Positions 1-64,000 of a stretch of 64,000 nucleotides of DNA are shown piece by piece. The position numbers were made by a program, and so were the translations under genes. The notes under the pieces are model-generated. The model ran no database searches. It saw only the letters and a list, made by a program, of their open reading frames with translations, and was not told the origin of the DNA. Position 1 is the first letter of the stretch. Each line of letters begins with the position of its first letter. The stretch is taken from contig NZ_JAUXSP010000012.1 in the NCBI RefSeq assembly GCF_030679875.1, forward strand, positions 62,001-126,000, given 5' to 3'. This DNA is from Phenylobacterium sp. (GTDB lineage Bacteria > Pseudomonadota > Alphaproteobacteria > Caulobacterales > Caulobacteraceae).

Positions 1-482
1 CCGGTGTGCAGCTCGACCACCTGGGCCCCCATGGCCTGGGCCGCGGCGACCTGAGCGAGATCGGCGTCGATGAAGCAGGAGACGCGGATGCCCTCCGCCG
101 CCAGCCGGCCCACCACCGGGGCGACATTGTTGCGCCCCTTGATCAGGTCCAGCCCGCCTTCGGTGGTCACCTCTTCCCGGCGTTCGGGCACCAGGCAAGC
201 TGCGTGGGGAAGGTGACGCAGGGCGATGGCCTCCATCTCGGCGGTCACGGCCATCTCGAAGTTCAGCGGCCGACCCCGGCGCTTGAGGATCACCGCCAGG
301 GCGTCGATATCCGCGTCAGAGATGTGCCGGCGATCCTCGCGCAGGTGGGCGGTGATCCCGTCCGCCCCGGCCATCAGGGCCATCTCGGCGGCCCGCACCG
401 GGTCAGGATAGGTCGCGCCCCGGGCGTTCCGGATCGTGGCCACGTGGTCGATATTGACGCCCAGGCGCAGGGGGCGGCTCAT
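1..482 (-). CDS. pdxJ: Pyridoxine 5'-phosphate synthase PdxJ (partial, C-terminus off the left edge)
   Basis: PdxJ condenses 1-deoxy-D-xylulose 5-phosphate with 3-amino-2-oxopropyl phosphate to give pyridoxine 5'-phosphate, the last step of the DXP-dependent vitamin B6 route in the cytosol. The first 160 residues are present. They include [13 protein letters not shown] near the start and HLREDRRHI around residue 50, both hallmarks of the family, followed by [10 protein letters not shown] and a conserved VELHTG at the edge. The full family length is about 240-250 residues, so about one third is missing to the left. The ATG overlaps the pyrE stop codon in an ATGA arrangement, so the two are probably translated together from one minus-strand message. 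Confidence 0.96.
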
Positions 483-1063
483 GCGCCCAGCCTGCGGCTG
501 CCGGGATCCTCGATGGGTATGGCGGCCAGCTCGGGCGGAAGCTGGTCTGCGGGGTAGGCCGGCACGTCCAGGCGGGCGAGCACCAGGAAGGGCGCGCCAG
601 GATCGGCGCGGCCGCCCGAGCGATCCACCAGGGCCGCAGCGCAGACCACCTCACCGCCAGCCTCACGGATGGCCTCGACACACTCGCGCGAGGACAGGCC
701 AGTCGAGACGATGTCCTCGACCATGGCCACCCGGGCGCCTGGCTTCAGGGCGAAGGCCCGGCGGAACTGCAGTTTCCCGTCGACCCGCTCCACATACATC
801 GACGGCACGCCCAGCTGGCGGGCGGTCTCGTAGCCGGGAATGATGCCCCCCACCGCCGGCGAGACGCACACATCAACTTCCCCGACCTCGCGCAGGATTA
901 GCTCGGCCAGGGCCTTGCACAGCCGCTCAGTCCGGTCAGGATACTGGAAGACCAGATTCTTCTGCAAAAAGACCGCCGAATGGAGGCCGGACGAGAGCAC
1001 GAAGTGGCCCTCTCGGAGGGCGCCGGCGCCGCGGAATTCCTCAAGGACTTCGTCAGTGGTCAT
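479..1063 (-). CDS. pyrE: Orotate phosphoribosyltransferase PyrE
   Basis: PyrE transfers ribose 5-phosphate from PRPP to orotate, giving OMP in de novo pyrimidine synthesis. The 194-residue protein has the short alphaproteobacterial form. It has an N-terminal substrate region with [12 protein letters not shown] and a PRPP-binding loop [14 protein letters not shown] near residue 115, where the acidic pair E-D lies before the flexible S-T-G. It is the upstream partner of pdxJ with a 4-bp overlap. Its ATG faces the divergent GNAT gene about 100 bp away. The other pyrimidine genes in the window, pyrB and pyrC', lie 50 kb away. Confidence 0.96.
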
Positions 1064-1161
1064 TTGGGCGCCTCCTTGTGGGCGAATTATCTGAGGCCGA
1101 ACTAGATGTCACCTGCGCCCGCGAATATGGGTGTGGAGATTCGCAGGAGCCGAGCGCCCCC

Positions 1162-1707
1162 ATGCCCGGGATTATCACGACCGAGCGCCTGAGGCTGCGT
1201 CCCGCCAAGGTCAGTGACCTTGAGGCGATGCACGAGATCCTGTCCTCGGCCCACGCCATGGCGTTCTGGTCGACCCTTCCCCATGAGAAGCTGGACGAGA
1301 CCCGGCTCTGGCTTGACGGCATGATGGCCACCCGCAATGACGACTTCATCGTCGAGACCAAGGCCGGCGAGGTGGTGGGCAAGGTGGGCTTCTGGGCCGA
1401 CCCGGAGATCGGCTACATCCTGCATCCCGGGGCGCAGGGCCAGGGCTATGCCCATGAGGCGGTGTCGGCGGTGATCGCGCGCGCCTTCCAGCAGCGCGGC
1501 CTGACCGAAGCCACCGCCGATGTGGACCCCAAGAACGACAGCTCACGACGGCTGCTGGAGCGGCTGGGCTTTGTGGTGGTGGGCAGCGCCAAGAAGACCT
1601 ACCTGCTGGGCCACACCTGGGCCGACAGCCTCTATCTGCGCTGCACGCCGCAGACCTTCCCTGGCGCCAAGACCCCCTGGACCTGGCGGGCGCCACAGCC
1701 AGCCTGA
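1162..1707 (+). CDS. GNAT family N-acetyltransferase (RimJ/RimL-like)
   Basis: The protein is a 181-residue acetyl-CoA-dependent N-acetyltransferase of the Acetyltransf_3 type. It opens with TTERLRLRP, the usual first strand of RimJ/RimL-like enzymes, and carries the acetyl-CoA loop GAQGQGYAHEAV near residue 90, followed by a D-P-x-N-x-x-S helix. The target is unknown; relatives acetylate protein N-termini or small amines. The ATG at 1162 is chosen because AGGAG lies 13 bp upstream and it matches the family start. A longer reading from 1078 would run into the pyrE promoter region. The gene converges with the RSH gene, with 27 bp between stops. Confidence 0.85.
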   Translation: MPGIITTERLRLRPAKVSDLEAMHEILSSAHAMAFWSTLPHEKLDETRLWLDGMMATRNDDFIVETKAGEVVGKVGFWADPEIGYILHPGAQGQGYAHEAVSAVIARAFQQRGLTEATADVDPKNDSSRRLLERLGFVVVGSAKKTYLLGHTWADSLYLRCTPQTFPGAKTPWTWRAPQPA

Positions 1708-1734
1708 GCAGAGCGCAGGCTTGAGCCGGGCGTT

Positions 1735-3996
1735 TTACCCCTTGGCCCGATCCACCGTCTCGACGCTGGGATTGGCCCGGAGGGCCGCGGCGATATGGGT
1801 CAGGTGCTTGGCGTCCTTGACCTCCAGGTCGAAGTCCACGTCGAAGAAGTCCCGCTGGCGGTGGTGCATGCGCAGGTTGACGATATTGCCGCCGGCCTCG
1901 CCGATCACCGTACAGACCTGCCCCAGCATGCCCGGCGCATTCTTGATGGTCGCGGCCAGACTGGCGCGGGAAATGGTGTTGCGCTCGGCCTCCGGCGTCC
2001 ATTGCAGATCGCGCCAGACCTCCTCGCGGTCCTCGTATTCGGCCAGCGTCGCGCAGTCGATCGTATGCACCGCCAGGCCGCCGCCCTCGGCGTCCAGGAT
2101 GCCGACAATCCGGTCCCCGGGGACCGGGCTGCAGCAGGGCGCGAAGTGCAGGATCAGGCCCTGGGTCAGGCCGCTGCCGCGCACATAGAGCCGGGCGCCG
2201 GCCCCGCCCTCGATCCGGCGCTGGGCGGTGGCGGCTTCCCGCTCCTGGGCGTTGAGGCCCGGGAAGACCACGTCGAGCACCTGGGTCGGGGTCACCCGGC
2301 CACGGCCGACAGCCTCAAAGAGATCGTCGTCCGCCGCCGTGGCGAAACGGTCCAGGGCCGGGCGCAGGGAGACATCGGCCAGGCGCTTTCCGGCCCGCTC
2401 GAAGGTCTGCTCGACCGTCGCGCGGCCGAGTCTCGTAAACTCGTCCTTCTCGCTCTGGCGGATGTGGCGGCGGATGGCTGAGCGGGCCCGGCCGGTGACG
2501 GTGAGCGAGCGCCAGTCCGGCGGCACCACGGGCTTGGCCCCACGGATCACCTCCACCACGTCGCCGTTCTGCAACAGGGTGCGAAGGGGGCGCAGCTCGC
2601 CATTGACCTTCACCCCGATGCAGGTGTCGCCCACATCGGTGTGGACCGCATAGGCGAAGTCCAGCGGCATGGCGCCTCGCGGCAGGCTGACCAGCCGGCC
2701 CTTGGGCGTGAAGACGAACACCTGGTCGAGGAACATTTCGAGCTTGGCGTGCTCCACCAGCTCGTCGACGTCGCCGCCATGCTCCAGCAGCTGGACGAGG
2801 TGGCGCAGATTGACCAACGGGTCGCGCCCGCCCGCCGCCGCCTGGGCCTCGGCGTCGAAGCCATAGCTCTCGTTCTTGTAGCGCCAGTGGGCGGCGACCC
2901 CGTCCTCGGCCACCCGGTCCATGGCCTCGGTGCGAATCTGCATCTCGATCCGCATGCCCTTGGGCCCGACCACCGTGGTGTGGATGGAGCGGTAATTGTT
3001 CCGCTTGGGCGTGGAGATGTAGTCCTTGAACCGCTCGGGCACGCTGGACCAGGCCCGGTGGATGACGCCCAGCGCCCGGTAGCAGTCCTCTTCGGAATCG
3101 ACGATCACCCGGAAGGCGTAGATGTCCGACAGCTGGGAGAAGCCAATCGATTTGCGCTGCAGCTTGCGCCAGATGGAGAAGGGATGCTTCTCGCGGCCGA
3201 ACACGCGGGCGGGCACTCCGGCCCCGGCCAGCTTGCCCAGCACCTCGTCGGAGACCACCGAGACCGCCCCACCCTGCTCCTGGCGCAGAGCCGAAAGCCG
3301 CCGGCCGATGGCGTCGCGGGCCACCGGGTTCAGGTGGATGAAGGCCAACTCCTCCAGCTCGGTGCAGATGCGGTGGCAGCCGATGGAGCGGGCGAGCGGC
3401 GCATAGATGTCCAGGGTCTCCCGGGCGATCCGCTCGCGCTTGGCCGGGTTCTTGATGAACTCCAGCGTGCGCATATTGTGCAGCCGGTCGGCCAGCTTGA
3501 CCATCAGGACGCGCACGTCCTTGGAGATGGCCAGGATGAATTTGCGCAGGTTCTCCGCCTGCCGGGTGTGTTCGGAATTGCCTTCGAGCTGGGAGAGCTT
3601 GGTGACGCCCTCCACCAGCTCGCCGATCTCTTCGCCAAACAGCTGGTCGATATCGGCCCGGCTGACCGGACAGTCCTCGATCACGTCATGCAGCAGGGCC
3701 GTGACGATGGTCGCGGTGTCGAGGCGGTAATCGGTGAGGATGCCCGCCACCTCGATGGGGTGAGCGAAATAGGGATCGCCGGAGGCCCGCTTCTGCGAGC
3801 CGTGCATGCGCATGGCGTAGACATAGGCGCGGTTCAGCAGCGCCTCGTCAGCGGTCGGGTCATAGGACCGGACCTTGTCGATCAGCTCATATTGGCGAAG
3901 CAGTCTGGGCGGACGCGCCGGAGCGGGCGCGTCCTTGGGCTCGGCGACGGGTTGGGCCGCCTGGACGATAAGAGGGTCTGCGCCTTCGGGGCTCAG
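1735..3996 (-). CDS. spoT: Bifunctional (p)ppGpp synthetase/hydrolase (SpoT/Rel, RSH family)
   Basis: The enzyme makes and degrades the alarmone (p)ppGpp. Domains in order are an HD hydrolase (H79 in FAHPIEV, H103-D104 in LLHDVIED), a synthetase ([12 protein letters not shown] and RFKD at 322-325), a TGS domain around 426-486 and a C-terminal ACT domain near 676-726. The RxKD motif, instead of ExDD, marks the bifunctional class usual in alphaproteobacteria. No ATG, GTG or TTG occurs in frame before residue 62, yet conserved sequence ([12 protein letters not shown]) starts at residue 32. A CTG at 3996 follows a perfect AGGAGG with 7-nt spacing and overlaps the rpoZ stop, so I take CTG as the start. 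An ATG at 3813 would cut into the HD domain. Confidence 0.93.
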
Positions 3997-4352
3997 TACC
4001 GCTCCTCCTGACCGCCATCCCGGTCGCTCTGCAGGGCCCGGATCAGTTCCAGCTCGCTCATCTGGGCATGGGTCGGGTCGGCCAGCAGGGCCAGGGTTTC
4101 GGCCTCTTCCTCAGCTTCGGTGTGCTCGTCCACACGCTGCAGGCTGGAGATCAGGTTTTCGCGCAGTTCCTCGGCGTCGACCACGTCGTCGGCGATCTCC
4201 CGCAGGGAGACGACCGGATTCTTGTCGTTGTCGCGATCAACCAGCAGCTGGGCGCCGGCCGAGATGGCGCGCGCGCGATGGGCGGCCAGAAGAACCAGGT
4301 TGAACCGGTTCGGAACCTTCTGAACGCAATCTTCGACGGTGACGCGGGCCAT
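3993..4352 (-). CDS. rpoZ: RNA polymerase omega subunit RpoZ
   Basis: The omega subunit binds the beta' C-terminus and helps RNA polymerase assembly. In many bacteria it also forms part of a ppGpp-binding site. The 119-residue protein starts [10 protein letters not shown] and has [16 protein letters not shown], the core omega helix, near residue 15. Its acidic C-terminal extension is common in alphaproteobacteria. The ATG at 4352 matches the family start, and a longer in-frame reading upstream is not homologous. It lies directly upstream of the ppGpp synthetase gene and overlaps its start, the widespread rpoZ-spoT pairing. Confidence 0.97.
3997..4012 (-). promoter_or_regulatory. Shine-Dalgarno AGGAGG deciding a CTG start for the RSH gene
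   Basis: On the minus strand AGGAGG occupies 4009-4004. It is followed by a 7-nt spacer and CTG at 3996-3994, and the CTG shares bases with the rpoZ TGA. This is the best ribosome-binding site near the RSH N-terminus and lies inside the rpoZ 3' end, so translation of the two genes is probably coupled. Confidence 0.7.
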
Positions 4353-4510
4353 GGAATCCTCAATCTGATCTAGAACCGGCCAAAATAGGCGGTTTGGTCC
4401 GATTGTGCAATGCCGCAGGGGACCCTCTAGCATTAGCTGCGGCGCCAGGTGTAGCGGCAGGCAGGCATCCATCTGGTGGGCCACCGGACGCCGGGATCAG
4501 CAGAGTGGTG

Positions 4511-4562
4511 TGTGTCCCCAATTTCCAGCAATCTGTGCCTTCGGTGTAGGAATGGGGACACA
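4511..4562. repeat. Inverted repeat (10-bp arms) upstream of an ORFan
   Basis: TGTGTCCCCA at 4511-4520 is mirrored by TGGGGACACA at 4553-4562, separated by 32 nt. The arms extend imperfectly inward (ATTTCC against GGAA). The right arm ends 2 bp before the ATG of the small gene at 4565. Palindromes of this TGTGTCCCC type often accompany small mobile repeat elements. No transposase is visible, so this may be a remnant or a hairpin acting on the gene. Confidence 0.5.
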
Positions 4563-4564
4563 AA

Positions 4565-4915
4565 ATGCTGGTCTTGGTGTTCGCTATGCTTTTGGCCGCT
4601 GAAGGCGCCACCACAACTTGCGCGGTTGGCGCTGCGGGAGAGTTCACCTGCGCAACTCGCGATAGCTCGTCTGCCCCCAATATGGCTTGCGCAGGCAACG
4701 ACTGGCTAATCGCCGGTTGCACATTCGGTTCGCACAGAGAGGCGCGTGAGGCTCGAGCAGCGCAACAGCGCGTCATTGGAGCCCGGGAAGCTACGATGAA
4801 CTTCCTACGGGCAGGCGACTGCGAAGCTGCTGTAGGCACCGCGCTGGAGACGGGAGATCTCCGCTTTGCCACTGATGTTCGAGCGTTTTGCTCTGCCGGA
4901 GCGCGACAAGATTAG
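4565..4915 (+). CDS. Small putative secreted cysteine-containing protein, unknown
   Basis: I do not recognise this 116-residue protein. It begins with a hydrophobic stretch (MLVLVFAMLLAAEGA) resembling a short signal peptide and has six cysteines (TTTC, FTC, MAC, AGC, GDC, FC), consistent with export and disulfides. The C-terminal half is helical and alanine-rich (SHREAREARAAQQRV). Codon use is visibly less GC-biased at third positions than in neighbours, and it sits beside an inverted repeat, so recent acquisition is plausible. A GGGG run lies 7-10 bp before the ATG. It could also be a spurious ORF; the opposite strand holds a similar-length reading with no family features. Confidence 0.45.
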   Translation: MLVLVFAMLLAAEGATTTCAVGAAGEFTCATRDSSSAPNMACAGNDWLIAGCTFGSHREAREARAAQQRVIGAREATMNFLRAGDCEAAVGTALETGDLRFATDVRAFCSAGARQD

Positions 4916-4941
4916 TCAGCCGCGTTCACCGTCCAGTCCCC

Positions 4942-5469
4942 TCACCCCGCCCGCGCGTCGCACCCCACGCTGGCCCCCGCCGCCAACTCCCGCGCCGTCA
5001 GCCCAGACACCGGATGGCGCCAGTCCGGGGCGATCTCGGCGAGCGGGCCCATGACGAACAGGCGGGTGTGGGCCCGGGGATGGGGCAGGATCAGGTCTGC
5101 AGCCTCGATCACCGTCCGCCCGTGGGCGATCAGATCGAGGTCCAGGGTGCGCGGGGCGTTGCGCCCTGCCCTTTCCCGGTTGAATTCCGCCTCGATTGAA
5201 AACAGGGTACGCAGAACCGAACTCGGTTCATTCGGCGTCTCGACAATGGCGACGCCGTTGCGATACTCCGGGGCTGAGGGGTCCGGCCAGGCGGCCGAGC
5301 GCCACCAGCGGGACCGATGAAGAACAGGCAATCCCGCCTGATCCAGACGCGCCAGGGCGGCTTCCAGAAGGGCTTCCGAGGACGAGAAATCTCCGGCGAG
5401 ATTACTGCCCAGGGCGATCACCACCGCTCCGTCCCAGCCCGACCCCGCGCCGCTTTCAAGGAATTCCAC
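4942..5469 (-). CDS. folK: HPPK, 6-hydroxymethyl-7,8-dihydropterin pyrophosphokinase FolK
   Basis: FolK transfers pyrophosphate from ATP to 6-hydroxymethyl-dihydropterin in folate synthesis. The 175-residue protein has ALGSNL near residue 19, the central RNAPRTLDLDLI motif with the two metal-binding aspartates, and LPHPRAHTRLFV near the C-terminus, all diagnostic. The start is GTG at 5469, with a weak AGAAGG upstream. Its start lies only 4 bp from the start of the divergent NYN gene, so each gene's ribosome-binding site and promoter must lie inside the other's coding sequence. Confidence 0.93.
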   Translation of the reverse strand: MEFLESGAGSGWDGAVVIALGSNLAGDFSSSEALLEAALARLDQAGLPVLHRSRWWRSAAWPDPSAPEYRNGVAIVETPNEPSSVLRTLFSIEAEFNRERAGRNAPRTLDLDLIAHGRTVIEAADLILPHPRAHTRLFVMGPLAEIAPDWRHPVSGLTARELAAGASVGCDARAG

Positions 5470-5473
5470 GCTT

Positions 5474-6073
5474 ATGACCTTCTACCCCACCGATCGGCTC
5501 GCCCTCTTTATCGACGGCGCGAACCTGTACTCGGCGGCCAAGGGACTCGGCTTCGACATCGACTACCGCAAGCTGCTGGAAGAGTTCCGCAAGCGCGGCG
5601 TGCTGGTGCGGGCCTACTACTACACCGCCCTGGTGGAGGACCAGGAGTACTCCCCCATCCGCCCGCTGGTGGACTGGCTGGACTACAATGGCTTCCGCCT
5701 GGTGACCAAGCCGGCCCGGGAATACACCGACGCGCAAGGCCGCAAGCGCTGGCGCGGCGACATGGATGTCGAGATCGCCGTCGACATGATGGAGATGGCC
5801 GAGCACGCCGATCATCTACTGCTGTTCTCCGGCGACGGGGACTTCCGCTGTCTGGTGGAGGCGGTTCAGCGCAAGGGCGCGCGGGTCACCGTGGTCTCCA
5901 CCGTCAAGTCGCAGCCGCCGATGGCGTCCGATGATCTGCGCCGCCAGGCCGACGCCTTCATCGATCTGGCCGACCTGTCGGAGATTATCGGCCGGCCCTC
6001 GCGCCTGCCGCGCTTCATCCAGGAAAGCCGGATGACCAGCCAGAGCGAGACCGAGGCGGATGCCGAGGCCTGA
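5474..6073 (+). CDS. NYN domain (LabA/DUF88, PIN-like) protein
   Basis: This 199-residue protein has a PIN-like nuclease fold of the LabA/DUF88 type. Conserved acidic residues are D14 in FIDGANLY, D98 and D104 in GDMDVEIAVD, and D121/D123 in FSGDGDF, the expected metal-binding set. NYN proteins are thought to cleave RNA, but substrates of this subgroup are not established. The C-terminal 30 residues are polar and probably flexible. AAGGAA lies 11 bp before the ATG, inside folK. The downstream glycosylase starts within its last codons, so the two are probably co-transcribed. Confidence 0.88.
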   Translation: MTFYPTDRLALFIDGANLYSAAKGLGFDIDYRKLLEEFRKRGVLVRAYYYTALVEDQEYSPIRPLVDWLDYNGFRLVTKPAREYTDAQGRKRWRGDMDVEIAVDMMEMAEHADHLLLFSGDGDFRCLVEAVQRKGARVTVVSTVKSQPPMASDDLRRQADAFIDLADLSEIIGRPSRLPRFIQESRMTSQSETEADAEA

Positions 6074-6719
6074 GCCGGCCGTGAGCGACGCCGCCGAGCC
6101 GCCCCGGGACTGCCCACTTTGTCCCAGGCTGGTCGCCTATCGCCAAGTCAACCGCGACGCCCACCCCGATTGGTGGAACGGCCCGGCGCCGTCCTTTGGC
6201 GATCCCGCAGCCCGGCTGGCGGTGGTGGGCCTGGCGCCCGGACGCATGGGCGCCAATCGCACGGGGCGGCCCTTCACCGGCGATTTTGCTGGCGTGCTGC
6301 TGTTTGAGACCCTGCTGAAACAGGGCTTTGCGCGGGGGACCTATGAGGCCAGCCCCGATGATGGCCTAGAGCTGGTCGACTGCCTGATCACCAACGCCGT
6401 GCGCTGCGCCCCGCCGGGCAACAAGCCCGAGACGCTGGAGGAAGCCACCTGCCGGCCATTCCTGACGGCGCGCCTGGACGGCCTGCCAAACCTGAAGGTG
6501 ATCGTCACCCTGGGCGATGTGTCCCGGCGCAACGTCCTGCGGGCCCTGGGCCTGAAGGCCTCGGCCGGCGTCGGCGGCCATGGGTCTGAGTTCCAGGCCG
6601 GCCCCTATACGGTGATCAATTCCTACCACTGCTCGCGGCTGAACACGAACACCGGCCGCCTGACGCCGCAGATGTTTGAGGACATCTTCGTCCGCGCCCG
6701 AGCCCTGCTGGACGCCTAG
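6060..6719 (+). CDS. Uracil-DNA glycosylase, family 5 (UdgB-type, 4Fe-4S)
   Basis: The enzyme removes uracil, and in known family 5 members also hypoxanthine or damaged bases, from DNA in base-excision repair. The 219-residue protein has the four iron-sulfur cysteines C18, C21, C116 and C131, the active-site loop GLAPGRMGANRTGRPFTGD and the C-terminal motif HCSRLNTNTGRLT. The catalytic Asp of families 1-4 is absent from the first loop, as expected for family 5. The ATG at 6060 overlaps the NYN gene by 14 bp; a GTG at 6081 is an alternative. Its TAG stop and the stop of the convergent acetyltransferase share a CTAG palindrome. Confidence 0.9.
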   Translation: MPRPEPAVSDAAEPPRDCPLCPRLVAYRQVNRDAHPDWWNGPAPSFGDPAARLAVVGLAPGRMGANRTGRPFTGDFAGVLLFETLLKQGFARGTYEASPDDGLELVDCLITNAVRCAPPGNKPETLEEATCRPFLTARLDGLPNLKVIVTLGDVSRRNVLRALGLKASAGVGGHGSEFQAGPYTVINSYHCSRLNTNTGRLTPQMFEDIFVRARALLDA

Positions 6720-7471
6720 AGCCGCCAGTAGTGGTAGCGCCAAAGCGGCGTGAAGCCGGCCCGGCCATAGAGGGCCAAGGCCGGGGCATTGTCCGCCTCG
6801 ACCTGCAGGAACGCCTGCGTCGCACCACGTTCCAGGCCCGCCTGAGCCAGCCGCGCCACCACCCGACCCGCCAGCCCCTGCCCCCGGCGATCGCGGCGGG
6901 TGCGCATGCCGTGCAGACTGGCCCAGCCTTCATGTACGCTCAGCACGCCCACCGCATGGGTCCCCTGCCCATCGCGCACGGCGGCGAATACGGCGCCGGG
7001 CGACTGCGACAGCACCGCCACCCGCTGGGCGCCGTCCTCGGGATCGAAACCCTGGCCCAGAAACACCGCAGCCCAGGCCTCATTGGGGGTCTCCAGAAGC
7101 ACGACCTCGCTCGGATCAGCGACCTCACCGACCCTGGCCAGCTCGGCGCCCATCACCAGGGTCGGCTGATGCGGGACATAGCCGCGCTCGGCCAGGGCCT
7201 GCGCCACCCCGGTCAGGCCGTCGACTTCGGGAAGGCGGAACACGGGCGACATGGACCGGGCGCGATAGGCGGCTTCGATCCGGGCGATCAGCCCGTCATC
7301 GCGGACCAGGGTGTGGGCCAGCGGCGCTGCGGCATGGGCCCGGCCGATGGCGCCGGGGCGAAGGCCCAGAATCCAGGGGCCAATCACCTCATGGGCGTCA
7401 TGGGCCACCGTGGCGATGGTCGCCCGCTCGATGGCCTCGATCTCGGCCGGTATGGGCGCGGTCAGGCTCAC
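6716..7471 (-). CDS. GNAT family N-acetyltransferase (two-domain)
   Basis: This protein of about 251 residues has its recognisable acetyl-CoA fold only in the C-terminal half: [20 protein letters not shown] with the R/Q-x-x-G-x-G/A loop near residue 200, followed by [19 protein letters not shown]. The N-terminal half resembles a degenerate GNAT domain. The substrate is unknown. I take GTG at 7471 as the start because it overlaps the smpB stop as GTGA, implying coupling; an ATG at 7510 would overlap smpB by 43 bp. It is probably the last gene of a dapA-smpB-GNAT minus-strand operon. Confidence 0.85.
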
Positions 7472-7923
7472 CCCTTGTCGCGGAGCAGCCGGGCCTTGTC
7501 GCGGGCCCAATCCCGTTCGGCGGAGGTTTCGCGCTTGTCGTGCAGCTTCTTACCCTTGGCCAGCGCGATCTCTAGCTTGGCCAGCCCCTTGTCGTTCCAA
7601 TAGAGCTTGGTGGGCACGATGGTGCGCCCTTCCCGCTGGACCGCGCCGATCAGCCGGTCGATCTGCTTGCGATGCAGCAGCAGTTTCCGCGGCCGGCGCG
7701 GCTCATGGTTGAAGTGGCTGGCCTTGGCGTAGGGCGGGATGTCGGCGTTGATCAGCACGATGTTGCGCCCCTCCACCGCCGCATAGGACTCCGCGATATT
7801 GGCCTTGCCCGCCCGCAGGGACTTCACCTCGCTGCCGGTGAGCGCCAGGCCGGCCTCCATGGAGTCGTCGAGGAAGTAGTCGAACCTTGCGCGCCGGTTC
7901 TCGGCGATGGGTTTTCCAACCAT
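7468..7923 (-). CDS. smpB: SsrA-binding protein SmpB
   Basis: SmpB binds tmRNA and delivers it to stalled ribosomes for trans-translation, rescuing them and tagging the incomplete peptide. The 151-residue protein has the usual length and motifs: [10 protein letters not shown] at the start, [16 protein letters not shown] around residue 30, YNW-type [20 protein letters not shown] and a basic tail [14 protein letters not shown] that enters the ribosomal A/P region. It lies 7 bp downstream of the dapA start side on the same strand and overlaps the acetyltransferase gene. No tmRNA gene is seen in the window. Confidence 0.97.
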
Positions 7924-7930
7924 GACGCCC

Positions 7931-8815
7931 TCAGATCAGTCCGGCGTCGCGCATGGCCGCCAGGACCTCCTGGCGAGAGGCCTCCGAGGCTGGCGTGATC
8001 GGCAGGCGCGCCTCTTCCGAACACAGGCCCAGATGGGCCATGGCGAACTTGGTCGGGCCCGGCGAGGCGTCGGTGAACAGGGCCCGGTGCAGCCGGTAGA
8101 GCCGGTCCTGCCAGTAGAGCGCGGTCTTCCAGTCACCGCTGAGCGCGGCGTTGTAGAAGGTGGCGCAGAGGTCCGGCGCCACATTGACGCTGACCGAGAT
8201 CGAGCCGTGGCCCCCATGGGCCATATAGCCCAGCGCGCTGGGATCATCCCCCGACAGCATCACCCAGTCGGCGCCGCACAGCAGGCGCTGCATGGTCGGC
8301 CGGGTCATGTCGCCGGTGGCGTCCTTGACGCCGACGATGTTCGGCAGCTTGGAAAGCCGGCCCAGGGTCTCGTTGGAGATGTCCACACTGGTGCGCGAGG
8401 GGACATTGTAGATGATCACTGGCAGCTGGACCGCCTCGTTGATCGCCGCATAGTGGGCGTACATGCCCTCCTGGCTGGGACGGTTGTAATAGGGCGTCAC
8501 CACCATGGCCGCGTCGGCGCCGACCGCCTTGGCGTGCTTGACCAGCTCGATGGCTTCGCGAGTCGAGTTGGACCCCGCGCCGGCGATCACCGGCACCCGG
8601 CCCGCGGCCGTCTTGATGCACAGATCGACCACCCGGCGGTGTTCGTCATGGGACAGGGTCGAGGTCTCGCCCGTGGTGCCGACGGGCACGAGGCCGTGAA
8701 CGCCGCCGGCGATCTGGCGCTCGATGAGGGCGACATAGGTGTCCTCGTCCACCGCGCCATCACGGAAGGGGGTCACCAGGGCCGGCATCACGCCCCTGAA
8801 TAAAGGTTCGGACAT
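7931..8815 (-). CDS. dapA: 4-hydroxy-tetrahydrodipicolinate synthase DapA
   Basis: DapA condenses pyruvate with aspartate semialdehyde, the first committed step to diaminopimelate and lysine. The 294-residue TIM barrel has GTTGETSTL at 47-54, Tyr136 and Arg141 in [10 protein letters not shown], and the Schiff-base lysine K164 in GVKDATGD. The ATG at 8815 fits the family start ([17 protein letters not shown]). An upstream ATG at 8845 would add ten unconserved residues. It leads an operon with smpB and the acetyltransferase, and is divergent from the lytic transglycosylase gene. Both neighbours on this side therefore concern peptidoglycan precursors and turnover. Confidence 0.96.
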
Positions 8816-8869
8816 TGTCTGCAAAAAGCCGTGAAAGCGCCGCATGTTGTTGCGGCCTATGATGTTGCG

Positions 8870-8884
8870 CGGACAATATGTCCG
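8870..8884. promoter_or_regulatory. Palindrome in the dapA/lytic transglycosylase divergent region
   Basis: CGGACA-ATA-TGTCCG is a perfect 6-bp inverted repeat with a 3-bp centre, located 55 bp upstream of the dapA ATG and 73 bp upstream of the transglycosylase start. It could be an operator shared by the two divergent genes. No matching regulator is identified. Confidence 0.3.
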
Positions 8885-8957
8885 GCGTGGCCCTGGCCGC
8901 AACCGCCCGTATCGCCCCGCATCTCCCGTGAGGGGGGCGAGAGCCTGGAGTTTCTGT

Positions 8958-11048
8958 TTGCACGTCCTTGCGCCGAAGACCCTTCTGACCGCCGCCGCCC
9001 TGTTCCTGGTGGTGGGCGTTCCCCATGCGCAGACCCCTCGCGCCACGGGGACAGACCCGTTTCCCCGGCCTATTGAACTGCAGCCTGTGCAGCGCACGCC
9101 GCTGGCCCCGCTGTCGGCCAGCGAGAATCAACTGCTACGCCAGGCGCTCGCCGCAGCGCGGCGACGGGACGTGGCCGCCACCCGCAGCCTGGTCGAGGCC
9201 ATGTCCGACCCGGTCGCCAAGAACATCGCCACCTGGGCGCTGATGGATGTCGCCGGCGAATCGGTGGGGTTTTTCCAGGCCGATCAGGCCAGACGCGACC
9301 TGGCGAGCTGGCCCCGGGGCGCCGGGCGCCAGGAGACCGCCGAGAAACTCCTGGCGACGTCAGGCATGTCCCCCCAGCAGACCATCGCCTGGTTCGGCGG
9401 CGAGGCGCCCGCGAGCGCCCGCGGGGCCATGGCCCTGGCCAGCGCCCTGAACGCCACCGGCCAACAGGCCGAGGCCACCGCCCTGATCCGGCGTTTCTGG
9501 CGCGACGAGGTGTTCGAAGCCGACGTCCAGACATCCATGCTCGCCCAGTTCGGCGGCTATCTGCGGCCTGAGGATCACGTGCGTCGCGCCGACCGGTTGC
9601 TCTACGGGCAACAGGGCCCCGCCGCCCAGGCCATGATCGGCCTGCTCCCCCAGGATGAACGGGCCGTCGCCGAGACCCGCATCGCCCTGCGCAACGGATC
9701 GGCCGGCGCCGAAGCGCAGCTTGCCCGGCTGACCCCTAGCCAGGCCGCCCATCCCGGGATCGTATTTGAGCGAGCGGCCTATCATCGCGCTCGAGGCCAG
9801 GAGGCCCGGGCCTATGAGTTGCTGGCGCCCCTGCCGCCGGATCAGGCGCAGGTGACCGCGGCGGCCAGCCGTGTCTGGCGCGAACGCTATCCCATGACCC
9901 TTTCGGCGCTGCGGGCCGGTGACTTCCGCAACGCCTATCGCGCCTCGGCCAACACCGGGCTCACCGTCGGCGCCTCGGCTGCCGAAGCCGAGTTCTATGC
10001 GGGATGGATCGCCCTGCGGCGGTTGAACAATCCCCAGCTCGCCGACCGCCACTTCGCGGCCATCGCCGAGATCGGGTCTTCGCCCATCACGCGCGGCCGG
10101 GCCCTCTATTGGCGGGGTCGGGCGCACGAGGCCATGGGCGACGCCCCAGGCGCTCAGCGCTTCTATGCCGCCGCCAGCGAGCACAACACCACCTTCTACG
10201 GCCAGCTGGCCGGGGAGAAGGTCGGCGACGGGACCATGACCCTGCCGCCCGAGCCAGAGATCACGGAGTTTGATCGGGCCAGGTTTGAAGGCCGTGACGT
10301 GGTCCGGGCCGCCCGACGGCTGAACGAAATCGGCGAGGCCAGCCTGTTCCGCACCTTCGCCCTGCACCTGAAGGACACCGTGCCCAATGGCGCCGAGCAG
10401 GCCCTGATCGTCGACATGGCCAGGGGCTATGGCGACCAGACAGGCTCAATGCTGGTGGTTCGTGGCGCAGCCACCCTGGGCCATGTCCTGCCCTTGCGCG
10501 GCTATCCGCACCGGACCCCGCCGCAGGTGTCCAACGCCCCTGAACTGGCCCTCACCCTGTCCATCACCCGACAGGAGAGTGGTTTCGACCCCCTGATCCG
10601 CTCGCCGGCTGGCGCCCTGGGCATGATGCAGGTGATGCCGGCCACCGCCCAGATCGTCGCCCGTCAGCTTGGCCTGTCCTACTCGGTCGGCATGCTGAAT
10701 GATCCCGACTACAATATGCGCCTGGGCCAGACCTATATCTCGCAGATGCTGAGCCAGTTCAGCGGCTCCTATCCCCTGGCCATCGCCGCCTACAACGCCG
10801 GTCCCGGACGACCGAACCAATGGGTCAGCTTCTGTGGGGATCCCCGGGGCGCTGGCACCGATCCCATCGATTTCGTGGAGTGCATCCCGTTCTCAGAGAC
10901 GCGCAACTACGTGATGCGGGTGATGGAGGGGACGCAAGTCTACCGCGCGCGCCTGAACAACGGCACGGCCAAGATCACCCTCTCTCAGGATCTCGCCCAG
11001 GGCGGCTACGCCTATGCCCGCCCGACAGCGGCCGCATCGGCGCGATAG
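8958..11048 (+). CDS. slt: Soluble lytic murein transglycosylase (Slt family)
   Basis: The enzyme cleaves the MurNAc-GlcNAc bond of peptidoglycan with formation of 1,6-anhydroMurNAc in the periplasm. The 696-residue protein has a signal peptide ([12 protein letters not shown]...PHAQ), a long alpha-helical superhelix rich in TPR-like repeats up to about residue 530, and a C-terminal SLT domain. That domain carries the catalytic Glu in ITRQESGFD, then [14 protein letters not shown] and [10 protein letters not shown] choose TTG at 8958, preceded by GGAG at 8-11 bp, because it puts the signal peptide at the very N-terminus; an ATG at 8844 adds an arginine-rich extension before it. Confidence 0.92.
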
Positions 11049-11054
11049 GCGGGC

Positions 11055-11690
11055 TCAGTCGACGGTCAGGCCGTTGAGCAGGCCTTCGATGGTCACCTGG
11101 ATCAGCTCATCCTCGGGCTGCCAGGGAAAGTTCGGGCGCGAAAGCCGCAGGGCGACAACCCCGTGGCAGGCCGCCCAGAGCGCTTGGGCGGCGCTGTCCC
11201 CGTCACCGAGCCGCAGGCGGCCCTCAGCGGCGATCTCGCGGACCACGCCGCTGAACTTGTCGTAGCAGGCCGTCGCCAGCTCCGCGGTGGCGTCCGTGCC
11301 ATCGGCGCCCTGCGGGAAGGGATGGGTTCCGGAGAAGACAAGTTGATAGGCGTTGGGATGCTCGAACCCCCAGCGCATGTAGGCGTCCAGCATCATCCGC
11401 GTGCGATTGACCGCGTCCAGCGGCCGCTCGGCGATTTGGCTGTTGCGGTCGAGCAGTTCCTGCATCACCCCCTGGCAGATCTCCAGCAGGATGCAGGCCT
11501 TGTCCGGAAAGTGCATGTAGAGGGCGGTGGACGAGACCCCGACCTCCTCGGCGATCCGCCGGATGGTCGCACCGTCATAGCCTTCGGCCACGAAGATGCG
11601 CTCGGCGGCCTCCAGGATTTCGGCGCGGCGCAGGTGGCCGTCACCCTTGGCCTTGCGGGCCGACCGGCGCGGTGTGGTGCTGACGCTCAC
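11055..11690 (-). CDS. TetR/AcrR family transcriptional regulator
   Basis: This 211-residue repressor-type protein has an N-terminal helix-turn-helix (ILEAAERIFVAEGYDGATI, then EEVGVSSTALYMHFPDK) at about 25-70. Its ligand-binding C-terminal domain includes the AACHGVVALRL motif of the WHG-type TetR group. The ligand is unknown. The neighbours (a transglycosylase converging 6 bp away and an rRNA methyltransferase across 165 bp) do not suggest a target, so it may act elsewhere or on itself. GTG at 11690 is preferred; TTG three bases upstream is equally possible, both behind a GAGGGGGA ribosome-binding site. Confidence 0.9.
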   Translation of the reverse strand: MSVSTTPRRSARKAKGDGHLRRAEILEAAERIFVAEGYDGATIRRIAEEVGVSSTALYMHFPDKACILLEICQGVMQELLDRNSQIAERPLDAVNRTRMMLDAYMRWGFEHPNAYQLVFSGTHPFPQGADGTDATAELATACYDKFSGVVREIAAEGRLRLGDGDSAAQALWAACHGVVALRLSRPNFPWQPEDELIQVTIEGLLNGLTVD

Positions 11691-11855
11691 CAACTCAAAT
11701 CCCCCTCGAACACAGCAGGTCAGCGGAAACCAATTTCACCCCTGTGACAACCCCGCGCCTGATTGGCCAGTCTTTTCAGCCGCAGCCCGCCATACCGCCC
11801 CCTATAGAGTTTCATCCCCTGGCGCGCGGGGCGGGTTTTTCGTAATCGAAGTCTC

Positions 11856-12770
11856 ATGACCTCCAGACGCCCCCTCGTCGCCCCAGCCCCAGGCGTCATG
11901 CGCACCACCGGCTGGGCCGACTACGCCCTGCTGGACTCCGGCGATGGCAGGAAGCTGGAGCGCTACGGCCCCTACACCGTCGTGCGCCCCGAGCCCCAGT
12001 GCCTGTGGGCGCCGCGCCTGGACGCCGCGACCTGGGCCGCCGCCGACGCCATCTTCGATCCCAGCGATGAGGAAGACGCCGGCCGCTGGCGATTCCAGGG
12101 GCCGCCGCTTGAGGCCTGGGCCATGTCCTGGCGCCAGGCCCGCTTCAACGCGCGCTTCACCGCCTTCCGCCATCTCGCCTTCTTTCCCGAACAGGCGGCC
12201 AACTGGGCGTGGCTGGAGACCCGCATCCGCGACCACGCCCAGGCCTCGGCCGAACCGCCCCGGGTGCTGAACCTGTTCGGATATACCGGGGTCGCCAGCC
12301 TGGTCTGCGCCTCGGCGGGCGCGGCGGTCACCCATGTGGACGCCTCAAAGAAGGCCATCGCCATGGCTCGGGAGAACGCCGAGCTTTCAGACCTTGCCGA
12401 CCGTCCAATTCGTTGGATCTGCGAAGACGCCCGCCGCTATGTTCAGCGCGAGGTCCGCCGTGGATCGCGCTATGAAGGGATCATCCTCGATCCCCCCAAA
12501 TACGGGCGGGGCCCGACCGGCGAGGTGTGGCGGCTGTTTGAGGACTTGCCTGAGCTTTCCGCCCTATGCGCTGAACTTCTTTCGGAAAATGCTTCATTCC
12601 TCATTCTTAACGCTTACGCCGCGCGCATCTCCGGAGCCGCCCTGGCTGGCCTGCTGTCCGACCGTCTGGCTGACCGCGGCGGGACCATCGAGTGGGGTGA
12701 GCTAGCCCTGTCCGAACAGTCCGGCGAGCGGGAGATCGGCCTGTCCTTCTATGCCCGGTGGGCCTCGTGA
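11856..12770 (+). CDS. Class I SAM-dependent RNA methyltransferase (RlmI/RlmK-like)
   Basis: The 304-residue protein is a Rossmann methyltransferase of the RlmI/YccW type that methylates cytosine C5 or guanine in rRNA; the exact site cannot be told from sequence. Seen are motif I VLNLFGYTGVASL, the acidic strand end VDASKKAI, and the catalytic-type loop DPPKYGRG near residue 220. It lacks the PUA domain of E. coli RlmI at the N-terminus, which is normal for this alphaproteobacterial subgroup. Its stop overlaps the start of the next methyltransferase (GTGA), so both are made from one transcript. Confidence 0.87.
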   Translation: MTSRRPLVAPAPGVMRTTGWADYALLDSGDGRKLERYGPYTVVRPEPQCLWAPRLDAATWAAADAIFDPSDEEDAGRWRFQGPPLEAWAMSWRQARFNARFTAFRHLAFFPEQAANWAWLETRIRDHAQASAEPPRVLNLFGYTGVASLVCASAGAAVTHVDASKKAIAMARENAELSDLADRPIRWICEDARRYVQREVRRGSRYEGIILDPPKYGRGPTGEVWRLFEDLPELSALCAELLSENASFLILNAYAARISGAALAGLLSDRLADRGGTIEWGELALSEQSGEREIGLSFYARWAS

Positions 12771-13555
12771 GCGGGCGGATCGTCACCTCCCTGACCAATC
12801 CCACGGTCAAGGCCGTCCGCGCCCTGCACCTGCGCAAGACCCGCGACGAGACCGGCCTCTTCGTCGCCGAGGGGCTTAAGAACGTCACCGAGGGCGTGGA
12901 GACCGGCCATGCGCCGGAGATCCTCCTCTATGGCCGCGACGCCGCCGACCACCCCCTGTTGCGCGCCGCCGCAGAGGCGACGCAGGACGCCGGCGGCGAG
13001 GTGATCGAGGTCACGGGCGACATCCTCGCCAAGGTCTCCCGGCGGGACAATCCGCAGGCGGTGGTCGGCGTCTTTCCTCAGGTCTTCACCCCCCTCACCG
13101 CCCTCCAGCCCCGGATGGCCAAGGCCTGGGTCGCCCTGCACCGGGTGCGTGATCCGGGCAATCTGGGGACCATCATCCGAACCGCCGACGCCGCTGGCTG
13201 CGGCGCCGTCGTGTTGGTGGGGGAGTGCTGCGATCCCTATTCGGTGGAGGCGGTGCGCGCCACCATGGGCTCGATCTTCGCGGTCCCCATCGCCCGGGCG
13301 ACAGAAGCCGAATTCACCGCCTGGCGCAGAGACTGGCCAGGCTCGGTGGTCGGCACTCTGCTGAGCGCCGAGGTCGATCATCGCAGCGCCGACTATGTCC
13401 ACCCGGCCCTGATCCTGATGGGCAATGAGCAGCAGGGTCTGCCGCCGGAAATGGCCGGCCTCTGCGATGTCAACGTCAAGATCCCCATGCGCGGCCGGGC
13501 CGACAGCCTGAACCTGTCGGTGGCCACCGGCGTGATGATCTACGCCGCCAGTTGA
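12767..13555 (+). CDS. TrmH-family (SpoU) RNA 2'-O-methyltransferase
   Basis: The 262-residue SPOUT enzyme transfers a methyl group to a ribose 2'-OH in rRNA or tRNA. It has a short substrate-binding N-terminal domain and the trefoil-knot motifs: motif 1 DPGNLGTIIRTADAAG, motif 2 LILMGNEQQGLP and motif 3 PMRGRADSLNLSVATGV. GTG at 12767 is chosen because it overlaps the upstream methyltransferase stop by 4 bp; another GTG nine bases earlier is possible. The pairing with an rRNA C5-methyltransferase suggests a small rRNA-modification operon. The specific nucleotide is not identifiable here. Confidence 0.9.
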   Translation: MSGRIVTSLTNPTVKAVRALHLRKTRDETGLFVAEGLKNVTEGVETGHAPEILLYGRDAADHPLLRAAAEATQDAGGEVIEVTGDILAKVSRRDNPQAVVGVFPQVFTPLTALQPRMAKAWVALHRVRDPGNLGTIIRTADAAGCGAVVLVGECCDPYSVEAVRATMGSIFAVPIARATEAEFTAWRRDWPGSVVGTLLSAEVDHRSADYVHPALILMGNEQQGLPPEMAGLCDVNVKIPMRGRADSLNLSVATGVMIYAAS

Positions 13556-13586
13556 GGCGCGTGGTGACGCGAGCGGGTCGCCTGCC

Positions 13587-16019
13587 CTAGCTTCGCGGTT
13601 TAACCCGTGTGGTCGGGTCGGCGACCGACGGGTCCTCGGGCCAGGGATGTCTGGGATAGCGCCCGCGCATGTCGGCGCGCACGTCCCGCCAGGAGCCGCG
13701 CCAGAAGCCCGGCAGGTCCTGGGTCAGCTGGATCGGCCGACGCGCCGGCGACAACAGGGCCAGCGTCAAGGGCCGGCCGGCGACCATGGGATGGGCGTCC
13801 AGTCCAAACACCTCCTGCACCCGGATATCGACCCGCGGTCCACCCTCGGCCTCATAGTCGATCGGGGCGCGCGTGCCGGTGGGCGCCGTCCAGTGGGTGG
13901 GAAGTTCGGACTCCAGCCTGCGCTGCAGATCCCATGGCACGAAGCTGCGTAGGGCGCCGTCCAGCAGGTCCGCCGTCAGGTCGCCCGGCCCACGTAATCC
14001 CTGCAACAGCGGCGTCAGCCAGTCGTCCAGGGCGGCGAGCAGCGCATCGTCCGACAGGTCCGGCCAGGTCACAGGATCCAGCGCCCTCAGAAAAGCGATC
14101 CGTCGTCGCAGGGCCAGCGCCCCGGGACCCCAGCGAAGGCCGCTGACGCCCTCCCGTCTCAGGCGCGCGGCCAGGGCGGCGGCCACCACGCCCGGCGGCG
14201 GATTGTCATCGAGGCTTTCATGCAGCACCAATCGGCCCAGCCGCGTCAGACGCCGCGCGCGAATACGTCCGCCCGGGCTTTCCTCGATACGGTCCTCGGT
14301 CTCCAGAATGGACGCGAACGCCGCCAGGATCTCCGGCTCGGTCAGGGGCGCGGCCAGCAGGATCCTGTCCCGGCGATCACCGCCCCCCAGTTCAGCCACC
14401 GCCAGCCAGGGCTCGCGGGCCAGGACGTCCCCAGGCTCGATAAAGGCGCCCCGCCCGGTGGCCAGCTGAAACTCTCCCTGCGGCCCGCGGGCCTTGGCGA
14501 CCCTTTCGGGATAGGCGAGCGCGAGCATCTGACCATCACTGAGGGGCTCAGCCTTGCCGCTCCTCACCCCGCGGGCCCATCGCGTGGCCAGCGCGCGCGC
14601 GTCCCGGGCACGGGGCGAGCGATCCCGGTCAAAGGCCTCCAGCCGATGGGTCAGGTGGGCGTCGCGCCCGCCGATCCCCCGTTCGGTGACCAGGGCCGCG
14701 ATCCGCGTCGCACGCTCGGCCTGACCATGGTCAGCGGCCCGCAGCACCATGTGCGCCAAGCGCGGCGGCAATGGCATGTCGGCGAGCGCCTCCCCATGGG
14801 GGGTCAGCACCCCCGCCCGATCGACGGCTTCAAGTCGGCGCAGCAGCGCCTGGGCCTCGGCCAGGGCGGCCTTGGGCGGCGGGTCGAGGAAGGCGAGATC
14901 ATCAGCGGATTTCGCCCCCCATCGCGCCATATCCAGGGCCAGGCCGGAAAGGTCGGCGTCGAGAATTTCAGGATCCGCATAGGCCGGCAGCGCCCGGGTC
15001 TCGGCCTCATCCCACAGCCGGTAGCAGACCCCGGGCGCGGTACGTCCCGCACGGCCTCTCCGCTGGTCGGCCGCGGCTCGGCTGACCCGGACCGTGGCCA
15101 GGCGGGTCAAGCCGCTTGAGGGGTCGAAGCGGGGCACACGAGCCAGGCCTGAGTCGATCACCACCCGGACATCTTCCAGGGTCAGGCTGGTCTCGGCGAT
15201 GGATGTGGCGAGCACCACCTTGCGCAGGCCAGGTGGCAGGGCGGCCACGGCTCGGTCCTGTGCCTTGGGGTCCAGGGCGCCATAGAGCGGCGCGATCAGT
15301 ACGTCGTCGCGGCGCAGGCGCTCAGCCAGCCGCTCGGCCACGCGCAGAATCTCCCCCTGGCCGGGCAGAAAGACCAGCACCCCGCCAGCCTCCTCGGCCA
15401 GGGCGCGCTCGATGGCCCGGACCATCGCGTCCTCGATCCGCAGGGTCTCGTTGCGGCCGAGGTAGCGGGTCTCCACTGGATGGGCGCGTCCCTCGCTTTC
15501 GATCACGGGCGCGCCGTCCATGAGCCGCGCGACGGCGGCCCCGTCCAGGGTCGCCGACATGACCAGCAGGCGCAGGTCGTCCCGCAGCAGACTCTGGGCG
15601 TTGAGGGCCAGCGCCAGCCCGAGATCGGCGTCAAGGCTGCGCTCATGGAACTCGTCGAAGATCACGCAGCCGACCCCCGACAGACCCGGATCGCCCAGGA
15701 TCATCCGGGTGAAGACCCCCTCGGTGACCACCTCGATCCGCGTGCGGGCCGAAACCTTGGACTGCATCCGCACCCGAAAGCCGACCGTCTCCCCGACAGC
15801 CTCGCCGAGCGTCGTCGCCATGCGCTCGGCCGCGGCGCGGGCGGCCAACCGGCGGGGCTCAAGCATGATGATCCGCCCGGCCCCGAGCCAGGGCGCATCC
15901 ATCAGGGCGAGCGGCGTGATGGTCGTCTTGCCGGCGCCAGGCGGGGCCACCAGCACAGCGCGCGGACCCGCGCTCAGGGCGTCCTGCAACGCCCCCAGCA
16001 CATCATGGATCGGCAACAA
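13587..16019 (-). CDS. hrpB: ATP-dependent RNA helicase HrpB (DEAH box)
   Basis: HrpB is a DExH helicase found widely in proteobacteria whose physiological substrate is unsettled. The 810-residue protein has Walker A APPGAGKT with K31, the DEFH box at 122-125, SATLDG near 155, the helicase C-terminal motif QRRGRAGRTAPGVCYRLW, then HA2 and the HrpB_C domain, ending with PGFWRGSWRDVRADMRGRYP, a typical HrpB C-terminus. The start is TTG at 16019 or the adjacent TTG; an in-frame TAG just upstream rules out anything much longer. It is 34 bp downstream of the transporter gene on the same strand. Confidence 0.95.
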   Translation of the reverse strand: MLPIHDVLGALQDALSAGPRAVLVAPPGAGKTTITPLALMDAPWLGAGRIIMLEPRRLAARAAAERMATTLGEAVGETVGFRVRMQSKVSARTRIEVVTEGVFTRMILGDPGLSGVGCVIFDEFHERSLDADLGLALALNAQSLLRDDLRLLVMSATLDGAAVARLMDGAPVIESEGRAHPVETRYLGRNETLRIEDAMVRAIERALAEEAGGVLVFLPGQGEILRVAERLAERLRRDDVLIAPLYGALDPKAQDRAVAALPPGLRKVVLATSIAETSLTLEDVRVVIDSGLARVPRFDPSSGLTRLATVRVSRAAADQRRGRAGRTAPGVCYRLWDEAETRALPAYADPEILDADLSGLALDMARWGAKSADDLAFLDPPPKAALAEAQALLRRLEAVDRAGVLTPHGEALADMPLPPRLAHMVLRAADHGQAERATRIAALVTERGIGGRDAHLTHRLEAFDRDRSPRARDARALATRWARGVRSGKAEPLSDGQMLALAYPERVAKARGPQGEFQLATGRGAFIEPGDVLAREPWLAVAELGGGDRRDRILLAAPLTEPEILAAFASILETEDRIEESPGGRIRARRLTRLGRLVLHESLDDNPPPGVVAAALAARLRREGVSGLRWGPGALALRRRIAFLRALDPVTWPDLSDDALLAALDDWLTPLLQGLRGPGDLTADLLDGALRSFVPWDLQRRLESELPTHWTAPTGTRAPIDYEAEGGPRVDIRVQEVFGLDAHPMVAGRPLTLALLSPARRPIQLTQDLPGFWRGSWRDVRADMRGRYPRHPWPEDPSVADPTTRVKPRS

Positions 16020-16052
16020 GTGGGGCCCAGGAGGCGGGACGGCAGACGCTCC

Positions 16053-17489
16053 CTAGCTGATCAGCTGCGGGAAGAGGCCAAACAGCAGGATCAGGAAGAC
16101 CGCGATCGGGCACAGCCAGGCCACCAGGAACCGCCAGAGCGGCAGAAGGGGGCCACTCTGCAGGCCGGTCTCCTCGTCCACCAGCTTGCGGTCGGCGATC
16201 CAGCCGATGAACACCGCGGTAATCAGCCCCGAGAGGGGCAACAGAATGCGGCCAGTCACCCCATCGAAGACATCGAACCAGTTGGCGTTGGTGAAGCCCG
16301 GCACAAAGGCCAGCGGCCGATGATCGGCCCAGACATTGAACGACAGCACCGAGACCATGCCGATCAGGAAGAAGCTGCCGCCCAGCAGACAGGCGGCCAG
16401 CGTCCGGCTCATTTTGAACCGCTCCACCAGATAGGCCGTGGAAATCTCCAGCAGGGAGACCGACGAGGTCAGGGCCGCGAACAGGGCCAGGACGAAGAAG
16501 GCCAGCGCAACCAGGGCTCCGCCCGGCATGCTGTGAAAGGCCGCCGGCAGGGTCTGGAACATCAGGGTCGGCCCGGCGTCCGGCGTCAGCCCGACACTGA
16601 AGACGATCGGGAAGATGGCGAGACCCGCGATAATCGCCACCCCTGTGTCAGCGGCGGAGATAATGCCCGAGGTCTGGCCAAGATTGGTGTCGCGCGAGGC
16701 GTAGGCGCCATAGGCGATCATCGCCCCGCCCCCGAGGCTGAGGGAGAAAAAGGCCTGGCCGAGCGCCGAGTTCAACACCTGGGGCTGCAGGGCGCGTTCG
16801 AAATCCGGCGTGAACAGGAAGGCTACAGCGGCGGCGAAGTCTCCGCTGATCCCGGCATAGATGGTGATGCCCAGCAACAGGACGAAGAAGGCGGGCATCA
16901 GCCATGTGGCCGCCACCTCGATCCCCCCCTTGACCCCGCGGGCGACGACGAAGGTCGTCGCCGCCGCAAACAGGAAGTGGGCGATGCTCATCTTCACCGG
17001 ATCGGAGAACAGGTCCGGCATCTGCTGGCGCACCTGGTCCACGGTGAGGTTCGAATAGGCCCCCGCGAAAGGCTGGCCCGCGGCGATGGTCCGCGCCACG
17101 TCGCCGCCAGAGGTCCAGATGAAGTAGAGCACCCAGCCGGCGACGACGCTGTAGAAGGTCAGGATCAGATAGTTGGCGATCATGCCGATCACCGCCAGCG
17201 CCGCCCAGCCGCTGCTGGCGTTGGACTGCCGAGCGAGAAGTTTGGTGCTGCCCACCGTGGAGCGCTGGCCATGCCGCCCTATCAGAGTCTCGGCCAGCAG
17301 CAGCGGCGCCCCGATCAGAGCCACGCACAGGATGTAGATCAGGACGAAGGCCCCGCCGCCATTGGCGCCGGCCTCCGACGGAAACCGCCACAGGTTCCCA
17401 AGGCCGACGGCCGAGCCCACCGCAGCCAGGATGAAGGCGGCCTTGGATGACCAATGGGCCTGACCAGGAGCGGCGATGCTGGCGACCAT
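16053..17489 (-). CDS. Sodium-dependent transporter, NSS/SNF family
   Basis: This is an inner-membrane sodium symporter of the neurotransmitter:sodium symporter family, LeuT fold, 478 residues with about 11-12 hydrophobic segments. TM1 carries the signature GSAVGLGNLWRFPSEAG with the unwound sodium and substrate site, followed by GGGAFVLIY. Bacterial members carry amino acids such as leucine, tyrosine or tryptophan; the substrate here cannot be told. The ATG at 17489 (MVASIAAPGQAHWSSK) fits the family better than the upstream ATG at 17519. It is divergent from the metallo-hydrolase gene. Confidence 0.9.
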   Translation of the reverse strand: MVASIAAPGQAHWSSKAAFILAAVGSAVGLGNLWRFPSEAGANGGGAFVLIYILCVALIGAPLLLAETLIGRHGQRSTVGSTKLLARQSNASSGWAALAVIGMIANYLILTFYSVVAGWVLYFIWTSGGDVARTIAAGQPFAGAYSNLTVDQVRQQMPDLFSDPVKMSIAHFLFAAATTFVVARGVKGGIEVAATWLMPAFFVLLLGITIYAGISGDFAAAVAFLFTPDFERALQPQVLNSALGQAFFSLSLGGGAMIAYGAYASRDTNLGQTSGIISAADTGVAIIAGLAIFPIVFSVGLTPDAGPTLMFQTLPAAFHSMPGGALVALAFFVLALFAALTSSVSLLEISTAYLVERFKMSRTLAACLLGGSFFLIGMVSVLSFNVWADHRPLAFVPGFTNANWFDVFDGVTGRILLPLSGLITAVFIGWIADRKLVDEETGLQSGPLLPLWRFLVAWLCPIAVFLILLFGLFPQLIS

Positions 17490-17626
17490 GACGTTTCTGC
17501 CCCGGGGAAAAGGCGTCACCCCGACGCCGAAACCCTATCCTTGGCCAGCGTTGCGCGAACAATCAAGCACCCGGCCTAGGGACCGCGTCCCCTTGCGAGA
17601 AAGCCCTGCGCCGATAAGGTCCCGCC

Positions 17627-18298
17627 ATGTCGCAAGCCCAAGATCCGCCCATCCGGGCCCTGATCGCGCCGGTCACCCCCCTGGCGCAGAACTGCACCAT
17701 TGTCTGGTGCGTCAAGACGAAGAAGGCCGCCATTATCGATCCCGGCGGCGAGGTCCCCCGCCTGCTCCAGGCCCTGAGCGACAACGACCTGACCCTGGAG
17801 AAAATCTGGATCACCCATGGCCATCTCGACCATGCCGGGGGGACCGCTGCGCTGAAAGCCGCCACCGGCGTCCCCATTGAAGGCCCCCATCGGGACGACG
17901 CCTTCTGGATCGAGCAGATGGACGGTGACGGCGCCAGATGGGGAATGCCGGAGGCCCGATCCTTCACCCCCGACCGGTGGCTGGAGAATGGAGATGTGGT
18001 GAGCCTCGGCGAGACCGAGTTCGAGGTCTATCACTGCCCGGGCCACACGCCGGGGCATGTGATCTTCTTTCATCGCCAGGCCCGCTTCGCCCAGGTGGGC
18101 GACGTCCTGTTCCAGGGCTCCATCGGTCGCACCGATTTTCCCCGAGGCGACCACCAGGACCTGATAGACGCCATCACCGGCAAGCTCTGGCCGCTGGGGG
18201 ATGATGTCCGCTTTGTCTGCGGACACGGACCGATGTCGAGTTTTGGCGCCGAGCGGCGCAGCAATCCCTTTGTCGCCGACCAGGTCCTGGCGCGCTGA
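17627..18298 (+). CDS. MBL-fold metallo-hydrolase (YcbL/glyoxalase II-like)
   Basis: This is a 223-residue metallo-beta-lactamase fold hydrolase, close in length and pattern to the type II glyoxalase II (YcbL) group, which hydrolyses thioesters such as S-lactoylglutathione. Metal ligands visible are HGHLDH near residue 64-69, the histidine in CPGHTPGH near 139, the aspartate in VGDVLFQGSIGRTD and the late CGHGP histidine. A cysteine-containing NCTIVWC strand precedes the site. Persulfide dioxygenases share the fold but have a different loop. It stands alone between divergent and downstream two-component genes. Confidence 0.88.
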   Translation: MSQAQDPPIRALIAPVTPLAQNCTIVWCVKTKKAAIIDPGGEVPRLLQALSDNDLTLEKIWITHGHLDHAGGTAALKAATGVPIEGPHRDDAFWIEQMDGDGARWGMPEARSFTPDRWLENGDVVSLGETEFEVYHCPGHTPGHVIFFHRQARFAQVGDVLFQGSIGRTDFPRGDHQDLIDAITGKLWPLGDDVRFVCGHGPMSSFGAERRSNPFVADQVLAR

Positions 18299-18354
18299 TA
18301 TCTCGCAGGCGCCTTTTCAGGCATGAAATCTGACGGTTACCCGGGAGCCCAAGA

Positions 18355-19104
18355 ATGGCCCGCATGCAGACGCCCCCCACCGAAGCGCCCGGCCCCACGG
18401 CCCGCATTCTGATGGTCGACGACGATCCCGGCATCCGGGACGTGGTCTCCGATTTCCTGGGCCGCCACGGCTATGCGGTGACTACGGCCGGCGACGCCCG
18501 GGAGATGGAGCAGGCGCTGGAACGTGATGCGGTCGACCTGATCGTGCTCGACGTCATGCTGCCTGGGGAAGACGGCCTGGCGATCTGTCGCAGGCTGGCG
18601 GTCGGCGAGGCCCCGCCGATCATCATGCTCTCGGCCATGGGCGAGGACACCGACCGGATCGTCGGCCTGGAACTGGGCGCCGATGACTATCTTTCCAAGC
18701 CCTGCAATCCGCGGGAGCTGCTGGCCCGCATCCGCGCCGTTCTGCGCCGGGCCGAACAGACAAGGCATGGCGGCGGCGAGGACCTTGGCGCGGCCTGCGA
18801 ATTCGCCGGCTGGCGCCTCGACCTGGTTCGTCGGGAGCTCCGCTCGCCCCAGGGGGTGGTGGTCAACCTGTCGAGCGGCGAGTTCTCCCTGCTGCGCGCC
18901 TTTGTCGAGCGCCCCCAGCGCGTGCTCACCCGCGACCAACTGCTGGACTTCGCCCGGGGACGGGATTCCGACGCTTTTGACCGGGCCATAGACGTGCAGA
19001 TCAGCCGCCTGCGCCGCAAGCTGGACGATGGCGGCGGCCATGACCTGATCCGCACCATCCGCAATGAGGGCTACATGTTCACCCCCAAGGTGAAGCGCCC
19101 GTGA
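18355..19104 (+). CDS. OmpR-family DNA-binding response regulator
   Basis: The 249-residue regulator has a receiver domain with the acidic cluster VDDD at 21-24, phosphorylation site D66 in VLDVMLPGEDG and the conserved lysine in LSKPCNPREL. A winged-helix Trans_reg_C domain follows from about residue 145, ending in DVQISRLRRKLDD. GGGAG lies 10 bp before the ATG. It overlaps the downstream histidine kinase by 4 bp (GTGA), so the two form one two-component system of the OmpR/EnvZ type. The signal and regulon are unknown; adjacent genes give no clear hint. Confidence 0.95.
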   Translation: MARMQTPPTEAPGPTARILMVDDDPGIRDVVSDFLGRHGYAVTTAGDAREMEQALERDAVDLIVLDVMLPGEDGLAICRRLAVGEAPPIIMLSAMGEDTDRIVGLELGADDYLSKPCNPRELLARIRAVLRRAEQTRHGGGEDLGAACEFAGWRLDLVRRELRSPQGVVVNLSSGEFSLLRAFVERPQRVLTRDQLLDFARGRDSDAFDRAIDVQISRLRRKLDDGGGHDLIRTIRNEGYMFTPKVKRP

Positions 19105-20453
19105 GCGGAACGCGCGACCGGCGCGCCACCGCCTCTCTCTTTGTCCAGGTGCTGATGCTGGTCGGCGTCAGCCTGATCACCGCCCAGGCGATCAGCGTCT
19201 TCCTGCTGTTCAACCTGCCCCCCCCGGTGCCGGACTTTTATCGCTTCTCCGAAATCGCCGCCGCCCTGCAGGGTCACCCCGGCGATCTGATCGAGCGGCG
19301 AGACCTGCAATATGAGCTGACCAATACGCCGCCGGATGGCCAGTCCACCGCCGAGAGCATGATCTGGGCCCGTGACCAGCTCGCCAAGGACCTGGGCGTG
19401 GCCAAGAGCAGTCTGGTCATCGCCAAGACCTATCGTCTGCCTATCTCCGATCGACGGGTGTTTCGAATCGTCCGGGACCGCATGGAGCGGGCTGGCGGCG
19501 AGGGCCAGGAAGACCGGTTCCTGGTGGCGCCATTCGAGATCGCCATGAAACGCCCCGACGGCCAGTGGGCCGTGGTGCGCCCGGAGCGCGGCCTCGGCCT
19601 CAATGTCTGGCAGCAGCGGGTGCTGCTCTGGTTCCTGCTCTCGGCGCTTGTCATGGCGCCCATCGCCTGGATGTTCGCCAGACGGCTGTCCAAGCCCTTC
19701 CGCCTGTTCGCCGAGGCTGCAGAGCGCCTGGGCCGCGACCCCGAAGCGCCGCCCCTTGCGATCCATGGCTCGGCTGAGATTTCGGTGGCCGTGCGCGCCT
19801 TCAACCAGATGCAGGAGCGCCTGCGCCGCTACGTCCAGGATCGCACCGCCATGGTGGGCGCCATTGCTCACGACCTCCGGACGCCTCTGACCCGCCTGCG
19901 ATTCCGGATCGAAAACGCGCCGGAGGACCAGCGCGGCAAGATGGCGGCCGACATCGACCAGATGGAAGCCATGGTCGCCGCCACCCTGGGTTTTGTTCGC
20001 GACGCCACCAAACCCGGCCAGCGCACCCGACTTGAGCTCGCCTCCCTCGTGGAGAGCGTCTGCGATGAAATGGCCGAGACCGGCGCGGCGATCGAGGTTG
20101 AGCGGGCCGAGAAGGTGGTCATCGAGGGCGACCCCATCGCCCTGCGTCGTCTGGTCACCAACCTGGTCGAGAACGCCGTGAAGTTCGGCGACCGGGCCCG
20201 GGCCCGGGTGATCATCGAGGGTCGCGCCGTGGTCATCGAGATCGAGGACGAGGGACCAGGCATCCCAGAGGACGAAATGGAGCGGATCTTCGAGCCCTTC
20301 TATCGTCGGGAGCCCTCCCGCAGTCGCGGCACCGGGGGGATCGGCCTTGGCCTGGCCGTGGTCCGGTCCATCGCCCGCAGCCACGGGGGAGACGTCACCA
20401 TGACCAACCGTCCCGGCGGCGGTCTGACCGCCCGGGTGCTGCTGCCCGCGTGA
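19101..20453 (+). CDS. EnvZ-type sensor histidine kinase
   Basis: The 450-residue inner-membrane kinase is cognate to the regulator just upstream. It has TM1 at about 15-35, a periplasmic loop of about 130 residues, TM2 near 170-195, a HAMP linker, phospho-acceptor H257 in GAIAHDLRTPLTRLR and a HATPase_c domain with an N box (TNLVENAVKFG), EDEGPGIP and GIGLGLAVV. H-E is replaced by H-D after the histidine, as in EnvZ-like kinases. It starts with GTG overlapping the regulator stop. Confidence 0.95.
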   Translation: MSGTRDRRATASLFVQVLMLVGVSLITAQAISVFLLFNLPPPVPDFYRFSEIAAALQGHPGDLIERRDLQYELTNTPPDGQSTAESMIWARDQLAKDLGVAKSSLVIAKTYRLPISDRRVFRIVRDRMERAGGEGQEDRFLVAPFEIAMKRPDGQWAVVRPERGLGLNVWQQRVLLWFLLSALVMAPIAWMFARRLSKPFRLFAEAAERLGRDPEAPPLAIHGSAEISVAVRAFNQMQERLRRYVQDRTAMVGAIAHDLRTPLTRLRFRIENAPEDQRGKMAADIDQMEAMVAATLGFVRDATKPGQRTRLELASLVESVCDEMAETGAAIEVERAEKVVIEGDPIALRRLVTNLVENAVKFGDRARARVIIEGRAVVIEIEDEGPGIPEDEMERIFEPFYRREPSRSRGTGGIGLGLAVVRSIARSHGGDVTMTNRPGGGLTARVLLPA

Positions 20454-20521
20454 CCCTGGGGGGTCGCGCCCGCCTGCTGCAGCGAGAGTAAGCCGCTGCG
20501 AAAATTCAGAGATTCGGGGAC

Positions 20522-20547
20522 GCAACTCCTGGTGAGGCTCGCGGGTT
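20522..20547 (+). promoter_or_regulatory. Weak EcfG-type promoter candidate for the KGG protein
   Basis: GCAAC (20522-20526), a 17-bp spacer and GGTT (20544-20547) resemble the general-stress sigma consensus GGAAC-N16/17-CGTT with one mismatch in each element. The start of transcription would fall about 70 bp upstream of the KGG gene. It is listed because two perfect copies occur 2.8 kb away; alone it would be unconvincing. Confidence 0.3.
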
Positions 20548-20625
20548 GCTAGAGCGGAGCCTTATCGGCCCCTCCGGATCGGGAGGGTCGCCAGGGCGCC
20601 AACGCCGCCTATTAGGAGTGACCCC

Positions 20626-20847
20626 ATGAGCATTGCCGACCAAGATCCCCCCCGCGCCCGTCGTGGCTTCGCCGCTATGAATCCTGAGCGGCGCCGCGAA
20701 ATCGCGCGCAAGGGCGGCGCCAGCGTTCCTGGCGAGAAGCGCAGTTTCGCCAAGGATCGTGATCTGGCCGCGTCCGCCGGCCGTAAGGGCGGTGAAGCTT
20801 CCCGCGGCGGGGGGCGTCGCGAGGCTGACGATACCCCGGAGTCTTAA
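20626..20847 (+). CDS. Small KGG-motif stress protein (YciG/GsiB-like)
   Basis: This very hydrophilic 73-residue protein has two glycine motifs, ARKGGASVP and GRKGGEASRGG, typical of the stress-induced KGG-repeat proteins related to YciG and GsiB. FAAMNPERRREIARKGG is the conserved family opening. Such proteins are intrinsically disordered and made in stationary phase or general stress; their mechanism is not known. AGGAG lies 6-10 bp before the ATG. A possible EcfG promoter lies upstream and a hairpin terminator downstream, so it is probably a single-gene unit. Confidence 0.88.
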   Translation: MSIADQDPPRARRGFAAMNPERRREIARKGGASVPGEKRSFAKDRDLAASAGRKGGEASRGGGRREADDTPES

Positions 20848-20908
20848 ATCCCGGAGTCCTAGGTCCTTGAACCACGGCGGTTGATGGCCGCAAATGGCGA
20901 ACGTCTTG

Positions 20909-20942
20909 AGCGAAATCTGATCCCGCCGGTTCAGATTTCGCT
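20909..20942. terminator. Hairpin terminator between convergent genes
   Basis: AGCGAAATCTGA (20909-20920) pairs perfectly with TCAGATTTCGCT (20931-20942) across a 10-nt loop and is followed by a short TTT. It lies between the KGG gene and the convergent egtBD gene, so it may stop transcription from either side. Confidence 0.65.
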
Positions 20943-20975
20943 TTGGACGTGGCTCCGCCCCACCGGAAGGGACGG

Positions 20976-23195
20976 CTAATTGACCAGCAGGAAAAGCCCG
21001 AACTCGGGCGCCGGGCTGATCCACTGCGCCTCAAGTCGCCAGCCTGCCTGAGCCGCCAGGGTCGACAGAGCCTCCGGCGTAAATTTATGCGAGTTTTCCG
21101 TGTGGATGGTTTCGCCCTCGGCGAAGTCGAACCGGCGTCCCGCCACCGTCACGCTTTGATCGCGCACCGCCACCAGATGCATCTCGATCCGTGACTTCGG
21201 TTCATTCCACACCGCGCGATGGGCAAATCCGCTCAGGTCGAAGTCGGCGCCCAGTTCGCGGTTCATCCGCGTCAGCAGATTGAGGTTGAACGCTGCGGTC
21301 ACCCCTTGCGCATCGTCATAGGCGGCGACGAGGACGTCGGCCGCCTTCACCAAGTCCGCGCCGACCAGAAAGCGTGCGCCGGGGCCCAGCAGATGGCGGG
21401 CGTTGGCCAGAAATTCCACAGCCTCTTCCGGCAGAAGATTTCCGATGGTCGAGCCTGGGAAAAATCCGAAGGCCGGCCGCCTCTGTGCGGCGCCCGGCAG
21501 ATCCAGCGCGATCGTGAAGTCTTCCACCAGCGGCGAGAGCTCAAGTTCTGGATAGTCGGCGCTCAGGCTGGCGACGGCGCTCTCCAGGGCGCTGGGGCTG
21601 ATGTCTATGGGCGTGTAGACCGCGATCTGCGGCGCATGGTCCAGAAGCACGCGGGTCTTCAGGCTCGCGCCACTGCCAAACTCCACCAGGGCGGCGCCGC
21701 CCGGAACATGGGTCGTCAGCTGCGGCGCCACTTCCCGCAGCAGGGCGAGCTCAGTGCGGGTTGGGTAGTATTCCGGCAGACCGCAGATGTCCTCGAACAG
21801 GGCCGAGCCCGGGGCGTCATAAAAGTACTTCGGGGGCACGGATTTCTGACGCCGGGACAAACCCGCCACCACGTCAGCCTCGAACGCGCTGCGCCGGGGC
21901 GCCGGCGCAGCGCCATCCCGGGCGAGCCTGAGGCCTGAGAACATCCAACGTTGATGAGGGTGGAAGAAGTTCCGGTAGGTGGCCCGCACGTGGCCGGGGG
22001 GTGTGACGCAGGCGCCGCCGCGCAGCACCATCTGGCCGCTCATGAACTTGCCGTTGTACTCCCCCACCGCCCCGGGCGCCGAGACGAAGCCGGGATAGGG
22101 CGCGTAGGCGCTTCGGGTCCATTCCCACAGGTCGCCAAACATTTGCCGCGGCGCGCTTGTCCCCCCTTCGGCCGCGGCGGGAGCCGGGGTCCCGCGGGCC
22201 AAAAAGACGCCCCGGATCGGCAGTTGAGCGGCCACATGCTCCCACTCGGCCTCAGTGGGCAGCCGGGCGCCGGCCCAGGCCGCATAGGCCTCGGCCTCGA
22301 AATAACTGAGGTGGCTGACCGGCGTGGCCGGGTCTACCGGGCGCAGGCCATGCAGGCTCATGGCCTGCCAGCCCTCAGGCCCATGCTCCCAATAGAGGGG
22401 GGCTCGCCAACCTTCGCTCTGCACCTGTGACCAGCCGTCTGAGAGCCAAAGCTCAGGCCGATCATAGCCGCCGTCGGCCATGAAACTGAGCCACTCTCCA
22501 TTCGTCACGAGCCGGTCGGCCAGACTGAATGGCGCCAGGAAGACCTTGTGCCGCGGTCCTTCGTTGTCGAAGGCGAACCCGTCGCCGCCGTGGCCGATCT
22601 CCACAAGACCGCCGGCATAGCCCACGAAGGCCAGGTCAGACGGGGCTGCGCCCGGCGCCGGCGAATGGCCTCGACCATAGACTGGCTTGAGCGGCGACTG
22701 GGCGAACAGATGCAGGATGTCCATGAGGATCAGTTCCTGATGCTGCTCCTCATGGGCCACTCCCAGGTCAAACAACGCCCCCAAGCCCTCGGCGCCTGAC
22801 AGGAGAAGCCGGGTCATGGCCTCGTCCACATGCGCCCGATAGGCCATCACGCGCTCAAGCGACGGACGGGTGAGCAACCCCCGCTCCGGGCGGGGCTGAC
22901 GGGGCCCCAGCGTCTCGTAGTAGGAATTGAACAGATAGCCGAAGCGCTCATCAAAGGGCCGGTAACCCTCAAGGTTGGGTCCCAGCAGGAAGGTCTCGAA
23001 GAACCAGGTGGTGTGCGCCAAGTGCCACTTGGCCGGACTCGCATCCGGCATTGACTGGGCCAACTGGTCCTCCGCCGAGAGGTCGCGCACCAGATGCTGG
23101 GTCCGGGCCCGCAGGGCCAGATAGCGCTCGAGCAGCCCCCCCGCCGTCGCTTCAGCCGGACGAAGGACTATGGTTGCGTCGTCTGAAGGCGCCAT
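20976..23195 (-). CDS. Fused ergothioneine enzyme: EgtB sulfoxide synthase + EgtD histidine methyltransferase
   Basis: This single 739-residue protein covers two steps of ergothioneine synthesis. Residues 1-427 are EgtB: a DinB-like helical bundle with the iron ligands in KWHLAH (58-61) and HEEQH (H148, H152), then an FGE-sulfatase-type domain ending in RNFFHPHQRWMFSGLRLA. EgtB joins trimethylhistidine to a thiol donor with oxygen. Residues 436-739 are EgtD, the SAM-dependent histidine trimethylase: PPKYFYDAPGSALFEDI, LVEFGSGASLKT, FFPGSTIGNL and TENSHKF. Fungal Egt1 has the reverse order. OvoA shares the EgtB-like part, but its C-terminal methyltransferase is not EgtD-like, so OvoA is excluded. 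A perfect EcfG promoter lies upstream. Confidence 0.93.
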   Translation of the reverse strand: MAPSDDATIVLRPAEATAGGLLERYLALRARTQHLVRDLSAEDQLAQSMPDASPAKWHLAHTTWFFETFLLGPNLEGYRPFDERFGYLFNSYYETLGPRQPRPERGLLTRPSLERVMAYRAHVDEAMTRLLLSGAEGLGALFDLGVAHEEQHQELILMDILHLFAQSPLKPVYGRGHSPAPGAAPSDLAFVGYAGGLVEIGHGGDGFAFDNEGPRHKVFLAPFSLADRLVTNGEWLSFMADGGYDRPELWLSDGWSQVQSEGWRAPLYWEHGPEGWQAMSLHGLRPVDPATPVSHLSYFEAEAYAAWAGARLPTEAEWEHVAAQLPIRGVFLARGTPAPAAAEGGTSAPRQMFGDLWEWTRSAYAPYPGFVSAPGAVGEYNGKFMSGQMVLRGGACVTPPGHVRATYRNFFHPHQRWMFSGLRLARDGAAPAPRRSAFEADVVAGLSRRQKSVPPKYFYDAPGSALFEDICGLPEYYPTRTELALLREVAPQLTTHVPGGAALVEFGSGASLKTRVLLDHAPQIAVYTPIDISPSALESAVASLSADYPELELSPLVEDFTIALDLPGAAQRRPAFGFFPGSTIGNLLPEEAVEFLANARHLLGPGARFLVGADLVKAADVLVAAYDDAQGVTAAFNLNLLTRMNRELGADFDLSGFAHRAVWNEPKSRIEMHLVAVRDQSVTVAGRRFDFAEGETIHTENSHKFTPEALSTLAAQAGWRLEAQWISPAPEFGLFLLVN

Positions 23196-23278
23196 TCCAC
23201 CCCCTCCCCTGCCGCATGGGTCCGCCCCAGACCGAGGTTGGACCTGCCCGCTCGCGATGGTCGCGCAGGCTGATGATG

Positions 23279-23304
23279 AACGCCAAGCTGGCGGTTCATG
23301 TTCC
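23279..23304 (-). promoter_or_regulatory. EcfG-type general stress promoter for the EgtB-EgtD gene
   Basis: On the minus strand GGAAC (23304-23300), a 17-bp spacer and CGTT (23282-23279) match the EcfG consensus exactly. Transcription would start near 23272, giving a leader of about 77 nt before the ATG at 23195, which has a GGAGGGGG ribosome-binding site. The -35 element is 33 bp from that of the divergent sigma-factor promoter. Confidence 0.75.
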
Positions 23305-23337
23305 TAAAGTCGGGTCACCCCGGGCCGGGCGCAACCC

Positions 23338-23362
23338 GGAACGGAAAAAGCGCCACCACGTT
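23338..23362 (+). promoter_or_regulatory. EcfG-type general stress promoter for the sigma-factor gene
   Basis: GGAAC (23338-23342), a 16-bp spacer and CGTT (23359-23362) match the EcfG consensus exactly. Transcription would start near 23370, 44 nt before the ATG at 23414. The gene it serves is itself an EcfG-like sigma factor, so this implies autoregulation or control by a second EcfG. Confidence 0.78.
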
Positions 23363-23413
23363 GGACGTCTGACCGAGGCCAAGGAGCTGCTCGGTGGTCG
23401 CCACGAGGACGCG

Positions 23414-23938
23414 ATGACCGGTTTGAATAGCTGGCGAGATTCGGTGGTCGCCATGATCCCGGCCCTCCGCGCCTTCGCATGGTCCCTTTGCCACAATGGG
23501 GCTGACGCCGACGATTTGGTGCAGGACACCCTCATCAAGGCCTGGAGCAATCGCGACCGGTTCGAGCCGGGGACCAATCTGCGCGCCTGGCTCTTCACCA
23601 TCCTGCGCAACACCTACTACACCCAGCTCAATCGTCGCCGCCGGGAGGTCCGCGACGAGGATGGGGACTACGCCAAGCTGCTGCGCAGTCCTCCGAGCCA
23701 GGACTGGAGCCTCGCCATGCAGGATTTGCAGTCCGCCCTGGCTCAACTCCCCGACGAGCACAGAGAGGCTCTGATCCTCGTCGGCGCGGCGGGCCTCAGC
23801 TACGAAGAGGCCGCCGAGATCTGCGGCTGCGCCATCGGAACCATCAAGAGTCGGGTCAATCGCGCCCGGATCAAGCTCCAGCGCCTGCTGGACAGCGAGG
23901 GGGAAACTGCGCCAGCGAGCGATGCGGCGACCCTCTGA
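23414..23938 (+). CDS. EcfG-like (ECF15) RNA polymerase sigma factor
   Basis: The 174-residue extracytoplasmic-function sigma factor has a region 2 with DADDLVQDTLIKAWSNRDRF and GTNLRAWLFTILRNTYY, the basic RRRREVRDEDG linker typical of the EcfG/ECF15 group, and a region 4 with YEEAAEICGCAIGTIKSRVNRARIK. EcfG directs the alphaproteobacterial general stress response and is normally held by the anti-sigma NepR, released by phosphorylated PhyR. Neither partner gene is in this window, so this is probably a secondary paralogue, like SigU of Caulobacter, in a sigma cascade. ATG at 23414 has GAGGA 5 bp upstream. A longer reading from 23051 would cross its own promoter. Confidence 0.9.
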   Translation: MTGLNSWRDSVVAMIPALRAFAWSLCHNGADADDLVQDTLIKAWSNRDRFEPGTNLRAWLFTILRNTYYTQLNRRRREVRDEDGDYAKLLRSPPSQDWSLAMQDLQSALAQLPDEHREALILVGAAGLSYEEAAEICGCAIGTIKSRVNRARIKLQRLLDSEGETAPASDAATL

Positions 23939-23955
23939 ACATCTGGCCATCCCGC

Positions 23956-23981
23956 GGAACGACATTCAGTTCAAAGGGGTT
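23956..23981 (+). promoter_or_regulatory. Near-consensus EcfG-type promoter for the small protein-DedA operon
   Basis: GGAAC (23956-23960), a 17-bp spacer and GGTT (23978-23981) differ from GGAAC-N17-CGTT at one base. It lies just after the sigma-factor stop and about 35 bp before the ATG of the next gene. This suggests that the small protein and DedA belong to the same stress regulon. Confidence 0.55.
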
Positions 23982-24014
23982 GAAGCGGACTGCTCACCTG
24001 CGCTGGAGGTAAAC

Positions 24015-24251
24015 ATGGCCGATCATCCCAAGCCCCCCGCTTCGTCGGACGCGCGCCTCCGCGACAACGGCGACGACACAAAGCCAGGCGCCCAAGCCTT
24101 TGGTCTGGGCGCTGAAGAAGCCCACCCCGCACCGAGCGCCCTGGTCAGCGAGCACAAGGCCTATGTGAAGAAGCTTGGCCATCCCACAGCGCCGGACAAC
24201 GATCTGGGGGCTCCCGCCGAACCGTCTCCTGACCCGGTGAAGCGCCCCTAG
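24015..24251 (+). CDS. Small proline-rich hydrophilic protein, unknown
   Basis: I do not recognise a family for this 78-residue protein. It is acidic-to-neutral, rich in proline and alanine (PKPPASSDARLRDNGDD; APAEPSPDPVKRP), with no signal peptide or membrane segment, and probably disordered. GGAGG lies 5 bp before the ATG, a strong ribosome-binding site that supports translation. It follows a near-consensus EcfG promoter and is 8 bp upstream of a DedA gene, so the two are probably co-transcribed. Short disordered proteins of this kind are common in general-stress regulons; that role here is inference. Confidence 0.7.
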   Translation: MADHPKPPASSDARLRDNGDDTKPGAQAFGLGAEEAHPAPSALVSEHKAYVKKLGHPTAPDNDLGAPAEPSPDPVKRP

Positions 24252-24259
24252 GGCGCGCC

Positions 24260-24865
24260 GTGGACGGCCCCGCCGGACGGCTCGCGGCCCTCTTGCAGGA
24301 CCATCCTGAGCAGGCTGGTCTGGTCATCGGCCTGCTGGTGTTCGCCGAGAGCTTGGCCTTTGTGGGGTTTTTCGTGCCCTCCACCCCTTTGCTCCTGATG
24401 ATCGGGGCGATGTTGGGCGCAGGTCTCCTGGAGCCCGGCCCCCTTCTGGCCTACGCCGTCGTGGGCGCGGTGCTGGGCGACGCCATCTCCTATGAACTTG
24501 GCCGCTGGATGGGCCCGTCCACCCTCCGTCATCGGCTGCTCAAGCCCCGCCGTCGCGCCTTGGCCCGCGCCCGGCTGTTTATCCGCAAGGCCGGGGTCGC
24601 GACCATGATTCTGGGGCGGTTCACCGGGCCGATCCGCTCGCTGGTCCCGCTTGCGGCCGGCATGCTCAGAATGCGACGCCTGCCCTTCCAGGCGGCCAAT
24701 GTGATCGGCGCGCTGGTCTGGATCCCCGTGATGCTGGCCCCTGGATATCTCGCCGCCCGAGGCGTGAGCCTGCTTCCCCCCGGACTGATCGAGCCACTCC
24801 TTGCGGGCGCCGTCGTCATCGTCCTGGCTGTGCTGATCTGGAGGCGGCGGCTGAGCAGGGTCTGA
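24260..24865 (+). CDS. DedA family membrane protein
   Basis: The 201-residue inner-membrane protein has four to five hydrophobic segments and two DedA hallmarks: ESLAFVGFFVPSTPLLL near residue 30 (re-entrant glutamate loop) and GRFTGPIRSLVPLAAGMLRM near residue 120 (conserved arginines). DedA proteins are thought to move undecaprenyl phosphate or phospholipids across the inner membrane and support envelope integrity and proton-motive force. This one is shorter at the N-terminus than E. coli YqjA. GTG start, 8 bp after the small protein gene, under the same likely stress promoter. Confidence 0.87.
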   Translation: MDGPAGRLAALLQDHPEQAGLVIGLLVFAESLAFVGFFVPSTPLLLMIGAMLGAGLLEPGPLLAYAVVGAVLGDAISYELGRWMGPSTLRHRLLKPRRRALARARLFIRKAGVATMILGRFTGPIRSLVPLAAGMLRMRRLPFQAANVIGALVWIPVMLAPGYLAARGVSLLPPGLIEPLLAGAVVIVLAVLIWRRRLSRV

Positions 24866-24874
24866 ACCGCCGGC

Positions 24875-26344
24875 TCAGGTGTCGGCAATCCCGCCCTCAG
24901 CCTGCCGCCGCTCGCGGATCTCAGCCGTGATCGCCTCGTGCCGCAGACGCCCTACCGCATAGGGGGCAAACAGCGCCATCGCGACCAGGGCCACCAGCGC
25001 CGAACCTGGGCCCCAGGCGAGCAGCAGCCTTGTCAGGACGTCGGCGGGCAATTCGATCCCGACCGCCCGCCCAGCGTCACGGGGGAAGCGCAGGGCGTCG
25101 AGGGCGAGGCCCGCGGCAAGGACCCCGACCCCCGACGCCGCCTTGGCGGCGAACCCCAGGCCGGCGAAATAGAGTCCTTCCCGACGCCTGTGGAACAGGA
25201 ACTCGTGCTCATCGGCGGCGTCGGCCATCATGGAAGGATAGGCGATCATCGCAAATCCGACCCCCACCCCGGCCATGGCGCTGTTAATGGCCAGGGCGAT
25301 GGTCGCCTCCGCCCCTTCCGGCCGATAGAGACCACTGACCCAGATCAGTGGCAGCACGATCCAGGACGCCAGCACAAGTCCGAGGCCCGCCAGGACCACG
25401 GTGCGTTTCTCAAGTCGCCGCGTCAGTTGCGGGGTGACAGGGATGCCGGCCAGAATGCCCGCCAGATAGGCGTAGCCGACAAACTGCATCATCTCCGGCC
25501 GCAGCTTCCATACGAAGATCTGACTGTGTGTGTTCAGCGTGCCGTTGGCGCCGACCGCAGCGTAGAAGATCACAGCCGAGAAAAAGAGAATGCGGAAGGA
25601 GCGGTTTCGCATGATCTCCGCGACCTCTCCGGGCAGCCGGCGGGCCATGGAGACATCCACCGACTTCACCCGAGGCAGACCCGCGGCGAAGCGATAGACC
25701 CCGAGGCAGCAGAGCGTCATGGCCACCAGCAGCAGGGCCGCGACTGACCAGCCGAAACCGGGATACCGGTCAGGGCTTTGCAGGCCGCCTTCCCCGGCGA
25801 AGAACACCGAATAGGCCAGGGCCGTGATCAGAATACTGGTGATGATCCCCACCACGACCCGCCAGGCCACGATGCTGGACCGTTCCACATAGCCGTCGGC
25901 CATCTCCGCCCCCAAGGCCAGGAACGGCACCCAGAAAACCGAGATGAAGGCTCGCACGGCCACCGACGCGACGGTCAGCCAGGCGAACAGCAGAATTTCC
26001 GGCAGGCCCTCTGGCGGACTGAACAACAGGCCAAGCCCCAGGGCCGTCAAGGGCGCGCCGGCGAACATCAGCGGCGCCCGACGGCCAAACCGCGATTGCA
26101 GATTGTCTGACCAGGAGCCGATGAACGGATCCACCGCGGCGTCAGCGCAGAGGCCCACAAACAGCGCCGCGCCGACCAGCGAACCAGAGAGCCCCAGGAC
26201 CGCGGTATAGTAGAAGAAGATGAAGCCGGTCGCCGTGGTGAACACCGCGTCGGCCGCGCCCCCGAGGCTGTAGGCCAGCTTGACCCGCCGGGGGGGCTTA
26301 AGCGTAGCCGCGGCCGGACGGGCCGACGCCGTTTCAAGACTCAT
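24875..26344 (-). CDS. GPH-type sugar:cation symporter (MFS_2)
   Basis: This is a 489-residue, roughly 12-segment inner-membrane transporter of the glycoside-pentoside-hexuronide:cation group. Seen are VDPFIGSWSDN with the conserved D-P and S-D in the first cytoplasmic loop, followed by RFGRRAPLMFAG, the GPH equivalent of the MFS basic loop. Relatives import glycosides such as melibiose or glucuronides with sodium or protons. It is the last gene of a six-gene minus-strand operon and overlaps the TIM-barrel gene upstream by 4 bp, so it most likely imports the substrate of that pathway. Confidence 0.9.
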   Translation of the reverse strand: MSLETASARPAAATLKPPRRVKLAYSLGGAADAVFTTATGFIFFYYTAVLGLSGSLVGAALFVGLCADAAVDPFIGSWSDNLQSRFGRRAPLMFAGAPLTALGLGLLFSPPEGLPEILLFAWLTVASVAVRAFISVFWVPFLALGAEMADGYVERSSIVAWRVVVGIITSILITALAYSVFFAGEGGLQSPDRYPGFGWSVAALLLVAMTLCCLGVYRFAAGLPRVKSVDVSMARRLPGEVAEIMRNRSFRILFFSAVIFYAAVGANGTLNTHSQIFVWKLRPEMMQFVGYAYLAGILAGIPVTPQLTRRLEKRTVVLAGLGLVLASWIVLPLIWVSGLYRPEGAEATIALAINSAMAGVGVGFAMIAYPSMMADAADEHEFLFHRRREGLYFAGLGFAAKAASGVGVLAAGLALDALRFPRDAGRAVGIELPADVLTRLLLAWGPGSALVALVAMALFAPYAVGRLRHEAITAEIRERRQAEGGIADT

Positions 26345-27114
26345 CGGGCTGGCGCCGCGAAGTGTCCGACCGCCTGTCGCAGCGCTTCGGCCGGGTCGCC
26401 CCGGGGCACGAACTCATGGCCGATCCAGCCCTCATAGCCGAGATGACGCAGCAGCCCGGCGATGGCGGGCCAGTTCACCTCCTGGCGGTCATCCAGATCC
26501 CGCCGTCCCGGCGCCCCGCCGGTGTGGATATGGCCGATCAGGGGGAGATGGGCGCGAATGGTCCGCAGCAGGTCCCCCTCCATCAACTGCATATGATAGG
26601 CGTCGTAGAGCAGCCGCAGGGCCGGCGCGTTCACCTGGGTGACCACCTCTGCGCCCCAGGCGGTGTGATCGCATTGCTGATCCGGGTGATCGACCTTGGA
26701 GTTCAGCAGCTCCAGCAGCAGCATGACGCCCGCCGCCTGGGCCTCCTCCGCCAGGGGCGCCAGGCCCTCGACAGTGGCAGCGATACCCTCGGCGTCGGAA
26801 CGGCCTTTGCGATCGCCCGAAAAGACGATCACCTTTTCCACCCCGTGGGTCTTGGCAAGTGTGATCGATCTGCGCACCTGATCCTGCAATTTCAGATGGT
26901 TATCGCGATCATTGAAGCCGATCTCGAGGGGCTGATGCCCCGTCAGCGTCACCAGCGCCAGGCCGGCGTCCAGGGCTGCGGGCCACAGGCTCTCAGGCGC
27001 CATCTCCACCCCTTGCGCCCCGGCGGCCGCCATCTGCGCCAGGAAGGCCGGGCCGTCCACCTCCCGGCCAGTGGTAAAGGACCACCAGGCGAAGGATTGC
27101 CGAAAGTCGGTCAT
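26341..27114 (-). CDS. Hydroxypyruvate isomerase-like TIM-barrel protein
   Basis: This 257-residue AP-endonuclease-2/xylose-isomerase-like barrel is closest in pattern to Hyi. Motifs include LLLELLNSK (metal Glu), LLYDAYHMQLMEGD (metal Asp and His), IGHIHTGGAPGRRD and a final GHEFVPRGD (metal Glu). Hyi interconverts hydroxypyruvate and tartronate semialdehyde, but many members act on other keto-sugars. In this operon, with a sugar dehydrogenase and two related barrels, a role on an oxidised sugar intermediate is as likely. It overlaps both neighbours by 4 bp. Confidence 0.85.
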   Translation of the reverse strand: MTDFRQSFAWWSFTTGREVDGPAFLAQMAAAGAQGVEMAPESLWPAALDAGLALVTLTGHQPLEIGFNDRDNHLKLQDQVRRSITLAKTHGVEKVIVFSGDRKGRSDAEGIAATVEGLAPLAEEAQAAGVMLLLELLNSKVDHPDQQCDHTAWGAEVVTQVNAPALRLLYDAYHMQLMEGDLLRTIRAHLPLIGHIHTGGAPGRRDLDDRQEVNWPAIAGLLRHLGYEGWIGHEFVPRGDPAEALRQAVGHFAAPAR

Positions 27115-28262
27115 GCAGAAATCCCGGTCCAGGCGCCGCCCGCGGCGTGGCTCTTCAGGACGGCCTCGATGAAGGCGACGCCCTCCACCCCGTCATCAAT
27201 CCCAGGCGCCAGGCGCGCCAGGGCGTCCGGCGCGCGCGTCTCATGATGGGCTGCGACCAGCTCTGCCGCGTCCGCATAGATTTGGGCGAAGCCTTCTAGG
27301 TAGCCCTCCGGGTGGCCGGCCGGCAGCCGGGTGGCCGCCTGGGCCTCGTCCGACAGGCCAGGACCGCCTCGACGAAGACTGCGCGGCGCCTCGCCGAGGG
27401 CGGTAAACCGCAGCACGTCCGGCTCCTCCTGCGACCATTCCAGGCCCGCATCCTCGCCGAACACCCGCAGCCGCAGGCCGTTGGCCGCGCCCACGGCCAC
27501 CTGGCTGGCCCAGAGCTGGCCCCGGGCCCCGCCCTCAAACCGCAGCTGGACATGGACATTGTCGTCGACGCGGCGGCCAGGGACGAAGGTCGAGAGATCA
27601 GCGCTCAGGGCCGCGACCGCCTGACCGGTGACGAACCGGGTCAGGTGAAAGGCGTGGGTGGCGATGTCGCCCAGCGCACCACCGGGCCCCGCCCGCGCCG
27701 GGTCGCCCCGCCAGTCGGCCTGCCGGTTGCCGGGAAGCGCCCGGGCGAGCCAGTCCTGGGCGTACTCCACCTGGACCACCCGGAGCGGCCCGAGCCGGCC
27801 GGCCGCCACCAGGGCGCGGGCCTCGCGCACCATGGGATAGCCGGAATAGTTGTGGGTCAGGACAAAGGGGAGCCCGCTTGCGGCGACCTGCTCCGCCAGG
27901 GCCTTGGCGCTCGTCAGGTCGATGGTCAGGGGCTTGTCGCAGATGACCGGCACGCCCGCCGCCAGGAAGGCCGCGCAGATCTGGGCGTGCAGGTGGTTCG
28001 GGGTCACCACGGCCACCGCATCGATGCCGTCCTGGCGCCCGGCCTCGGCCCGCGCCATCTCGGCCCAGTCGCCATAGGCGCGCTCAGGCGACAGGCCGAG
28101 CGACGCCCCGAACTCAGCTGAGACCGCAGGGTCCGACGAGAAGGCGCCCGCGACCAGGGACCAGCGTCCATCCAGCCTGGCCGCCATGCGATGGACGCCG
28201 CCGATAAAAGCCCCCGGTCCGCCGCCGACCATGCCCAGGCGCAGCACGCCTGCGCGGCTCAA
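27111..28262 (-). CDS. Gfo/Idh/MocA family oxidoreductase
   Basis: This is a 383-residue NAD(P)-dependent sugar or inositol dehydrogenase. The N-terminal Rossmann domain has [16 protein letters not shown] and [11 protein letters not shown], followed by the signature [11 protein letters not shown], where the lysine of E/D-K-P is catalytic. A C-terminal alpha/beta dimerisation domain includes [13 protein letters not shown] near residue 190. Start taken as TTG at 28262 because it overlaps the upstream stop (TTGA); a GTG at 28247 is possible. Members oxidise or reduce pyranoses and often work on 3-keto sugars, which fits the GMC oxidase and barrels in this operon. Confidence 0.9.
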
Positions 28263-29317
28263 CGGTCGAGCCCGAGCAGCCGTCGGTTGGCGGCCTGATC
28301 GACATCGGTGGCCACGAAGTCATCGAAGGCCCGGTCCGTGACGCGAATGATGTGATCGGCGATGAAGGCCGCGCCCTCCCGGGCGCCGTCCTCCCAGTGC
28401 TTCAGACAGCACTCCCACTCCAGCACCGCCCAGCCGTCGAAGTCATAGGCCGCGAGCTTGGAAAAGATGCCTACGAAGTCCACCTGGCCATCGCCCACCG
28501 AACGGAAACGCCCGGCCCGGTCAATCCAGGGCTGGTAGCCGCTATAGACTCCCTGGCGGCCGGTCGGATTGAACTCCGCGTCCTTGACGTGGAACATCTT
28601 GATCCGCTCATGGTAGATGTCGATATAGGCAAGATAATCAAGCTGTTGCAGCAGGAAGTGACTAGGATCGTAGAGGATGTTGCAGCGGGGATGATTGTCC
28701 ACCCGTTCCAGGAACATCTCGAAGGTCGCCCCGTCGAAAAGATCCTCGCCAGGGTGGATCTCGTAGCAGAGATCGACGCCCGCCTCGTCAAAGGCGTCCA
28801 GGATCGGCCGCCAGCGCCGCGCCAGCTCGTCGAAAGCCGTCTCGATCAGTCCGGCCGGCCGCTGCGGATAGGGATAGATGTAGGGCCAGGCCAGCGAGCC
28901 TGAGAAGGTCACGTGCGCATTGAGGCCCAGCCGTCGCGAGGCCTTGGCCGCCAGCATCAGCTGGTTTTCCGCCCAGGCCTGGCGGGCGGCGGGGTTCCCC
29001 CTCACCTCTCGCGGGACGCCGCTGTCATAGAGGGGGTCATAGGCCGGGTGGACCGCCACCATCTGGCCCTGGCTGTGGGTCGAAAGCTCACTGATCTCCA
29101 CCCCGGCGTCGGCCAGCATCCCCTTCATGTCGTCGCAATAGGTCTGGCTCTCGGCGGCCAGCTGCAGGTCGAACAGTCGCCGGTCCCAGGTAGGGATCTG
29201 CACGGCCACGAACCCCATCTCGGCCGCCCATCGAGCGATGCCTGGCAGGGTGTTGAACGGCGCCTCATCGCTGGCGAATTGCGCCAGGAACAGCCCTGGC
29301 CCCTTGATGGTCTTCAT
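28259..29317 (-). CDS. Sugar phosphate isomerase/epimerase family protein (352 aa)
   Basis: This is a long member of the xylose-isomerase-like TIM-barrel family. Metal-site motifs are seen in LCYEIHPGED (Glu), LYDPSHFLLQ (Asp, His), MFHVKDAEF (His, Asp) and VLEWECC (Glu). Proteins of this length recur in bacterial operons with GMC oxidoreductases and Gfo/Idh/MocA dehydrogenases, where relatives act as isomerases, hydratases or lyases on 3-keto sugars; which reaction applies here is unknown. ATG at 29317 (MKTIKGPG) follows GGAG and is preferred over an in-frame reading from 29422 that overlaps the next barrel gene. Confidence 0.85.
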   Translation of the reverse strand: MKTIKGPGLFLAQFASDEAPFNTLPGIARWAAEMGFVAVQIPTWDRRLFDLQLAAESQTYCDDMKGMLADAGVEISELSTHSQGQMVAVHPAYDPLYDSGVPREVRGNPAARQAWAENQLMLAAKASRRLGLNAHVTFSGSLAWPYIYPYPQRPAGLIETAFDELARRWRPILDAFDEAGVDLCYEIHPGEDLFDGATFEMFLERVDNHPRCNILYDPSHFLLQQLDYLAYIDIYHERIKMFHVKDAEFNPTGRQGVYSGYQPWIDRAGRFRSVGDGQVDFVGIFSKLAAYDFDGWAVLEWECCLKHWEDGAREGAAFIADHIIRVTDRAFDDFVATDVDQAANRRLLGLDR

Positions 29318-29364
29318 GGTCTCCGCCTCTCGTAGCTCGCCCGGCTGATCCGGGTCTTCAGGGT

Positions 29365-30102
29365 TCAGGCCGCCTGGGTCAGCGTTCGCAGATGGGCGAG
29401 GCTCGCAGCCACGCTGTCCCACGGCTCAGCCGGCCGGTCATGCTCGACGATGAAGTGCTCAGCTCCGGCCGCCTTCGCCGCCTCCAACAGGGCGCCATAG
29501 TCCATGACGCCCGCGCCCACGTCGGCGATGTCGCCGTCCTGCGCCATGTCCTTGAGGTGGACCATCTTCAGCCGGCCCTTCAGCCTGGCCAGCATCGCCA
29601 GGGGGTCCTCGCCGGCCTGCTGCGTCCAATAGAGATCAAGCTCCAGACCCACCAGTTCGGGATCGGTCTCGGCCAGGATCCGGTCATAGGGCCGCTGGCC
29701 CTCTGGTCCCTCGAATTCGAAATCGTGGTTGTGGTAGGCGAAGCCGAAGCCGCCTGCGACCACCGTGCGGGCCAGCCCATCAAGGGCGGGGATCACCTCG
29801 TCCCACTGGCGCTGGTCCGGCGTCAGGAAGGGCAGGACGAGGTACCGGCAGCCCAGCAACTCACCCATCTTCAACACCTCGGACGGCCGCTGGCGCAGGT
29901 CATCCAGCCCCACATGGGCCGAGGGGCAGGTCAGGCCGATGGCGTCCATCCGCGCCCGCAAGGCGGAGAAGTCCATGTCCAGGGGCGCGGCCAGCTCCAC
30001 CTCGTCATAGCCGAGCGCCCGCACCCGCTCGAGGGTGTCCAGCGGGTCATCCCGGAAGGCGCGACGCAGGGTGTAGAGTTGCAGGCCAATGTCCATGGTC
30101 AC
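29365..30102 (-). CDS. Sugar phosphate isomerase/epimerase family protein (245 aa)
   Basis: This shorter TIM-barrel paralogue starts MDIGLQLYTLR, the characteristic opening of the family. Metal-binding motifs are FAYHNHDFEF, LELDLYWTQ, MVHLKD and FIVEHDRP. It shares little beyond the fold with the 352-residue barrel downstream, so the two probably catalyse different steps. It overlaps the GMC oxidoreductase stop by 4 bp and is 47 bp from the next gene, and so lies second in the operon. The reaction is not identifiable; isomerisation, epimerisation or cleavage of a keto-sugar are candidates. Confidence 0.87.
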   Translation of the reverse strand: MTMDIGLQLYTLRRAFRDDPLDTLERVRALGYDEVELAAPLDMDFSALRARMDAIGLTCPSAHVGLDDLRQRPSEVLKMGELLGCRYLVLPFLTPDQRQWDEVIPALDGLARTVVAGGFGFAYHNHDFEFEGPEGQRPYDRILAETDPELVGLELDLYWTQQAGEDPLAMLARLKGRLKMVHLKDMAQDGDIADVGAGVMDYGALLEAAKAAGAEHFIVEHDRPAEPWDSVAASLAHLRTLTQAA

Positions 30103-31793
30103 AGGGCTCCATCGCGCAGCAGGTCGGCGGCGCGGTTCGCCGCCCGGGCGCTCAACGCCATATAGGTCAGCGAGGGGTTCATCGAGGCCGAGGAGGTCAT
30201 GGCCGCCCCGTCGGTGATGAACAGGTTCGGAACCTCATGGGCCTGGCTCCACCCATTGAGCACCGAGGTCGCAGGGTCCCGCCCCATCCGCGCGGTTCCC
30301 ATCTCGTGGATACGGTCGCCGGGCGGGGTGATCTTCTCGCCGGCGGCCTCCCACGGCGTGATGTCCACGCAGCCGGCGGCCTTGAGCATCTCATAGGCGT
30401 CCCGGGCGGCCTCGCGCATCATCACCTGCTCGTTGCGACCATGGGCGGCGTCGATCACCGGCACCGGCACGCCCCACTGGTCGGTCCGCGACGCCGACAG
30501 GGTCACCCGGTTCTCCGCACAGGGAAGCACCTCACCGAACGGCGTCAGCGCCATGGACCAGGGCTTGCCGCCGCCGGCCTCCTCACGCTCGGCGCCACCC
30601 ATGGCCCGGGCCTCGATCCGCCGCGTCCGCCCGGCCCCGCCCTGCAGGCCAAAGCCGCGCAGATAGGGCTTCTCGCCCTCGGTGATCTGGGCGTAGCGGG
30701 GAATGTAGACGCCGGTGGGCCGGTCGGCGGGATCATGCACGTCCTCAAAGCCCGGATAGCGGCCGGTGATGCTCTCGCAGCTCACATGGTCCATCAGATT
30801 GCGCCCCACCTGGTCGCTGCCATTGGCCAGGCCCCGGGGATGGGCCTCAGAGCGCGAATTCAGCAGGATCGCCGCCGAGGCGATGGTCGAGGCGTTGAGG
30901 AAGATGATCTTCGCCTGAAAGGTGCGGCCAGCCTTGCCCACCCGGTCCACCGTCCGCACCCCCGTCGCCCGTCCCGCGGCGGGATCGTAGTCGACCCCGG
31001 CCACGATGGTGTCGGTCATCACCGTCAGATTGCCGGTCTTCTGCGCCGCTGGCAGCGTCGCCGCCAGGGTCGAGAAATAGCCCCCCAACGGACAGCCGTG
31101 GACGCAGCGCATCCGCTGCTCACAGCGGCCCCGTCCCAGGTCCTGGTGGATCTTGGTCACCCGCGACAGCTGGGCGGCCCGCCCGATGATCATCCGTCGC
31201 CCGGGGAAGGCCGCCTCGATGGCGCCCTTGGCCGCCTCCTCGACCACATTCATCGGATAGGGCGGCAGGAAGTCGCCGTCGGGCAGATGGTCGATCTCGT
31301 CATAGTCGCCGGACACCCCGGCGAAGGCCTCCACATGGTCGTACCAGGGGGCCAGGTCCTCATAGCGGATCGGCCAGTCCACCCCATGCCCATCCTTGAG
31401 GTTGGACTCGAAGTCCTGCGGCGCCAGCCGATAGGACTGCCGCCACCAGGTGATCGAGCGCCCGCCCAGGTGATAGCCACGGATCCAGCGATAGGGCTTG
31501 CCCGGCGCAGTCTCATAGGGGTGGTCGTGGTCGCTGGCCCAGAACTTCCGGTTGGAGTTGAACAGGGCGTAGCTGACGCCGGGATAATAGGGATGGTGCA
31601 GCTCCAGCTCCTCGGCCGGCACCTGGTCCTCGCGACGGCGCAGCTGGGCGGCCAGGTCGTGGCTGTAGTCGGCGCCATGCTCGATGTGCGGCCCGCGCTC
31701 CAGCATCAGGACCTTCAGGCCTCGCTCGCAGAGCTCCTTGGCCGCCCAGCCGCCGCTGATGCCCGAGCCCACGACGATCGCATCGAACCCCAT
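30099..31793 (-). CDS. GMC family oxidoreductase (glucoside 3-dehydrogenase-like)
   Basis: This is a 564-residue flavoprotein. The FAD-binding GxGxxG is VVGSGISGGWAAKEL near residue 7. The C-terminal half has IHEMGTARMG with the catalytic-type histidine and NLFITDGAAMTSSASMNPSL with the conserved asparagine. The segment EQRMRCVHGCPLGG holds two cysteines at a place that carries an iron-sulfur cluster in glucoside 3-dehydrogenases. Such enzymes oxidise the C3 hydroxyl of sugars to 3-keto forms and often need a small Tat-exported subunit and cytochrome; neither is next to it here. It is the first gene of the catabolic operon. Confidence 0.88.
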   Translation of the reverse strand: MGFDAIVVGSGISGGWAAKELCERGLKVLMLERGPHIEHGADYSHDLAAQLRRREDQVPAEELELHHPYYPGVSYALFNSNRKFWASDHDHPYETAPGKPYRWIRGYHLGGRSITWWRQSYRLAPQDFESNLKDGHGVDWPIRYEDLAPWYDHVEAFAGVSGDYDEIDHLPDGDFLPPYPMNVVEEAAKGAIEAAFPGRRMIIGRAAQLSRVTKIHQDLGRGRCEQRMRCVHGCPLGGYFSTLAATLPAAQKTGNLTVMTDTIVAGVDYDPAAGRATGVRTVDRVGKAGRTFQAKIIFLNASTIASAAILLNSRSEAHPRGLANGSDQVGRNLMDHVSCESITGRYPGFEDVHDPADRPTGVYIPRYAQITEGEKPYLRGFGLQGGAGRTRRIEARAMGGAEREEAGGGKPWSMALTPFGEVLPCAENRVTLSASRTDQWGVPVPVIDAAHGRNEQVMMREAARDAYEMLKAAGCVDITPWEAAGEKITPPGDRIHEMGTARMGRDPATSVLNGWSQAHEVPNLFITDGAAMTSSASMNPSLTYMALSARAANRAADLLRDGAL

Positions 31794-31913
31794 GCCGTTT
31801 CCCCTGACTTTTCCGGGAGCATGTCAGGGGGGCGAGGGTCGCGCAAACCCAACCTGGAACGCCGCGAGGGTGACGCAGGGGCGACAACGTCTGGAGCGCC
31901 AGAGTATCAGCGC

Positions 31914-32966
31914 CTAGGTCTCGTTCGCCGCCTCCACCAAGGCCGGGCCGGGCACGGCCTCGGTATGGGCTACCGACACGATCGTACCGGGATGGGCGTT
32001 CGCCACGTGCACGTTCGCGTCCAGTTGGTTGGCCAGGGCCTCGACAATGCTGGTGCCCAGCCCCGGCGTGACGCTGGCGACGTCCTTGGGCATACCGACT
32101 CCATCATCGGACACCGAAAGGATCCAGTTCGGCCCCTTCGACTCGTAGCCAACCTCAATCTTGCCGAGACGCCCGCCGGGAAAGGCGTGTTTGAGGCAGT
32201 TGATCACCAACTCGGTGACGATCAGCCCCAGGCTCACCGACACATCGGCTTCACTGGTGCTGTCATCGGCCTTGACCTCCAGCACCAGCTGATCGTGGTC
32301 GCGGATCATCGAGGCGCCGATGCTGTCGCACAGCTTGCGGAAATAGGCGCGCAGCTCGACCGCGCCGAGGCGGGACGCCGAAAGCTGTTGCTGCAGGGCC
32401 GCCACCGACATCACCCGATTATGGGCGTCGGTCAGATGAAGCCGTGACTCGTCCGAGGACACCTGGCGCGCGCTCTGCAGGATGACGCTGGCGATAATCT
32501 GCAGGCTGTTGGCCACCCGGTGCTGCAGCTCCTGCAACAGGATGGCCTTTTCCCGCAACAGGTCGTCCTTCAGCTTGGCCGCCAGGCGTGCATCTGTGAC
32601 ATCGACCACCGACAGGAGGATGTAGGCGGCCGTGGCGTCCCCGAAGGTCAGCTTCTGGGCGTTCAGGACCAGCCGACGCGGGTCACCCGGCCCGATGGCC
32701 AGGTCCATTTCATAGGCGTCGATCTCGGCGGCGCCGGACGCTGTGGCCAGAAGCAGGGAGCGAAGCTGGCGGACGTCCCACTCCCCGCCCCCCAGCTGAA
32801 ACAGAGGCCGTCCCGGCGCATCGGCCGGTTTAATCTGGAAGGCGCGGAAGAAGGTGGCGCTGGCGCCGACGACCATGAGGTCCCCATCCAGCAGCACCAG
32901 GGGCGAGGTTGAGGAGGCGACGATCGCCAGGCCCAGGCTCTGCATTGCGTCGTGATGGACCGCCAT
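31914..32966 (-). CDS. Soluble HWE/HisKA_2 family sensor histidine kinase with PAS domain
   Basis: This 350-residue cytosolic kinase has an N-terminal PAS-like domain (SPLVLLDGDLMVVGASATFF, residues 20-125), H149 in LQELQHRVANSLQ (the HisKA_2 signature), and an ATPase domain with LIVTELVINCLKHAF and SVSDDGVGMP. It has no membrane segment, so it senses an internal signal. Kinases of this class feed PhyR and other single receivers in the alphaproteobacterial general stress response, which makes the EcfG block 8 kb away notable, though a link is inference. ATG at 32966 follows AAAGGA at a good distance; the reading from 33005 lacks one. Confidence 0.88.
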   Translation of the reverse strand: MAVHHDAMQSLGLAIVASSTSPLVLLDGDLMVVGASATFFRAFQIKPADAPGRPLFQLGGGEWDVRQLRSLLLATASGAAEIDAYEMDLAIGPGDPRRLVLNAQKLTFGDATAAYILLSVVDVTDARLAAKLKDDLLREKAILLQELQHRVANSLQIIASVILQSARQVSSDESRLHLTDAHNRVMSVAALQQQLSASRLGAVELRAYFRKLCDSIGASMIRDHDQLVLEVKADDSTSEADVSVSLGLIVTELVINCLKHAFPGGRLGKIEVGYESKGPNWILSVSDDGVGMPKDVASVTPGLGTSIVEALANQLDANVHVANAHPGTIVSVAHTEAVPGPALVEAANET

Positions 32967-33330
32967 AGCCGTCCTTTCAGCTCGCCGGAGGCTCGCGGTG
33001 CGCAATCCATAGCCGGTAGACCGGTGGCGATGGGCAACGTCGATCGCCCAGGAAGTCTCGCCCGGGTTTCACAAGTCTAGCATGGGGGGCTCGGCGGCGT
33101 GGAAATATCCAAAACCTCAGCCACCCACTCCCGAGGTCAGAACGGCAGGCTTGCATAGCGCATCGGGGCCTATGCCTCATTGCGCGCCTATGCCCCACGG
33201 GAGATCGCAACGAAGCGGTCGGGCGCGCGTTCATGACATCACAGGGCGAAGCTTGGGCGCTCTGCCGAGCGCTCGGCGCCCTCGTCGGAGGGCCCCACGC
33301 CCCAACCCGCCCTAGCGTGAAAGACCCCCA
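32967..33330. other. Divergent intergenic region with a palindrome, no gene seen
   Basis: These 364 bp separate the HWE kinase from the secreted repeat protein. I see no convincing ORF or RNA. GCCGAGCGCTCGGC at 33264-33277 is a perfect 14-bp palindrome bordered by GGGCGC and GCGCCC, so it can also form a longer hairpin just upstream of the repeat-protein gene. CCTATGCC occurs twice near 33170-33195. Promoters for both genes must lie here, but no clear elements were found. Confidence 0.4.
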
Positions 33331-34758
33331 ATGACCCGTTTACTGACCCTCGCCGCCCTGACAGCGGGCCTGTTCGCCGCCTCGGCTCCCGGCGCCCAGG
33401 CGCAGTACAGATCCCCGGCCGCCAGTCTGGGCGGGTCCTGTCAGAACATCCAGACCATGCAGACCGGCTATGTCACCGCCGAGTGTCGCGATGATCAGGG
33501 CCGCTATCGCTGGAGCAGCATCTATTATCCCCAATGCCGCAGCGAGCTGATGAACCGCAGCGGGGTGCTGGCCTGCCAGGGCGCCACAGGCAATGCGGGG
33601 GGATATGTCGATCAACCCGCGACTCAGGGCGCCACCGCCGGGAGCGTCCTCGGCGCGATCGCCCAAGCCCTCCTGGGCGTCAACGGCGATCAGACCGCCG
33701 GTAACCCCGGCGGCGGCGATCCAGTCTGGGGCCAGCCTGGCTTCGACCAACCCGGGTCGGGTCCGCCCTATGGTCAACCCGGTTCGGGTTATGGCGCCGA
33801 TGGGCGATGGATTCCGATCGTCAGCCGGCAGGCATGGCTGGAAAGTCGCATTGACGCCGGTCAGCGCGACCGCAGCCTGAGCAGCCAGGACGCCGCGCGC
33901 CTGCGCTCAGATTTCCAAGCGATCATCCGCCTTGAGACCCAGTACCGCCGGGGCGGCGTGACCAGCGCCGAGCAGGCCGATCTCGACCGACGGTTCAGCG
34001 CCCTGGCCGCCCGCCTCCCCGTTGAGCGCCAGGACAATCCGTATGGCTGGCAGAGCGTCACCCTGCGGCAGGCTGAGATCGAGGCGCGCATCGACACCGC
34101 GTTGCGCGATCGCACCCTCACCTCGCAGGACGCCGCCCGGCTGCGGGCCGAATTCCAGTCGATCGCGCGCCTGGAGACCCAGTATCGCGCCAATGGCGTG
34201 ACCGGCGCCGAGCAGGCCGACCTGGACCGTCGCCTTGACGCGCTCAACGCGCGCATTCCAGGCTCTGCCCAGGCAGATCAGTATGGCTGGCAGGGCACGA
34301 GCCAAGCTCAGGCTGAATTTGACGCTCGCATCGACGCGGCTCTGCGTGATCGCACCCTGACCGTCCGCGACGCCGCCCAGTTGCGGGCGGAGTTCCAGGC
34401 GATCGCGCGGCTGGAGACCCAATATCGCCAGGGCGGAATCACCAATGCCGAACAGAACGATCTCGACCGGCGATTCGAGGCGCTCAGGGCGCGAATTCCC
34501 AACCAGGGGCAGTACGATCAGTACGGCTGGGAGAGCATCAGCCAGCGTCAGGCCCAGGTCGAGGCTCGTATCAGCGCAGGCCTGCGCAACCGTGCGCTCA
34601 GCACTTGGCAGGCTGCGCGCCTGCGGGCTGAGTTCAGTGAGATCGCGCGGCTGGAGACCCAGTACAGCCAGGGCGGCATGACCAGCGCTGAACAGGCCGA
34701 CCTCGATCGCCGCTTCGAAGCCCTCAGCGCTCGGATCCCCGGCGGAAACCCCTACTAA
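33331..34758 (+). CDS. Secreted CVNH-like protein with four 80-residue repeats
   Basis: This 475-residue exported protein has a signal peptide ending near APGAQAQ. A CVNH-like (cyanovirin-N homology) module follows at about 34-84, with GGSCQNIQ, YVTAECRDDQGRY and GVLACQG; in other proteins this fold binds glycans. A Gly/Pro/Gln-rich linker follows to residue 158. Then come four tandem repeats of exactly 80 residues, each starting at a tryptophan (W160, W240, W320, W400) and containing D-AARLRAEF, IARLETQY and AEQADLDRRF, probably helical. The function is unknown. Its proximity to the holdfast locus makes a surface or adhesin-related role worth testing, but this is inference. Confidence 0.85.
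   Translation: MTRLLTLAALTAGLFAASAPGAQAQYRSPAASLGGSCQNIQTMQTGYVTAECRDDQGRYRWSSIYYPQCRSELMNRSGVLACQGATGNAGGYVDQPATQGATAGSVLGAIAQALLGVNGDQTAGNPGGGDPVWGQPGFDQPGSGPPYGQPGSGYGADGRWIPIVSRQAWLESRIDAGQRDRSLSSQDAARLRSDFQAIIRLETQYRRGGVTSAEQADLDRRFSALAARLPVERQDNPYGWQSVTLRQAEIEARIDTALRDRTLTSQDAARLRAEFQSIARLETQYRANGVTGAEQADLDRRLDALNARIPGSAQADQYGWQGTSQAQAEFDARIDAALRDRTLTVRDAAQLRAEFQAIARLETQYRQGGITNAEQNDLDRRFEALRARIPNQGQYDQYGWESISQRQAQVEARISAGLRNRALSTWQAARLRAEFSEIARLETQYSQGGMTSAEQADLDRRFEALSARIPGGNPY
33808..34758 (+). repeat. Four tandem 240-bp coding repeats
   Basis: Repeats run 33808-34047, 34048-34287, 34288-34527 and 34528-34758, in phase, with tryptophan codons exactly 240 bp apart; the last is slightly short. 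Amino-acid identity between copies is high in the core (LRAEF, IARLETQY, AEQADLDRRF), and linkers vary. The strict length suggests structural constraint or recent duplication. Confidence 0.9.
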
Positions 34759-34848
34759 CGGGCAGAGCCCTCAATGTTGCGCTCACCGCGCGCGCCCTGA
34801 CGGGCGCCGCGGTGGGCCCGACGTCAAGACCTCGGAATGTCTGAAAAG

Positions 34849-34938
34849 TGGCGGTGACGGAGGGATTCGAACCCTCGATACCCTTTCAGGTATGACGATT
34901 TAGCAAACCGTTGCCTTCAGCCACTCGGCCACGTCACC
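34849..34938 (-). tRNA. tRNA-Ser (anticodon GCU)
   Basis: On the minus strand the 5' end GGTGACG at 34938 pairs with CGTCACC at 34859-34853, followed by G and an encoded CCA at 34849. The anticodon loop reads TTTGCTAAA, giving GCU for AGC/AGU serine codons. The long variable arm (TACCTGAAAGGGTA) is typical of tRNA-Ser, and the T loop GGTTCGAATC is intact. No integrase or att duplication was seen beside it. Confidence 0.96.
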
Positions 34939-35152
34939 ATTGATTAGAACCGGGTTGTCTCCCGTCCTCCGCGCTCGGCCAGGAAGGTGAATCCCCGGGC
35001 GGTCTCGAAGGATGGACTGCATAGCCGAAACCGTGGCCCGGGGGCAACGGCTCAAAATCATCGGCATGGGAAACAGGGCGAGGCCGGCGGTTAACCTGTC
35101 GATCAGAGGCGCAGCCCATAATGGGCGGGAGCTCAAAGGTCCCGTGCGCAGA

Positions 35153-36727
35153 ATGTCCAACCTCGTTCGCCTTCCCCGACGTGATGACGGGGCGCCATCC
35201 GCCCCGCCCTCGGAGACGTGGACGCCGGCCCAGGACGATTCCGACTTCGCCTCAGGCTTCGATGAGGCCTTGCCGCCAGCGGAAGTCGCCCCGGCCCGTG
35301 ACCGGCGCGGGCCCATGCGGCCTGGGCGGCTGAGCCCCACACGCAAGCGATTGGATGGCCAGGCCTATGCCTGGGCCTTCCAGGGGATCGACGGCCTGTG
35401 GCTTAGCCTCTGCGCCCTGGCGGCCTTCGTGGTCGGCGGCGGACAGGCCGGCGTCTATGCCGCGCCCGCCCTGGCGGTGATGGCGACGCTGAGCCTTTTC
35501 GACCTCTATGCCTTCAGGGCCCGGCAGGGTCTGTCCTACCATCTCGCCAGGACCTCCGTGGCGGTGGCGCTCGCCGTGGGCGCCGCCGTGCTGATGCTGG
35601 CCGCCTTCCTGCCCCTGGGCGTCGTCTTGGCCCAGCTTGCCGTCTGGACCGTGGCGGCGTTTCTCGGCCTCTACGCCCTTCACGCCCTGTGGTGGCTTCG
35701 CGTCCGCCGCTGGCGCGCCGAGGGTCGCCTGACCCCCAATGTGGTGATTGTCGGCGCCACCAAGGCGGCCGAGCGGCTGATCAGCCAGGCGCTGAAGTCT
35801 GGCGAGGTCAATATTCTCGGCGTGTTCGATGACCGCCTTGCCCGCACGCCAGAGGCCCTGCGCGGGGTGCCGGTGCTCGGCGACACCCAGGCCCTGCTCA
35901 GCCACCGCATCATGCCCTATGTGGACCGGGTCGTCGTCGCGGTGCCGACCGGCGCTCAGGAGCGCGTGCGACAGGTGATCGCCGCCCTGCGTCCCCTGCC
36001 CAATGAGGTCAGTCTTCTGCTGGAGGACGAACTCGTCCCGGCCGACGCCATCTCGCCCCACCACACAGCGCCGATCAGCGACCTGCCCCTGGCGCGGGTC
36101 TCTGGCCTGCCGCGCCATCTCGGCCGGTCCATCGTCAAGCGGGCCCTGGATCTGGCGGTCGGGGTCCTGGCCCTGATTGTCGCCCTGCCGATCATGGCCC
36201 TGGTCGCCCTGGCGATCCGTCTCGACAGCCCAGGACCGATCCTGTTCACCCAGCGCCGCCAGGGCTTCAACAACGAAGAGATCGTGGTCTGGAAGTTCCG
36301 CTCCATGCGCCATGACGTGGCTGACGCCAATGCGCGCCGCCAGGTGCAGGCTGGTGATGACCGCGTCACCCGGGTGGGCCGGCTGATCCGCAGCACCAGC
36401 CTCGATGAACTTCCGCAGATCTTCAATGTGCTGAGCGGTGAGATGTCCCTGGTGGGACCGCGGCCCCACGCCATCGGCATGATGACCGGCGATGTGGAAT
36501 CCGCGCGCCTGGTGGCCGAGTACGCCCATCGCCACCGCATGAAACCCGGCATGACCGGCTGGGCCGCCATTCACGGCTCCCGTGGGCCTGTGGACACCCC
36601 GGAAGACGTCCGCCGCCGTGTCGAGCTGGACATTGAGTATATCGAGCGACAGTCCGCCTGGCTGGACATCTACATCATCGCCATGACCATCCCCTGCCTT
36701 CTCGGGGATCGGCAGGCCGTGCGCTAG
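35153..36727 (+). CDS. hfsE: Polyprenyl glycosylphosphotransferase HfsE (holdfast initiation)
   Basis: This 524-residue membrane enzyme of the WbaP/WcaJ class transfers a hexose-1-phosphate to undecaprenyl phosphate, starting the holdfast repeat unit. An N-terminal region has about four membrane segments (from GLWLSLCALAAFVVGGG), then a Rossmann-like CoA-binding domain (NVVIVGATKAAERL). A C-terminal Bac_transf domain has KRALDLAVGVLALI, FRSMRHD, TSLDELPQIFNVL, MSLVGPRPH and KPGMTGWAAIHGSRG. ATG at 35153 is preferred; in-frame sequence back to 35012 looks non-coding and abuts tRNA-Ser. It is followed 9 bp later by the flippase gene, matching Caulobacter hfsEFGH. Confidence 0.9.
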   Translation: MSNLVRLPRRDDGAPSAPPSETWTPAQDDSDFASGFDEALPPAEVAPARDRRGPMRPGRLSPTRKRLDGQAYAWAFQGIDGLWLSLCALAAFVVGGGQAGVYAAPALAVMATLSLFDLYAFRARQGLSYHLARTSVAVALAVGAAVLMLAAFLPLGVVLAQLAVWTVAAFLGLYALHALWWLRVRRWRAEGRLTPNVVIVGATKAAERLISQALKSGEVNILGVFDDRLARTPEALRGVPVLGDTQALLSHRIMPYVDRVVVAVPTGAQERVRQVIAALRPLPNEVSLLLEDELVPADAISPHHTAPISDLPLARVSGLPRHLGRSIVKRALDLAVGVLALIVALPIMALVALAIRLDSPGPILFTQRRQGFNNEEIVVWKFRSMRHDVADANARRQVQAGDDRVTRVGRLIRSTSLDELPQIFNVLSGEMSLVGPRPHAIGMMTGDVESARLVAEYAHRHRMKPGMTGWAAIHGSRGPVDTPEDVRRRVELDIEYIERQSAWLDIYIIAMTIPCLLGDRQAVR

Positions 36728-36736
36728 GCGGGCCCG

Positions 36737-38179
36737 ATGTTCTGGCGCGGCGTAGTCGGCTACCTGCCGGTCAACATCATTCAGGGCCTGGTGGGCCTGG
36801 CGACGATCGTTACCTTCACCCGCCTGCTTGAGCCCTCCCAGTTTGGCGACTACGCCCTGGGCTTCTCGGTCATGAGCCTGCTGCACACCGCCATCTTCAC
36901 CTGGAACGAGGCGGCCATGGCCCGGTTCTGGGTCGGCGAGGCCGACAAGGGCCGCGGCGGCGACCATGCAGCTACCGTCTATCGCACCTGGCTGGCCCTG
37001 CTGATCATTCTGCCCATCGCCCTCCTCGCCGCCCTGCTCATCCCGATGTCGCCAGGGCTGAAGCTCGCTGTGGTTTGCGGGGTCCTGGCTGTCCTGCCGC
37101 GCACCTTCGCCAAGCTCGCCCAGGAACGCCGTCGGGCGGCGGGCGAGGTGGCCGGCGCGGCCTCGATCGACATCATCCAGACCCTCGGCGGTTTCGGGGT
37201 TGGCGCGATCCTGGCATGGCAGGGCTTTGGCGGCGCAGCGCCCATCATCGGCTTCGGCGTCGCCGCGGCGGTCTGCATGGCCTGGACCCTGCCCTCAGAG
37301 CTGGCCCATAGCCGGCAGGGGCGGTTCGAGGCGCCCCGGGTCAAGTCCTACCTCGGCTATGGCGTGCCCGTGGCCCTGTCCCTGATCCTGGCCCTGGTCC
37401 TGTCGACCACCGACCGCTTCCTGCTGGCCGCCTTCCTCGATGAGGCCGCCGTCGGGGTCTATCACGCCGGTTACAGCCTCGCGAACCGCACCCTGGACGT
37501 CCTGTTCATCTGGCTGGGGGCGGCTGGCGGGCCGGCCCTGATCGCAGCCCTGGAGCGTGGCGGGCCCGGCGAGCTTGGCCGCGCCGCCCGGGAACAGGCC
37601 AGCCTCATGTTGCTGCTCTGTGTGCCGGCCGCCGTGGGCCTGGCCCTGGTGGCCGCCCCCTTGGCTCAGCTGATGGTCGGGAGAGATCTGGCCGAGGGCG
37701 CAGCCCACGTCACCCCCTGGATCGCGCTCAGCGGCCTCCTGGCGGGACTGACCACCTATTACTTCCATCAGGCCTTCACGCTTGGCCAGCGCACCTCGCT
37801 GCTGCTGGCCGCCATGGCGATCCCGGCGGTGGCCAACCTTGTCCTGAACCTGATCCTCATCCCCCGCTTCGGGTTGGACGGCGCCCTCTGGTCGACCCTG
37901 GCCAGCTACGCGCTCGGACTGGCGGCCTCGATGATCCTGGGCGCCCGCAGCCTGGTCCTGCCCATCCCCTGGCTGCCCCTCGCCCAGACCCTGGGGGCCA
38001 CCGCCGTCATGGCCCTTGTGGTCAGCCGGGTTCCAGCCCTCGGGGGCTGGGCCGAACTGCTGCTGAAGGCGGGGCTTGGCGGTCTGGTCTTCGGGGCCAT
38101 CACCTTCGCCCTCGACACCGGCGCCCTGCGCAGCCGCGGCCTGTCCCTGATCCGTGACCTGAAGGCGAGGCCGGCATGA
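36737..38179 (+). CDS. hfsF: Polysaccharide flippase HfsF (MATE/Wzx-like)
   Basis: This 480-residue inner-membrane protein with 12-14 hydrophobic segments is of the polysaccharide-synthesis/MVF flippase type. It opens with YLPVNIIQGLVGLATIVTFTRLLEPSQFGDYALGF (split over residues 6-40), the standard Wzx-like first helices and R-L-L-P-E-Y-type loop. In the holdfast pathway it moves lipid-linked repeat units from cytoplasm to periplasm. It sits between the initiating transferase (9 bp) and glycosyltransferase (4-bp overlap) as in Caulobacter. Family assignment is firm; the exact name rests on gene order. Confidence 0.88.
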   Translation: MFWRGVVGYLPVNIIQGLVGLATIVTFTRLLEPSQFGDYALGFSVMSLLHTAIFTWNEAAMARFWVGEADKGRGGDHAATVYRTWLALLIILPIALLAALLIPMSPGLKLAVVCGVLAVLPRTFAKLAQERRRAAGEVAGAASIDIIQTLGGFGVGAILAWQGFGGAAPIIGFGVAAAVCMAWTLPSELAHSRQGRFEAPRVKSYLGYGVPVALSLILALVLSTTDRFLLAAFLDEAAVGVYHAGYSLANRTLDVLFIWLGAAGGPALIAALERGGPGELGRAAREQASLMLLLCVPAAVGLALVAAPLAQLMVGRDLAEGAAHVTPWIALSGLLAGLTTYYFHQAFTLGQRTSLLLAAMAIPAVANLVLNLILIPRFGLDGALWSTLASYALGLAASMILGARSLVLPIPWLPLAQTLGATAVMALVVSRVPALGGWAELLLKAGLGGLVFGAITFALDTGALRSRGLSLIRDLKARPA

Positions 38180-39096
38180 GCGCAACCCTGTTTAGCAACG
38201 CCCTCTGGGACAGCGCCCAGCCCCGGCTCTCGGTGCTGATCCCGTTCAAGGGCGATGACCCCTGCCCGCTGCTCGCAGCCCTGGGACGGGAGGCTGCGGC
38301 CGTCGAGATCGTCCTGCTGGACGACGGCACCGCCGACCCCGCCTTGAGCCGCGCCGTACAGGCTGCTGTGGCCGATCTGCCCCTGCCCGCCCGCCTCGTC
38401 ACGCTCAGTCTCAATGAGGGTCGCGCCAAGGGCCGCAACCGGCTGGTCAGCCACGCCCGGGCGCCCCACTTCCTGTTCCTCGACAGCGATATGGCGCCTG
38501 ACAGCGCGGGCTTCCTCAGCGCCTGGCTGGGCCTCATCGCCACCGACGATCCCGCCGTGGCCTTTGGCGGGTTTTCCCTGGATCAGGTCGAGCCGCGCCG
38601 TGATCAGGCGCTGCACCGGGCCATGGCCGCGCACAGCGATTGCCTGAGCGCGGCGCAACGCAGCCTCTCGCCGGAAAAGCACGTCTTCACCTCCAACCTC
38701 CTCGTGCGCCGCGATGTTTTCGCCGCCGAGGGTTTCGACGAGGGGTTCGCCGGCTGGGGCTGGGAGGATGTGGAGTGGGGCATGCGGGTCGCCCGCCGCT
38801 GGCCCATCACGCACATCGACAATACCGCCACCCATCTGGGTCTCGATCCAGCCCCGATGATCGCGGCCAAGTACGAACAGTCCGCCGCCAATTTCGCCCG
38901 GGTGGTAGCCGCCCATCCTGAGGTGGTCAGCGCCTATCCCAGCTACCGCGCCGCGAAGCTCCTGCGCCGCGTGCCCCTGCGTGGGCTCTGGCGACCACTG
39001 ATCAAGGTGTTTGCGCTGAACGACCTGGCGCCGCTGCGCAGCCGCGCCTTCGCCATGCGTCTCTATCGCGCCGCCCTCTATGCCGAGGCCGTCTGA
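38176..39096 (+). CDS. hfsG: Family 2 glycosyltransferase HfsG
   Basis: The 306-residue GT-A enzyme of family 2 adds a GlcNAc-type residue in holdfast repeat-unit synthesis in Caulobacter. Seen are LSVLIPFKGDD, IVLLDDGTADP, GRAKGRNRLVSHA and the DxD-type FLDSDMAPD near residue 100, then FDEGFAGWGWEDVEWGMRV (the ED/W acceptor motif). It has no membrane segment, so it acts at the inner face of the membrane on lipid-linked sugar. It overlaps hfsF by 4 bp and abuts hfsH, whose ATG shares the last base of this gene's TGA. Confidence 0.9.
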   Translation: MSATLFSNALWDSAQPRLSVLIPFKGDDPCPLLAALGREAAAVEIVLLDDGTADPALSRAVQAAVADLPLPARLVTLSLNEGRAKGRNRLVSHARAPHFLFLDSDMAPDSAGFLSAWLGLIATDDPAVAFGGFSLDQVEPRRDQALHRAMAAHSDCLSAAQRSLSPEKHVFTSNLLVRRDVFAAEGFDEGFAGWGWEDVEWGMRVARRWPITHIDNTATHLGLDPAPMIAAKYEQSAANFARVVAAHPEVVSAYPSYRAAKLLRRVPLRGLWRPLIKVFALNDLAPLRSRAFAMRLYRAALYAEAV

Positions 39097-39872
39097 TGTC
39101 CCCTGCCGACGCCTACCAGCCTGACCGGACCCTGAAGGGGAAGCTCCGCCGCCGACTGGTGCGATTGGCTCACCGCCGCCCGTTGGCCCGGGGGCCCGGC
39201 GCGCCCATGGTCTCTTTCACCTTTGACGACGCGCCCCTGACGGCGACGGAAGCCGGCGCGCGCCTGCTGGAGGCCCGGGGCGCTCGCGGCGTCTTCTATG
39301 TGTCGGCGGGTCTGGCCGGGACCGAGGGCCCCATGGGGCGCTTCGCGCCGGCCGCAGACTATGCCCGTCTGGCGCAGGCCGGTCACGAGATCGCCTGCCA
39401 TACCTATTCCCACCTGGACTGCGGACAGGCCGAAGGCGACGTCGCCGATCTTGACGCCGCGCGCAATCGCGCGGCGCTCGCCGACTGGGGCGCCGGCCCG
39501 ATCACCAACTTCGCCTATCCCTATGGGGATGTCGCCGCCGGTCCCAAGGGGGCGCTCAGCCGCAGCTACGGCCTCCTGCGGGCCCTGCATCATGGGGTCA
39601 TTGAGGCCGGAACCGACCTGAACCAGGCTCCAGCTGTCGGTATTGAGGGTCCGGACGGCGAGGCCATCGCTGAGCATTGGCTGGCCAAAGCCCAGGCGCG
39701 CAACGCCTGGCTGATCCTCTATACCCACGATGTTCGTTCTGACCCGTCGCCCTGGGGCTGCACCCCAGACGCACTCGCGCGGCTCATCGACCGGGCGCAG
39801 ATGAGCGGAATGCAGATCGTCACCGTGGCCGAAGGCGCCCAACGCCTGGGTATCGAAACCGCGGCGGCCTGA
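39096..39872 (+). CDS. hfsH: Polysaccharide N-deacetylase HfsH
   Basis: This 258-residue NodB-fold (CE4) deacetylase removes acetyl groups from GlcNAc in holdfast polysaccharide, which is needed for surface anchoring in Caulobacter. The catalytic base and metal site are visible as TFDD (D44, D45) and H102/H106 in CHTYSHLD; FAYPYGDV carries the later motif. No signal peptide is seen, so deacetylation is probably cytoplasmic on the lipid-linked precursor. It is the last gene of the plus-strand hfsEFGH unit and converges with rsgA, 7 bp apart. Confidence 0.92.
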   Translation: MSPADAYQPDRTLKGKLRRRLVRLAHRRPLARGPGAPMVSFTFDDAPLTATEAGARLLEARGARGVFYVSAGLAGTEGPMGRFAPAADYARLAQAGHEIACHTYSHLDCGQAEGDVADLDAARNRAALADWGAGPITNFAYPYGDVAAGPKGALSRSYGLLRALHHGVIEAGTDLNQAPAVGIEGPDGEAIAEHWLAKAQARNAWLILYTHDVRSDPSPWGCTPDALARLIDRAQMSGMQIVTVAEGAQRLGIETAAA

Positions 39873-39879
39873 GGACCGC

Positions 39880-40947
39880 TCAGCCTTCCTCTTCGGCCCG
39901 CCGACGCCTTCGCTCGGTCTTGGCCCGGTTGGCCCACAGCTTGCGATGAGCGATGGCCGCGGCCGGATCTTCCTTGCGCTCGATGAAGGCGCCCTCTCGG
40001 CCCAGCTTGCGATAGCTTTCCAGCCGCTCGGCCAAGAGCTCGCCGGACTTCAGCGCCGCCTGGACCGCGCAGCCAGGCTCGGCCACATGGCCGCAGTCTC
40101 GGAACCGGCACTGGCGGGCCAGGGCCTCGATATCCTCGAAGGTCTGGGCGTTGGCCTCGCCCGGATCCCACAGGCCGAGCTCGCGCATGCCGGGCGTATC
40201 GAGGATCAGGGCGCCTGCAGGCAGCAGGACCAGCTCCCGGTGCGTGGTGGTATGGCGGCCCCTGCCGTCGGTGGCGCGCACCTCTCCCACAGCCTGGCGA
40301 GCCTCCCCGGCCAGGGCGTTGACCAGGGTCGACTTGCCCACCCCCGACATGCCCAGCATCACGGCCGTGGTCCCCGGCGTCAGATAGGCCCTCAGCGCGT
40401 CCAGGCCCTGCCCTGTCGGCGCCGACAGGGCCAGCACTGGCGCGCCGAGCGCCACGGCCTCCACCTGGGCCACCTTCTCGGCCACGTCGTCCACCAGATC
40501 GGCCTTGGTCAGCACCACCACCGGCTGGGCGCCGGTGCCCCAGGCCGCCGTCAGATAGCGCTCGATCCGGCGCAGGTTGAAATCGGTGTCCAGCCCCGTG
40601 GTCAGCAGGACCACGTCGAAGTTCGCCGCCACCACCTGGGGCTTGTCGACCACACCGGCGGCCTTGCGGACGAACTGGCTGGTCCGGGGCAGCACAGCAT
40701 GAATGGTCGAGACGCCGTCTCCGGCCTGACGCTCCACCGCCACCCAGTCCCCGACGACCGGAAGCCCGGTGGTCGAGGCGTTGTGCAGGAACCGGCCGGC
40801 GGTCTCGGCGGAGAACTCTCCCCCCTCGCCCATCAGCACGAACCGGGCGCGATGCTGAATGACCACCCGCGCTGGGGTCAGGCCCTCCAGCGCGAAGGCG
40901 GCGAAGTTGCGCTCAAGCGCCTCGTTCCAGCCGTATGAGGTCAGCAA
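39880..40947 (-). CDS. rsgA: Small ribosomal subunit biogenesis GTPase RsgA
   Basis: RsgA is a circularly permuted GTPase that checks the decoding centre of maturing 30S subunits. The 355-residue protein has an OB fold (VVGDWVAV), then G4 VVLTKADLV, G1 GMSGVGKSTLVN and G3 LDTPGMRELG in permuted order, and a zinc site CRFRDCGHVAEPGC. I choose TTG at 40947, with AAGGA 9 bp upstream, because the family starts here (L-x-S-Y-G-W); a GTG at 41019 would overlap hfsC and lacks a ribosome-binding site. It is oddly placed between hfsH and hfsC and is probably co-transcribed with hfsC. Confidence 0.95.
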   Translation of the reverse strand: MLTSYGWNEALERNFAAFALEGLTPARVVIQHRARFVLMGEGGEFSAETAGRFLHNASTTGLPVVGDWVAVERQAGDGVSTIHAVLPRTSQFVRKAAGVVDKPQVVAANFDVVLLTTGLDTDFNLRRIERYLTAAWGTGAQPVVVLTKADLVDDVAEKVAQVEAVALGAPVLALSAPTGQGLDALRAYLTPGTTAVMLGMSGVGKSTLVNALAGEARQAVGEVRATDGRGRHTTTHRELVLLPAGALILDTPGMRELGLWDPGEANAQTFEDIEALARQCRFRDCGHVAEPGCAVQAALKSGELLAERLESYRKLGREGAFIERKEDPAAAIAHRKLWANRAKTERRRRRAEEEG

Positions 40948-40993
40948 TGGCGCGGGTCCTTCAAGGCCGGGAACAGTCTGGTCTGCGCCGGCC

Positions 40994-42265
40994 TCATCCC
41001 CGTCGCGCCTCGATCTCACGGTCGGGCCAGGCCAGCTTCACCGCGACCGCCAGAAACAGCACCCAGCGAAAGTCGTTATAGCTCACGGCGATGCTCTCAG
41101 TGATGGTCATCAGGCTGTAGACGATCAGGAACGGCGCGGCGAGATAGGCGCCCGGATCGCGGAACAGGGCCACCACCGCCAGAAGCACAGTCTGGGCGTA
41201 GAACAGGGCGAAGGCCGCCAGGCCCAGGATCCCCATGCCCAGCCACTGCTCGATCCAGGAATTGTGGGCATGCTGCGGGGTGAAGCCCGCATCCCGGGTC
41301 ATCTGGGCCAGGGGCGCCCAGGGGCCGAGATCATCCCATACGACGCCAAAGCCGAAGCCGGTCCAGGGGCGGCTCTGAATCTGGGTCATGGCCGCGGCCC
41401 AGATTTCCGTACGGCCGGTCAGGGTGGCGTCCTTGCCCAGCAGGTCGAAGATGGCGTCCGCAGCGAACACGATCACGCCGAGCCCCATCCCGACCCCGAC
41501 GATGGCCAGCCAGAGGATGGCCACCCGCGTCGCCGGCCCGCGCCGCACGATGGCCACGAAGATCAGGGCGCCCAGTCCGAGGGCCAAGGCCACCAGGGAG
41601 GTCTTCGAGGTCGACATCAGGGTCAGCAGCAGGGCGAGCCCCGCAAACCCCCACCAGATAATCCGCCGACGCGGGTTCAGCATGGCTGCAGCGCCCATGA
41701 TCGCAAAGCCCAGAGCCATATTGCCGCCAAGGGCATTCTTCTCTGACCACAGGCCGCGCCAGGCGCCGGGAAAGATCTCCTGCATGATTCCCACAGATGG
41801 CAGGGCCACGGCCGCCGCCAGGGACGCCACCGCCAGGATGGCGAAGGACGCCCCCGCCACCTCGGCCAGTTCCGACCATTTCAACCGCGAGGCCAGGACC
41901 ACACCGCCCAGGGCCGAACAATAGGCCGCGAACACCCGACGCAGGGTCTGGTCCGGGGCGATCGACCACAGGGTCGAAGCCGCCACCAGCAGCATCAGGG
42001 CGACCAGGAAAGGCTGGCGCAACAGGGCCTGGAAGGTGGCCCCCGGGGAGACCGCCAGCAGCAGAAAACCCGCCGCATAGGCCGGAAGATAAAGGGCCCG
42101 GATCAGCCCGCCCTGGCTGGTGTCGGCCTGTTCGCCCATCAGCGGAAAGACCCAGGCCTGGCTATAGACCAGCAGCAGGAAGACGGAGGCGCCGGCCAGA
42201 AGCAGGCGCCAAGCCGTCAAGGGCGGCGCAGGCGCCAGAACAGGGGCGTAGGAAAGCCCGCTCAC
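40994..42265 (-). CDS. hfsC: O-antigen ligase/polymerase-like protein HfsC
   Basis: This 423-residue inner-membrane protein of the Wzy/O-antigen ligase family has about 10-11 hydrophobic segments. The large periplasmic loop carries WTGFGFGVVWDD and the conserved QHAHNSWIEQWLGMG motif. In Caulobacter HfsC polymerises holdfast repeat units, partly redundant with HfsI. It overlaps hfsB by 4 bp upstream, giving an hfsA-hfsB-hfsC minus-strand order. Ligases and polymerases share this family; the holdfast context favours polymerase. Confidence 0.9.
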   Translation of the reverse strand: MSGLSYAPVLAPAPPLTAWRLLLAGASVFLLLVYSQAWVFPLMGEQADTSQGGLIRALYLPAYAAGFLLLAVSPGATFQALLRQPFLVALMLLVAASTLWSIAPDQTLRRVFAAYCSALGGVVLASRLKWSELAEVAGASFAILAVASLAAAVALPSVGIMQEIFPGAWRGLWSEKNALGGNMALGFAIMGAAAMLNPRRRIIWWGFAGLALLLTLMSTSKTSLVALALGLGALIFVAIVRRGPATRVAILWLAIVGVGMGLGVIVFAADAIFDLLGKDATLTGRTEIWAAAMTQIQSRPWTGFGFGVVWDDLGPWAPLAQMTRDAGFTPQHAHNSWIEQWLGMGILGLAAFALFYAQTVLLAVVALFRDPGAYLAAPFLIVYSLMTITESIAVSYNDFRWVLFLAVAVKLAWPDREIEARRG

Positions 42266-42963
42266 CGCAGGAAGGCGCGGGCGAACGGCGGAGGCTCCAC
42301 CGTCGCGCGGTTGAAGAACAGGCCGACCACATCGGCGCCGGCGCCGGTCAGGGCGTCGCGCAGCAAGGCTGGCGCCCGGACATCGGCCTCATCAGCCGCC
42401 ACCACCATCAGGGTCTGATCCATGAAGGGCGCCACCGTCATGGCCGCCTGGGAGCGGTCGGCCGAGGGGCAGTCGACAATGATCAGATCTGCGAACCGAC
42501 GCAGGGCGTTCCAATAGTCGCCATCGCCCAGGACATGGACCGCCTGGCGACCCCGCAGGGCCTCGCGCCGGAACCGCGTGACCCACCAGCGGGCCGCGCC
42601 GACCCGGTGCGCCGCAAGATAGCGGGCGTCGGGCCAGGGCTTGCCGTCCGGCCCCTGGGCCGCAGGTTGAATGGAGAAGAAGATGGAGCCGTCGGGGCTG
42701 GCGGCAGCCGGCTGGCCCATGAGCCCATAGCGGTCGCTCTCGGCGACCACGGCGGCGTGCTGCGGCGAGGCCATCAGGTCGAGATCCACCAGCCACACCG
42801 AGCGACCCGCCCGCCGTGCAGCGAAGAAGGCGAGTTCGCGGGCCACCGTCGAGGCCCCCTCGCCGCGTCTGGCCGAGACAATCTGGATGGTTCGGGCGCG
42901 ACCGGCCGCAGGCGCCCCAAGGGACGCCCATAGCTCAGCCATCTCGGCGTTGAGGTTCACCAT
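42262..42963 (-). CDS. hfsB: CpsD/BY-kinase-like ATPase HfsB with altered Walker A
   Basis: This 233-residue cytosolic P-loop protein resembles the kinase half of Wzc/CpsD chain-length regulators and partners HfsA. The expected Walker A' GEGKS/T is GEGAST at 34-39, with alanine in place of the catalytic lysine. VWLVDLDL near residue 57 matches the Walker A' aspartates and LIIVDCPSA the Walker B. The C-terminal tyrosine cluster of BY-kinases is absent. It is therefore probably a non-kinase partner in chain-length control, although a lysine elsewhere could compensate. ATG at 42963 is taken; GTG at 42984 is possible. Confidence 0.85.
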   Translation of the reverse strand: MVNLNAEMAELWASLGAPAAGRARTIQIVSARRGEGASTVARELAFFAARRAGRSVWLVDLDLMASPQHAAVVAESDRYGLMGQPAAASPDGSIFFSIQPAAQGPDGKPWPDARYLAAHRVGAARWWVTRFRREALRGRQAVHVLGDGDYWNALRRFADLIIVDCPSADRSQAAMTVAPFMDQTLMVVAADEADVRAPALLRDALTGAGADVVGLFFNRATVEPPPFARAFLR

Positions 42964-43033
42964 GACTCGAATCGCCGCGCACACACTGGCGCGAGCCTAA
43001 CGGAAAGCGTCATGCCGCGCAGGGATCATCATC

Positions 43034-44536
43034 TCAGGCGGTCTTCAGGGTCGCGACCCCAAGGACCGGCAGGTCCAGGGTGCGTGAGGCCGAAGCCGGC
43101 GTCGGCAGGCCCGGCCGCAGGAACATCCGCAGAAGGCCCGCGCAGAGGGCGGTGAAGCCGGCGAACAGAAAGGCCAGCACCAGAACCGGCTTCTTCAGGC
43201 TCGAGCCCCGGGCCGGGGCGGTGGCGCGCTGAACGATGCGGATATTGTCGTTGGAGGCCGCGGCGATCTCCCGGGCGGCCCGGCCTTGTTCCTCGCGGAC
43301 CGCGAAGTCCCGGACATTGGCCTGCAGGACGTCCCGATCCAGGCTGAGCGCCTGGAAACGCGGCTCCAGCTCGGCCAGCCTCAACCGCCGATCCAGCAGT
43401 TGGCTCATCTGGGTGTTGAGCGCGGCCAGGGATTGCCGCAGGGCGGCCACCTCGGACTGGAGCTGAATGCGTTCGGTCTGCAGGGTCTGGAAGACCGGGT
43501 TGATGCCGATACGCCGGGCGCCGTCCCCGGTGGTGCGCCCCTCGGCGATGCCCGCCTCCAGGCGGGTGATCTGGGCGTCCAGGTCACGGACCGGCTGGGC
43601 GTCAGAGCGGTAGCGGCCCAGCAGATCCTCCCGCTGCAGCTTCAGCTCGACCAGCTTGTCAGAGGCGGCGTTGTTCACATCGCGATAGAGACCGACCTCC
43701 TGCGAGACCTGTCCCATCTGCCCCTGCAGGGCCGCCAGTCGGCCGCTGCGGTCCTGTAGCTGGGCCTCAGTGAGGTACTTCTGCTGTTCGATCTGCGACT
43801 GCAACTGCGACAGGGCGGCCTTTTCGGCGACGAAATCGGCGATCCGGTTGCTGGTCAGAAAGTCCTCATAGGCTGCGTCGGCATCCTGCAGGCGGGTCTC
43901 GAAAGCCTGTCGTTGCAGGGCCATGGCCGGCATATTGGACTCAACCAGCACCGTCCGGCGGAAGATCAGATATTCCTCCAGCAGGGTGTTCAGCACCAGG
44001 GCGGCGGTCTTGGGATCTTCGTGGGTGAAGATCAGGCGGACGATCGGGGTGTCCGGCGCCGTCTGGATCTTGAGACCCGTCTCCATGCCACGGATCGCCT
44101 GGCCCATGATGACGCGCTTTTCGGCCTCGGGGGCGTCGGCGAATTTCCGGGCCAGCTCTGGATAGATGCGCATCAGGCCCAGACGGTCGATCACCCGCTG
44201 CTTCAGCTCGCTTGAGCCGATGATCTCGGTCTCGGACTGGATGACCTGAGCGGAGTCCGGCACCGCGCCGCGGCCGGCGTCGCCGGCCCGGGGCTCGTAG
44301 ACATACTCCTGCCCCAACCGCACGAGGATGCTGGAACTGGCCGGATAGGTGGTCTTCAGGGTCATGGCCAGGGCCGCGCCGATGACAAACAGCACGGCGA
44401 ACACGGCCAGCATCAGGTAGCGCTCACGCCACAGGAGCGCGACGAAATCCGACGGCGCATACCGTGGCCGCGCCACCCATTCCGACCGGGGCGTGGCGTC
44501 AGGCGTTCTGATGGTCCAGGCGCTCGTCGCGGCCAT
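43034..44536 (-). CDS. hfsA: Wzz/chain-length determinant-like protein HfsA
   Basis: This 500-residue inner-membrane protein of the polysaccharide co-polymerase type controls chain length and links synthesis to export. It has TM1 near 40-62 (LMLAVFAVLFVIGAALAM), a Wzz domain starting TTYPASSSILVRLGQEYVY, a long periplasmic coiled coil around 190-400 (DRSGRLAALQGQMGQVSQEV and repeats) and TM2 near 455-475 (PVLVLAFLFAGFTALCAG). The kinase domain of Wzc is missing and is supplied by HfsB. ATG at 44536 is preferred over GTG at 44563. It is divergent from hfsD. Confidence 0.9.
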   Translation of the reverse strand: MAATSAWTIRTPDATPRSEWVARPRYAPSDFVALLWRERYLMLAVFAVLFVIGAALAMTLKTTYPASSSILVRLGQEYVYEPRAGDAGRGAVPDSAQVIQSETEIIGSSELKQRVIDRLGLMRIYPELARKFADAPEAEKRVIMGQAIRGMETGLKIQTAPDTPIVRLIFTHEDPKTAALVLNTLLEEYLIFRRTVLVESNMPAMALQRQAFETRLQDADAAYEDFLTSNRIADFVAEKAALSQLQSQIEQQKYLTEAQLQDRSGRLAALQGQMGQVSQEVGLYRDVNNAASDKLVELKLQREDLLGRYRSDAQPVRDLDAQITRLEAGIAEGRTTGDGARRIGINPVFQTLQTERIQLQSEVAALRQSLAALNTQMSQLLDRRLRLAELEPRFQALSLDRDVLQANVRDFAVREEQGRAAREIAAASNDNIRIVQRATAPARGSSLKKPVLVLAFLFAGFTALCAGLLRMFLRPGLPTPASASRTLDLPVLGVATLKTA

Positions 44537-44588
44537 AGCGAATCCGGTGATCCCAGGTGACACTTGGCGGGACCCTCGCCCCCCGCGC

Positions 44589-44603
44589 TTAAGACTTCGT
44601 TAC
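44589..44603. promoter_or_regulatory. Near-CtrA-box in the hfsA/hfsD divergent region
   Basis: TTAA (44589-44592), a 7-bp spacer and TTAC (44600-44603) differ by one base from the CtrA recognition sequence TTAA-N7-TTAA used for cell-cycle control in Caulobacterales. Another TTAA follows at 44613. It lies 53 bp from the hfsA ATG and 24 bp from the hfsD ATG. Cell-cycle timing of holdfast genes would make such a site sensible. Confidence 0.35.
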
Positions 44604-44626
44604 CCATTCCTGTTAACCCTGGGGCC

Positions 44627-45382
44627 ATGCTGATCCGTCGTAGATTCCGCGCCCTGACAAGCCTCACCGTCGCCCTCGTGGTGGCTGGCTGCGGCGGCGT
44701 CAGCCGTGTGCCCGGCGCTGAGCGCGTCGGCCTGGCTCCACCGGCCCATGAGGCCCAGTTCGCCAACATCGCCTACGCGCAATGGACGGACTTCGAGCCG
44801 GCCTACCGCTTCTATCCCGGCGACGAGATTGAGGTGAGCATCCCCTCAGCGCCAGAACTGACCAAGACCGTGACGGTCCAGCCCGATGGCCGGATCACGG
44901 CGCCCCTGATCCCGCCGGTGATGGCGGCCGATCGGACGACCCAGCAACTCGAAGCGACCCTGTCCCAGGCCTATGGCGCTCATCTCCTGCGGCCGGACGT
45001 TTTCGTCACGGCCAAGGCGGCGCCGCTCAAGGTGTTTGTCGGGGGCGAGGTGGGCGCGCCTGGCGTCTATGACATGCAGGGCGACGCCGATGCTCTGCGC
45101 GCGGTGATTCAGGCGGGGGGTTTCAGCACGACTGCGGATCGCAGCAAGGTGATCATCATTCGCCGCGGCGCCGACGGCCAGGGCATGATGCGGACCGCCG
45201 ACCTGTTGGCTGGCCTGCGTCGGCCCACCACCGACCTCGTGCCCCTGCGGCGGTTCGATATCGTCTACGTGCCCCGCAGCGGGGTCGCCAACGCAGGGCT
45301 GTTCGTCCAGCAGTACTTCCGGGACCTTTCCCCGATCCAGTTCGGGTTCAGCTACGCCCTCAACGAAACGGGCTTGAACTGA
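44627..45382 (+). CDS. hfsD: Outer-membrane polysaccharide export lipoprotein HfsD (Wza-like)
   Basis: This 251-residue lipoprotein is expected to form the outer-membrane secretin-like channel for holdfast polysaccharide. The signal peptide ends in the lipobox VVAGCGG (Cys near residue 22). The mature part has a Poly_export domain (YRFYPGDEIEVSI, TVQPDGRITAPLI) and an SLBB domain (KVFVGGEVGAPGVYDMQGDA, AVIQAGGFS). It is shorter than Wza of E. coli, as in other holdfast loci. ATG at 44627 places the signal at the start. It is divergent from hfsA and followed by a hairpin terminator. Confidence 0.93.
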   Translation: MLIRRRFRALTSLTVALVVAGCGGVSRVPGAERVGLAPPAHEAQFANIAYAQWTDFEPAYRFYPGDEIEVSIPSAPELTKTVTVQPDGRITAPLIPPVMAADRTTQQLEATLSQAYGAHLLRPDVFVTAKAAPLKVFVGGEVGAPGVYDMQGDADALRAVIQAGGFSTTADRSKVIIIRRGADGQGMMRTADLLAGLRRPTTDLVPLRRFDIVYVPRSGVANAGLFVQQYFRDLSPIQFGFSYALNETGLN

Positions 45383-45403
45383 GGCCGCCTGATCTGGCGG
45401 CCT
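45382..45403. terminator. Hairpin terminator after hfsD
   Basis: AGGCCGCC (45382-45389) pairs with GGCGGCCT (45396-45403) across a 6-nt loop, directly at the hfsD stop and followed by GGGGTTT. It separates hfsD from the convergent Sel1 gene. Confidence 0.6.
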
Positions 45404-45409
45404 GGGGTT

Positions 45410-45685
45410 TCAGCCCTGGGCCAGCCATTCCCGCGCGGCGCGCTGGGCCTCGGCCACCTCTTCGGACGCCATCTCCTGGGACAGTTCCTTGCGGTAGACC
45501 TTGGCTTCCAGAGAGCCTTTCATGGCCGCCAGGTTGAACAGCATGTGCGCCGACACATAGTCCAGCGGCGCGCCGCCCTGCCCTGTCGAATAGAGCATCC
45601 CAAGCCGGAACAGTTCGTCCCCCGAGGCTTCGGGGCCCGGCAGGGGAAGGCCTTCGGCTTGTCCCACTTCCACGTTCGCAAACAT
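45410..45685 (-). CDS. Small Sel1-repeat protein
   Basis: This 91-residue protein has one Sel1-like repeat: GDELFRLGMLYSTGQGGAPLDYVSAHMLFNLAAMKG, where the A-x-x-x-L-G-x-x-Y pattern and G-x-G turn are standard (split here for residues about 22-57). It ends in a helix (VAEAQRAAREWL). Single-Sel1 proteins of this kind are common in Caulobacterales with unknown roles. Sel1 proteins usually mediate protein contacts. ATG at 45685 with GAGG upstream is taken; the same frame extends to 45814 but that part looks non-coding. No signal peptide. It converges with hfsD. Confidence 0.75.
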   Translation of the reverse strand: MFANVEVGQAEGLPLPGPEASGDELFRLGMLYSTGQGGAPLDYVSAHMLFNLAAMKGSLEAKVYRKELSQEMASEEVAEAQRAAREWLAQG

Positions 45686-45940
45686 GACTTTCACGTCCTC
45701 AACCAGCGGCGGGCGGCGTTCTGACGCCCCAGCCCCGCTATCCATGCCGCTACAAAAGTCGAGATCGACTGAACATATGGTTAAGTCGCAAAAGAACTCG
45801 AATTCATGCGACATTCTGACAGACTTCAGTTCGCTTACTGCTGTGAAACCTTTGTCTACGCGCAGTTAACGGCACAGCTCGGAACGCGCCTGGAGCTTGA
45901 CTGTGGCGATCGGCGCAGATTTGGGAGCCGATAGCCGCGC

Positions 45941-45950
45941 GGAACGTTCC
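45941..45950. promoter_or_regulatory. GGAACGTTCC palindrome upstream of the first RcnB-like gene
   Basis: A perfect 10-bp palindrome sits 32 bp before the ATG at 45982, in the 296-bp gap between the Sel1 and RcnB-like genes. The gap also has an unusually AT-rich patch near 45770-45870 that probably holds the promoters of both genes. No regulator is identified, and no -10 match for EcfG was found at the proper spacing. Confidence 0.3.
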
Positions 45951-45981
45951 ATACATGAGGGATTCGTCTGAGGAGCCACCC

Positions 45982-46320
45982 ATGAGACCCGTATTGATCA
46001 CCGCAGCAGCGGTTGTGGCGCTGGCCATGCCCATGAGCGCCCTGGCCCAGCCGGGACATGACCATCATCGGGGTAAGGCCGCCGCCAAGGCTCACCCCCA
46101 CGGCATGCCACCGGGCCAGGCCAAGAAGCACTGGAATCGCGGCGAGCACATACCGAACGCCTATGTCACCGACAGGTCGTACTACATCACAGAGCCGGCG
46201 CGTCACCGCCTCAGCCCCTCGCCTGCCGGGTATGAGTGGGTGAGGGTTGGCGATGACGTCTATCTGGCGCAGACCCAGACTGGCCTCATCGCTGAAGTGG
46301 TGCGGAGCCTGTTCAACTAG
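45982..46320 (+). CDS. RcnB-like periplasmic protein (112 aa)
   Basis: This is a small exported protein with signal peptide VLITAAAVVALAMPMSALAQ. The mature part is histidine-rich at the start (GHDHHRGKAAAKAHPHG) and carries the RcnB-type C-terminal motif: YYITEPARHRLSPSP, GYEWVRVGDDVYLAQTQTG. RcnB of E. coli is a periplasmic protein modulating nickel and cobalt efflux, and family members here are of unknown role. AGGAG lies 8 bp before ATG 45982, which decides this start over 45955. A second RcnB-like gene follows 149 bp downstream. Confidence 0.83.
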   Translation: MRPVLITAAAVVALAMPMSALAQPGHDHHRGKAAAKAHPHGMPPGQAKKHWNRGEHIPNAYVTDRSYYITEPARHRLSPSPAGYEWVRVGDDVYLAQTQTGLIAEVVRSLFN

Positions 46321-46390
46321 CCGGCCAGGGGTTTAGGCCCTCGCCAGCCGAGATGGTAAACCTGACTTAACTGTTCAGTTTCGGTTCAGG

Positions 46391-46446
46391 GGGGCCGCCC
46401 CATTCTTCTCCTATCGGGGGATGTGGCGGCCCGCTCCGGCGGGCCC
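46391..46446 (+). promoter_or_regulatory. GC-rich structured leader upstream of the second RcnB-like gene
   Basis: GGGCCGCC near 46394-46401 can pair with GGCGGCCC near 46427-46434, and GCCCGC can alternatively pair with GCGGGC just downstream (46431-46446). The two hairpins share bases, so they are mutually exclusive. This could terminate read-through from the upstream gene or regulate the downstream one; nothing more can be said from sequence. Confidence 0.35.
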
Positions 46447-46468
46447 GCAGGAAAAACGGAGACGTAAA

Positions 46469-46993
46469 ATGAGACGTCTAATCTTGAGTCTCGCGGCCCT
46501 GGCTGCGGTTGCGGGCCCGATCGCGGCGTCTGCCACCGCCGCCCAGGCCCAGTCCTGGGACCGCCGTGAAAATCACGCGGACCGGCGCGGCGACCATGGA
46601 GACCGGCGCGATGATCGCCGTGATCACCGCTACGACCGGCGAGACCACCGCTACGACCAGCGCGGCCACCAGTACAACAGTCGTCACTACCAGCCACCGC
46701 GCCATCAGGCCTGGGATCAGCGCTACTACAACGGCTACTACTATCAGAACCGTTGGTCCTATGGTCCACCGCCGGCGGTCTATTACAGCCACCCGCAATA
46801 CCGGCCAGGCTATGTCTCCTGGCGGCGTGGCGCGGTCCTGCCGCCCCACTATCGCGGCTATGTTGTGAACGACTACCACCGCTATCGCCTGCGCCCGCCG
46901 CCGCGGGGCTATGCCTGGCACCAGGTGGGCAACGACTATCTGCTGGCTGCGGTCGCGACCGGCATCATCTTCGAGATCATCAGCAACCGCTGA
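46469..46993 (+). CDS. RcnB family protein with Arg/Asp/His/Tyr repeats (174 aa)
   Basis: This exported protein has signal peptide LILSLAALAAVAGPIAAS...AQAQ. Residues about 28-75 are a low-complexity run built on R-R-D-H-R-Y-D units (DRRDDRRDHRYDRRDHRYDQ), followed by tyrosine-rich YYNGYYYQNRW. The RcnB domain at the C-terminus has NDYHRYRLRPPPRGYAWHQVG and NDYLLAAVATGIIFEII. This architecture is widespread in alphaproteobacteria. The role is unknown, and metal binding by the His/Asp run is plausible. ATG 46469 is chosen over 46421 since it starts the signal peptide. A strong terminator follows. Confidence 0.85.
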   Translation: MRRLILSLAALAAVAGPIAASATAAQAQSWDRRENHADRRGDHGDRRDDRRDHRYDRRDHRYDQRGHQYNSRHYQPPRHQAWDQRYYNGYYYQNRWSYGPPPAVYYSHPQYRPGYVSWRRGAVLPPHYRGYVVNDYHRYRLRPPPRGYAWHQVGNDYLLAAVATGIIFEIISNR

Positions 46994-47007
46994 GTCTCCC
47001 AACGACA

Positions 47008-47040
47008 AGGGCCCCGGATCATCGATCCGGGGCCCTTTCT
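47008..47040 (+). terminator. Rho-independent terminator after the RcnB-like gene
   Basis: AGGGCCCCGGATC (47008-47020) and GATCCGGGGCCCT (47024-47036) form a perfect 13-bp stem with a 3-nt loop followed by TTTCT. This is the clearest intrinsic terminator in the window, ending the RcnB-like transcript before the convergent gatB. Confidence 0.85.
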
Positions 47041-47062
47041 TGTGGCGCAACGGTCTGCGGCC

Positions 47063-48556
47063 TCAGAGGCCGAGCTTGGCCTTGAGCAACTGGTTGACGG
47101 TCCCGGGATTGGCCTTGCCGCCGGTGGCCTTCATCACCTGACCGACGAACCAACCGATCGCCTGGGGCTTGTCTTTCACCGACTCGGCCTGGGCCGGATT
47201 GCCGGCGATCAAGCCGTCAATGATGGCTTCAAGCTCGCCGGTGTCAGAGACCTGAGTCAGGCCCTGCTTCTCGACGATCTCGGCCGGCGCGCCCTCGCCC
47301 GCCCACATGCGCTCAAAGACGTCCTTGGCGATCTTGGACGAAATGACCCCATCCTCGATCAGCTTGACCAGGTCTGAGATCTCGCCGGCGCTGATCGGGC
47401 TGTCCTCGATGTCGAGGTTGGCGGCGGTCAGGCGGGCGGCCAGGTCGTTGGTCACCCAGTTGGCCACCAGCTTGGCGTCGCGCCCCTTGGCCGCAGCCTC
47501 GAAGAAGTCGGCTCGCGCCTGCTCGCCGACCAACACGCCGGCGTCATAGGCCGACAGGCCATACTCCGCCTGTAACCGCGCCTTCTTCGGATCCGGCAAC
47601 TCCGGCAGGCTCAGCCGGATCGCCTCGACCCACGCCTCATCCAGCACCAGGGGCAAGAGGTCCGGATCGGGGAAGTAGCGATAGTCGTGCGCCTCTTCCT
47701 TGGAGCGCATGGACCGGGTCTCGCCCTTGCCGGGATCGAACAGCCGGGTCTCCTGGTCGATCTTGCCCCCGTCCTCGAGGATTTCGATCTGCCGGCGGGC
47801 CTCGTACTCGATGGCCTGCTGGATATAGCGGTAGGAATTGACGTTCTTGATCTCGCAGCGGGTGCCCAGGTGGCTGAAGTCGCCCGTGGCGCGGAACTTC
47901 TCATAGGCGCCCGGACGACAGACCGAGACGTTCACATCGGCCCGCAGATTGCCCTTCTCCATGTCCCCGTCGCAGGTGCCCAGATAGACGAGGATGGTGC
48001 GCACCTTCTTCACATAGGCCGCAGCCTCCGGCGCGCTGCGCATGTCGGGGCGCGAGACGATTTCCATAAGGGCGGTGCCGGCCCGGTTGAGGTCCACATA
48101 GGTGGAGTCCGGATCCTGGTCGTGCAGGGACTTTCCGGCGTCCTGCTCCAGGTGCAGCCGCTCGATCCGCACGGTGATGGTCTCGCCGTCGTCCAACTCG
48201 ACCAAGACCTCGCCCTCGCCGACCACCGGGTCCTTGAACTGGCTGATCTGGTAGCCCTGGGGCAGGTCCGGATAGAAGTAGTTCTTCCGGTCAAAGGTGG
48301 ACGTCAGATTGATCTGCGCCTTGAGGCCAAGGCCCGTCCGCACGGCCTGCTCGACGCAGCGGCGGTTGATCACCGGCAGCATGCCGGGCATGGCGGCGTC
48401 CACCAGGCTCACCTGGGCGTTGGGGCCTGCGCCGAAGCCGACGGCGGCGCCAGAGAAGAGCTTGGCGTTGGAGGCGACCTGGGCGTGGATTTCCAGCCCC
48501 AGGACCACTTCCCAGGGACCGGTGCGGCCCTGGATCAACTTGGTGTTCTCAGTCAT
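47063..48556 (-). CDS. gatB: Asp-tRNA(Asn)/Glu-tRNA(Gln) amidotransferase subunit B
   Basis: GatB is the tRNA-binding kinase subunit that phosphorylates misacylated Glu-tRNA(Gln) or Asp-tRNA(Asn) before amidation with ammonia from GatA. The 497-residue protein has [15 protein letters not shown] at the start, the [14 protein letters not shown] motif near residue 92, [10 protein letters not shown] near 164, the cradle and helical domains, and the C-terminal YqeY-like tail ([17 protein letters not shown]). It lies 0.5 kb from gatA but in a separate transcription unit, with a plus-strand gene between them. Confidence 0.97.
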
Positions 48557-48680
48557 GCGCCCTTCCTAGAGCCAGCCGTCCCCGTGCGGAAGCGGCCAAG
48601 TTAATCCCTCTTGCGAAACGACCGCGCCTGCCGCTCACTCCGCCTCGGCAACAATGCCGTTCCAGGGAGGAACTCCATCC

Positions 48681-48965
48681 ATGCGCAAGGCTCTTATGAC
48701 GGGCGCCCTCGCCCTTTCGCTGACGTTCGCCGCCGTCTCCGGCGCTGCGGCGTCGACACTCACCGTCGAATCGAATTCCGTCGCTGAACTGGTCGCTGAC
48801 GAAAAGGCCAAGGCCGTGCTGGAGAAGCACATTCCCGGCATCAGCACCCATCCCTCCTACGACATGTTCAAGGGCATGACCCTTGTCGAGCTCAAGCCCT
48901 TTTCCGAAGGCATGATCACCGACGACACCCTGGCGGCCATCAAGAGCGAGCTGGCCACCGACTGA
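48681..48965 (+). CDS. Small exported protein of unknown function
   Basis: This 94-residue protein has a signal peptide (ALMTGALALSLTFAAVSGAAAS). The mature 70 residues contain VLEKHIPGISTHPSYDMFKGMTL and GMITDDTLAAIKSELA, a short helical module I have seen as a stand-alone or C-terminal unit in Caulobacterales and Sphingomonads, but for which I know no function. GGAGG lies 11 bp before the ATG. It is transcribed in the opposite direction to gatB and gatA, which flank it. A GC hairpin (48990-49017) separates it from gatA. Confidence 0.8.
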   Translation: MRKALMTGALALSLTFAAVSGAAASTLTVESNSVAELVADEKAKAVLEKHIPGISTHPSYDMFKGMTLVELKPFSEGMITDDTLAAIKSELATD

Positions 48966-48989
48966 AGTCCAGCGTAACCGCCTCCGTCC

Positions 48990-49017
48990 GGCGCCCCGTG
49001 GCCCGGGCGGGGGCGCC
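48990..49017. terminator. GC-rich hairpin between convergent genes
   Basis: GGCGCCCC (48990-48997) pairs with GGGGCGCC (49010-49017) around a 12-nt loop, between the small exported protein gene and gatA. No T-run follows on either strand, so termination efficiency is uncertain. Confidence 0.45.
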
Positions 49018-50489
49018 TACCACCACCGGTCTGGCCGCGCCGTGACGCCTGCGGCCTGCTCGATCACCCCGCCAAGCGAAAACAGCGAGCCTTCGTCCAG
49101 GGCCCGGCCGATCAGTTGCAGACCAAGGGGCAGCCCCTTGGCGTCAACGCCGGCTGGCACGCTCATGCCCGGCAGGCCCGCCAGGTTCACCGTCACGGTG
49201 AAGATGTCGTTCAGGTACATGGCCACCGGGTCATCGGCGTTCTCCCCCAGGGGGAAGGCCGCCGAGGGCGCCGTGGGCGTCAGCAAAGCGTCCACCTTCT
49301 CGAAGGCCTGGTCGAAGTCGTCGGCGATGCGACGGCGGACCTTCTGGGCCTTGAGATAATAGGCGTCGTAATAGCCCGCAGAGAGCACATAGGTGCCGAT
49401 CAGGATGCGGCGCTTGACCTCCTCGCCAAAGCCCGCCGCGCGGGTTTTTTCGTAGGTCTCGGTCAGATTGGCGCCGTCCACCCGCAGGCCGTAGCGCATG
49501 CCGTCATATCGGGCGAGGTTGGAAGAGGCCTCGGCTGGGGCGACGATGTAATAGGCTGGCAGGGCGTACTTGGTGTGGGGCAGCGACACCTCGACGATCT
49601 CGCAGCCGGCCTCCTTCAGCCAGGCGATTCCCTGCTCCCAGAGCTTCTCGATCTCGGCCGGCATGCCGTCGACCCGGTATTCCTTGGGAATGCCCACCCG
49701 CATGCCCTTCACTGACTTGCCCACGAAGCTGGCGAAGTCAGGAACGGCCACGTCCAGGCTGGTGGAGTCCCGGGCGTCATGTCCGGCCATGGAGGTCAGC
49801 AGCAGGGCGGCGTCCTCCACCGTCCGGGCGATCGGGCCGGCCTGATCCAGAGACGAGGCGAAGGCCACCACCCCCCAGCGTGAACAGCGGCCATAGGTCG
49901 GCTTGATCCCCACCGTGCCGGTCAGGGCGGCGGGCTGGCGGATGGAGCCCCCGGTGTCGGTGGCTGTCGCCCCCAGGCACAGCTGGGCCGCCACCGCGGC
50001 GGCCGAGCCGCCGGACGAGCCGCCGGGCGTCAACGGCGTGGTCTCGCCGCTCGCGCGCCAGGGATTGATCACCGGGCCGAAGGCGCTGGTCTCGTTGGAG
50101 GAGCCCATGGCGAACTCGTCCATGTTCAGCTTGCCCAGCATCACCGCCCCGTCACGCCACAGATTGGCGGTGACCTGGGACTCATAGGTGGGCTGGAAGT
50201 CGCCGAGGATCTTCGAGCAGGCGGTAGAGCGCACGCCCTCGGTGCAGAACAGATCCTTGATCCCGAGGGGCGCGCCGTCGAGGACGCCGGCCTGGCCCTG
50301 GGCGCGGCGCGCGTCGCTGGCCTGGGCCATGGCCAGCGCCTTGTCCGGGGTCTCCAGCACATAGGCGTTCAGCGCCTTGGCCTGTTCCACCGCCTCGATA
50401 TGGGCCCGCGTCAGCTCCACGGAGGAAAAGGCCTTGGACTCAAGACCTTCCAGGGCGGACTTGAGGGTCAGCTTGGTCAGGTCGCTCAT
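49017..50489 (-). CDS. gatA: Asp-tRNA(Asn)/Glu-tRNA(Gln) amidotransferase subunit A
   Basis: GatA is the amidase that releases ammonia from glutamine or asparagine for tRNA-dependent amidation by GatCAB. The 490-residue protein has the Ser-cisSer-Lys triad: K78 in PLGIKDLF, S158 in [11 protein letters not shown] and nucleophile S182 in [12 protein letters not shown]. It starts directly at the end of gatC with no gap, so the two are translated together. It implies that the organism lacks GlnRS and/or AsnRS, as usual for alphaproteobacteria. Confidence 0.97.
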
Positions 50490-50777
50490 CTATTCCACCA
50501 CCTTGGGGACAACGAAGAAGTCCTTGGCCGACTTGGGCGCATTGGCCAGCACCTTGGCCGGGTCGCCGCCCTCGGTGACCACGTCCTCACGCATGGGCAG
50601 GCCCTGATGGACCACCGAGGTCATGGGTTCGACCCCATCGGTGTCCACCTCGTTCAGCATCTCGATCCAGGTCAGGATGCCGTTGAGCTCCCGGGCCAGG
50701 GGCTCGATACGCTCTTCAGGTTCGGCGATGCGCGCCAGCTTGGCGACCTTGCGCACGGTCGCCGCGTCGATGGCCAT
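50490..50777 (-). CDS. gatC: Asp-tRNA(Asn)/Glu-tRNA(Gln) amidotransferase subunit C
   Basis: GatC is a 95-residue belt-like subunit that stabilises the GatA-GatB interface. It starts MAIDAATVRKVAKLARI and carries LNGILTWIEMLNEVDTDGVEPM, the family core, and the C-terminal FFVVPKVVE that threads between the partners. GGAGG lies upstream of the ATG. It is the first gene of a gatCA operon on the minus strand. Confidence 0.96.
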   Translation of the reverse strand: MAIDAATVRKVAKLARIAEPEERIEPLARELNGILTWIEMLNEVDTDGVEPMTSVVHQGLPMREDVVTEGGDPAKVLANAPKSAKDFFVVPKVVE

Positions 50778-50933
50778 GGGGGCCTCCTTGCAATCTGACC
50801 CGTGGGTTAGCCGCGGTGGCAGGCCTTTGACAAGCGGCCGGCGCCGTTCTTGGCGCCAGAGCGCCGACGGCCAGCGGCGCGAAACTCGAAATTCCGCTGC
50901 CGCCCGGCGCGGCAGGGGTGAGTGTCGGCGGCT

Positions 50934-51863
50934 TCAGGCCCCTGTAGGATCGCTGACAGCGCCCTGCCCCTCGGCCAGCCAGCGGGCGCATTCGGGGCCC
51001 AGCTCGGCGAGGGCCCGGGCCTCATAGGCCGCGACGTCCCCCGGGGTGAGGATGTCTCTCCACCGGCCGTTGACCCCCTTGTTGATGAAGGTCTGCGCGC
51101 CCCCCTCGAACACCGCGCCGCCCAAGGGCGCCACGTTCTCCGCATGAGCCTTCATCCAGTCGAACGAGCAGTGCTCCAGGATCTGCGGCCAGCGATCCTC
51201 AGGGACATCGCACTCCAGGAAGGCGGCGATCTTGCGCATCTCGCCCTCGAGATCCCGCTTCAGATCGCTGAAGTGGACCAGCATGACATTGGGAAGATCG
51301 CGGATCGCCCACCAGGAGGCGATGTTCTCCCAATAGGGCCAGAACGGCGCGCCGTCCTCTGAAAGCCAGGTCTGAAAGTACCTGCGAATGTCCGGGTCCG
51401 GCCGTTCGATCGGCGGACCCACACGGCCAGGAGTGTCGTTCAGCGCGTCGTAAAAAAGCTGATTGGCGCCGGCATGATGGTTGTAGAGGCTCCAGACCAC
51501 ATCGCGACCATCCCGGCCGATATAGAGGTACTTGGCCTGTGGCGAAAACCGCAGGGCGTCGACCGGCAGATGGGTCTTGAGGATGCGCCTGTGGGTCTGG
51601 CCTTCCAGGATATCCAGCAGGTTGGGCGGCATGATCCGCAAATCCACCCAGGGCGAAATCTCGCCCACCTTCACGGTGGGGTCGCCGGCGAACACCATCT
51701 GACCGACGATATGCTGGGTCCAGCTTGTGCCGGACTTGGCGTAGGTCGCCACGACGACGTCGTCTTCGCGGAAGGCGAAGCGATCCCAGACCGTCGAATC
51801 CATATGGTGGTTGTGCAGATCCCGCGTCTTGCGCGGCCAGGCGATGGTCCCCGTCGTCGGCAT
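50934..51863 (-). CDS. PAPS-dependent sulfotransferase
   Basis: This 309-residue cytosolic-type sulfotransferase (Sulfotransfer_1) moves sulfate from PAPS to an alcohol, amine or phenol. Seen are the 5'-phosphosulfate loop TYAKSGTSWTQ at 40-50, the catalytic-type histidine in LKTHLPVD, the 3'-phosphate segment RDGRDVVWSLYNH and the late KGVNGRWRD motif (KGxxGxWK/R). The acceptor is unknown. No PAPS synthesis genes lie nearby. The gene is alone, 157 bp downstream of gatC and divergent from ruvX. Confidence 0.9.
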   Translation of the reverse strand: MPTTGTIAWPRKTRDLHNHHMDSTVWDRFAFREDDVVVATYAKSGTSWTQHIVGQMVFAGDPTVKVGEISPWVDLRIMPPNLLDILEGQTHRRILKTHLPVDALRFSPQAKYLYIGRDGRDVVWSLYNHHAGANQLFYDALNDTPGRVGPPIERPDPDIRRYFQTWLSEDGAPFWPYWENIASWWAIRDLPNVMLVHFSDLKRDLEGEMRKIAAFLECDVPEDRWPQILEHCSFDWMKAHAENVAPLGGAVFEGGAQTFINKGVNGRWRDILTPGDVAAYEARALAELGPECARWLAEGQGAVSDPTGA

Positions 51864-51994
51864 GTTCGTCCCCCGTCTCGTCCCGCGGGTCTATCGCCAA
51901 GCTCCACCTTGGCCAATACCGCAGGTCGATGAACCGGCCGCCCCGGCGCCCGAAATCGAGTGGCGCCCCAAGGCGCTGGTGATATGAGCGCCCT

Positions 51995-52477
51995 ATGCCC
52001 GTGATCGACCTGCTCGACCTGCCCGTCGCCCTGCCGCCGATCGCCCCTGTGATCGGCCTGGACCTCGGGGAGAAGACGATCGGGGTCGCTGTCTCCGACG
52101 GTCTGCGCATGGTGGCCTCGCCGCTGGTCCTGATCCGCAAGACCAAGTTCACCCAGGAGGCCGAGCAGCTCTTCGCCCTGATGGACGGCCGTGGGGCTTT
52201 GGGGATCATCATCGGCCTGCCCGTCAATATGGACGGCACGGAGGGGCCCCGTTGTCAGTCCAGCCGCGCCTTCGCCCGCAACCTGCTGCGGCTGCGCGAC
52301 CTGCCCATCGCGTTCTGGGACGAACGGATGTCGTCCATGGCGGTCAACCGGATGCTCGTGGACGAGGCCGACATGACCCGGGCCCGCCGGGGCGAGGTGG
52401 TGGACAAGACCGCCGCGGCCTGGATCCTCCAGGGCGCCCTGGAGCGCCTGCGCAACCTGCCCCCGGCGGAGGGCTAG
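51995..52477 (+). CDS. ruvX: Holliday junction resolvase-like RuvX (YqgF)
   Basis: This 160-residue RNase H-fold protein is implicated in 16S rRNA 5' maturation (YqgF) and in Holliday-junction-like resolution. Motifs are VIGLDLGEKTIGVAVSDG (first Asp), GIIIGLPVNMDGTEGPRCQ and FWDERMSSMAVNRML (acidic E), then the late VDKTAAAWILQGAL. It lies upstream of pyrB with a 64-bp gap, a common alphaproteobacterial arrangement, and could share its promoter. Divergent from the sulfotransferase gene. Confidence 0.94.
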   Translation: MPVIDLLDLPVALPPIAPVIGLDLGEKTIGVAVSDGLRMVASPLVLIRKTKFTQEAEQLFALMDGRGALGIIIGLPVNMDGTEGPRCQSSRAFARNLLRLRDLPIAFWDERMSSMAVNRMLVDEADMTRARRGEVVDKTAAAWILQGALERLRNLPPAEG

Positions 52478-52541
52478 GAATGGGCCGCGCACGGACTGGC
52501 GCCTTGGCGAAGCTCGCCGCCGCCCTTAAGAGGGCGCTCTC

Positions 52542-53519
52542 ATGAGCACGCCCAATTCCGGTCTGATCGACGTCCTGGGGAAGACCTTCCCCTTTCCCAG
52601 GCGCCATTTCCTTTCGGTGGTCGACCTGAACCCCGTCGAGGTCAGTGACCTGCTGGACCTGGCCGACGGCTTTGTGGCCCTCAACCGCCAGACCTCGAAG
52701 AAGCTCGACCTGCTCAAGGGTCGCACGCTGATGAACCTGTTCTTCGAGAATTCCACCCGCACCCAGAGCTCCTTCGAACTGGCCGGCAAGCGGCTGGGGG
52801 CCGACGTCGTCAATATGAGCCCGCGGGCCTCGTCCATCTCCAAGGGTGAGACCCTGATCGACACCGCCGTCACCTTGAACGCCATGCAGCCGGACCTGCT
52901 GGTGGTGCGGCACGGCTCCTCCGGCGCCGCATCCCTGCTGGCGCAGAAGGTGTCCTGCTCGGTGATCAACGCCGGCGATGGCCAGCATGAGCACCCCACC
53001 CAGGCCCTGCTGGACGCGCTGTCCATGCGCCGGGCCTTTGGCCGGATCGCCGGCCTGCGGGTGGCCATCTGCGGCGACGTCCTGCACAGCCGCGTGGCGC
53101 GCTCCAATGTCGGCCTGCTGCAGATGATGGGCGCCGAGGTCCGCCTGGTGGGACCGCCCACCCTGATGCCGGCCGAGGCCGACCGCTGGGGCTCGGAAGT
53201 CTTCCACGACCTGCGCAAGGGCATCGCCGGCTGCGACGTGGTGATGATGCTGCGCCTGCAGCTGGAACGCATGGACGGGATGCTCGCCCCGTCACAGCGG
53301 GAGTATTTCCGCTTCTTCGGCCTCGACCGGGAAAAGCTCGCCTGCGCCGCCCCTCACGTCCGGGTCATGCATCCTGGCCCCATGAACCGTGGGGTGGAGA
53401 TTGATTCCGAGGTCGCCGACGACCTGGCCGTCAGCCTGATCCAGGATCAGGTGGAGATGGGGGTCGCCGCCCGCATGGCGGTGCTGGCCTGCCTTTCGGC
53501 CCGACTGGACAACGACTGA
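52542..53519 (+). CDS. pyrB: Aspartate carbamoyltransferase catalytic subunit PyrB
   Basis: PyrB joins carbamoyl phosphate and aspartate, the second step of pyrimidine synthesis. The 325-residue protein has the carbamoyl-phosphate loop [16 protein letters not shown] near residue 66, HPTQALLD near 148 and [14 protein letters not shown] near 275. No regulatory PyrI gene is present. Instead pyrC' overlaps by 1 bp at the TGATGG junction, which matches class A ATCases that form a dodecamer with an inactive dihydroorotase-like subunit. Confidence 0.96.
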
Positions 53520-54814
53520 TGGCCCCTCGTTCCCTGGCGATCCTCAACGCCCGCCTTGTTGACCCGGCGTCCGGCCAGGACGAACGCGGCGCCCTGTTGG
53601 TCAAGAACGGCAAGATCGCCGAGGTGGTCTTCGGCGGCGACCTGGGAAACCTGTCGGACGATATCGAGACCCTGGACGCCCGCGGCGCCATGCTCAGCCC
53701 CGGCCTCATCGACCTGCGGGTCAAGACCGGCGAGCCGGGCGCCGAGCCCAAGGAGACGTTGAAGTCCGCCGCCCTCGCCGCGGCCGCCGGCGGCGTCACC
53801 TCCATCGTCGTCCAGCCCGACACCTCCCCCGCCATCGACGATCCCTCGGTGGTGGACTTCATCCTGCGCCGGGCCCGGGACATTGAGCTGGTCCACGTCT
53901 ATCCCGCCGGCGCCGCCACCAAGGGCCTGGCCGGCGAGCGAATGGCCGAGATCGGCCTGATGCGCGACGCGGGCTGCGTCTATGTCACCGACGCCGACCA
54001 TCCGATCGTCAATTCCAAGGTCTTCCGCCGCCTGCTGGCCTATGCCCGCAGCTTCGGCGTCCTGGTCGCCCACCGACCGGCCGACCCCTGGCTGTCAGCC
54101 GGCGCCGCGGCCACCGAAGGCGAGCTGGCCGGCCGCATGGGCCTGCCCTCGGTCCCCACCATCGCCGAGAAGATCATGCTGGAGCGCGACCTCGCCCTGG
54201 TCGAGCTCACCGGCGGCCGGTTGCTGGTCGACCAGATCACCACGGCCTGCGCCCTGGAAAGCCTGGAGCGCGGCAAGGCTCGGGGTCTGGACGTCACGGC
54301 CACCACCTCGATCAACCACCTGTCGTTCAACGAGGTGGACATCGGCGACTACCGCACCTTCTGCAAGGTCGATCCGCCCCTGCGCGGCGAGGATGACCGC
54401 CAGGCGGTGATCGAGGCCCTGGCGTCGGGCCTGATCGACATCGTGGTCTCGGCCCATGCGCCCGCGCCCGCCGAGGATAAGCGCCTGCCCTATGATGAGG
54501 CCTCCCCCGGCGCCGTGGGCCTGCAGACCCTGCTGCCGGCCCTGCTGGCCTTCCACCACGAGGGACGCATTCCGCTCATCGACCTGATGGCCAAGGTCAC
54601 CAGCCGGCCCGCCGAACTGCTCGGCCTGCCCGCCGGGCGCCTGGCCAAGGGCGCGCCGGCCGACCTCGTTCTCTGCGACCTGGCCGCCCCCCTGGTGGTG
54701 GAACTGGAAGACCTAAAGTCCAAGTCCAAGAACTCTCCGTTCGACGGTCGCCGGCTGCAGGGGGTCGTACGCATGACCCTGGTGGACGGCCGCGTCGTCT
54801 ATCGGCGAGACTGA
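53519..54814 (+). CDS. pyrC': Dihydroorotase-like PyrC' (probably inactive, ATCase partner)
   Basis: This 431-residue amidohydrolase-fold protein follows pyrB. The metal-binding D-x-H-x-H of active dihydroorotases is replaced by D65-L-R-V-K69 in SPGLIDLRVKTGEPG, and the usual SDHAPH is VSAHAPAPAED, so two metal-ligand sites are lost. In Pseudomonas such a PyrC' is catalytically dead but required to assemble active ATCase; that role is inferred here, and an active dihydroorotase should be encoded elsewhere. The C-terminal SKSKNSPFDGRRLQG is well conserved, showing a maintained gene, not a decayed one. Confidence 0.93.
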   Translation: MAPRSLAILNARLVDPASGQDERGALLVKNGKIAEVVFGGDLGNLSDDIETLDARGAMLSPGLIDLRVKTGEPGAEPKETLKSAALAAAAGGVTSIVVQPDTSPAIDDPSVVDFILRRARDIELVHVYPAGAATKGLAGERMAEIGLMRDAGCVYVTDADHPIVNSKVFRRLLAYARSFGVLVAHRPADPWLSAGAAATEGELAGRMGLPSVPTIAEKIMLERDLALVELTGGRLLVDQITTACALESLERGKARGLDVTATTSINHLSFNEVDIGDYRTFCKVDPPLRGEDDRQAVIEALASGLIDIVVSAHAPAPAEDKRLPYDEASPGAVGLQTLLPALLAFHHEGRIPLIDLMAKVTSRPAELLGLPAGRLAKGAPADLVLCDLAAPLVVELEDLKSKSKNSPFDGRRLQGVVRMTLVDGRVVYRRD

Positions 54815-54951
54815 CCGGCCTACGCCCCGTCTGGCCAGCCCATCTTGCCAAGCCGCGCGTTCTGGAACAAAACAGCAACGAGAAGCGCGACCGTGACGGC
54901 GCCCCGGGGCGCGGCTACGACTAGGGCCACAGAAAACACGGGGGACACGCC

Positions 54952-55608
54952 ATGCCGACCGACCAGCTCAGCCCGATGCTCATCGCCGTCGCCTTGATCG
55001 GCGGCTATTTCCTGGGCTCGATTCCCTTCGGCGTCATCGCCACCCGCCTGGGCGGCGCCGGCGACGTGAGGTCCATAGGCTCAGGCAATATCGGGGCGAC
55101 CAATGTCCTGCGCACCGGGCGCAAGGACCTCGCCCTGCTGACCCTGCTCGGCGACGGGGGCAAGGGCGCCATCGCCGTCTTCATCGCCTGGAGCCTGACC
55201 AGGAACGCCCCGCAGGGGGTGCAGGCCACCCTGACCTCCCTGGCCGGGGGCGCGGCCTTCATCGGCCACATCTTCCCGGTCTGGCTGGGTTTCAAGGGCG
55301 GCAAGGGCGTCGCGACCTTCTTTGGCACCCTGCTGGCGGCGGCCTGGCCCGTCGGCCTCCTCGCTGGCGCCACCTGGATCCTGATGGCGCTCGTCTTCCG
55401 CATGTCTTCGCTGGCGGCGCTCACGGCCGCGGTGCTGGCGCCCATCTATGTCTTCCTCACCGATCGCCCCTATCCCGTGGCGGTCCTGGCGGTGGTCATG
55501 GCGGTGCTGATCTTCGTTCGCCACAAGGATAATATCGGCCGTCTCCTGAAGGGCCAGGAGCCACGGATCGGCGGCGACAAGGCGCCGCCGCCCGCCGACG
55601 CCGCATGA
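54952..55608 (+). CDS. plsY: Glycerol-3-phosphate acyltransferase PlsY
   Basis: PlsY acylates glycerol 3-phosphate with acyl-phosphate at the inner membrane, the first step of phospholipid synthesis. The 218-residue protein has five to six membrane segments and the three conserved loops: GSIPFGVIATRL with SIGSGNIGATNVLRTG near residue 42, GDGGKGAIAV and HIFPVWLGFKGGKGVATFFG near 105. The C-terminal LLKGQEPRIGGDK is typical. It overlaps dprA by 4 bp (ATGA). PlsX is not in the window. Confidence 0.95.
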   Translation: MPTDQLSPMLIAVALIGGYFLGSIPFGVIATRLGGAGDVRSIGSGNIGATNVLRTGRKDLALLTLLGDGGKGAIAVFIAWSLTRNAPQGVQATLTSLAGGAAFIGHIFPVWLGFKGGKGVATFFGTLLAAAWPVGLLAGATWILMALVFRMSSLAALTAAVLAPIYVFLTDRPYPVAVLAVVMAVLIFVRHKDNIGRLLKGQEPRIGGDKAPPPADAA

Positions 55609-56699
55609 CCCAGGCGCTCTCGCCCGAGGCCCGGCGGGACTGGCTGCGGCTGGCCCGCGCCGAGGGCGTCGGCCCGGTCACCTTCGACCAGTTGATTCGC
55701 CGCTATGCCGAGCCGGGACGCGCTCTCGAGGCCTTGCCCGAGCTCGCCCGGCGGGGTGGGCGCAGCCGTCCGCCCGCCATTCCCACCATCGCGGCGGCCG
55801 AGGCCGAACTGGCCGCCGGCGAAGCCCTGGGCGCCCAGCTGATCTGCGCCTGCGATCCCGACTACCCCCAGGCGCTGGCCGCCCTCGACCCACCGCCGCC
55901 GTTGCTCTGGGCCCGGGGCGACGCCAGCCTCCTCGACCGCTCCATCATCGCCATCGTCGGCGCGCGGGTGGCGTCTGCCGCGGGCCAGCGATTTGCCCGG
56001 GGCCTCGCCGCCGAGCTCGGCCAGACCGGACATGTGGTCGTTTCGGGCATGGCCCGCGGCATCGACGGCGCCGCCCATGAGGGCTCCCTGGAGCATGGCG
56101 CGATCGCCGTGCTGGGGGGCGGGATCGACGACATCTATCCTCCGGAGCACCGCGACCTCTACCACCGGCTGGTGGCCGAGGGGTGCGTAGTGGCTGAGCA
56201 CCCGCCGGGTCGTCAGGCCCAGGCGCGCGACTTTCCCCGCCGCAACCGGATCATCGCCGGTCTTTCCCGCGCCGTGGTGGTGGTCGAGGCGGAGCTGCGC
56301 TCCGGCTCCCTGATCACCGCCCGGCTGGCCGCCGAGCAGGGCCGGGAGGTCCTGGCCGTCCCCGGCTCCCCCCTCGATCCCCGGGCGCGGGGAACCAACG
56401 ACCTGATCCGACAGGGCGCGGCGCTCTGCGAAGGCGTCTCCGACGTCCTGCGGGCGCTTGAGACCCTGGGCGGTCTTGCGGACCCCGGGGCCGCGTTCAA
56501 AGGCGCCGCTGTCATCACAGACTCAGATGCGGCCCTGACAGAGAAGGTGGCCGCCCTGCTGTCGCCGACGCCGGTGTCGCGGGATGAGCTTGTCCGCGCC
56601 ACCGGTCGCGAGCCCGGCGCGGTGGCCGCCGCCTTGGTGGAGCTCGCCCTCGCCGGCCGCGCCGAGTTGCTGCCCGGCGGTATGGCGGCGACGGCATGA
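55605..56699 (+). CDS. dprA: DNA-processing protein DprA (Smf)
   Basis: DprA binds incoming single-stranded DNA during natural transformation and loads RecA. The 364-residue protein has an N-terminal SAM-like domain, the extended Rossmann fold with AIVGARVASAAGQRFARG and VVSGMARGIDGAAHEGSL near residue 140-165, AVLGGGIDDIYPPEH, FPRRNRIIAGLS and a C-terminal winged helix (SPTPVSRDELVRATG). ATG overlaps the plsY stop. The plsY-dprA-topA order is common in alphaproteobacteria, and its presence does not by itself show competence. Confidence 0.95.
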   Translation: MTQALSPEARRDWLRLARAEGVGPVTFDQLIRRYAEPGRALEALPELARRGGRSRPPAIPTIAAAEAELAAGEALGAQLICACDPDYPQALAALDPPPPLLWARGDASLLDRSIIAIVGARVASAAGQRFARGLAAELGQTGHVVVSGMARGIDGAAHEGSLEHGAIAVLGGGIDDIYPPEHRDLYHRLVAEGCVVAEHPPGRQAQARDFPRRNRIIAGLSRAVVVVEAELRSGSLITARLAAEQGREVLAVPGSPLDPRARGTNDLIRQGAALCEGVSDVLRALETLGGLADPGAAFKGAAVITDSDAALTEKVAALLSPTPVSRDELVRATGREPGAVAAALVELALAGRAELLPGGMAATA

Positions 56700-56703
56700 G
56701 GCC

Positions 56704-56886
56704 TCAGATCTCTGCGTCAGGCGCTCCGGCTGAGGCCCGGGCCGCCTCGAGGGCGGCGACCATCAAGGTGGTCGCCAGGCCGCGGTATCCCTTCACAGCC
56801 GCCAGCTCCGACAGGTCGCGGAGCAACGCCTCGATAAAGAGGACAACCTGCTGCGGCGAGGCGTCGGGCGGAAGTGGCGCGATCAT
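56704..56886 (-). CDS. Small conserved-looking protein of unknown function
   Basis: This 60-residue protein, taken from ATG 56886, reads IAPLPPDASPQQVVLFIEAL and then KGYRGLATTLMVAALEAARA: two amphipathic helices with no signal or membrane segment. I do not know a family. Its codon bias matches neighbours, and the compact helical pattern suggests a real short gene. It converges with dprA (4 bp between ends) and is divergent from topA across 166 bp. Confidence 0.6.
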   Translation of the reverse strand: MIAPLPPDASPQQVVLFIEALLRDLSELAAVKGYRGLATTLMVAALEAARASAGAPDAEI

Positions 56887-57052
56887 CAAGCACCGCACCT
56901 ACGCAGATTCGAGACCTGCACCAAATACGATTACAGCAATACTTAAGGTTGAGCTCTTAGGCCGGTTGACATCGCCCTCCCCCCCGGCCCACCTTTCGCG
57001 CCTTTGTGTTCCGGGCGTTTTGCTCGCGTAACCTCCAGTCAAAGCTCCATAA

Positions 57053-59719
57053 ATGAACGTCGTCGTCGTCGAGAGCCCGGCCAAGGCCAAGACCATCAAT
57101 AAGTACCTGGGCGGCGACTACATCGTCCTCGCCTCGTACGGCCACGTCCGAGACCTGCCCCCCAAGGACGGTTCGGTGCGACCGGACGAGGACTTCGCCA
57201 TGAGCTGGGACGTGGACGCCAAGTCCGCCAAGCGGCTCAACGATATCGCTGAGGCGATGAAGGGGGCCGACCGCCTGATCCTGGCCACTGACCCCGACCG
57301 TGAAGGCGAGGCCATCTCCTGGCACGTGCTGGAGGTCCTTCAGAAAAAGAAGGTCATCAAGGGCGCCCAGGTCCAGCGGGTGGTGTTCAACGCCATCACC
57401 AAGTCGGCCGTCACCGAAGCCATGAAGGCTCCCCGGGACATCGACATGGAGCTGGTCGAGGCCTATCTCGCCCGCCGCGCGCTGGACTATCTGGTGGGCT
57501 TCACCCTCTCGCCGGTCCTGTGGCGCAAGCTGCCGGGCTCCCGCTCGGCCGGTCGCGTGCAGTCGGTGGCCCTGCGCCTGATCGTCGACCGCGAACTCGA
57601 GATCGAGCGGTTCAAGACCCAGGAGTACTGGACGGTCGACGCCGATGTGTCGGCCGGCGGCGATCCCTTCGTCGCCCGCATGGTCAAGCACCAGGCCAAG
57701 CGCCTGACCAAGTTCGACCTGGGCGACGAGACCGCCGCCGAGACCGCCAAGGCCGCGGTCAAGGCCGCCAGCTTCACCGTCGCCTCAGTGGAGAAGAAAC
57801 CGGCCAAGCGCTCGCCCGCCCCGCCCTTCACCACCTCGACCCTGCAGCAGGAAGCCTCGCGCAAGCTCGGCTTCTCAGCCCAGCGGACCATGCAGGCGGC
57901 GCAGAGACTCTATGAGGGCATCGACATCGGCGGCGAGACCGTCGGTCTGATCACCTATATGCGGACCGACGGCGTCCAGGCCGCTCCTGAGGCCCTGGAC
58001 GAGGCCCGCCAGGTGATCGCCGGGGTCTATGGCAAGGACTATGTCCCCGAACAGGCCCGCATCTATCGCACCAAGGCCAAGAACGCTCAGGAGGCCCACG
58101 AGGCCATCCGCCCCACCAGCCTCGGCCGCAATCCGGGCTCCCTGCGCCTGGATGGTGATCTGGGGCGGCTGTATGAACTGATCTGGAAGCGCATGATCGC
58201 CTCGCAGATGGAAAGCGCCCGCATTGAGCGGACCACCATCGAGCTGGAGAGCGCCGATGGCCAGACGGGCCTGCGGGCCACCGGTCAGGTGATCCTGTTT
58301 GACGGCTATCTGGCGGTCTACGAAGAGGGCCGCGACGACGCTGACGACGAAGAGTCCGGCCGCCTGCCCCAGGTGTCTCAGGGTGCGGCCGCCAAGGTCG
58401 CCGCCGCCCGGGCCGCCCAGCACTTCACCGAGCCGCCGCCCCGCTATTCCGAAGCCAGCCTGGTGAAGAAGATGGAGGAGCTCGGCATCGGCCGGCCGTC
58501 CACCTACGCCTCGGTGCTGACCGTGCTGCGGGACCGCGACTATGTGAAGATGGACAAGAACCGGTTCGTGCCCGAGGACAAGGGCCGGCTGGTCACCGCC
58601 TTCCTCGAGCAGTTCTTCCGCCGCTATGTGGAGTACGACTTCACCGCCGCCCTTGAGGAAAAGCTCGACCTGGTTTCAGCCGGGGAGTTGGACTGGAAGG
58701 TGCTGCTGCGGGAGTTCTGGCAGGACTTCCACGCCGCCGTCGGCGAGATCTCCGAACTGCGGGTCACCCACGTCCTGGACGCCCTCAATGAGGCGCTCGG
58801 CCCCCACATCTTCCCGCAGAAGGCCGACGGCTCCGATCCCCGGGCCTGCCCGACCTGCGCCACGGGCCAGCTGTCCCTGAAGACCGGCAAGTTCGGCGCC
58901 TTCATTGGCTGCTCCAACTACCCCGAATGCCGCTTCACCCGCCCCATCGCCCAGAGCGAGGGCGACGAGGCCGATGCGGCCAACGCTGACCGGGAGTTGG
59001 GGACCGATCCCGAGACCGGCCTGATCGTCCACCTCAAGAACGGACGTTTTGGCCCCTATGTGCAGCTCGGCGAGGGCGACAAGCCCAAGCGCTCCAGCCT
59101 GCCCAAGACCTGGTCGCCGGCCGCCATGGATCTGGAAAAGGGCCTGCGCCTGCTGCGCCTGCCCCGCGAGGTGGGCGCCCATCCCGAGGACGGTCAGATG
59201 ATCCTGGCGGGGCTTGGCCGCTACGGCCCCTTCGTCCAGCACAATGGCGCCTACGCCAATCTGGAAAGCATCGACGAGGTGTTCGAGGTCGGCCTCAATC
59301 GCGCCGTGGCGCTGATCGCCGAGAAGAAGGCCGGCGGCAAGGGACGCCGCGGCGAGGCTGCGGCGCTGAAGGACCTGGGCGTCCACCCGGCCGACGGGGC
59401 GCCGGTGCGCATCCTGTCTGGCCGCTTTGGGCCCTACATCAAGCACGGCGCCACCAACGCCAACATCCCCCGGGGCGGCGATCCCCAGGAGGTGACCCTG
59501 GAACAGGCGGTCGCCCTCCTGGCCGAACGGGAAGCCAAGGGCGGGACCAAGAAGAAGCCGGTCAAGAAGGCCGCCGCCAAGCCCAAGGCGGAAAAGGCCC
59601 CCGCCGCCAAGAAGGCCGCAGCCCCTAAGACGACGGCCTCCAAGACGGCGGCTAAAAAGCCGGCCGCGAAGAAGCCGGCCGCCAAAAAGGCGCCCGCCAA
59701 GAAGACCGTGGCGAGCTAG
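57053..59719 (+). CDS. topA: DNA topoisomerase I TopA
   Basis: TopA relaxes negative supercoils. The 888-residue protein has an N-terminal Toprim domain (VVVESPAKAKTINKYLG, then LATDPDREGEAISWH), catalytic Y302 in GLITYMRTDGVQ, and C-terminal zinc-ribbon-like repeats, only the first of which keeps cysteines (CPTCATGQ...GCSNYPEC). The last 55 residues are an Ala/Lys tail made of AAKKPAAKK-type units, resembling histone H1, which probably adds non-specific DNA binding. This tail is common in alphaproteobacterial TopA. It forms a run with the ATPase gene 6 bp downstream. Confidence 0.97.
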   Translation: MNVVVVESPAKAKTINKYLGGDYIVLASYGHVRDLPPKDGSVRPDEDFAMSWDVDAKSAKRLNDIAEAMKGADRLILATDPDREGEAISWHVLEVLQKKKVIKGAQVQRVVFNAITKSAVTEAMKAPRDIDMELVEAYLARRALDYLVGFTLSPVLWRKLPGSRSAGRVQSVALRLIVDRELEIERFKTQEYWTVDADVSAGGDPFVARMVKHQAKRLTKFDLGDETAAETAKAAVKAASFTVASVEKKPAKRSPAPPFTTSTLQQEASRKLGFSAQRTMQAAQRLYEGIDIGGETVGLITYMRTDGVQAAPEALDEARQVIAGVYGKDYVPEQARIYRTKAKNAQEAHEAIRPTSLGRNPGSLRLDGDLGRLYELIWKRMIASQMESARIERTTIELESADGQTGLRATGQVILFDGYLAVYEEGRDDADDEESGRLPQVSQGAAAKVAAARAAQHFTEPPPRYSEASLVKKMEELGIGRPSTYASVLTVLRDRDYVKMDKNRFVPEDKGRLVTAFLEQFFRRYVEYDFTAALEEKLDLVSAGELDWKVLLREFWQDFHAAVGEISELRVTHVLDALNEALGPHIFPQKADGSDPRACPTCATGQLSLKTGKFGAFIGCSNYPECRFTRPIAQSEGDEADAANADRELGTDPETGLIVHLKNGRFGPYVQLGEGDKPKRSSLPKTWSPAAMDLEKGLRLLRLPREVGAHPEDGQMILAGLGRYGPFVQHNGAYANLESIDEVFEVGLNRAVALIAEKKAGGKGRRGEAAALKDLGVHPADGAPVRILSGRFGPYIKHGATNANIPRGGDPQEVTLEQAVALLAEREAKGGTKKKPVKKAAAKPKAEKAPAAKKAAAPKTTASKTAAKKPAAKKPAAKKAPAKKTVAS

Positions 59720-59725
59720 GCGCCG

Positions 59726-60865
59726 GTGGACCTGCCCGTCCGCGAGGTCACGGTCTCGGGCTACCGGTCGCTGAAGGCCATCACCTATCCGATGTCGCGG
59801 CTCGACGTGTTTGTCGGCGCCAATGGCGTCGGCAAGTCCAACCTCTACCGCGCGCTCGACCTGCTGCAGGCCGCCGCTCAGAACCAGCTCGGCGCGCGGC
59901 TGGCGAGCGAAGGCCTGGACCTGGCCATGTGGGCGGGCCCCCGCAAGGCCAGGGACCCAGCCCGGATCGCCCTGTCGGTCACCCTGGCGGCCCCTGGCGG
60001 CCGCAACAGCGCCTTTCGCTACGAGGTCGAGGTCGGCTTCCCGCAAAGGGTGACGGCGGCGGCCTTCAACCTCGAGCCCCAGGTCAAGGTCGAGACCCTG
60101 ACCTATCTGTCTGGCCAGCGCCGTTCGCGTCTGGTGGAGCGGCGCAACGCCGCCGTCATGGCCCGAGACGCCGAGGGCCGCCCTGCAGACCTCGACATCG
60201 ATCTGCTCGCCCCCGAGACCCTGCTCGGGCGCCTGGAGGATCCTGGCCGCTATCCGGAGCTGGATGCTGTGCGGCGCACCCTGCTGGAGTGGCGCTTCTA
60301 CCATGACGTCCGCACCGACGCGGACTCGCCCCTGCGACGTCCCTGCGTCGCGGTGGCTGCGCCCACCCTGGCCTCGGACGGCGCCAACCTGGCCGCGGTC
60401 TTCGCCACCCTGGCCCATATCCGCGCAGACCGACGCGACCTGGACGAAGCGGTGGCCAACGCTTTTCCCGGCGCGGTCCTGGACCTGCCGCAGCCTGAGC
60501 GGACCGCCACCTTCGGGCTGCGTTTGCCTGAGTTTCCCAACCGGGTCTTCGAGCCCGCCGAGCTGTCGGACGGCACCCTGCGCTTCCTGGCCCTGGCCGG
60601 CGCCCTGCTGGCCTATCGCCTGCCGCCCTTCATCGCCCTCAATGAGCCCGAGGCCAGCCTCCACCCCGACCTGATGGCGCCCCTGGCCGCCCTGATCGCC
60701 AAGGCCGCCGAACGCACCCAGGTCTGGCTGGTCACCCATTCCGAAGGCCTGGCCCAGGCCTTGAGGGACCACGGCGCGGTCCGCACGGTCTGCAAGGTCG
60801 ACGGGGCGACCACCATTGAGGGCCTGACCCTGTTCGGGGCCTTTCGCGACGATGAGGACGACTGA
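59726..60865 (+). CDS. AAA family ATPase (RecF/OLD-like, AAA_21)
   Basis: This 379-residue P-loop ATPase is related to the ABC-type ATPase of RecF, Rad50 and OLD proteins. Seen are Walker A VGANGVGKSNLYRAL near residue 31, an insertion with beta-rich segments, the ABC-like signature LSDGTLRFLALAGAL and Walker B FIALNEPEASLHPDL, then LVTHSEGLAQAL (H-loop). No Toprim nuclease domain is attached, so it is not a full OLD nuclease. The function is unknown. GTG start, 6 bp after topA, so it is probably co-transcribed; this neighbour order recurs in proteobacteria, suggesting a housekeeping role. Confidence 0.85.
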   Translation: MDLPVREVTVSGYRSLKAITYPMSRLDVFVGANGVGKSNLYRALDLLQAAAQNQLGARLASEGLDLAMWAGPRKARDPARIALSVTLAAPGGRNSAFRYEVEVGFPQRVTAAAFNLEPQVKVETLTYLSGQRRSRLVERRNAAVMARDAEGRPADLDIDLLAPETLLGRLEDPGRYPELDAVRRTLLEWRFYHDVRTDADSPLRRPCVAVAAPTLASDGANLAAVFATLAHIRADRRDLDEAVANAFPGAVLDLPQPERTATFGLRLPEFPNRVFEPAELSDGTLRFLALAGALLAYRLPPFIALNEPEASLHPDLMAPLAALIAKAAERTQVWLVTHSEGLAQALRDHGAVRTVCKVDGATTIEGLTLFGAFRDDEDD

Positions 60866-60925
60866 GGCCGCTCTGACCGTCGCACTTGGTGAAGCCGACG
60901 GGCGATTCCCGCGTTAGAAGGGGCC

Positions 60926-63217
60926 ATGGCCAAGCCCCGCTCCCCCCGCCCTGCCTCGCGCCCTGCCTCGCGTCCCCCTCAGGGCATGCCTGATCGCGAG
61001 ACCCTGCAGAAGTTCATCCGCCAGACCGGCGAGACCGATCGCGCCGAACTGGCCCGGGCCTTCGGGCTCAAGGGCGTGGACCGCCGGGCGCTGCGGGAAA
61101 TGCTCAAGGAGATGCAGGCCGAGGGGGTTCTCGGCCGCCGGGGCCGCAAGGGCGTGGCCGAGGCCGGCGCCCTGCCTCCTGTGGGGGTGGTCGACGTGGT
61201 CGAGCGCGATACCGACGGCGAGCTGCTGGTGCGCCTGACCAAGGGGGCTGAGGACACGCCCCTGGTTCACCTGGCGCCAGACCAGGCCGAGGTGGTGGCC
61301 GGGGCGCCAGGGCTTGGCGACCGCCTGCTGGTCCGCTTTGTCACCCTGGAGAGCGGCGAGACCGAGGCCCGCCTCATCAAGCGCCTGGGCCAGAGCGCCC
61401 ACCGGGTGCTGGGCGTGGTGCGCAAGGTTCGCCGCGAGGTCCGCATCGAGCCCGTGGACCGCAAGTCCAAGGAAAGTCTCATCGTCTTTGACGACGGCCA
61501 GCTCAAGGACGGCGACCTGGTCCTGGCCCAGGTCGGGACCGCCGAGCGCCATCACGGCCCCAAGCGCGGCAAGGTGCTGGAGGTGGTCGGCCGCGAGGAC
61601 GAGCCCCGCGCCGCCAGCCTGATCGCCATCCATAGCCACGGCATTCCCACCGGTTTCTCCGACGAGGCCATCGCCGAAGCTGAGGCCGCCCAGGCCCCGA
61701 CCCTGGCTGGCCGCGAGGACCTTCGGGACCTGCCGCTGATCACCATCGACCCCGCCGACGCCCGCGACCATGACGACGCGGTGTTCGCCCAGGCCGACGA
61801 GGACCCGGCCAATGAAGGCGGCTGGATCGTCTGGGTCGCCATCGCCGACGTCGCCGCCTATGTGCGTCCGGCCGGCGCCCTGGACCGGGAAGCCCGGGAC
61901 AAGGCCAACAGCGTCTACTTCCCCGACCGGGTGGAGCCCATGCTGCCCGAGCGGCTGTCCAATGGGCTCTGCTCCCTGCGGGAAGGCGAGACCCGGGCCT
62001 GCATGGCCGTGCGCATGGTGTTCGACCGCAATGGCCGCAAGCGCAGCCACAAGTTCGTCCGCGGCCTGATGCGCTCGGCCGCCAAGCTCGCCTACGAACA
62101 GGCCCAGGACGCCATCGACGGCCAGCCCGACGACAAGGCCGGCCCCCTGCTGGACCCCATCCTCAAGCCCCTGTGGGCCGCCTATCTGACCATGAAGAAG
62201 GGCCGCGAGGCCCGCTCGCCCCTGGCCATCGAAAGCTCCGAGCGCCGGATCGTCATCGGCGACGACGGCAAGGTGGCTTCGATCACGCCGCGGCCGGCCC
62301 TTGAGGCGCATAAGCTGATCGAGGAGATGATGATCCAGGCCAATGTCTGCGCGGCCGAGACGCTGGAGGCCAAGCGGATGCCGTTGATCTTCCGGATCCA
62401 TGACGCGCCGAGCCCGGAGAAGCTTGATTCTCTTGCGGAATTTCTGGGCTCGATCTCGGTCAACTGGTCGAAGGGCGAGGCTGCGCGGACCGACCGGTTC
62501 AACCGGCTGCTGGACCTGACGCGGGAGGGGCCGAACGCCGAGATCGTCAATGAGGTGGTTCTGCGGACCCAGATGCAGGCCCATTATTCCACCGACAATA
62601 TCGGCCATTTCGGTCTGAATCTGGACCGATATGCGCACTTTACGTCGCCTATTCGCCGGTACGCCGACCTCATTGTCCACCGGGGTCTGATCAAGGCCCT
62701 GGGGCTCAACCTGCCCGGCGGCCCCGATGGTCTGAGCGACTGGGACATCTCCCACATGCGCGGCACGGCCGAGGAAATCACCCACGCCGAGCGCCGGGCC
62801 ATGGCCGCCGAGCGCGACGCCACAGACCGCTATGTGGCCGCCTTCCTGGCCGACCGGGTGGGCGCGACCTTCGCCGGCCGCATCACCGGGGTGACGCGGT
62901 TTGGCCTGTTCATCCGCCTGGCCGAGACCGGCGCCGACGGACTGATCCCGATCTCCAATCTGGGGGACGAGTTCTTCATCCACGATGAGAAGATGCACGC
63001 GCTCGTGGGCGAGCGCTCCGGCGCCCGCTGGCCGCTGGGCATGAGCGTCGAGGTGCGCCTGCGCGAGGCGACCCCGATCACCGGGGGCCTGCTGTTCGAG
63101 ATGCTGAGCGAGCCCGCCGCGCCAGATCCCACCGCCCCGCGGCCGCGACTGGGCATCCGCCGCAAGGCCGGTCGTCCGCCCCTGCCCCGCCAGGGGGGCA
63201 AGCACCGGCGGCGGTAG
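60926..63217 (+). CDS. rnr: Ribonuclease R
   Basis: RNase R is a 3'-5' exoribonuclease that degrades structured RNA. The 763-residue protein has an N-terminal winged helix (REMLKEMQAEGVLGRRG), cold-shock-like OB domains, the RNB catalytic domain with DPADARDHDDAV (metal aspartates) near residue 275 and HFTSPIRRYADLIVHR near 570, an S1 domain (FAGRITGVTRFGLFIRL) and a basic tail. Lengths match alphaproteobacterial RNase R. It follows the topA-ATPase pair by 60 bp and ends 9 bp from the convergent DUF3320 gene. Confidence 0.96.
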   Translation: MAKPRSPRPASRPASRPPQGMPDRETLQKFIRQTGETDRAELARAFGLKGVDRRALREMLKEMQAEGVLGRRGRKGVAEAGALPPVGVVDVVERDTDGELLVRLTKGAEDTPLVHLAPDQAEVVAGAPGLGDRLLVRFVTLESGETEARLIKRLGQSAHRVLGVVRKVRREVRIEPVDRKSKESLIVFDDGQLKDGDLVLAQVGTAERHHGPKRGKVLEVVGREDEPRAASLIAIHSHGIPTGFSDEAIAEAEAAQAPTLAGREDLRDLPLITIDPADARDHDDAVFAQADEDPANEGGWIVWVAIADVAAYVRPAGALDREARDKANSVYFPDRVEPMLPERLSNGLCSLREGETRACMAVRMVFDRNGRKRSHKFVRGLMRSAAKLAYEQAQDAIDGQPDDKAGPLLDPILKPLWAAYLTMKKGREARSPLAIESSERRIVIGDDGKVASITPRPALEAHKLIEEMMIQANVCAAETLEAKRMPLIFRIHDAPSPEKLDSLAEFLGSISVNWSKGEAARTDRFNRLLDLTREGPNAEIVNEVVLRTQMQAHYSTDNIGHFGLNLDRYAHFTSPIRRYADLIVHRGLIKALGLNLPGGPDGLSDWDISHMRGTAEEITHAERRAMAAERDATDRYVAAFLADRVGATFAGRITGVTRFGLFIRLAETGADGLIPISNLGDEFFIHDEKMHALVGERSGARWPLGMSVEVRLREATPITGGLLFEMLSEPAAPDPTAPRPRLGIRRKAGRPPLPRQGGKHRRR

Positions 63218-63226
63218 CGTCCTAGG

Positions 63227-64000
63227 TCAAGCTGCAGCCGTCCGCACGATCAGGTCGCCCTTTGACGTCACGGCGCCGCTCGCTTCCAGTCTTTCGATCC
63301 CAGCACTGAGAACCTCCCGCAACCGCGCGCTCGTCGCTGCGAAGCCGAACGCGCGCGACGCCGCCTGTACGAGGTCGTCGCGGCCCGCGCCGAAATTGGT
63401 GTCGACGATCGTCAAGAGGGCATGGTCAATCTCGGCGGGCGGAAGCGCATCTGGCTTACGGAGAGTTTGAGATCCGACCAAGGACCGGTCTCTGGTCCCC
63501 ACGACCTGTCCCGGGACCGAGTAGAAGGGTCCACCAACTATCGATCCAGCCTGGACCGCCGCCAGGGCCGCGCGCTCCACGGCCGCGCGGATTCGCGAAC
63601 CAGCACGCCCCAATCCCCAGAGTATGCGGATGCGCGCAGTGATTTCGTCCAGGTGCACCGGTCCCTCAATCTCCACGATCTTCACGACATAGGCCGCCAT
63701 CTGGGCCAGAGAGATCAGGTGAGGTTCGACGGTTCGCATGACGGGGAAGTCGGCTTCCACATAGTGGCTGCCGCCAGCCGCATAGGCGGCGCCCGTCTCC
63801 ACAACGGCCGTGACGAGATCGAGATCATCGGCGACCTGTTCGACCTCGAATGACAACGGCACGGCGCGCGCAGGCCTGTAGCCGTCCTCGTCGCGAGCCG
63901 ACCATTCTGCCCTGGCGGCGGAGATGGCGTCTTCGATCTTCTGCAATTCGGTGTTCGGACGCAGATACCAGTCGGCGCTCCAGACCCGGTGAATGATCCA
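63227..64000 (-). CDS. C-terminal part of a DUF3320-type helicase/nuclease (truncated by the window edge)
   Basis: Only the last 257 residues are present, and the frame stays open to 64000. The edge reads IIHRVWSADWYLRP, the pattern that ends the MTES_1575-type (Vsr/PD-(D/E)XK-like) nuclease domain. It is followed by a linker and a winged-helix DUF3320 domain (VEIEGPVHLDEITARIRILW, then RIRAAVERAALAAVQAG). Such C-termini belong to very large proteins with DUF4011 and a superfamily 1 helicase, some reported as single-gene phage defence. Composition is somewhat less GC-biased than rnr. An internal TTG at 63946 is not the start. The upstream domains cannot be seen. Confidence 0.8.
   Translation of the reverse strand, partial: WIIHRVWSADWYLRPNTELQKIEDAISAARAEWSARDEDGYRPARAVPLSFEVEQVADDLDLVTAVVETGAAYAAGGSHYVEADFPVMRTVEPHLISLAQMAAYVVKIVEIEGPVHLDEITARIRILWGLGRAGSRIRAAVERAALAAVQAGSIVGGPFYSVPGQVVGTRDRSLVGSQTLRKPDALPPAEIDHALLTIVDTNFGAGRDDLVQAASRAFGFAATSARLREVLSAGIERLEASGAVTSKGDLIVRTAAA

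Follow-up and report, generated by a model that had tools for sequence, protein, structure and literature searches.

The 218-base gap between the divergent egtBD and ECF sigma factor genes of this Phenylobacterium sp. genome probably (a probability of about 0.7 in our estimate) holds a back-to-back pair of general stress response (GSR) promoters, both of which would be read by the core sigma factor EcfG1, with the sigma factor encoded beside the gap, an EcfG paralog, reinforcing its own expression and that of egtBD. Judged from sequence, both motifs in the gap are very likely EcfG-type promoters, because they are conserved across the genus and match, in form, those in front of core phyR and nepR-ecfG. 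The window referred to below is the whole stretch of DNA that was analysed, 64,000 nucleotides.

The motif directed towards egtBD occupies 23279..23304 on the minus strand (GGAAC at 23304-23300, a 17-base spacer and CGTT at 23282-23279), and the one directed towards the sigma gene occupies 23338..23362 on the plus strand (GGAAC at 23338-23342, a 16-base spacer and CGTT at 23359-23362); GGAAC-N17-CGTT and GGAAC-N16-CGTT were both located where an earlier note on this DNA had placed them. The spacing of the two GGAAC boxes is 33 bases. From the end of the -10 element to the ATG there are 83 bases for egtBD (ATG at 23195) and 51 bases for the sigma gene (ATG at 23414), so that the 77 and 44 bp given previously apply if one counts from a transcription start placed 6-7 bases past the -10, and not from the end of the -10 itself. 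A consensus scan of positions 23150-23460, which does not cover all promoter types, detected no sigma-70-like promoter.

The two motifs were the only perfect matches in the window, and both were correctly oriented within the gap. Dinucleotide shuffles of the window gave an expectation of 0.52 matches, and 7 of 100 shuffles had at least two matches anywhere in it; the weight therefore rests on the presence of both in one 218-bp gap in the correct orientation. The 3.5-Mb genome contained 44 motif matches and 43 matches to the reversed pattern, by which a genome-wide enrichment of the motif was rejected. As the motif is at chance level genome-wide, a lone match is weak evidence and the argument rests on conservation. 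The view that the pair is unlikely to arise by chance was thus upheld for two sites in one gap that are conserved in the genus, and does not extend to single matches. Overlapping EcfG sites with a perfect motif on each strand were also observed elsewhere in the genome (contig C22, 64571-64597), and near palindromic GGAACG...CGTTCC sites, again perfect on both strands, were present in three other loci (L074, L090 and L272); such sites hint at bidirectional EcfG promoters.

The gene on the minus side of the gap, egtBD (20976..23195, 739 aa), encodes an EgtB-EgtD fusion. Residues 22-425 matched TIGR03440 (EgtB) with 567.9 bits (cut-off 360) and residues 438-736 matched TIGR03438 (EgtD) with 386.9 bits (cut-off 290.9), so the identity previously proposed for this protein was confirmed against both curated models. 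The cut-offs of SenA (345.9 against 420) and OvoA (84.6 against 400) were not reached. With the EgtB and EgtD cut-offs passed and those of SenA and OvoA failed, ergothioneine is the expected product, and by its sequence the protein is firmly predicted to be the sulfoxide synthase and histidine Na-methyltransferase of ergothioneine synthesis. The closest EgtBD among the named records listed came from a Caulobacteraceae MAG (L162, 82% identity). A small KGG-repeat gene (PF10685, stress-induced) lies convergent with egtBD at 20626-20847 on the plus strand and was present in 67 of 81 sequences (the window slice and 80 loci). Its membership of the same promoter system was rejected, since none of the 67 loci had an EcfG motif (N16 or N17, at most one mismatch) in the 220 bases upstream of it. 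On the other side, the sigma gene is directly followed on the plus strand by a short ORF (23922-24251) and then by a VTT-domain gene (24260-24865), which had matches in 8 and 6 other loci of the 80, respectively, in close relatives only.

Conservation of the arrangement was investigated in 90 genomes of the genus, our own included, the genus being taken as Phenylobacterium or its GTDB equivalent. EgtBD was present in 70 of these genomes, and in 63 of the 70 it was flanked, in divergent orientation, by a close sigma gene ortholog (64 loci, one genome having two); the ortholog was absent from the other seven. Only one of the 20 genomes without egtBD carried the sigma gene, where the perfect sigma-ward motif was kept. 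The co-occurrence had a Fisher p of 8e-13, with kinship and genome completeness ignored. The assignment to this genus rests on two counterparts in named records: Phenylobacterium sp. Root1290 (L151) contains the complete egtBD/sigma gap of G071, and P. aquaticum (L203) has a stretch identical to one of G031.

The sigma-ward motif was perfect in every one of the 64 loci of the genus (spacer N16 in 61, N17 in 3), and a separate, non-overlapping perfect egt-ward motif was found in 50 of the 64. This count is 50 and not 51 because sigma-ward sites read backwards as egt-ward sites (in L074, and for one of the two sites of L090) were excluded. The egt-ward sites of these 50 loci lay a median of 79 bases (range 39-137) from the start of egtBD, and some of the 14 loci without one had, at a comparable position, a site with one mismatch (for example L101, L102 and L103). 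The egt-ward promoter is less tightly kept than the sigma-ward one. Conservation in close relatives, suggested as a check in the earlier note, was borne out, and a lack of it was not seen. The loci are related and hence not independent observations; when the gaps were clustered at <75% identity, 51 clusters resulted, with the sigma-ward motif perfect in 51 and the egt-ward motif in 37. Controls with permuted motif letters yielded a mean of 0.45 loci for the sigma-ward and 0.27 for the egt-ward position, and the largest control values (54 and 29 loci) presumably reflect permutations, CGGAA for example, that reproduce the site in a shifted register. Across the 61 N16 sigma-ward sites the mid-spacer columns were near random and the columns beside the boxes were partly conserved. 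The distance between the two GGAAC boxes in the 50 gaps with two sites was 33-35 in 34 gaps, 21-22 in 7 and 43 in 2, roughly in helical-turn steps, with few independent changes underlying them. Among the seven genomes with egtBD and without the sigma gene, four had a perfect egt-ward motif and three had none. The retention of the motif where the sigma gene is missing suggests that it can presumably be read by the core EcfG or by a different paralog.

The sigma factor itself (P0001, 23414..23938, plus strand, 174 aa) was identified as an EcfG-type ECF sigma factor paralog from its domains, its match to NF009199 and phylogenetic trees. Sigma70_r2, Sigma70_r4_2 and PhyR_sigma2 were all above their Pfam cut-offs, and NF009199, a model named only 'RNA polymerase sigma factor', was matched with 227.8 bits (cut-off 219). 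P0001 therefore has two domains, sigma regions 2 and 4, and is related to the PhyR sigma-like domain. It had 47% identity to core EcfG1 and grouped with the core EcfG rows, the outermost ECF rows being left outside, in trees of 69 and 35 rows that were rooted by midpoint only and held few outgroup rows. All egt-linked sigma rows included formed one Caulobacteraceae clade, with support of 94/96 in the tree of 69 proteins and 100/98 in the smaller tree. This clade stood apart from the core EcfG of Caulobacter and Phenylobacterium, from a third group of Phenylobacterium paralogs and from a group that we call SigU-like, the free paralogs nearest to the Caulobacter/Phenylobacterium core EcfG. The name SigU-like is our own, given from the position of the group in the trees and from the literature, the trees having been made without the SigT and SigU sequences of C. 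vibrioides. An identity with SigU was rejected because the window clade is distinct from the SigU-like group, and an identity with the core EcfG because the core gene is on another contig and the clade is separate. RHE_RS26680 on plasmid p42f, our candidate for the published R. etli EcfG2, formed a long branch and did not join the window clade, and on this candidate R. etli EcfG2 was set aside as the closest characterised relative. The earlier description of the factor as EcfG-like accordingly holds for its type, by domains and tree; it is not the core EcfG and belongs to a separate paralog clade.

The core locus of the genome is on contig C9, where PhyR (minus strand), NepR (77 aa), EcfG1 (197 aa) and a HisKA_2 histidine kinase are encoded. 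NepR had one match in the genome, and PhyR_sigma2 matched three regions, namely PhyR and the two EcfG-type sigma factors; the genome thus has one canonical PhyR-NepR-EcfG locus, one PhyR and two EcfG-type factors. P0001 is not encoded beside nepR and phyR, and since the only NepR and PhyR found adjoin another EcfG on C9, it is a paralog and not the primary EcfG. Within the gap between phyR and nepR-ecfG1 a perfect motif was directed towards nepR in 9 and towards phyR in 10 of 10 core loci, our own included and some being near-identical pairs. These motifs have the same back-to-back layout as those of the window and serve as a positive control. The core GSR genes are surrounded by eight perfect EcfG motifs within roughly 6 kb (contig C9, 25242-31128).

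To look beyond the genus, 299 genomes of the family were searched, and the sigma factor was identified (E<=1e-55) in 88, of which 37 belong to other genera. In total 15 of the 22 genera had it; it is widespread in the family, and far from universal. From the genomes outside the genus, 20 of 38 loci were sampled, representing 19 of 37 genomes. One of these (L276) was rejected as a sigma-paralog locus, as it holds a core EcfG beside phyR and nepR. In 14 of the 19 remaining loci the sigma gene was divergent to egtBD (with egtB and egtD as two ORFs in L263). Of these 14 egt-linked loci, 13 had a perfect sigma-ward motif (15 among the full set of 19) and 5 a perfect egt-ward motif, with overlapping readings not counted. 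Two loci of other genera had the window sigma clade near a PhyR-like gene (L269, 704-1447, with the sigma gene at about 3480; L260, 7180-7500) with approximately 46-51% identity to core PhyR, perhaps a second partner switch.

Egt-ward motifs were further analyzed in the best 80 egtBD-like loci listed from named genomes, their class assigned from record titles, leaving out six close relatives (L150, L151, L153, L159, L162 and L203) and one locus of unknown class (L168). A perfect motif within 300 bases towards egtBD was found in 11 of 33 alphaproteobacterial loci against 0 of 40 others (Fisher p=5e-5). Among the loci listed, it was present in 3 of 3 from Caulobacter and 4 of 4 from Bradyrhizobium, and in 0 of 3 from Methylobacterium and 0 of 2 from Asticcacaulis. 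A sigma gene of the window type was detected in none of the 33 alphaproteobacterial loci when flanks of about 3 kb were searched. A motif at egtB genes throughout the order was rejected, because none of six egtB/egtBD loci from other families had a perfect one (L144 and L148 had one-mismatch sites); the ergothioneine-motif link is therefore not order-wide. Taken as a whole, the earlier observation was confirmed, and the interpretation given with it is largely, though not fully, supported.

The preferred mechanism would begin under stress with PhyR taking NepR off EcfG1, which would free the core sigma factor. RNA polymerase with EcfG1 would then transcribe both divergent genes, egtBD and that of the paralogous sigma factor. 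This paralog would most likely read the same two promoters and amplify its own expression and that of egtBD, so that ergothioneine synthesis would be embedded in a loop of feed-forward and positive feedback. The start sites, the pairing of sigma factors with promoters, the feedback, the sigma dependence and the stress signal are what we infer from these data. The -35 element is read by the region 4 helix of ECF sigma factors, and this helix is nearly identical in the window clade (GTIKSRVNRAR) and in the core factors (GTVKSRVSRAR), which makes a promoter recognition common to both plausible; for the recognition of GGAAC-N16/17-CGTT by P0001 the conserved helix is suggestive only. Shared recognition by paralog and core cannot be assumed, as the second EcfG of R. 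etli, according to the text available, prefers its own promoter and has mostly separate targets (PMC3892343).

Alternatively, the paralog alone could read both promoters as an autoregulated module devoted to egtBD and largely independent of PhyR and EcfG1. We consider this unlikely, even though the tight linkage and the co-occurrence of the two genes (63 of 70 genomes against 1 of 20), the distinct clade and the stricter retention of the sigma-ward site would all fit it. Of the 7 genus genomes that have egtBD and lack the sigma gene, 4 keep the egtBD motif, as do Caulobacter and Bradyrhizobium, where no sigma gene is linked to it, and its sequence equals that of the motif at the core GSR genes. 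Core control is favoured by a motif that stays where the paralog is missing, and a dedicated role of the paralog by the co-occurrence; the two are not mutually exclusive. A more far-reaching idea, which we also consider unlikely, is that the paralog is a general-stress sigma factor devoted to one pathway, an EcfG offshoot of Caulobacteraceae that became fixed beside egtBD as a self-reinforcing ergothioneine stress switch, fed by the core GSR and yet able to maintain ergothioneine synthesis without it. It is quite improbable that the sigma gene alone is EcfG-controlled, with egtBD mainly expressed from another promoter and its EcfG-like site minor: the missing egt-ward site in 14 of 64 genus loci and the 22 of 33 alphaproteobacterial loci without the motif (outside close relatives, among the best 80 listed) agree with it, but the site is perfect in the other 50 and the scan for sigma-70-like promoters in the gap, limited as it was in promoter types, was negative. 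Chance matches without promoter function would suit the genome-scale counts but, given 64 and 50 conserved loci against control means below one, are already refuted as far as sequence allows.

To our knowledge, little is established about how bacteria control the amount of ergothioneine that they make. The preferred reading, a GSR promoter pair reinforced by the paralog, suggests that production of this antioxidant is tied to the general stress response, and the conserved promoter pair with its linked sigma factor makes a simple, direct genetic test possible. It also suggests one reason for the several EcfG paralogs of alphaproteobacteria, in that at least one clade is seemingly bound to one output. 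The conserved divergent module of egtBD and an ecfG paralog seems to be new; no report of it was recognised in the literature, mostly open-access, on ergothioneine, EgtB/EgtD and EcfG/PhyR. EcfG cascades and a link between ergothioneine and the GSR are already known, the latter, in the literature searched, from Sphingopyxis granuli (PMC7083833, available in part). A Methylobacterium study names both PhyR and ergothioneine and, in the text available, draws no link between them (PMC12573535).

Compared with known systems, the egtBD/sigma module shares with the core phyR and nepR-ecfG locus the motif, the back-to-back layout and one outward EcfG-type sigma gene, but has egtBD in place of phyR and no nepR beside the sigma gene. 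As in the SigT-SigU cascade of Caulobacter, in which sigU has a SigT motif upstream and is SigT-dependent (PMC3073932, text seen in part), a second EcfG-type sigma gene stands behind a GSR-type promoter; the window factor, however, falls in a clade other than the core and SigU-like rows and adjoins egtBD. The GSR regulon of S. granuli, delimited by the genes whose expression is lowered in a double mutant of ecfG1 and ecfG2, likewise contains egtB and egtD, but these are separate genes (SGRAN_4050 and SGRAN_4049) and the available part of the paper mentions no linked sigma gene (PMC7083833). R. etli EcfG2 is also a second, non-canonical EcfG, described in the part available as autoregulated and specifically needed against oxidative stress, to the survival of which it is tied there (PMC3892343), whereas its candidate lies on a long branch outside the window clade. 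Rather than a system of a new kind, the module is a variant, well conserved, in which a single antioxidant pathway is coupled to an EcfG paralog of its own.
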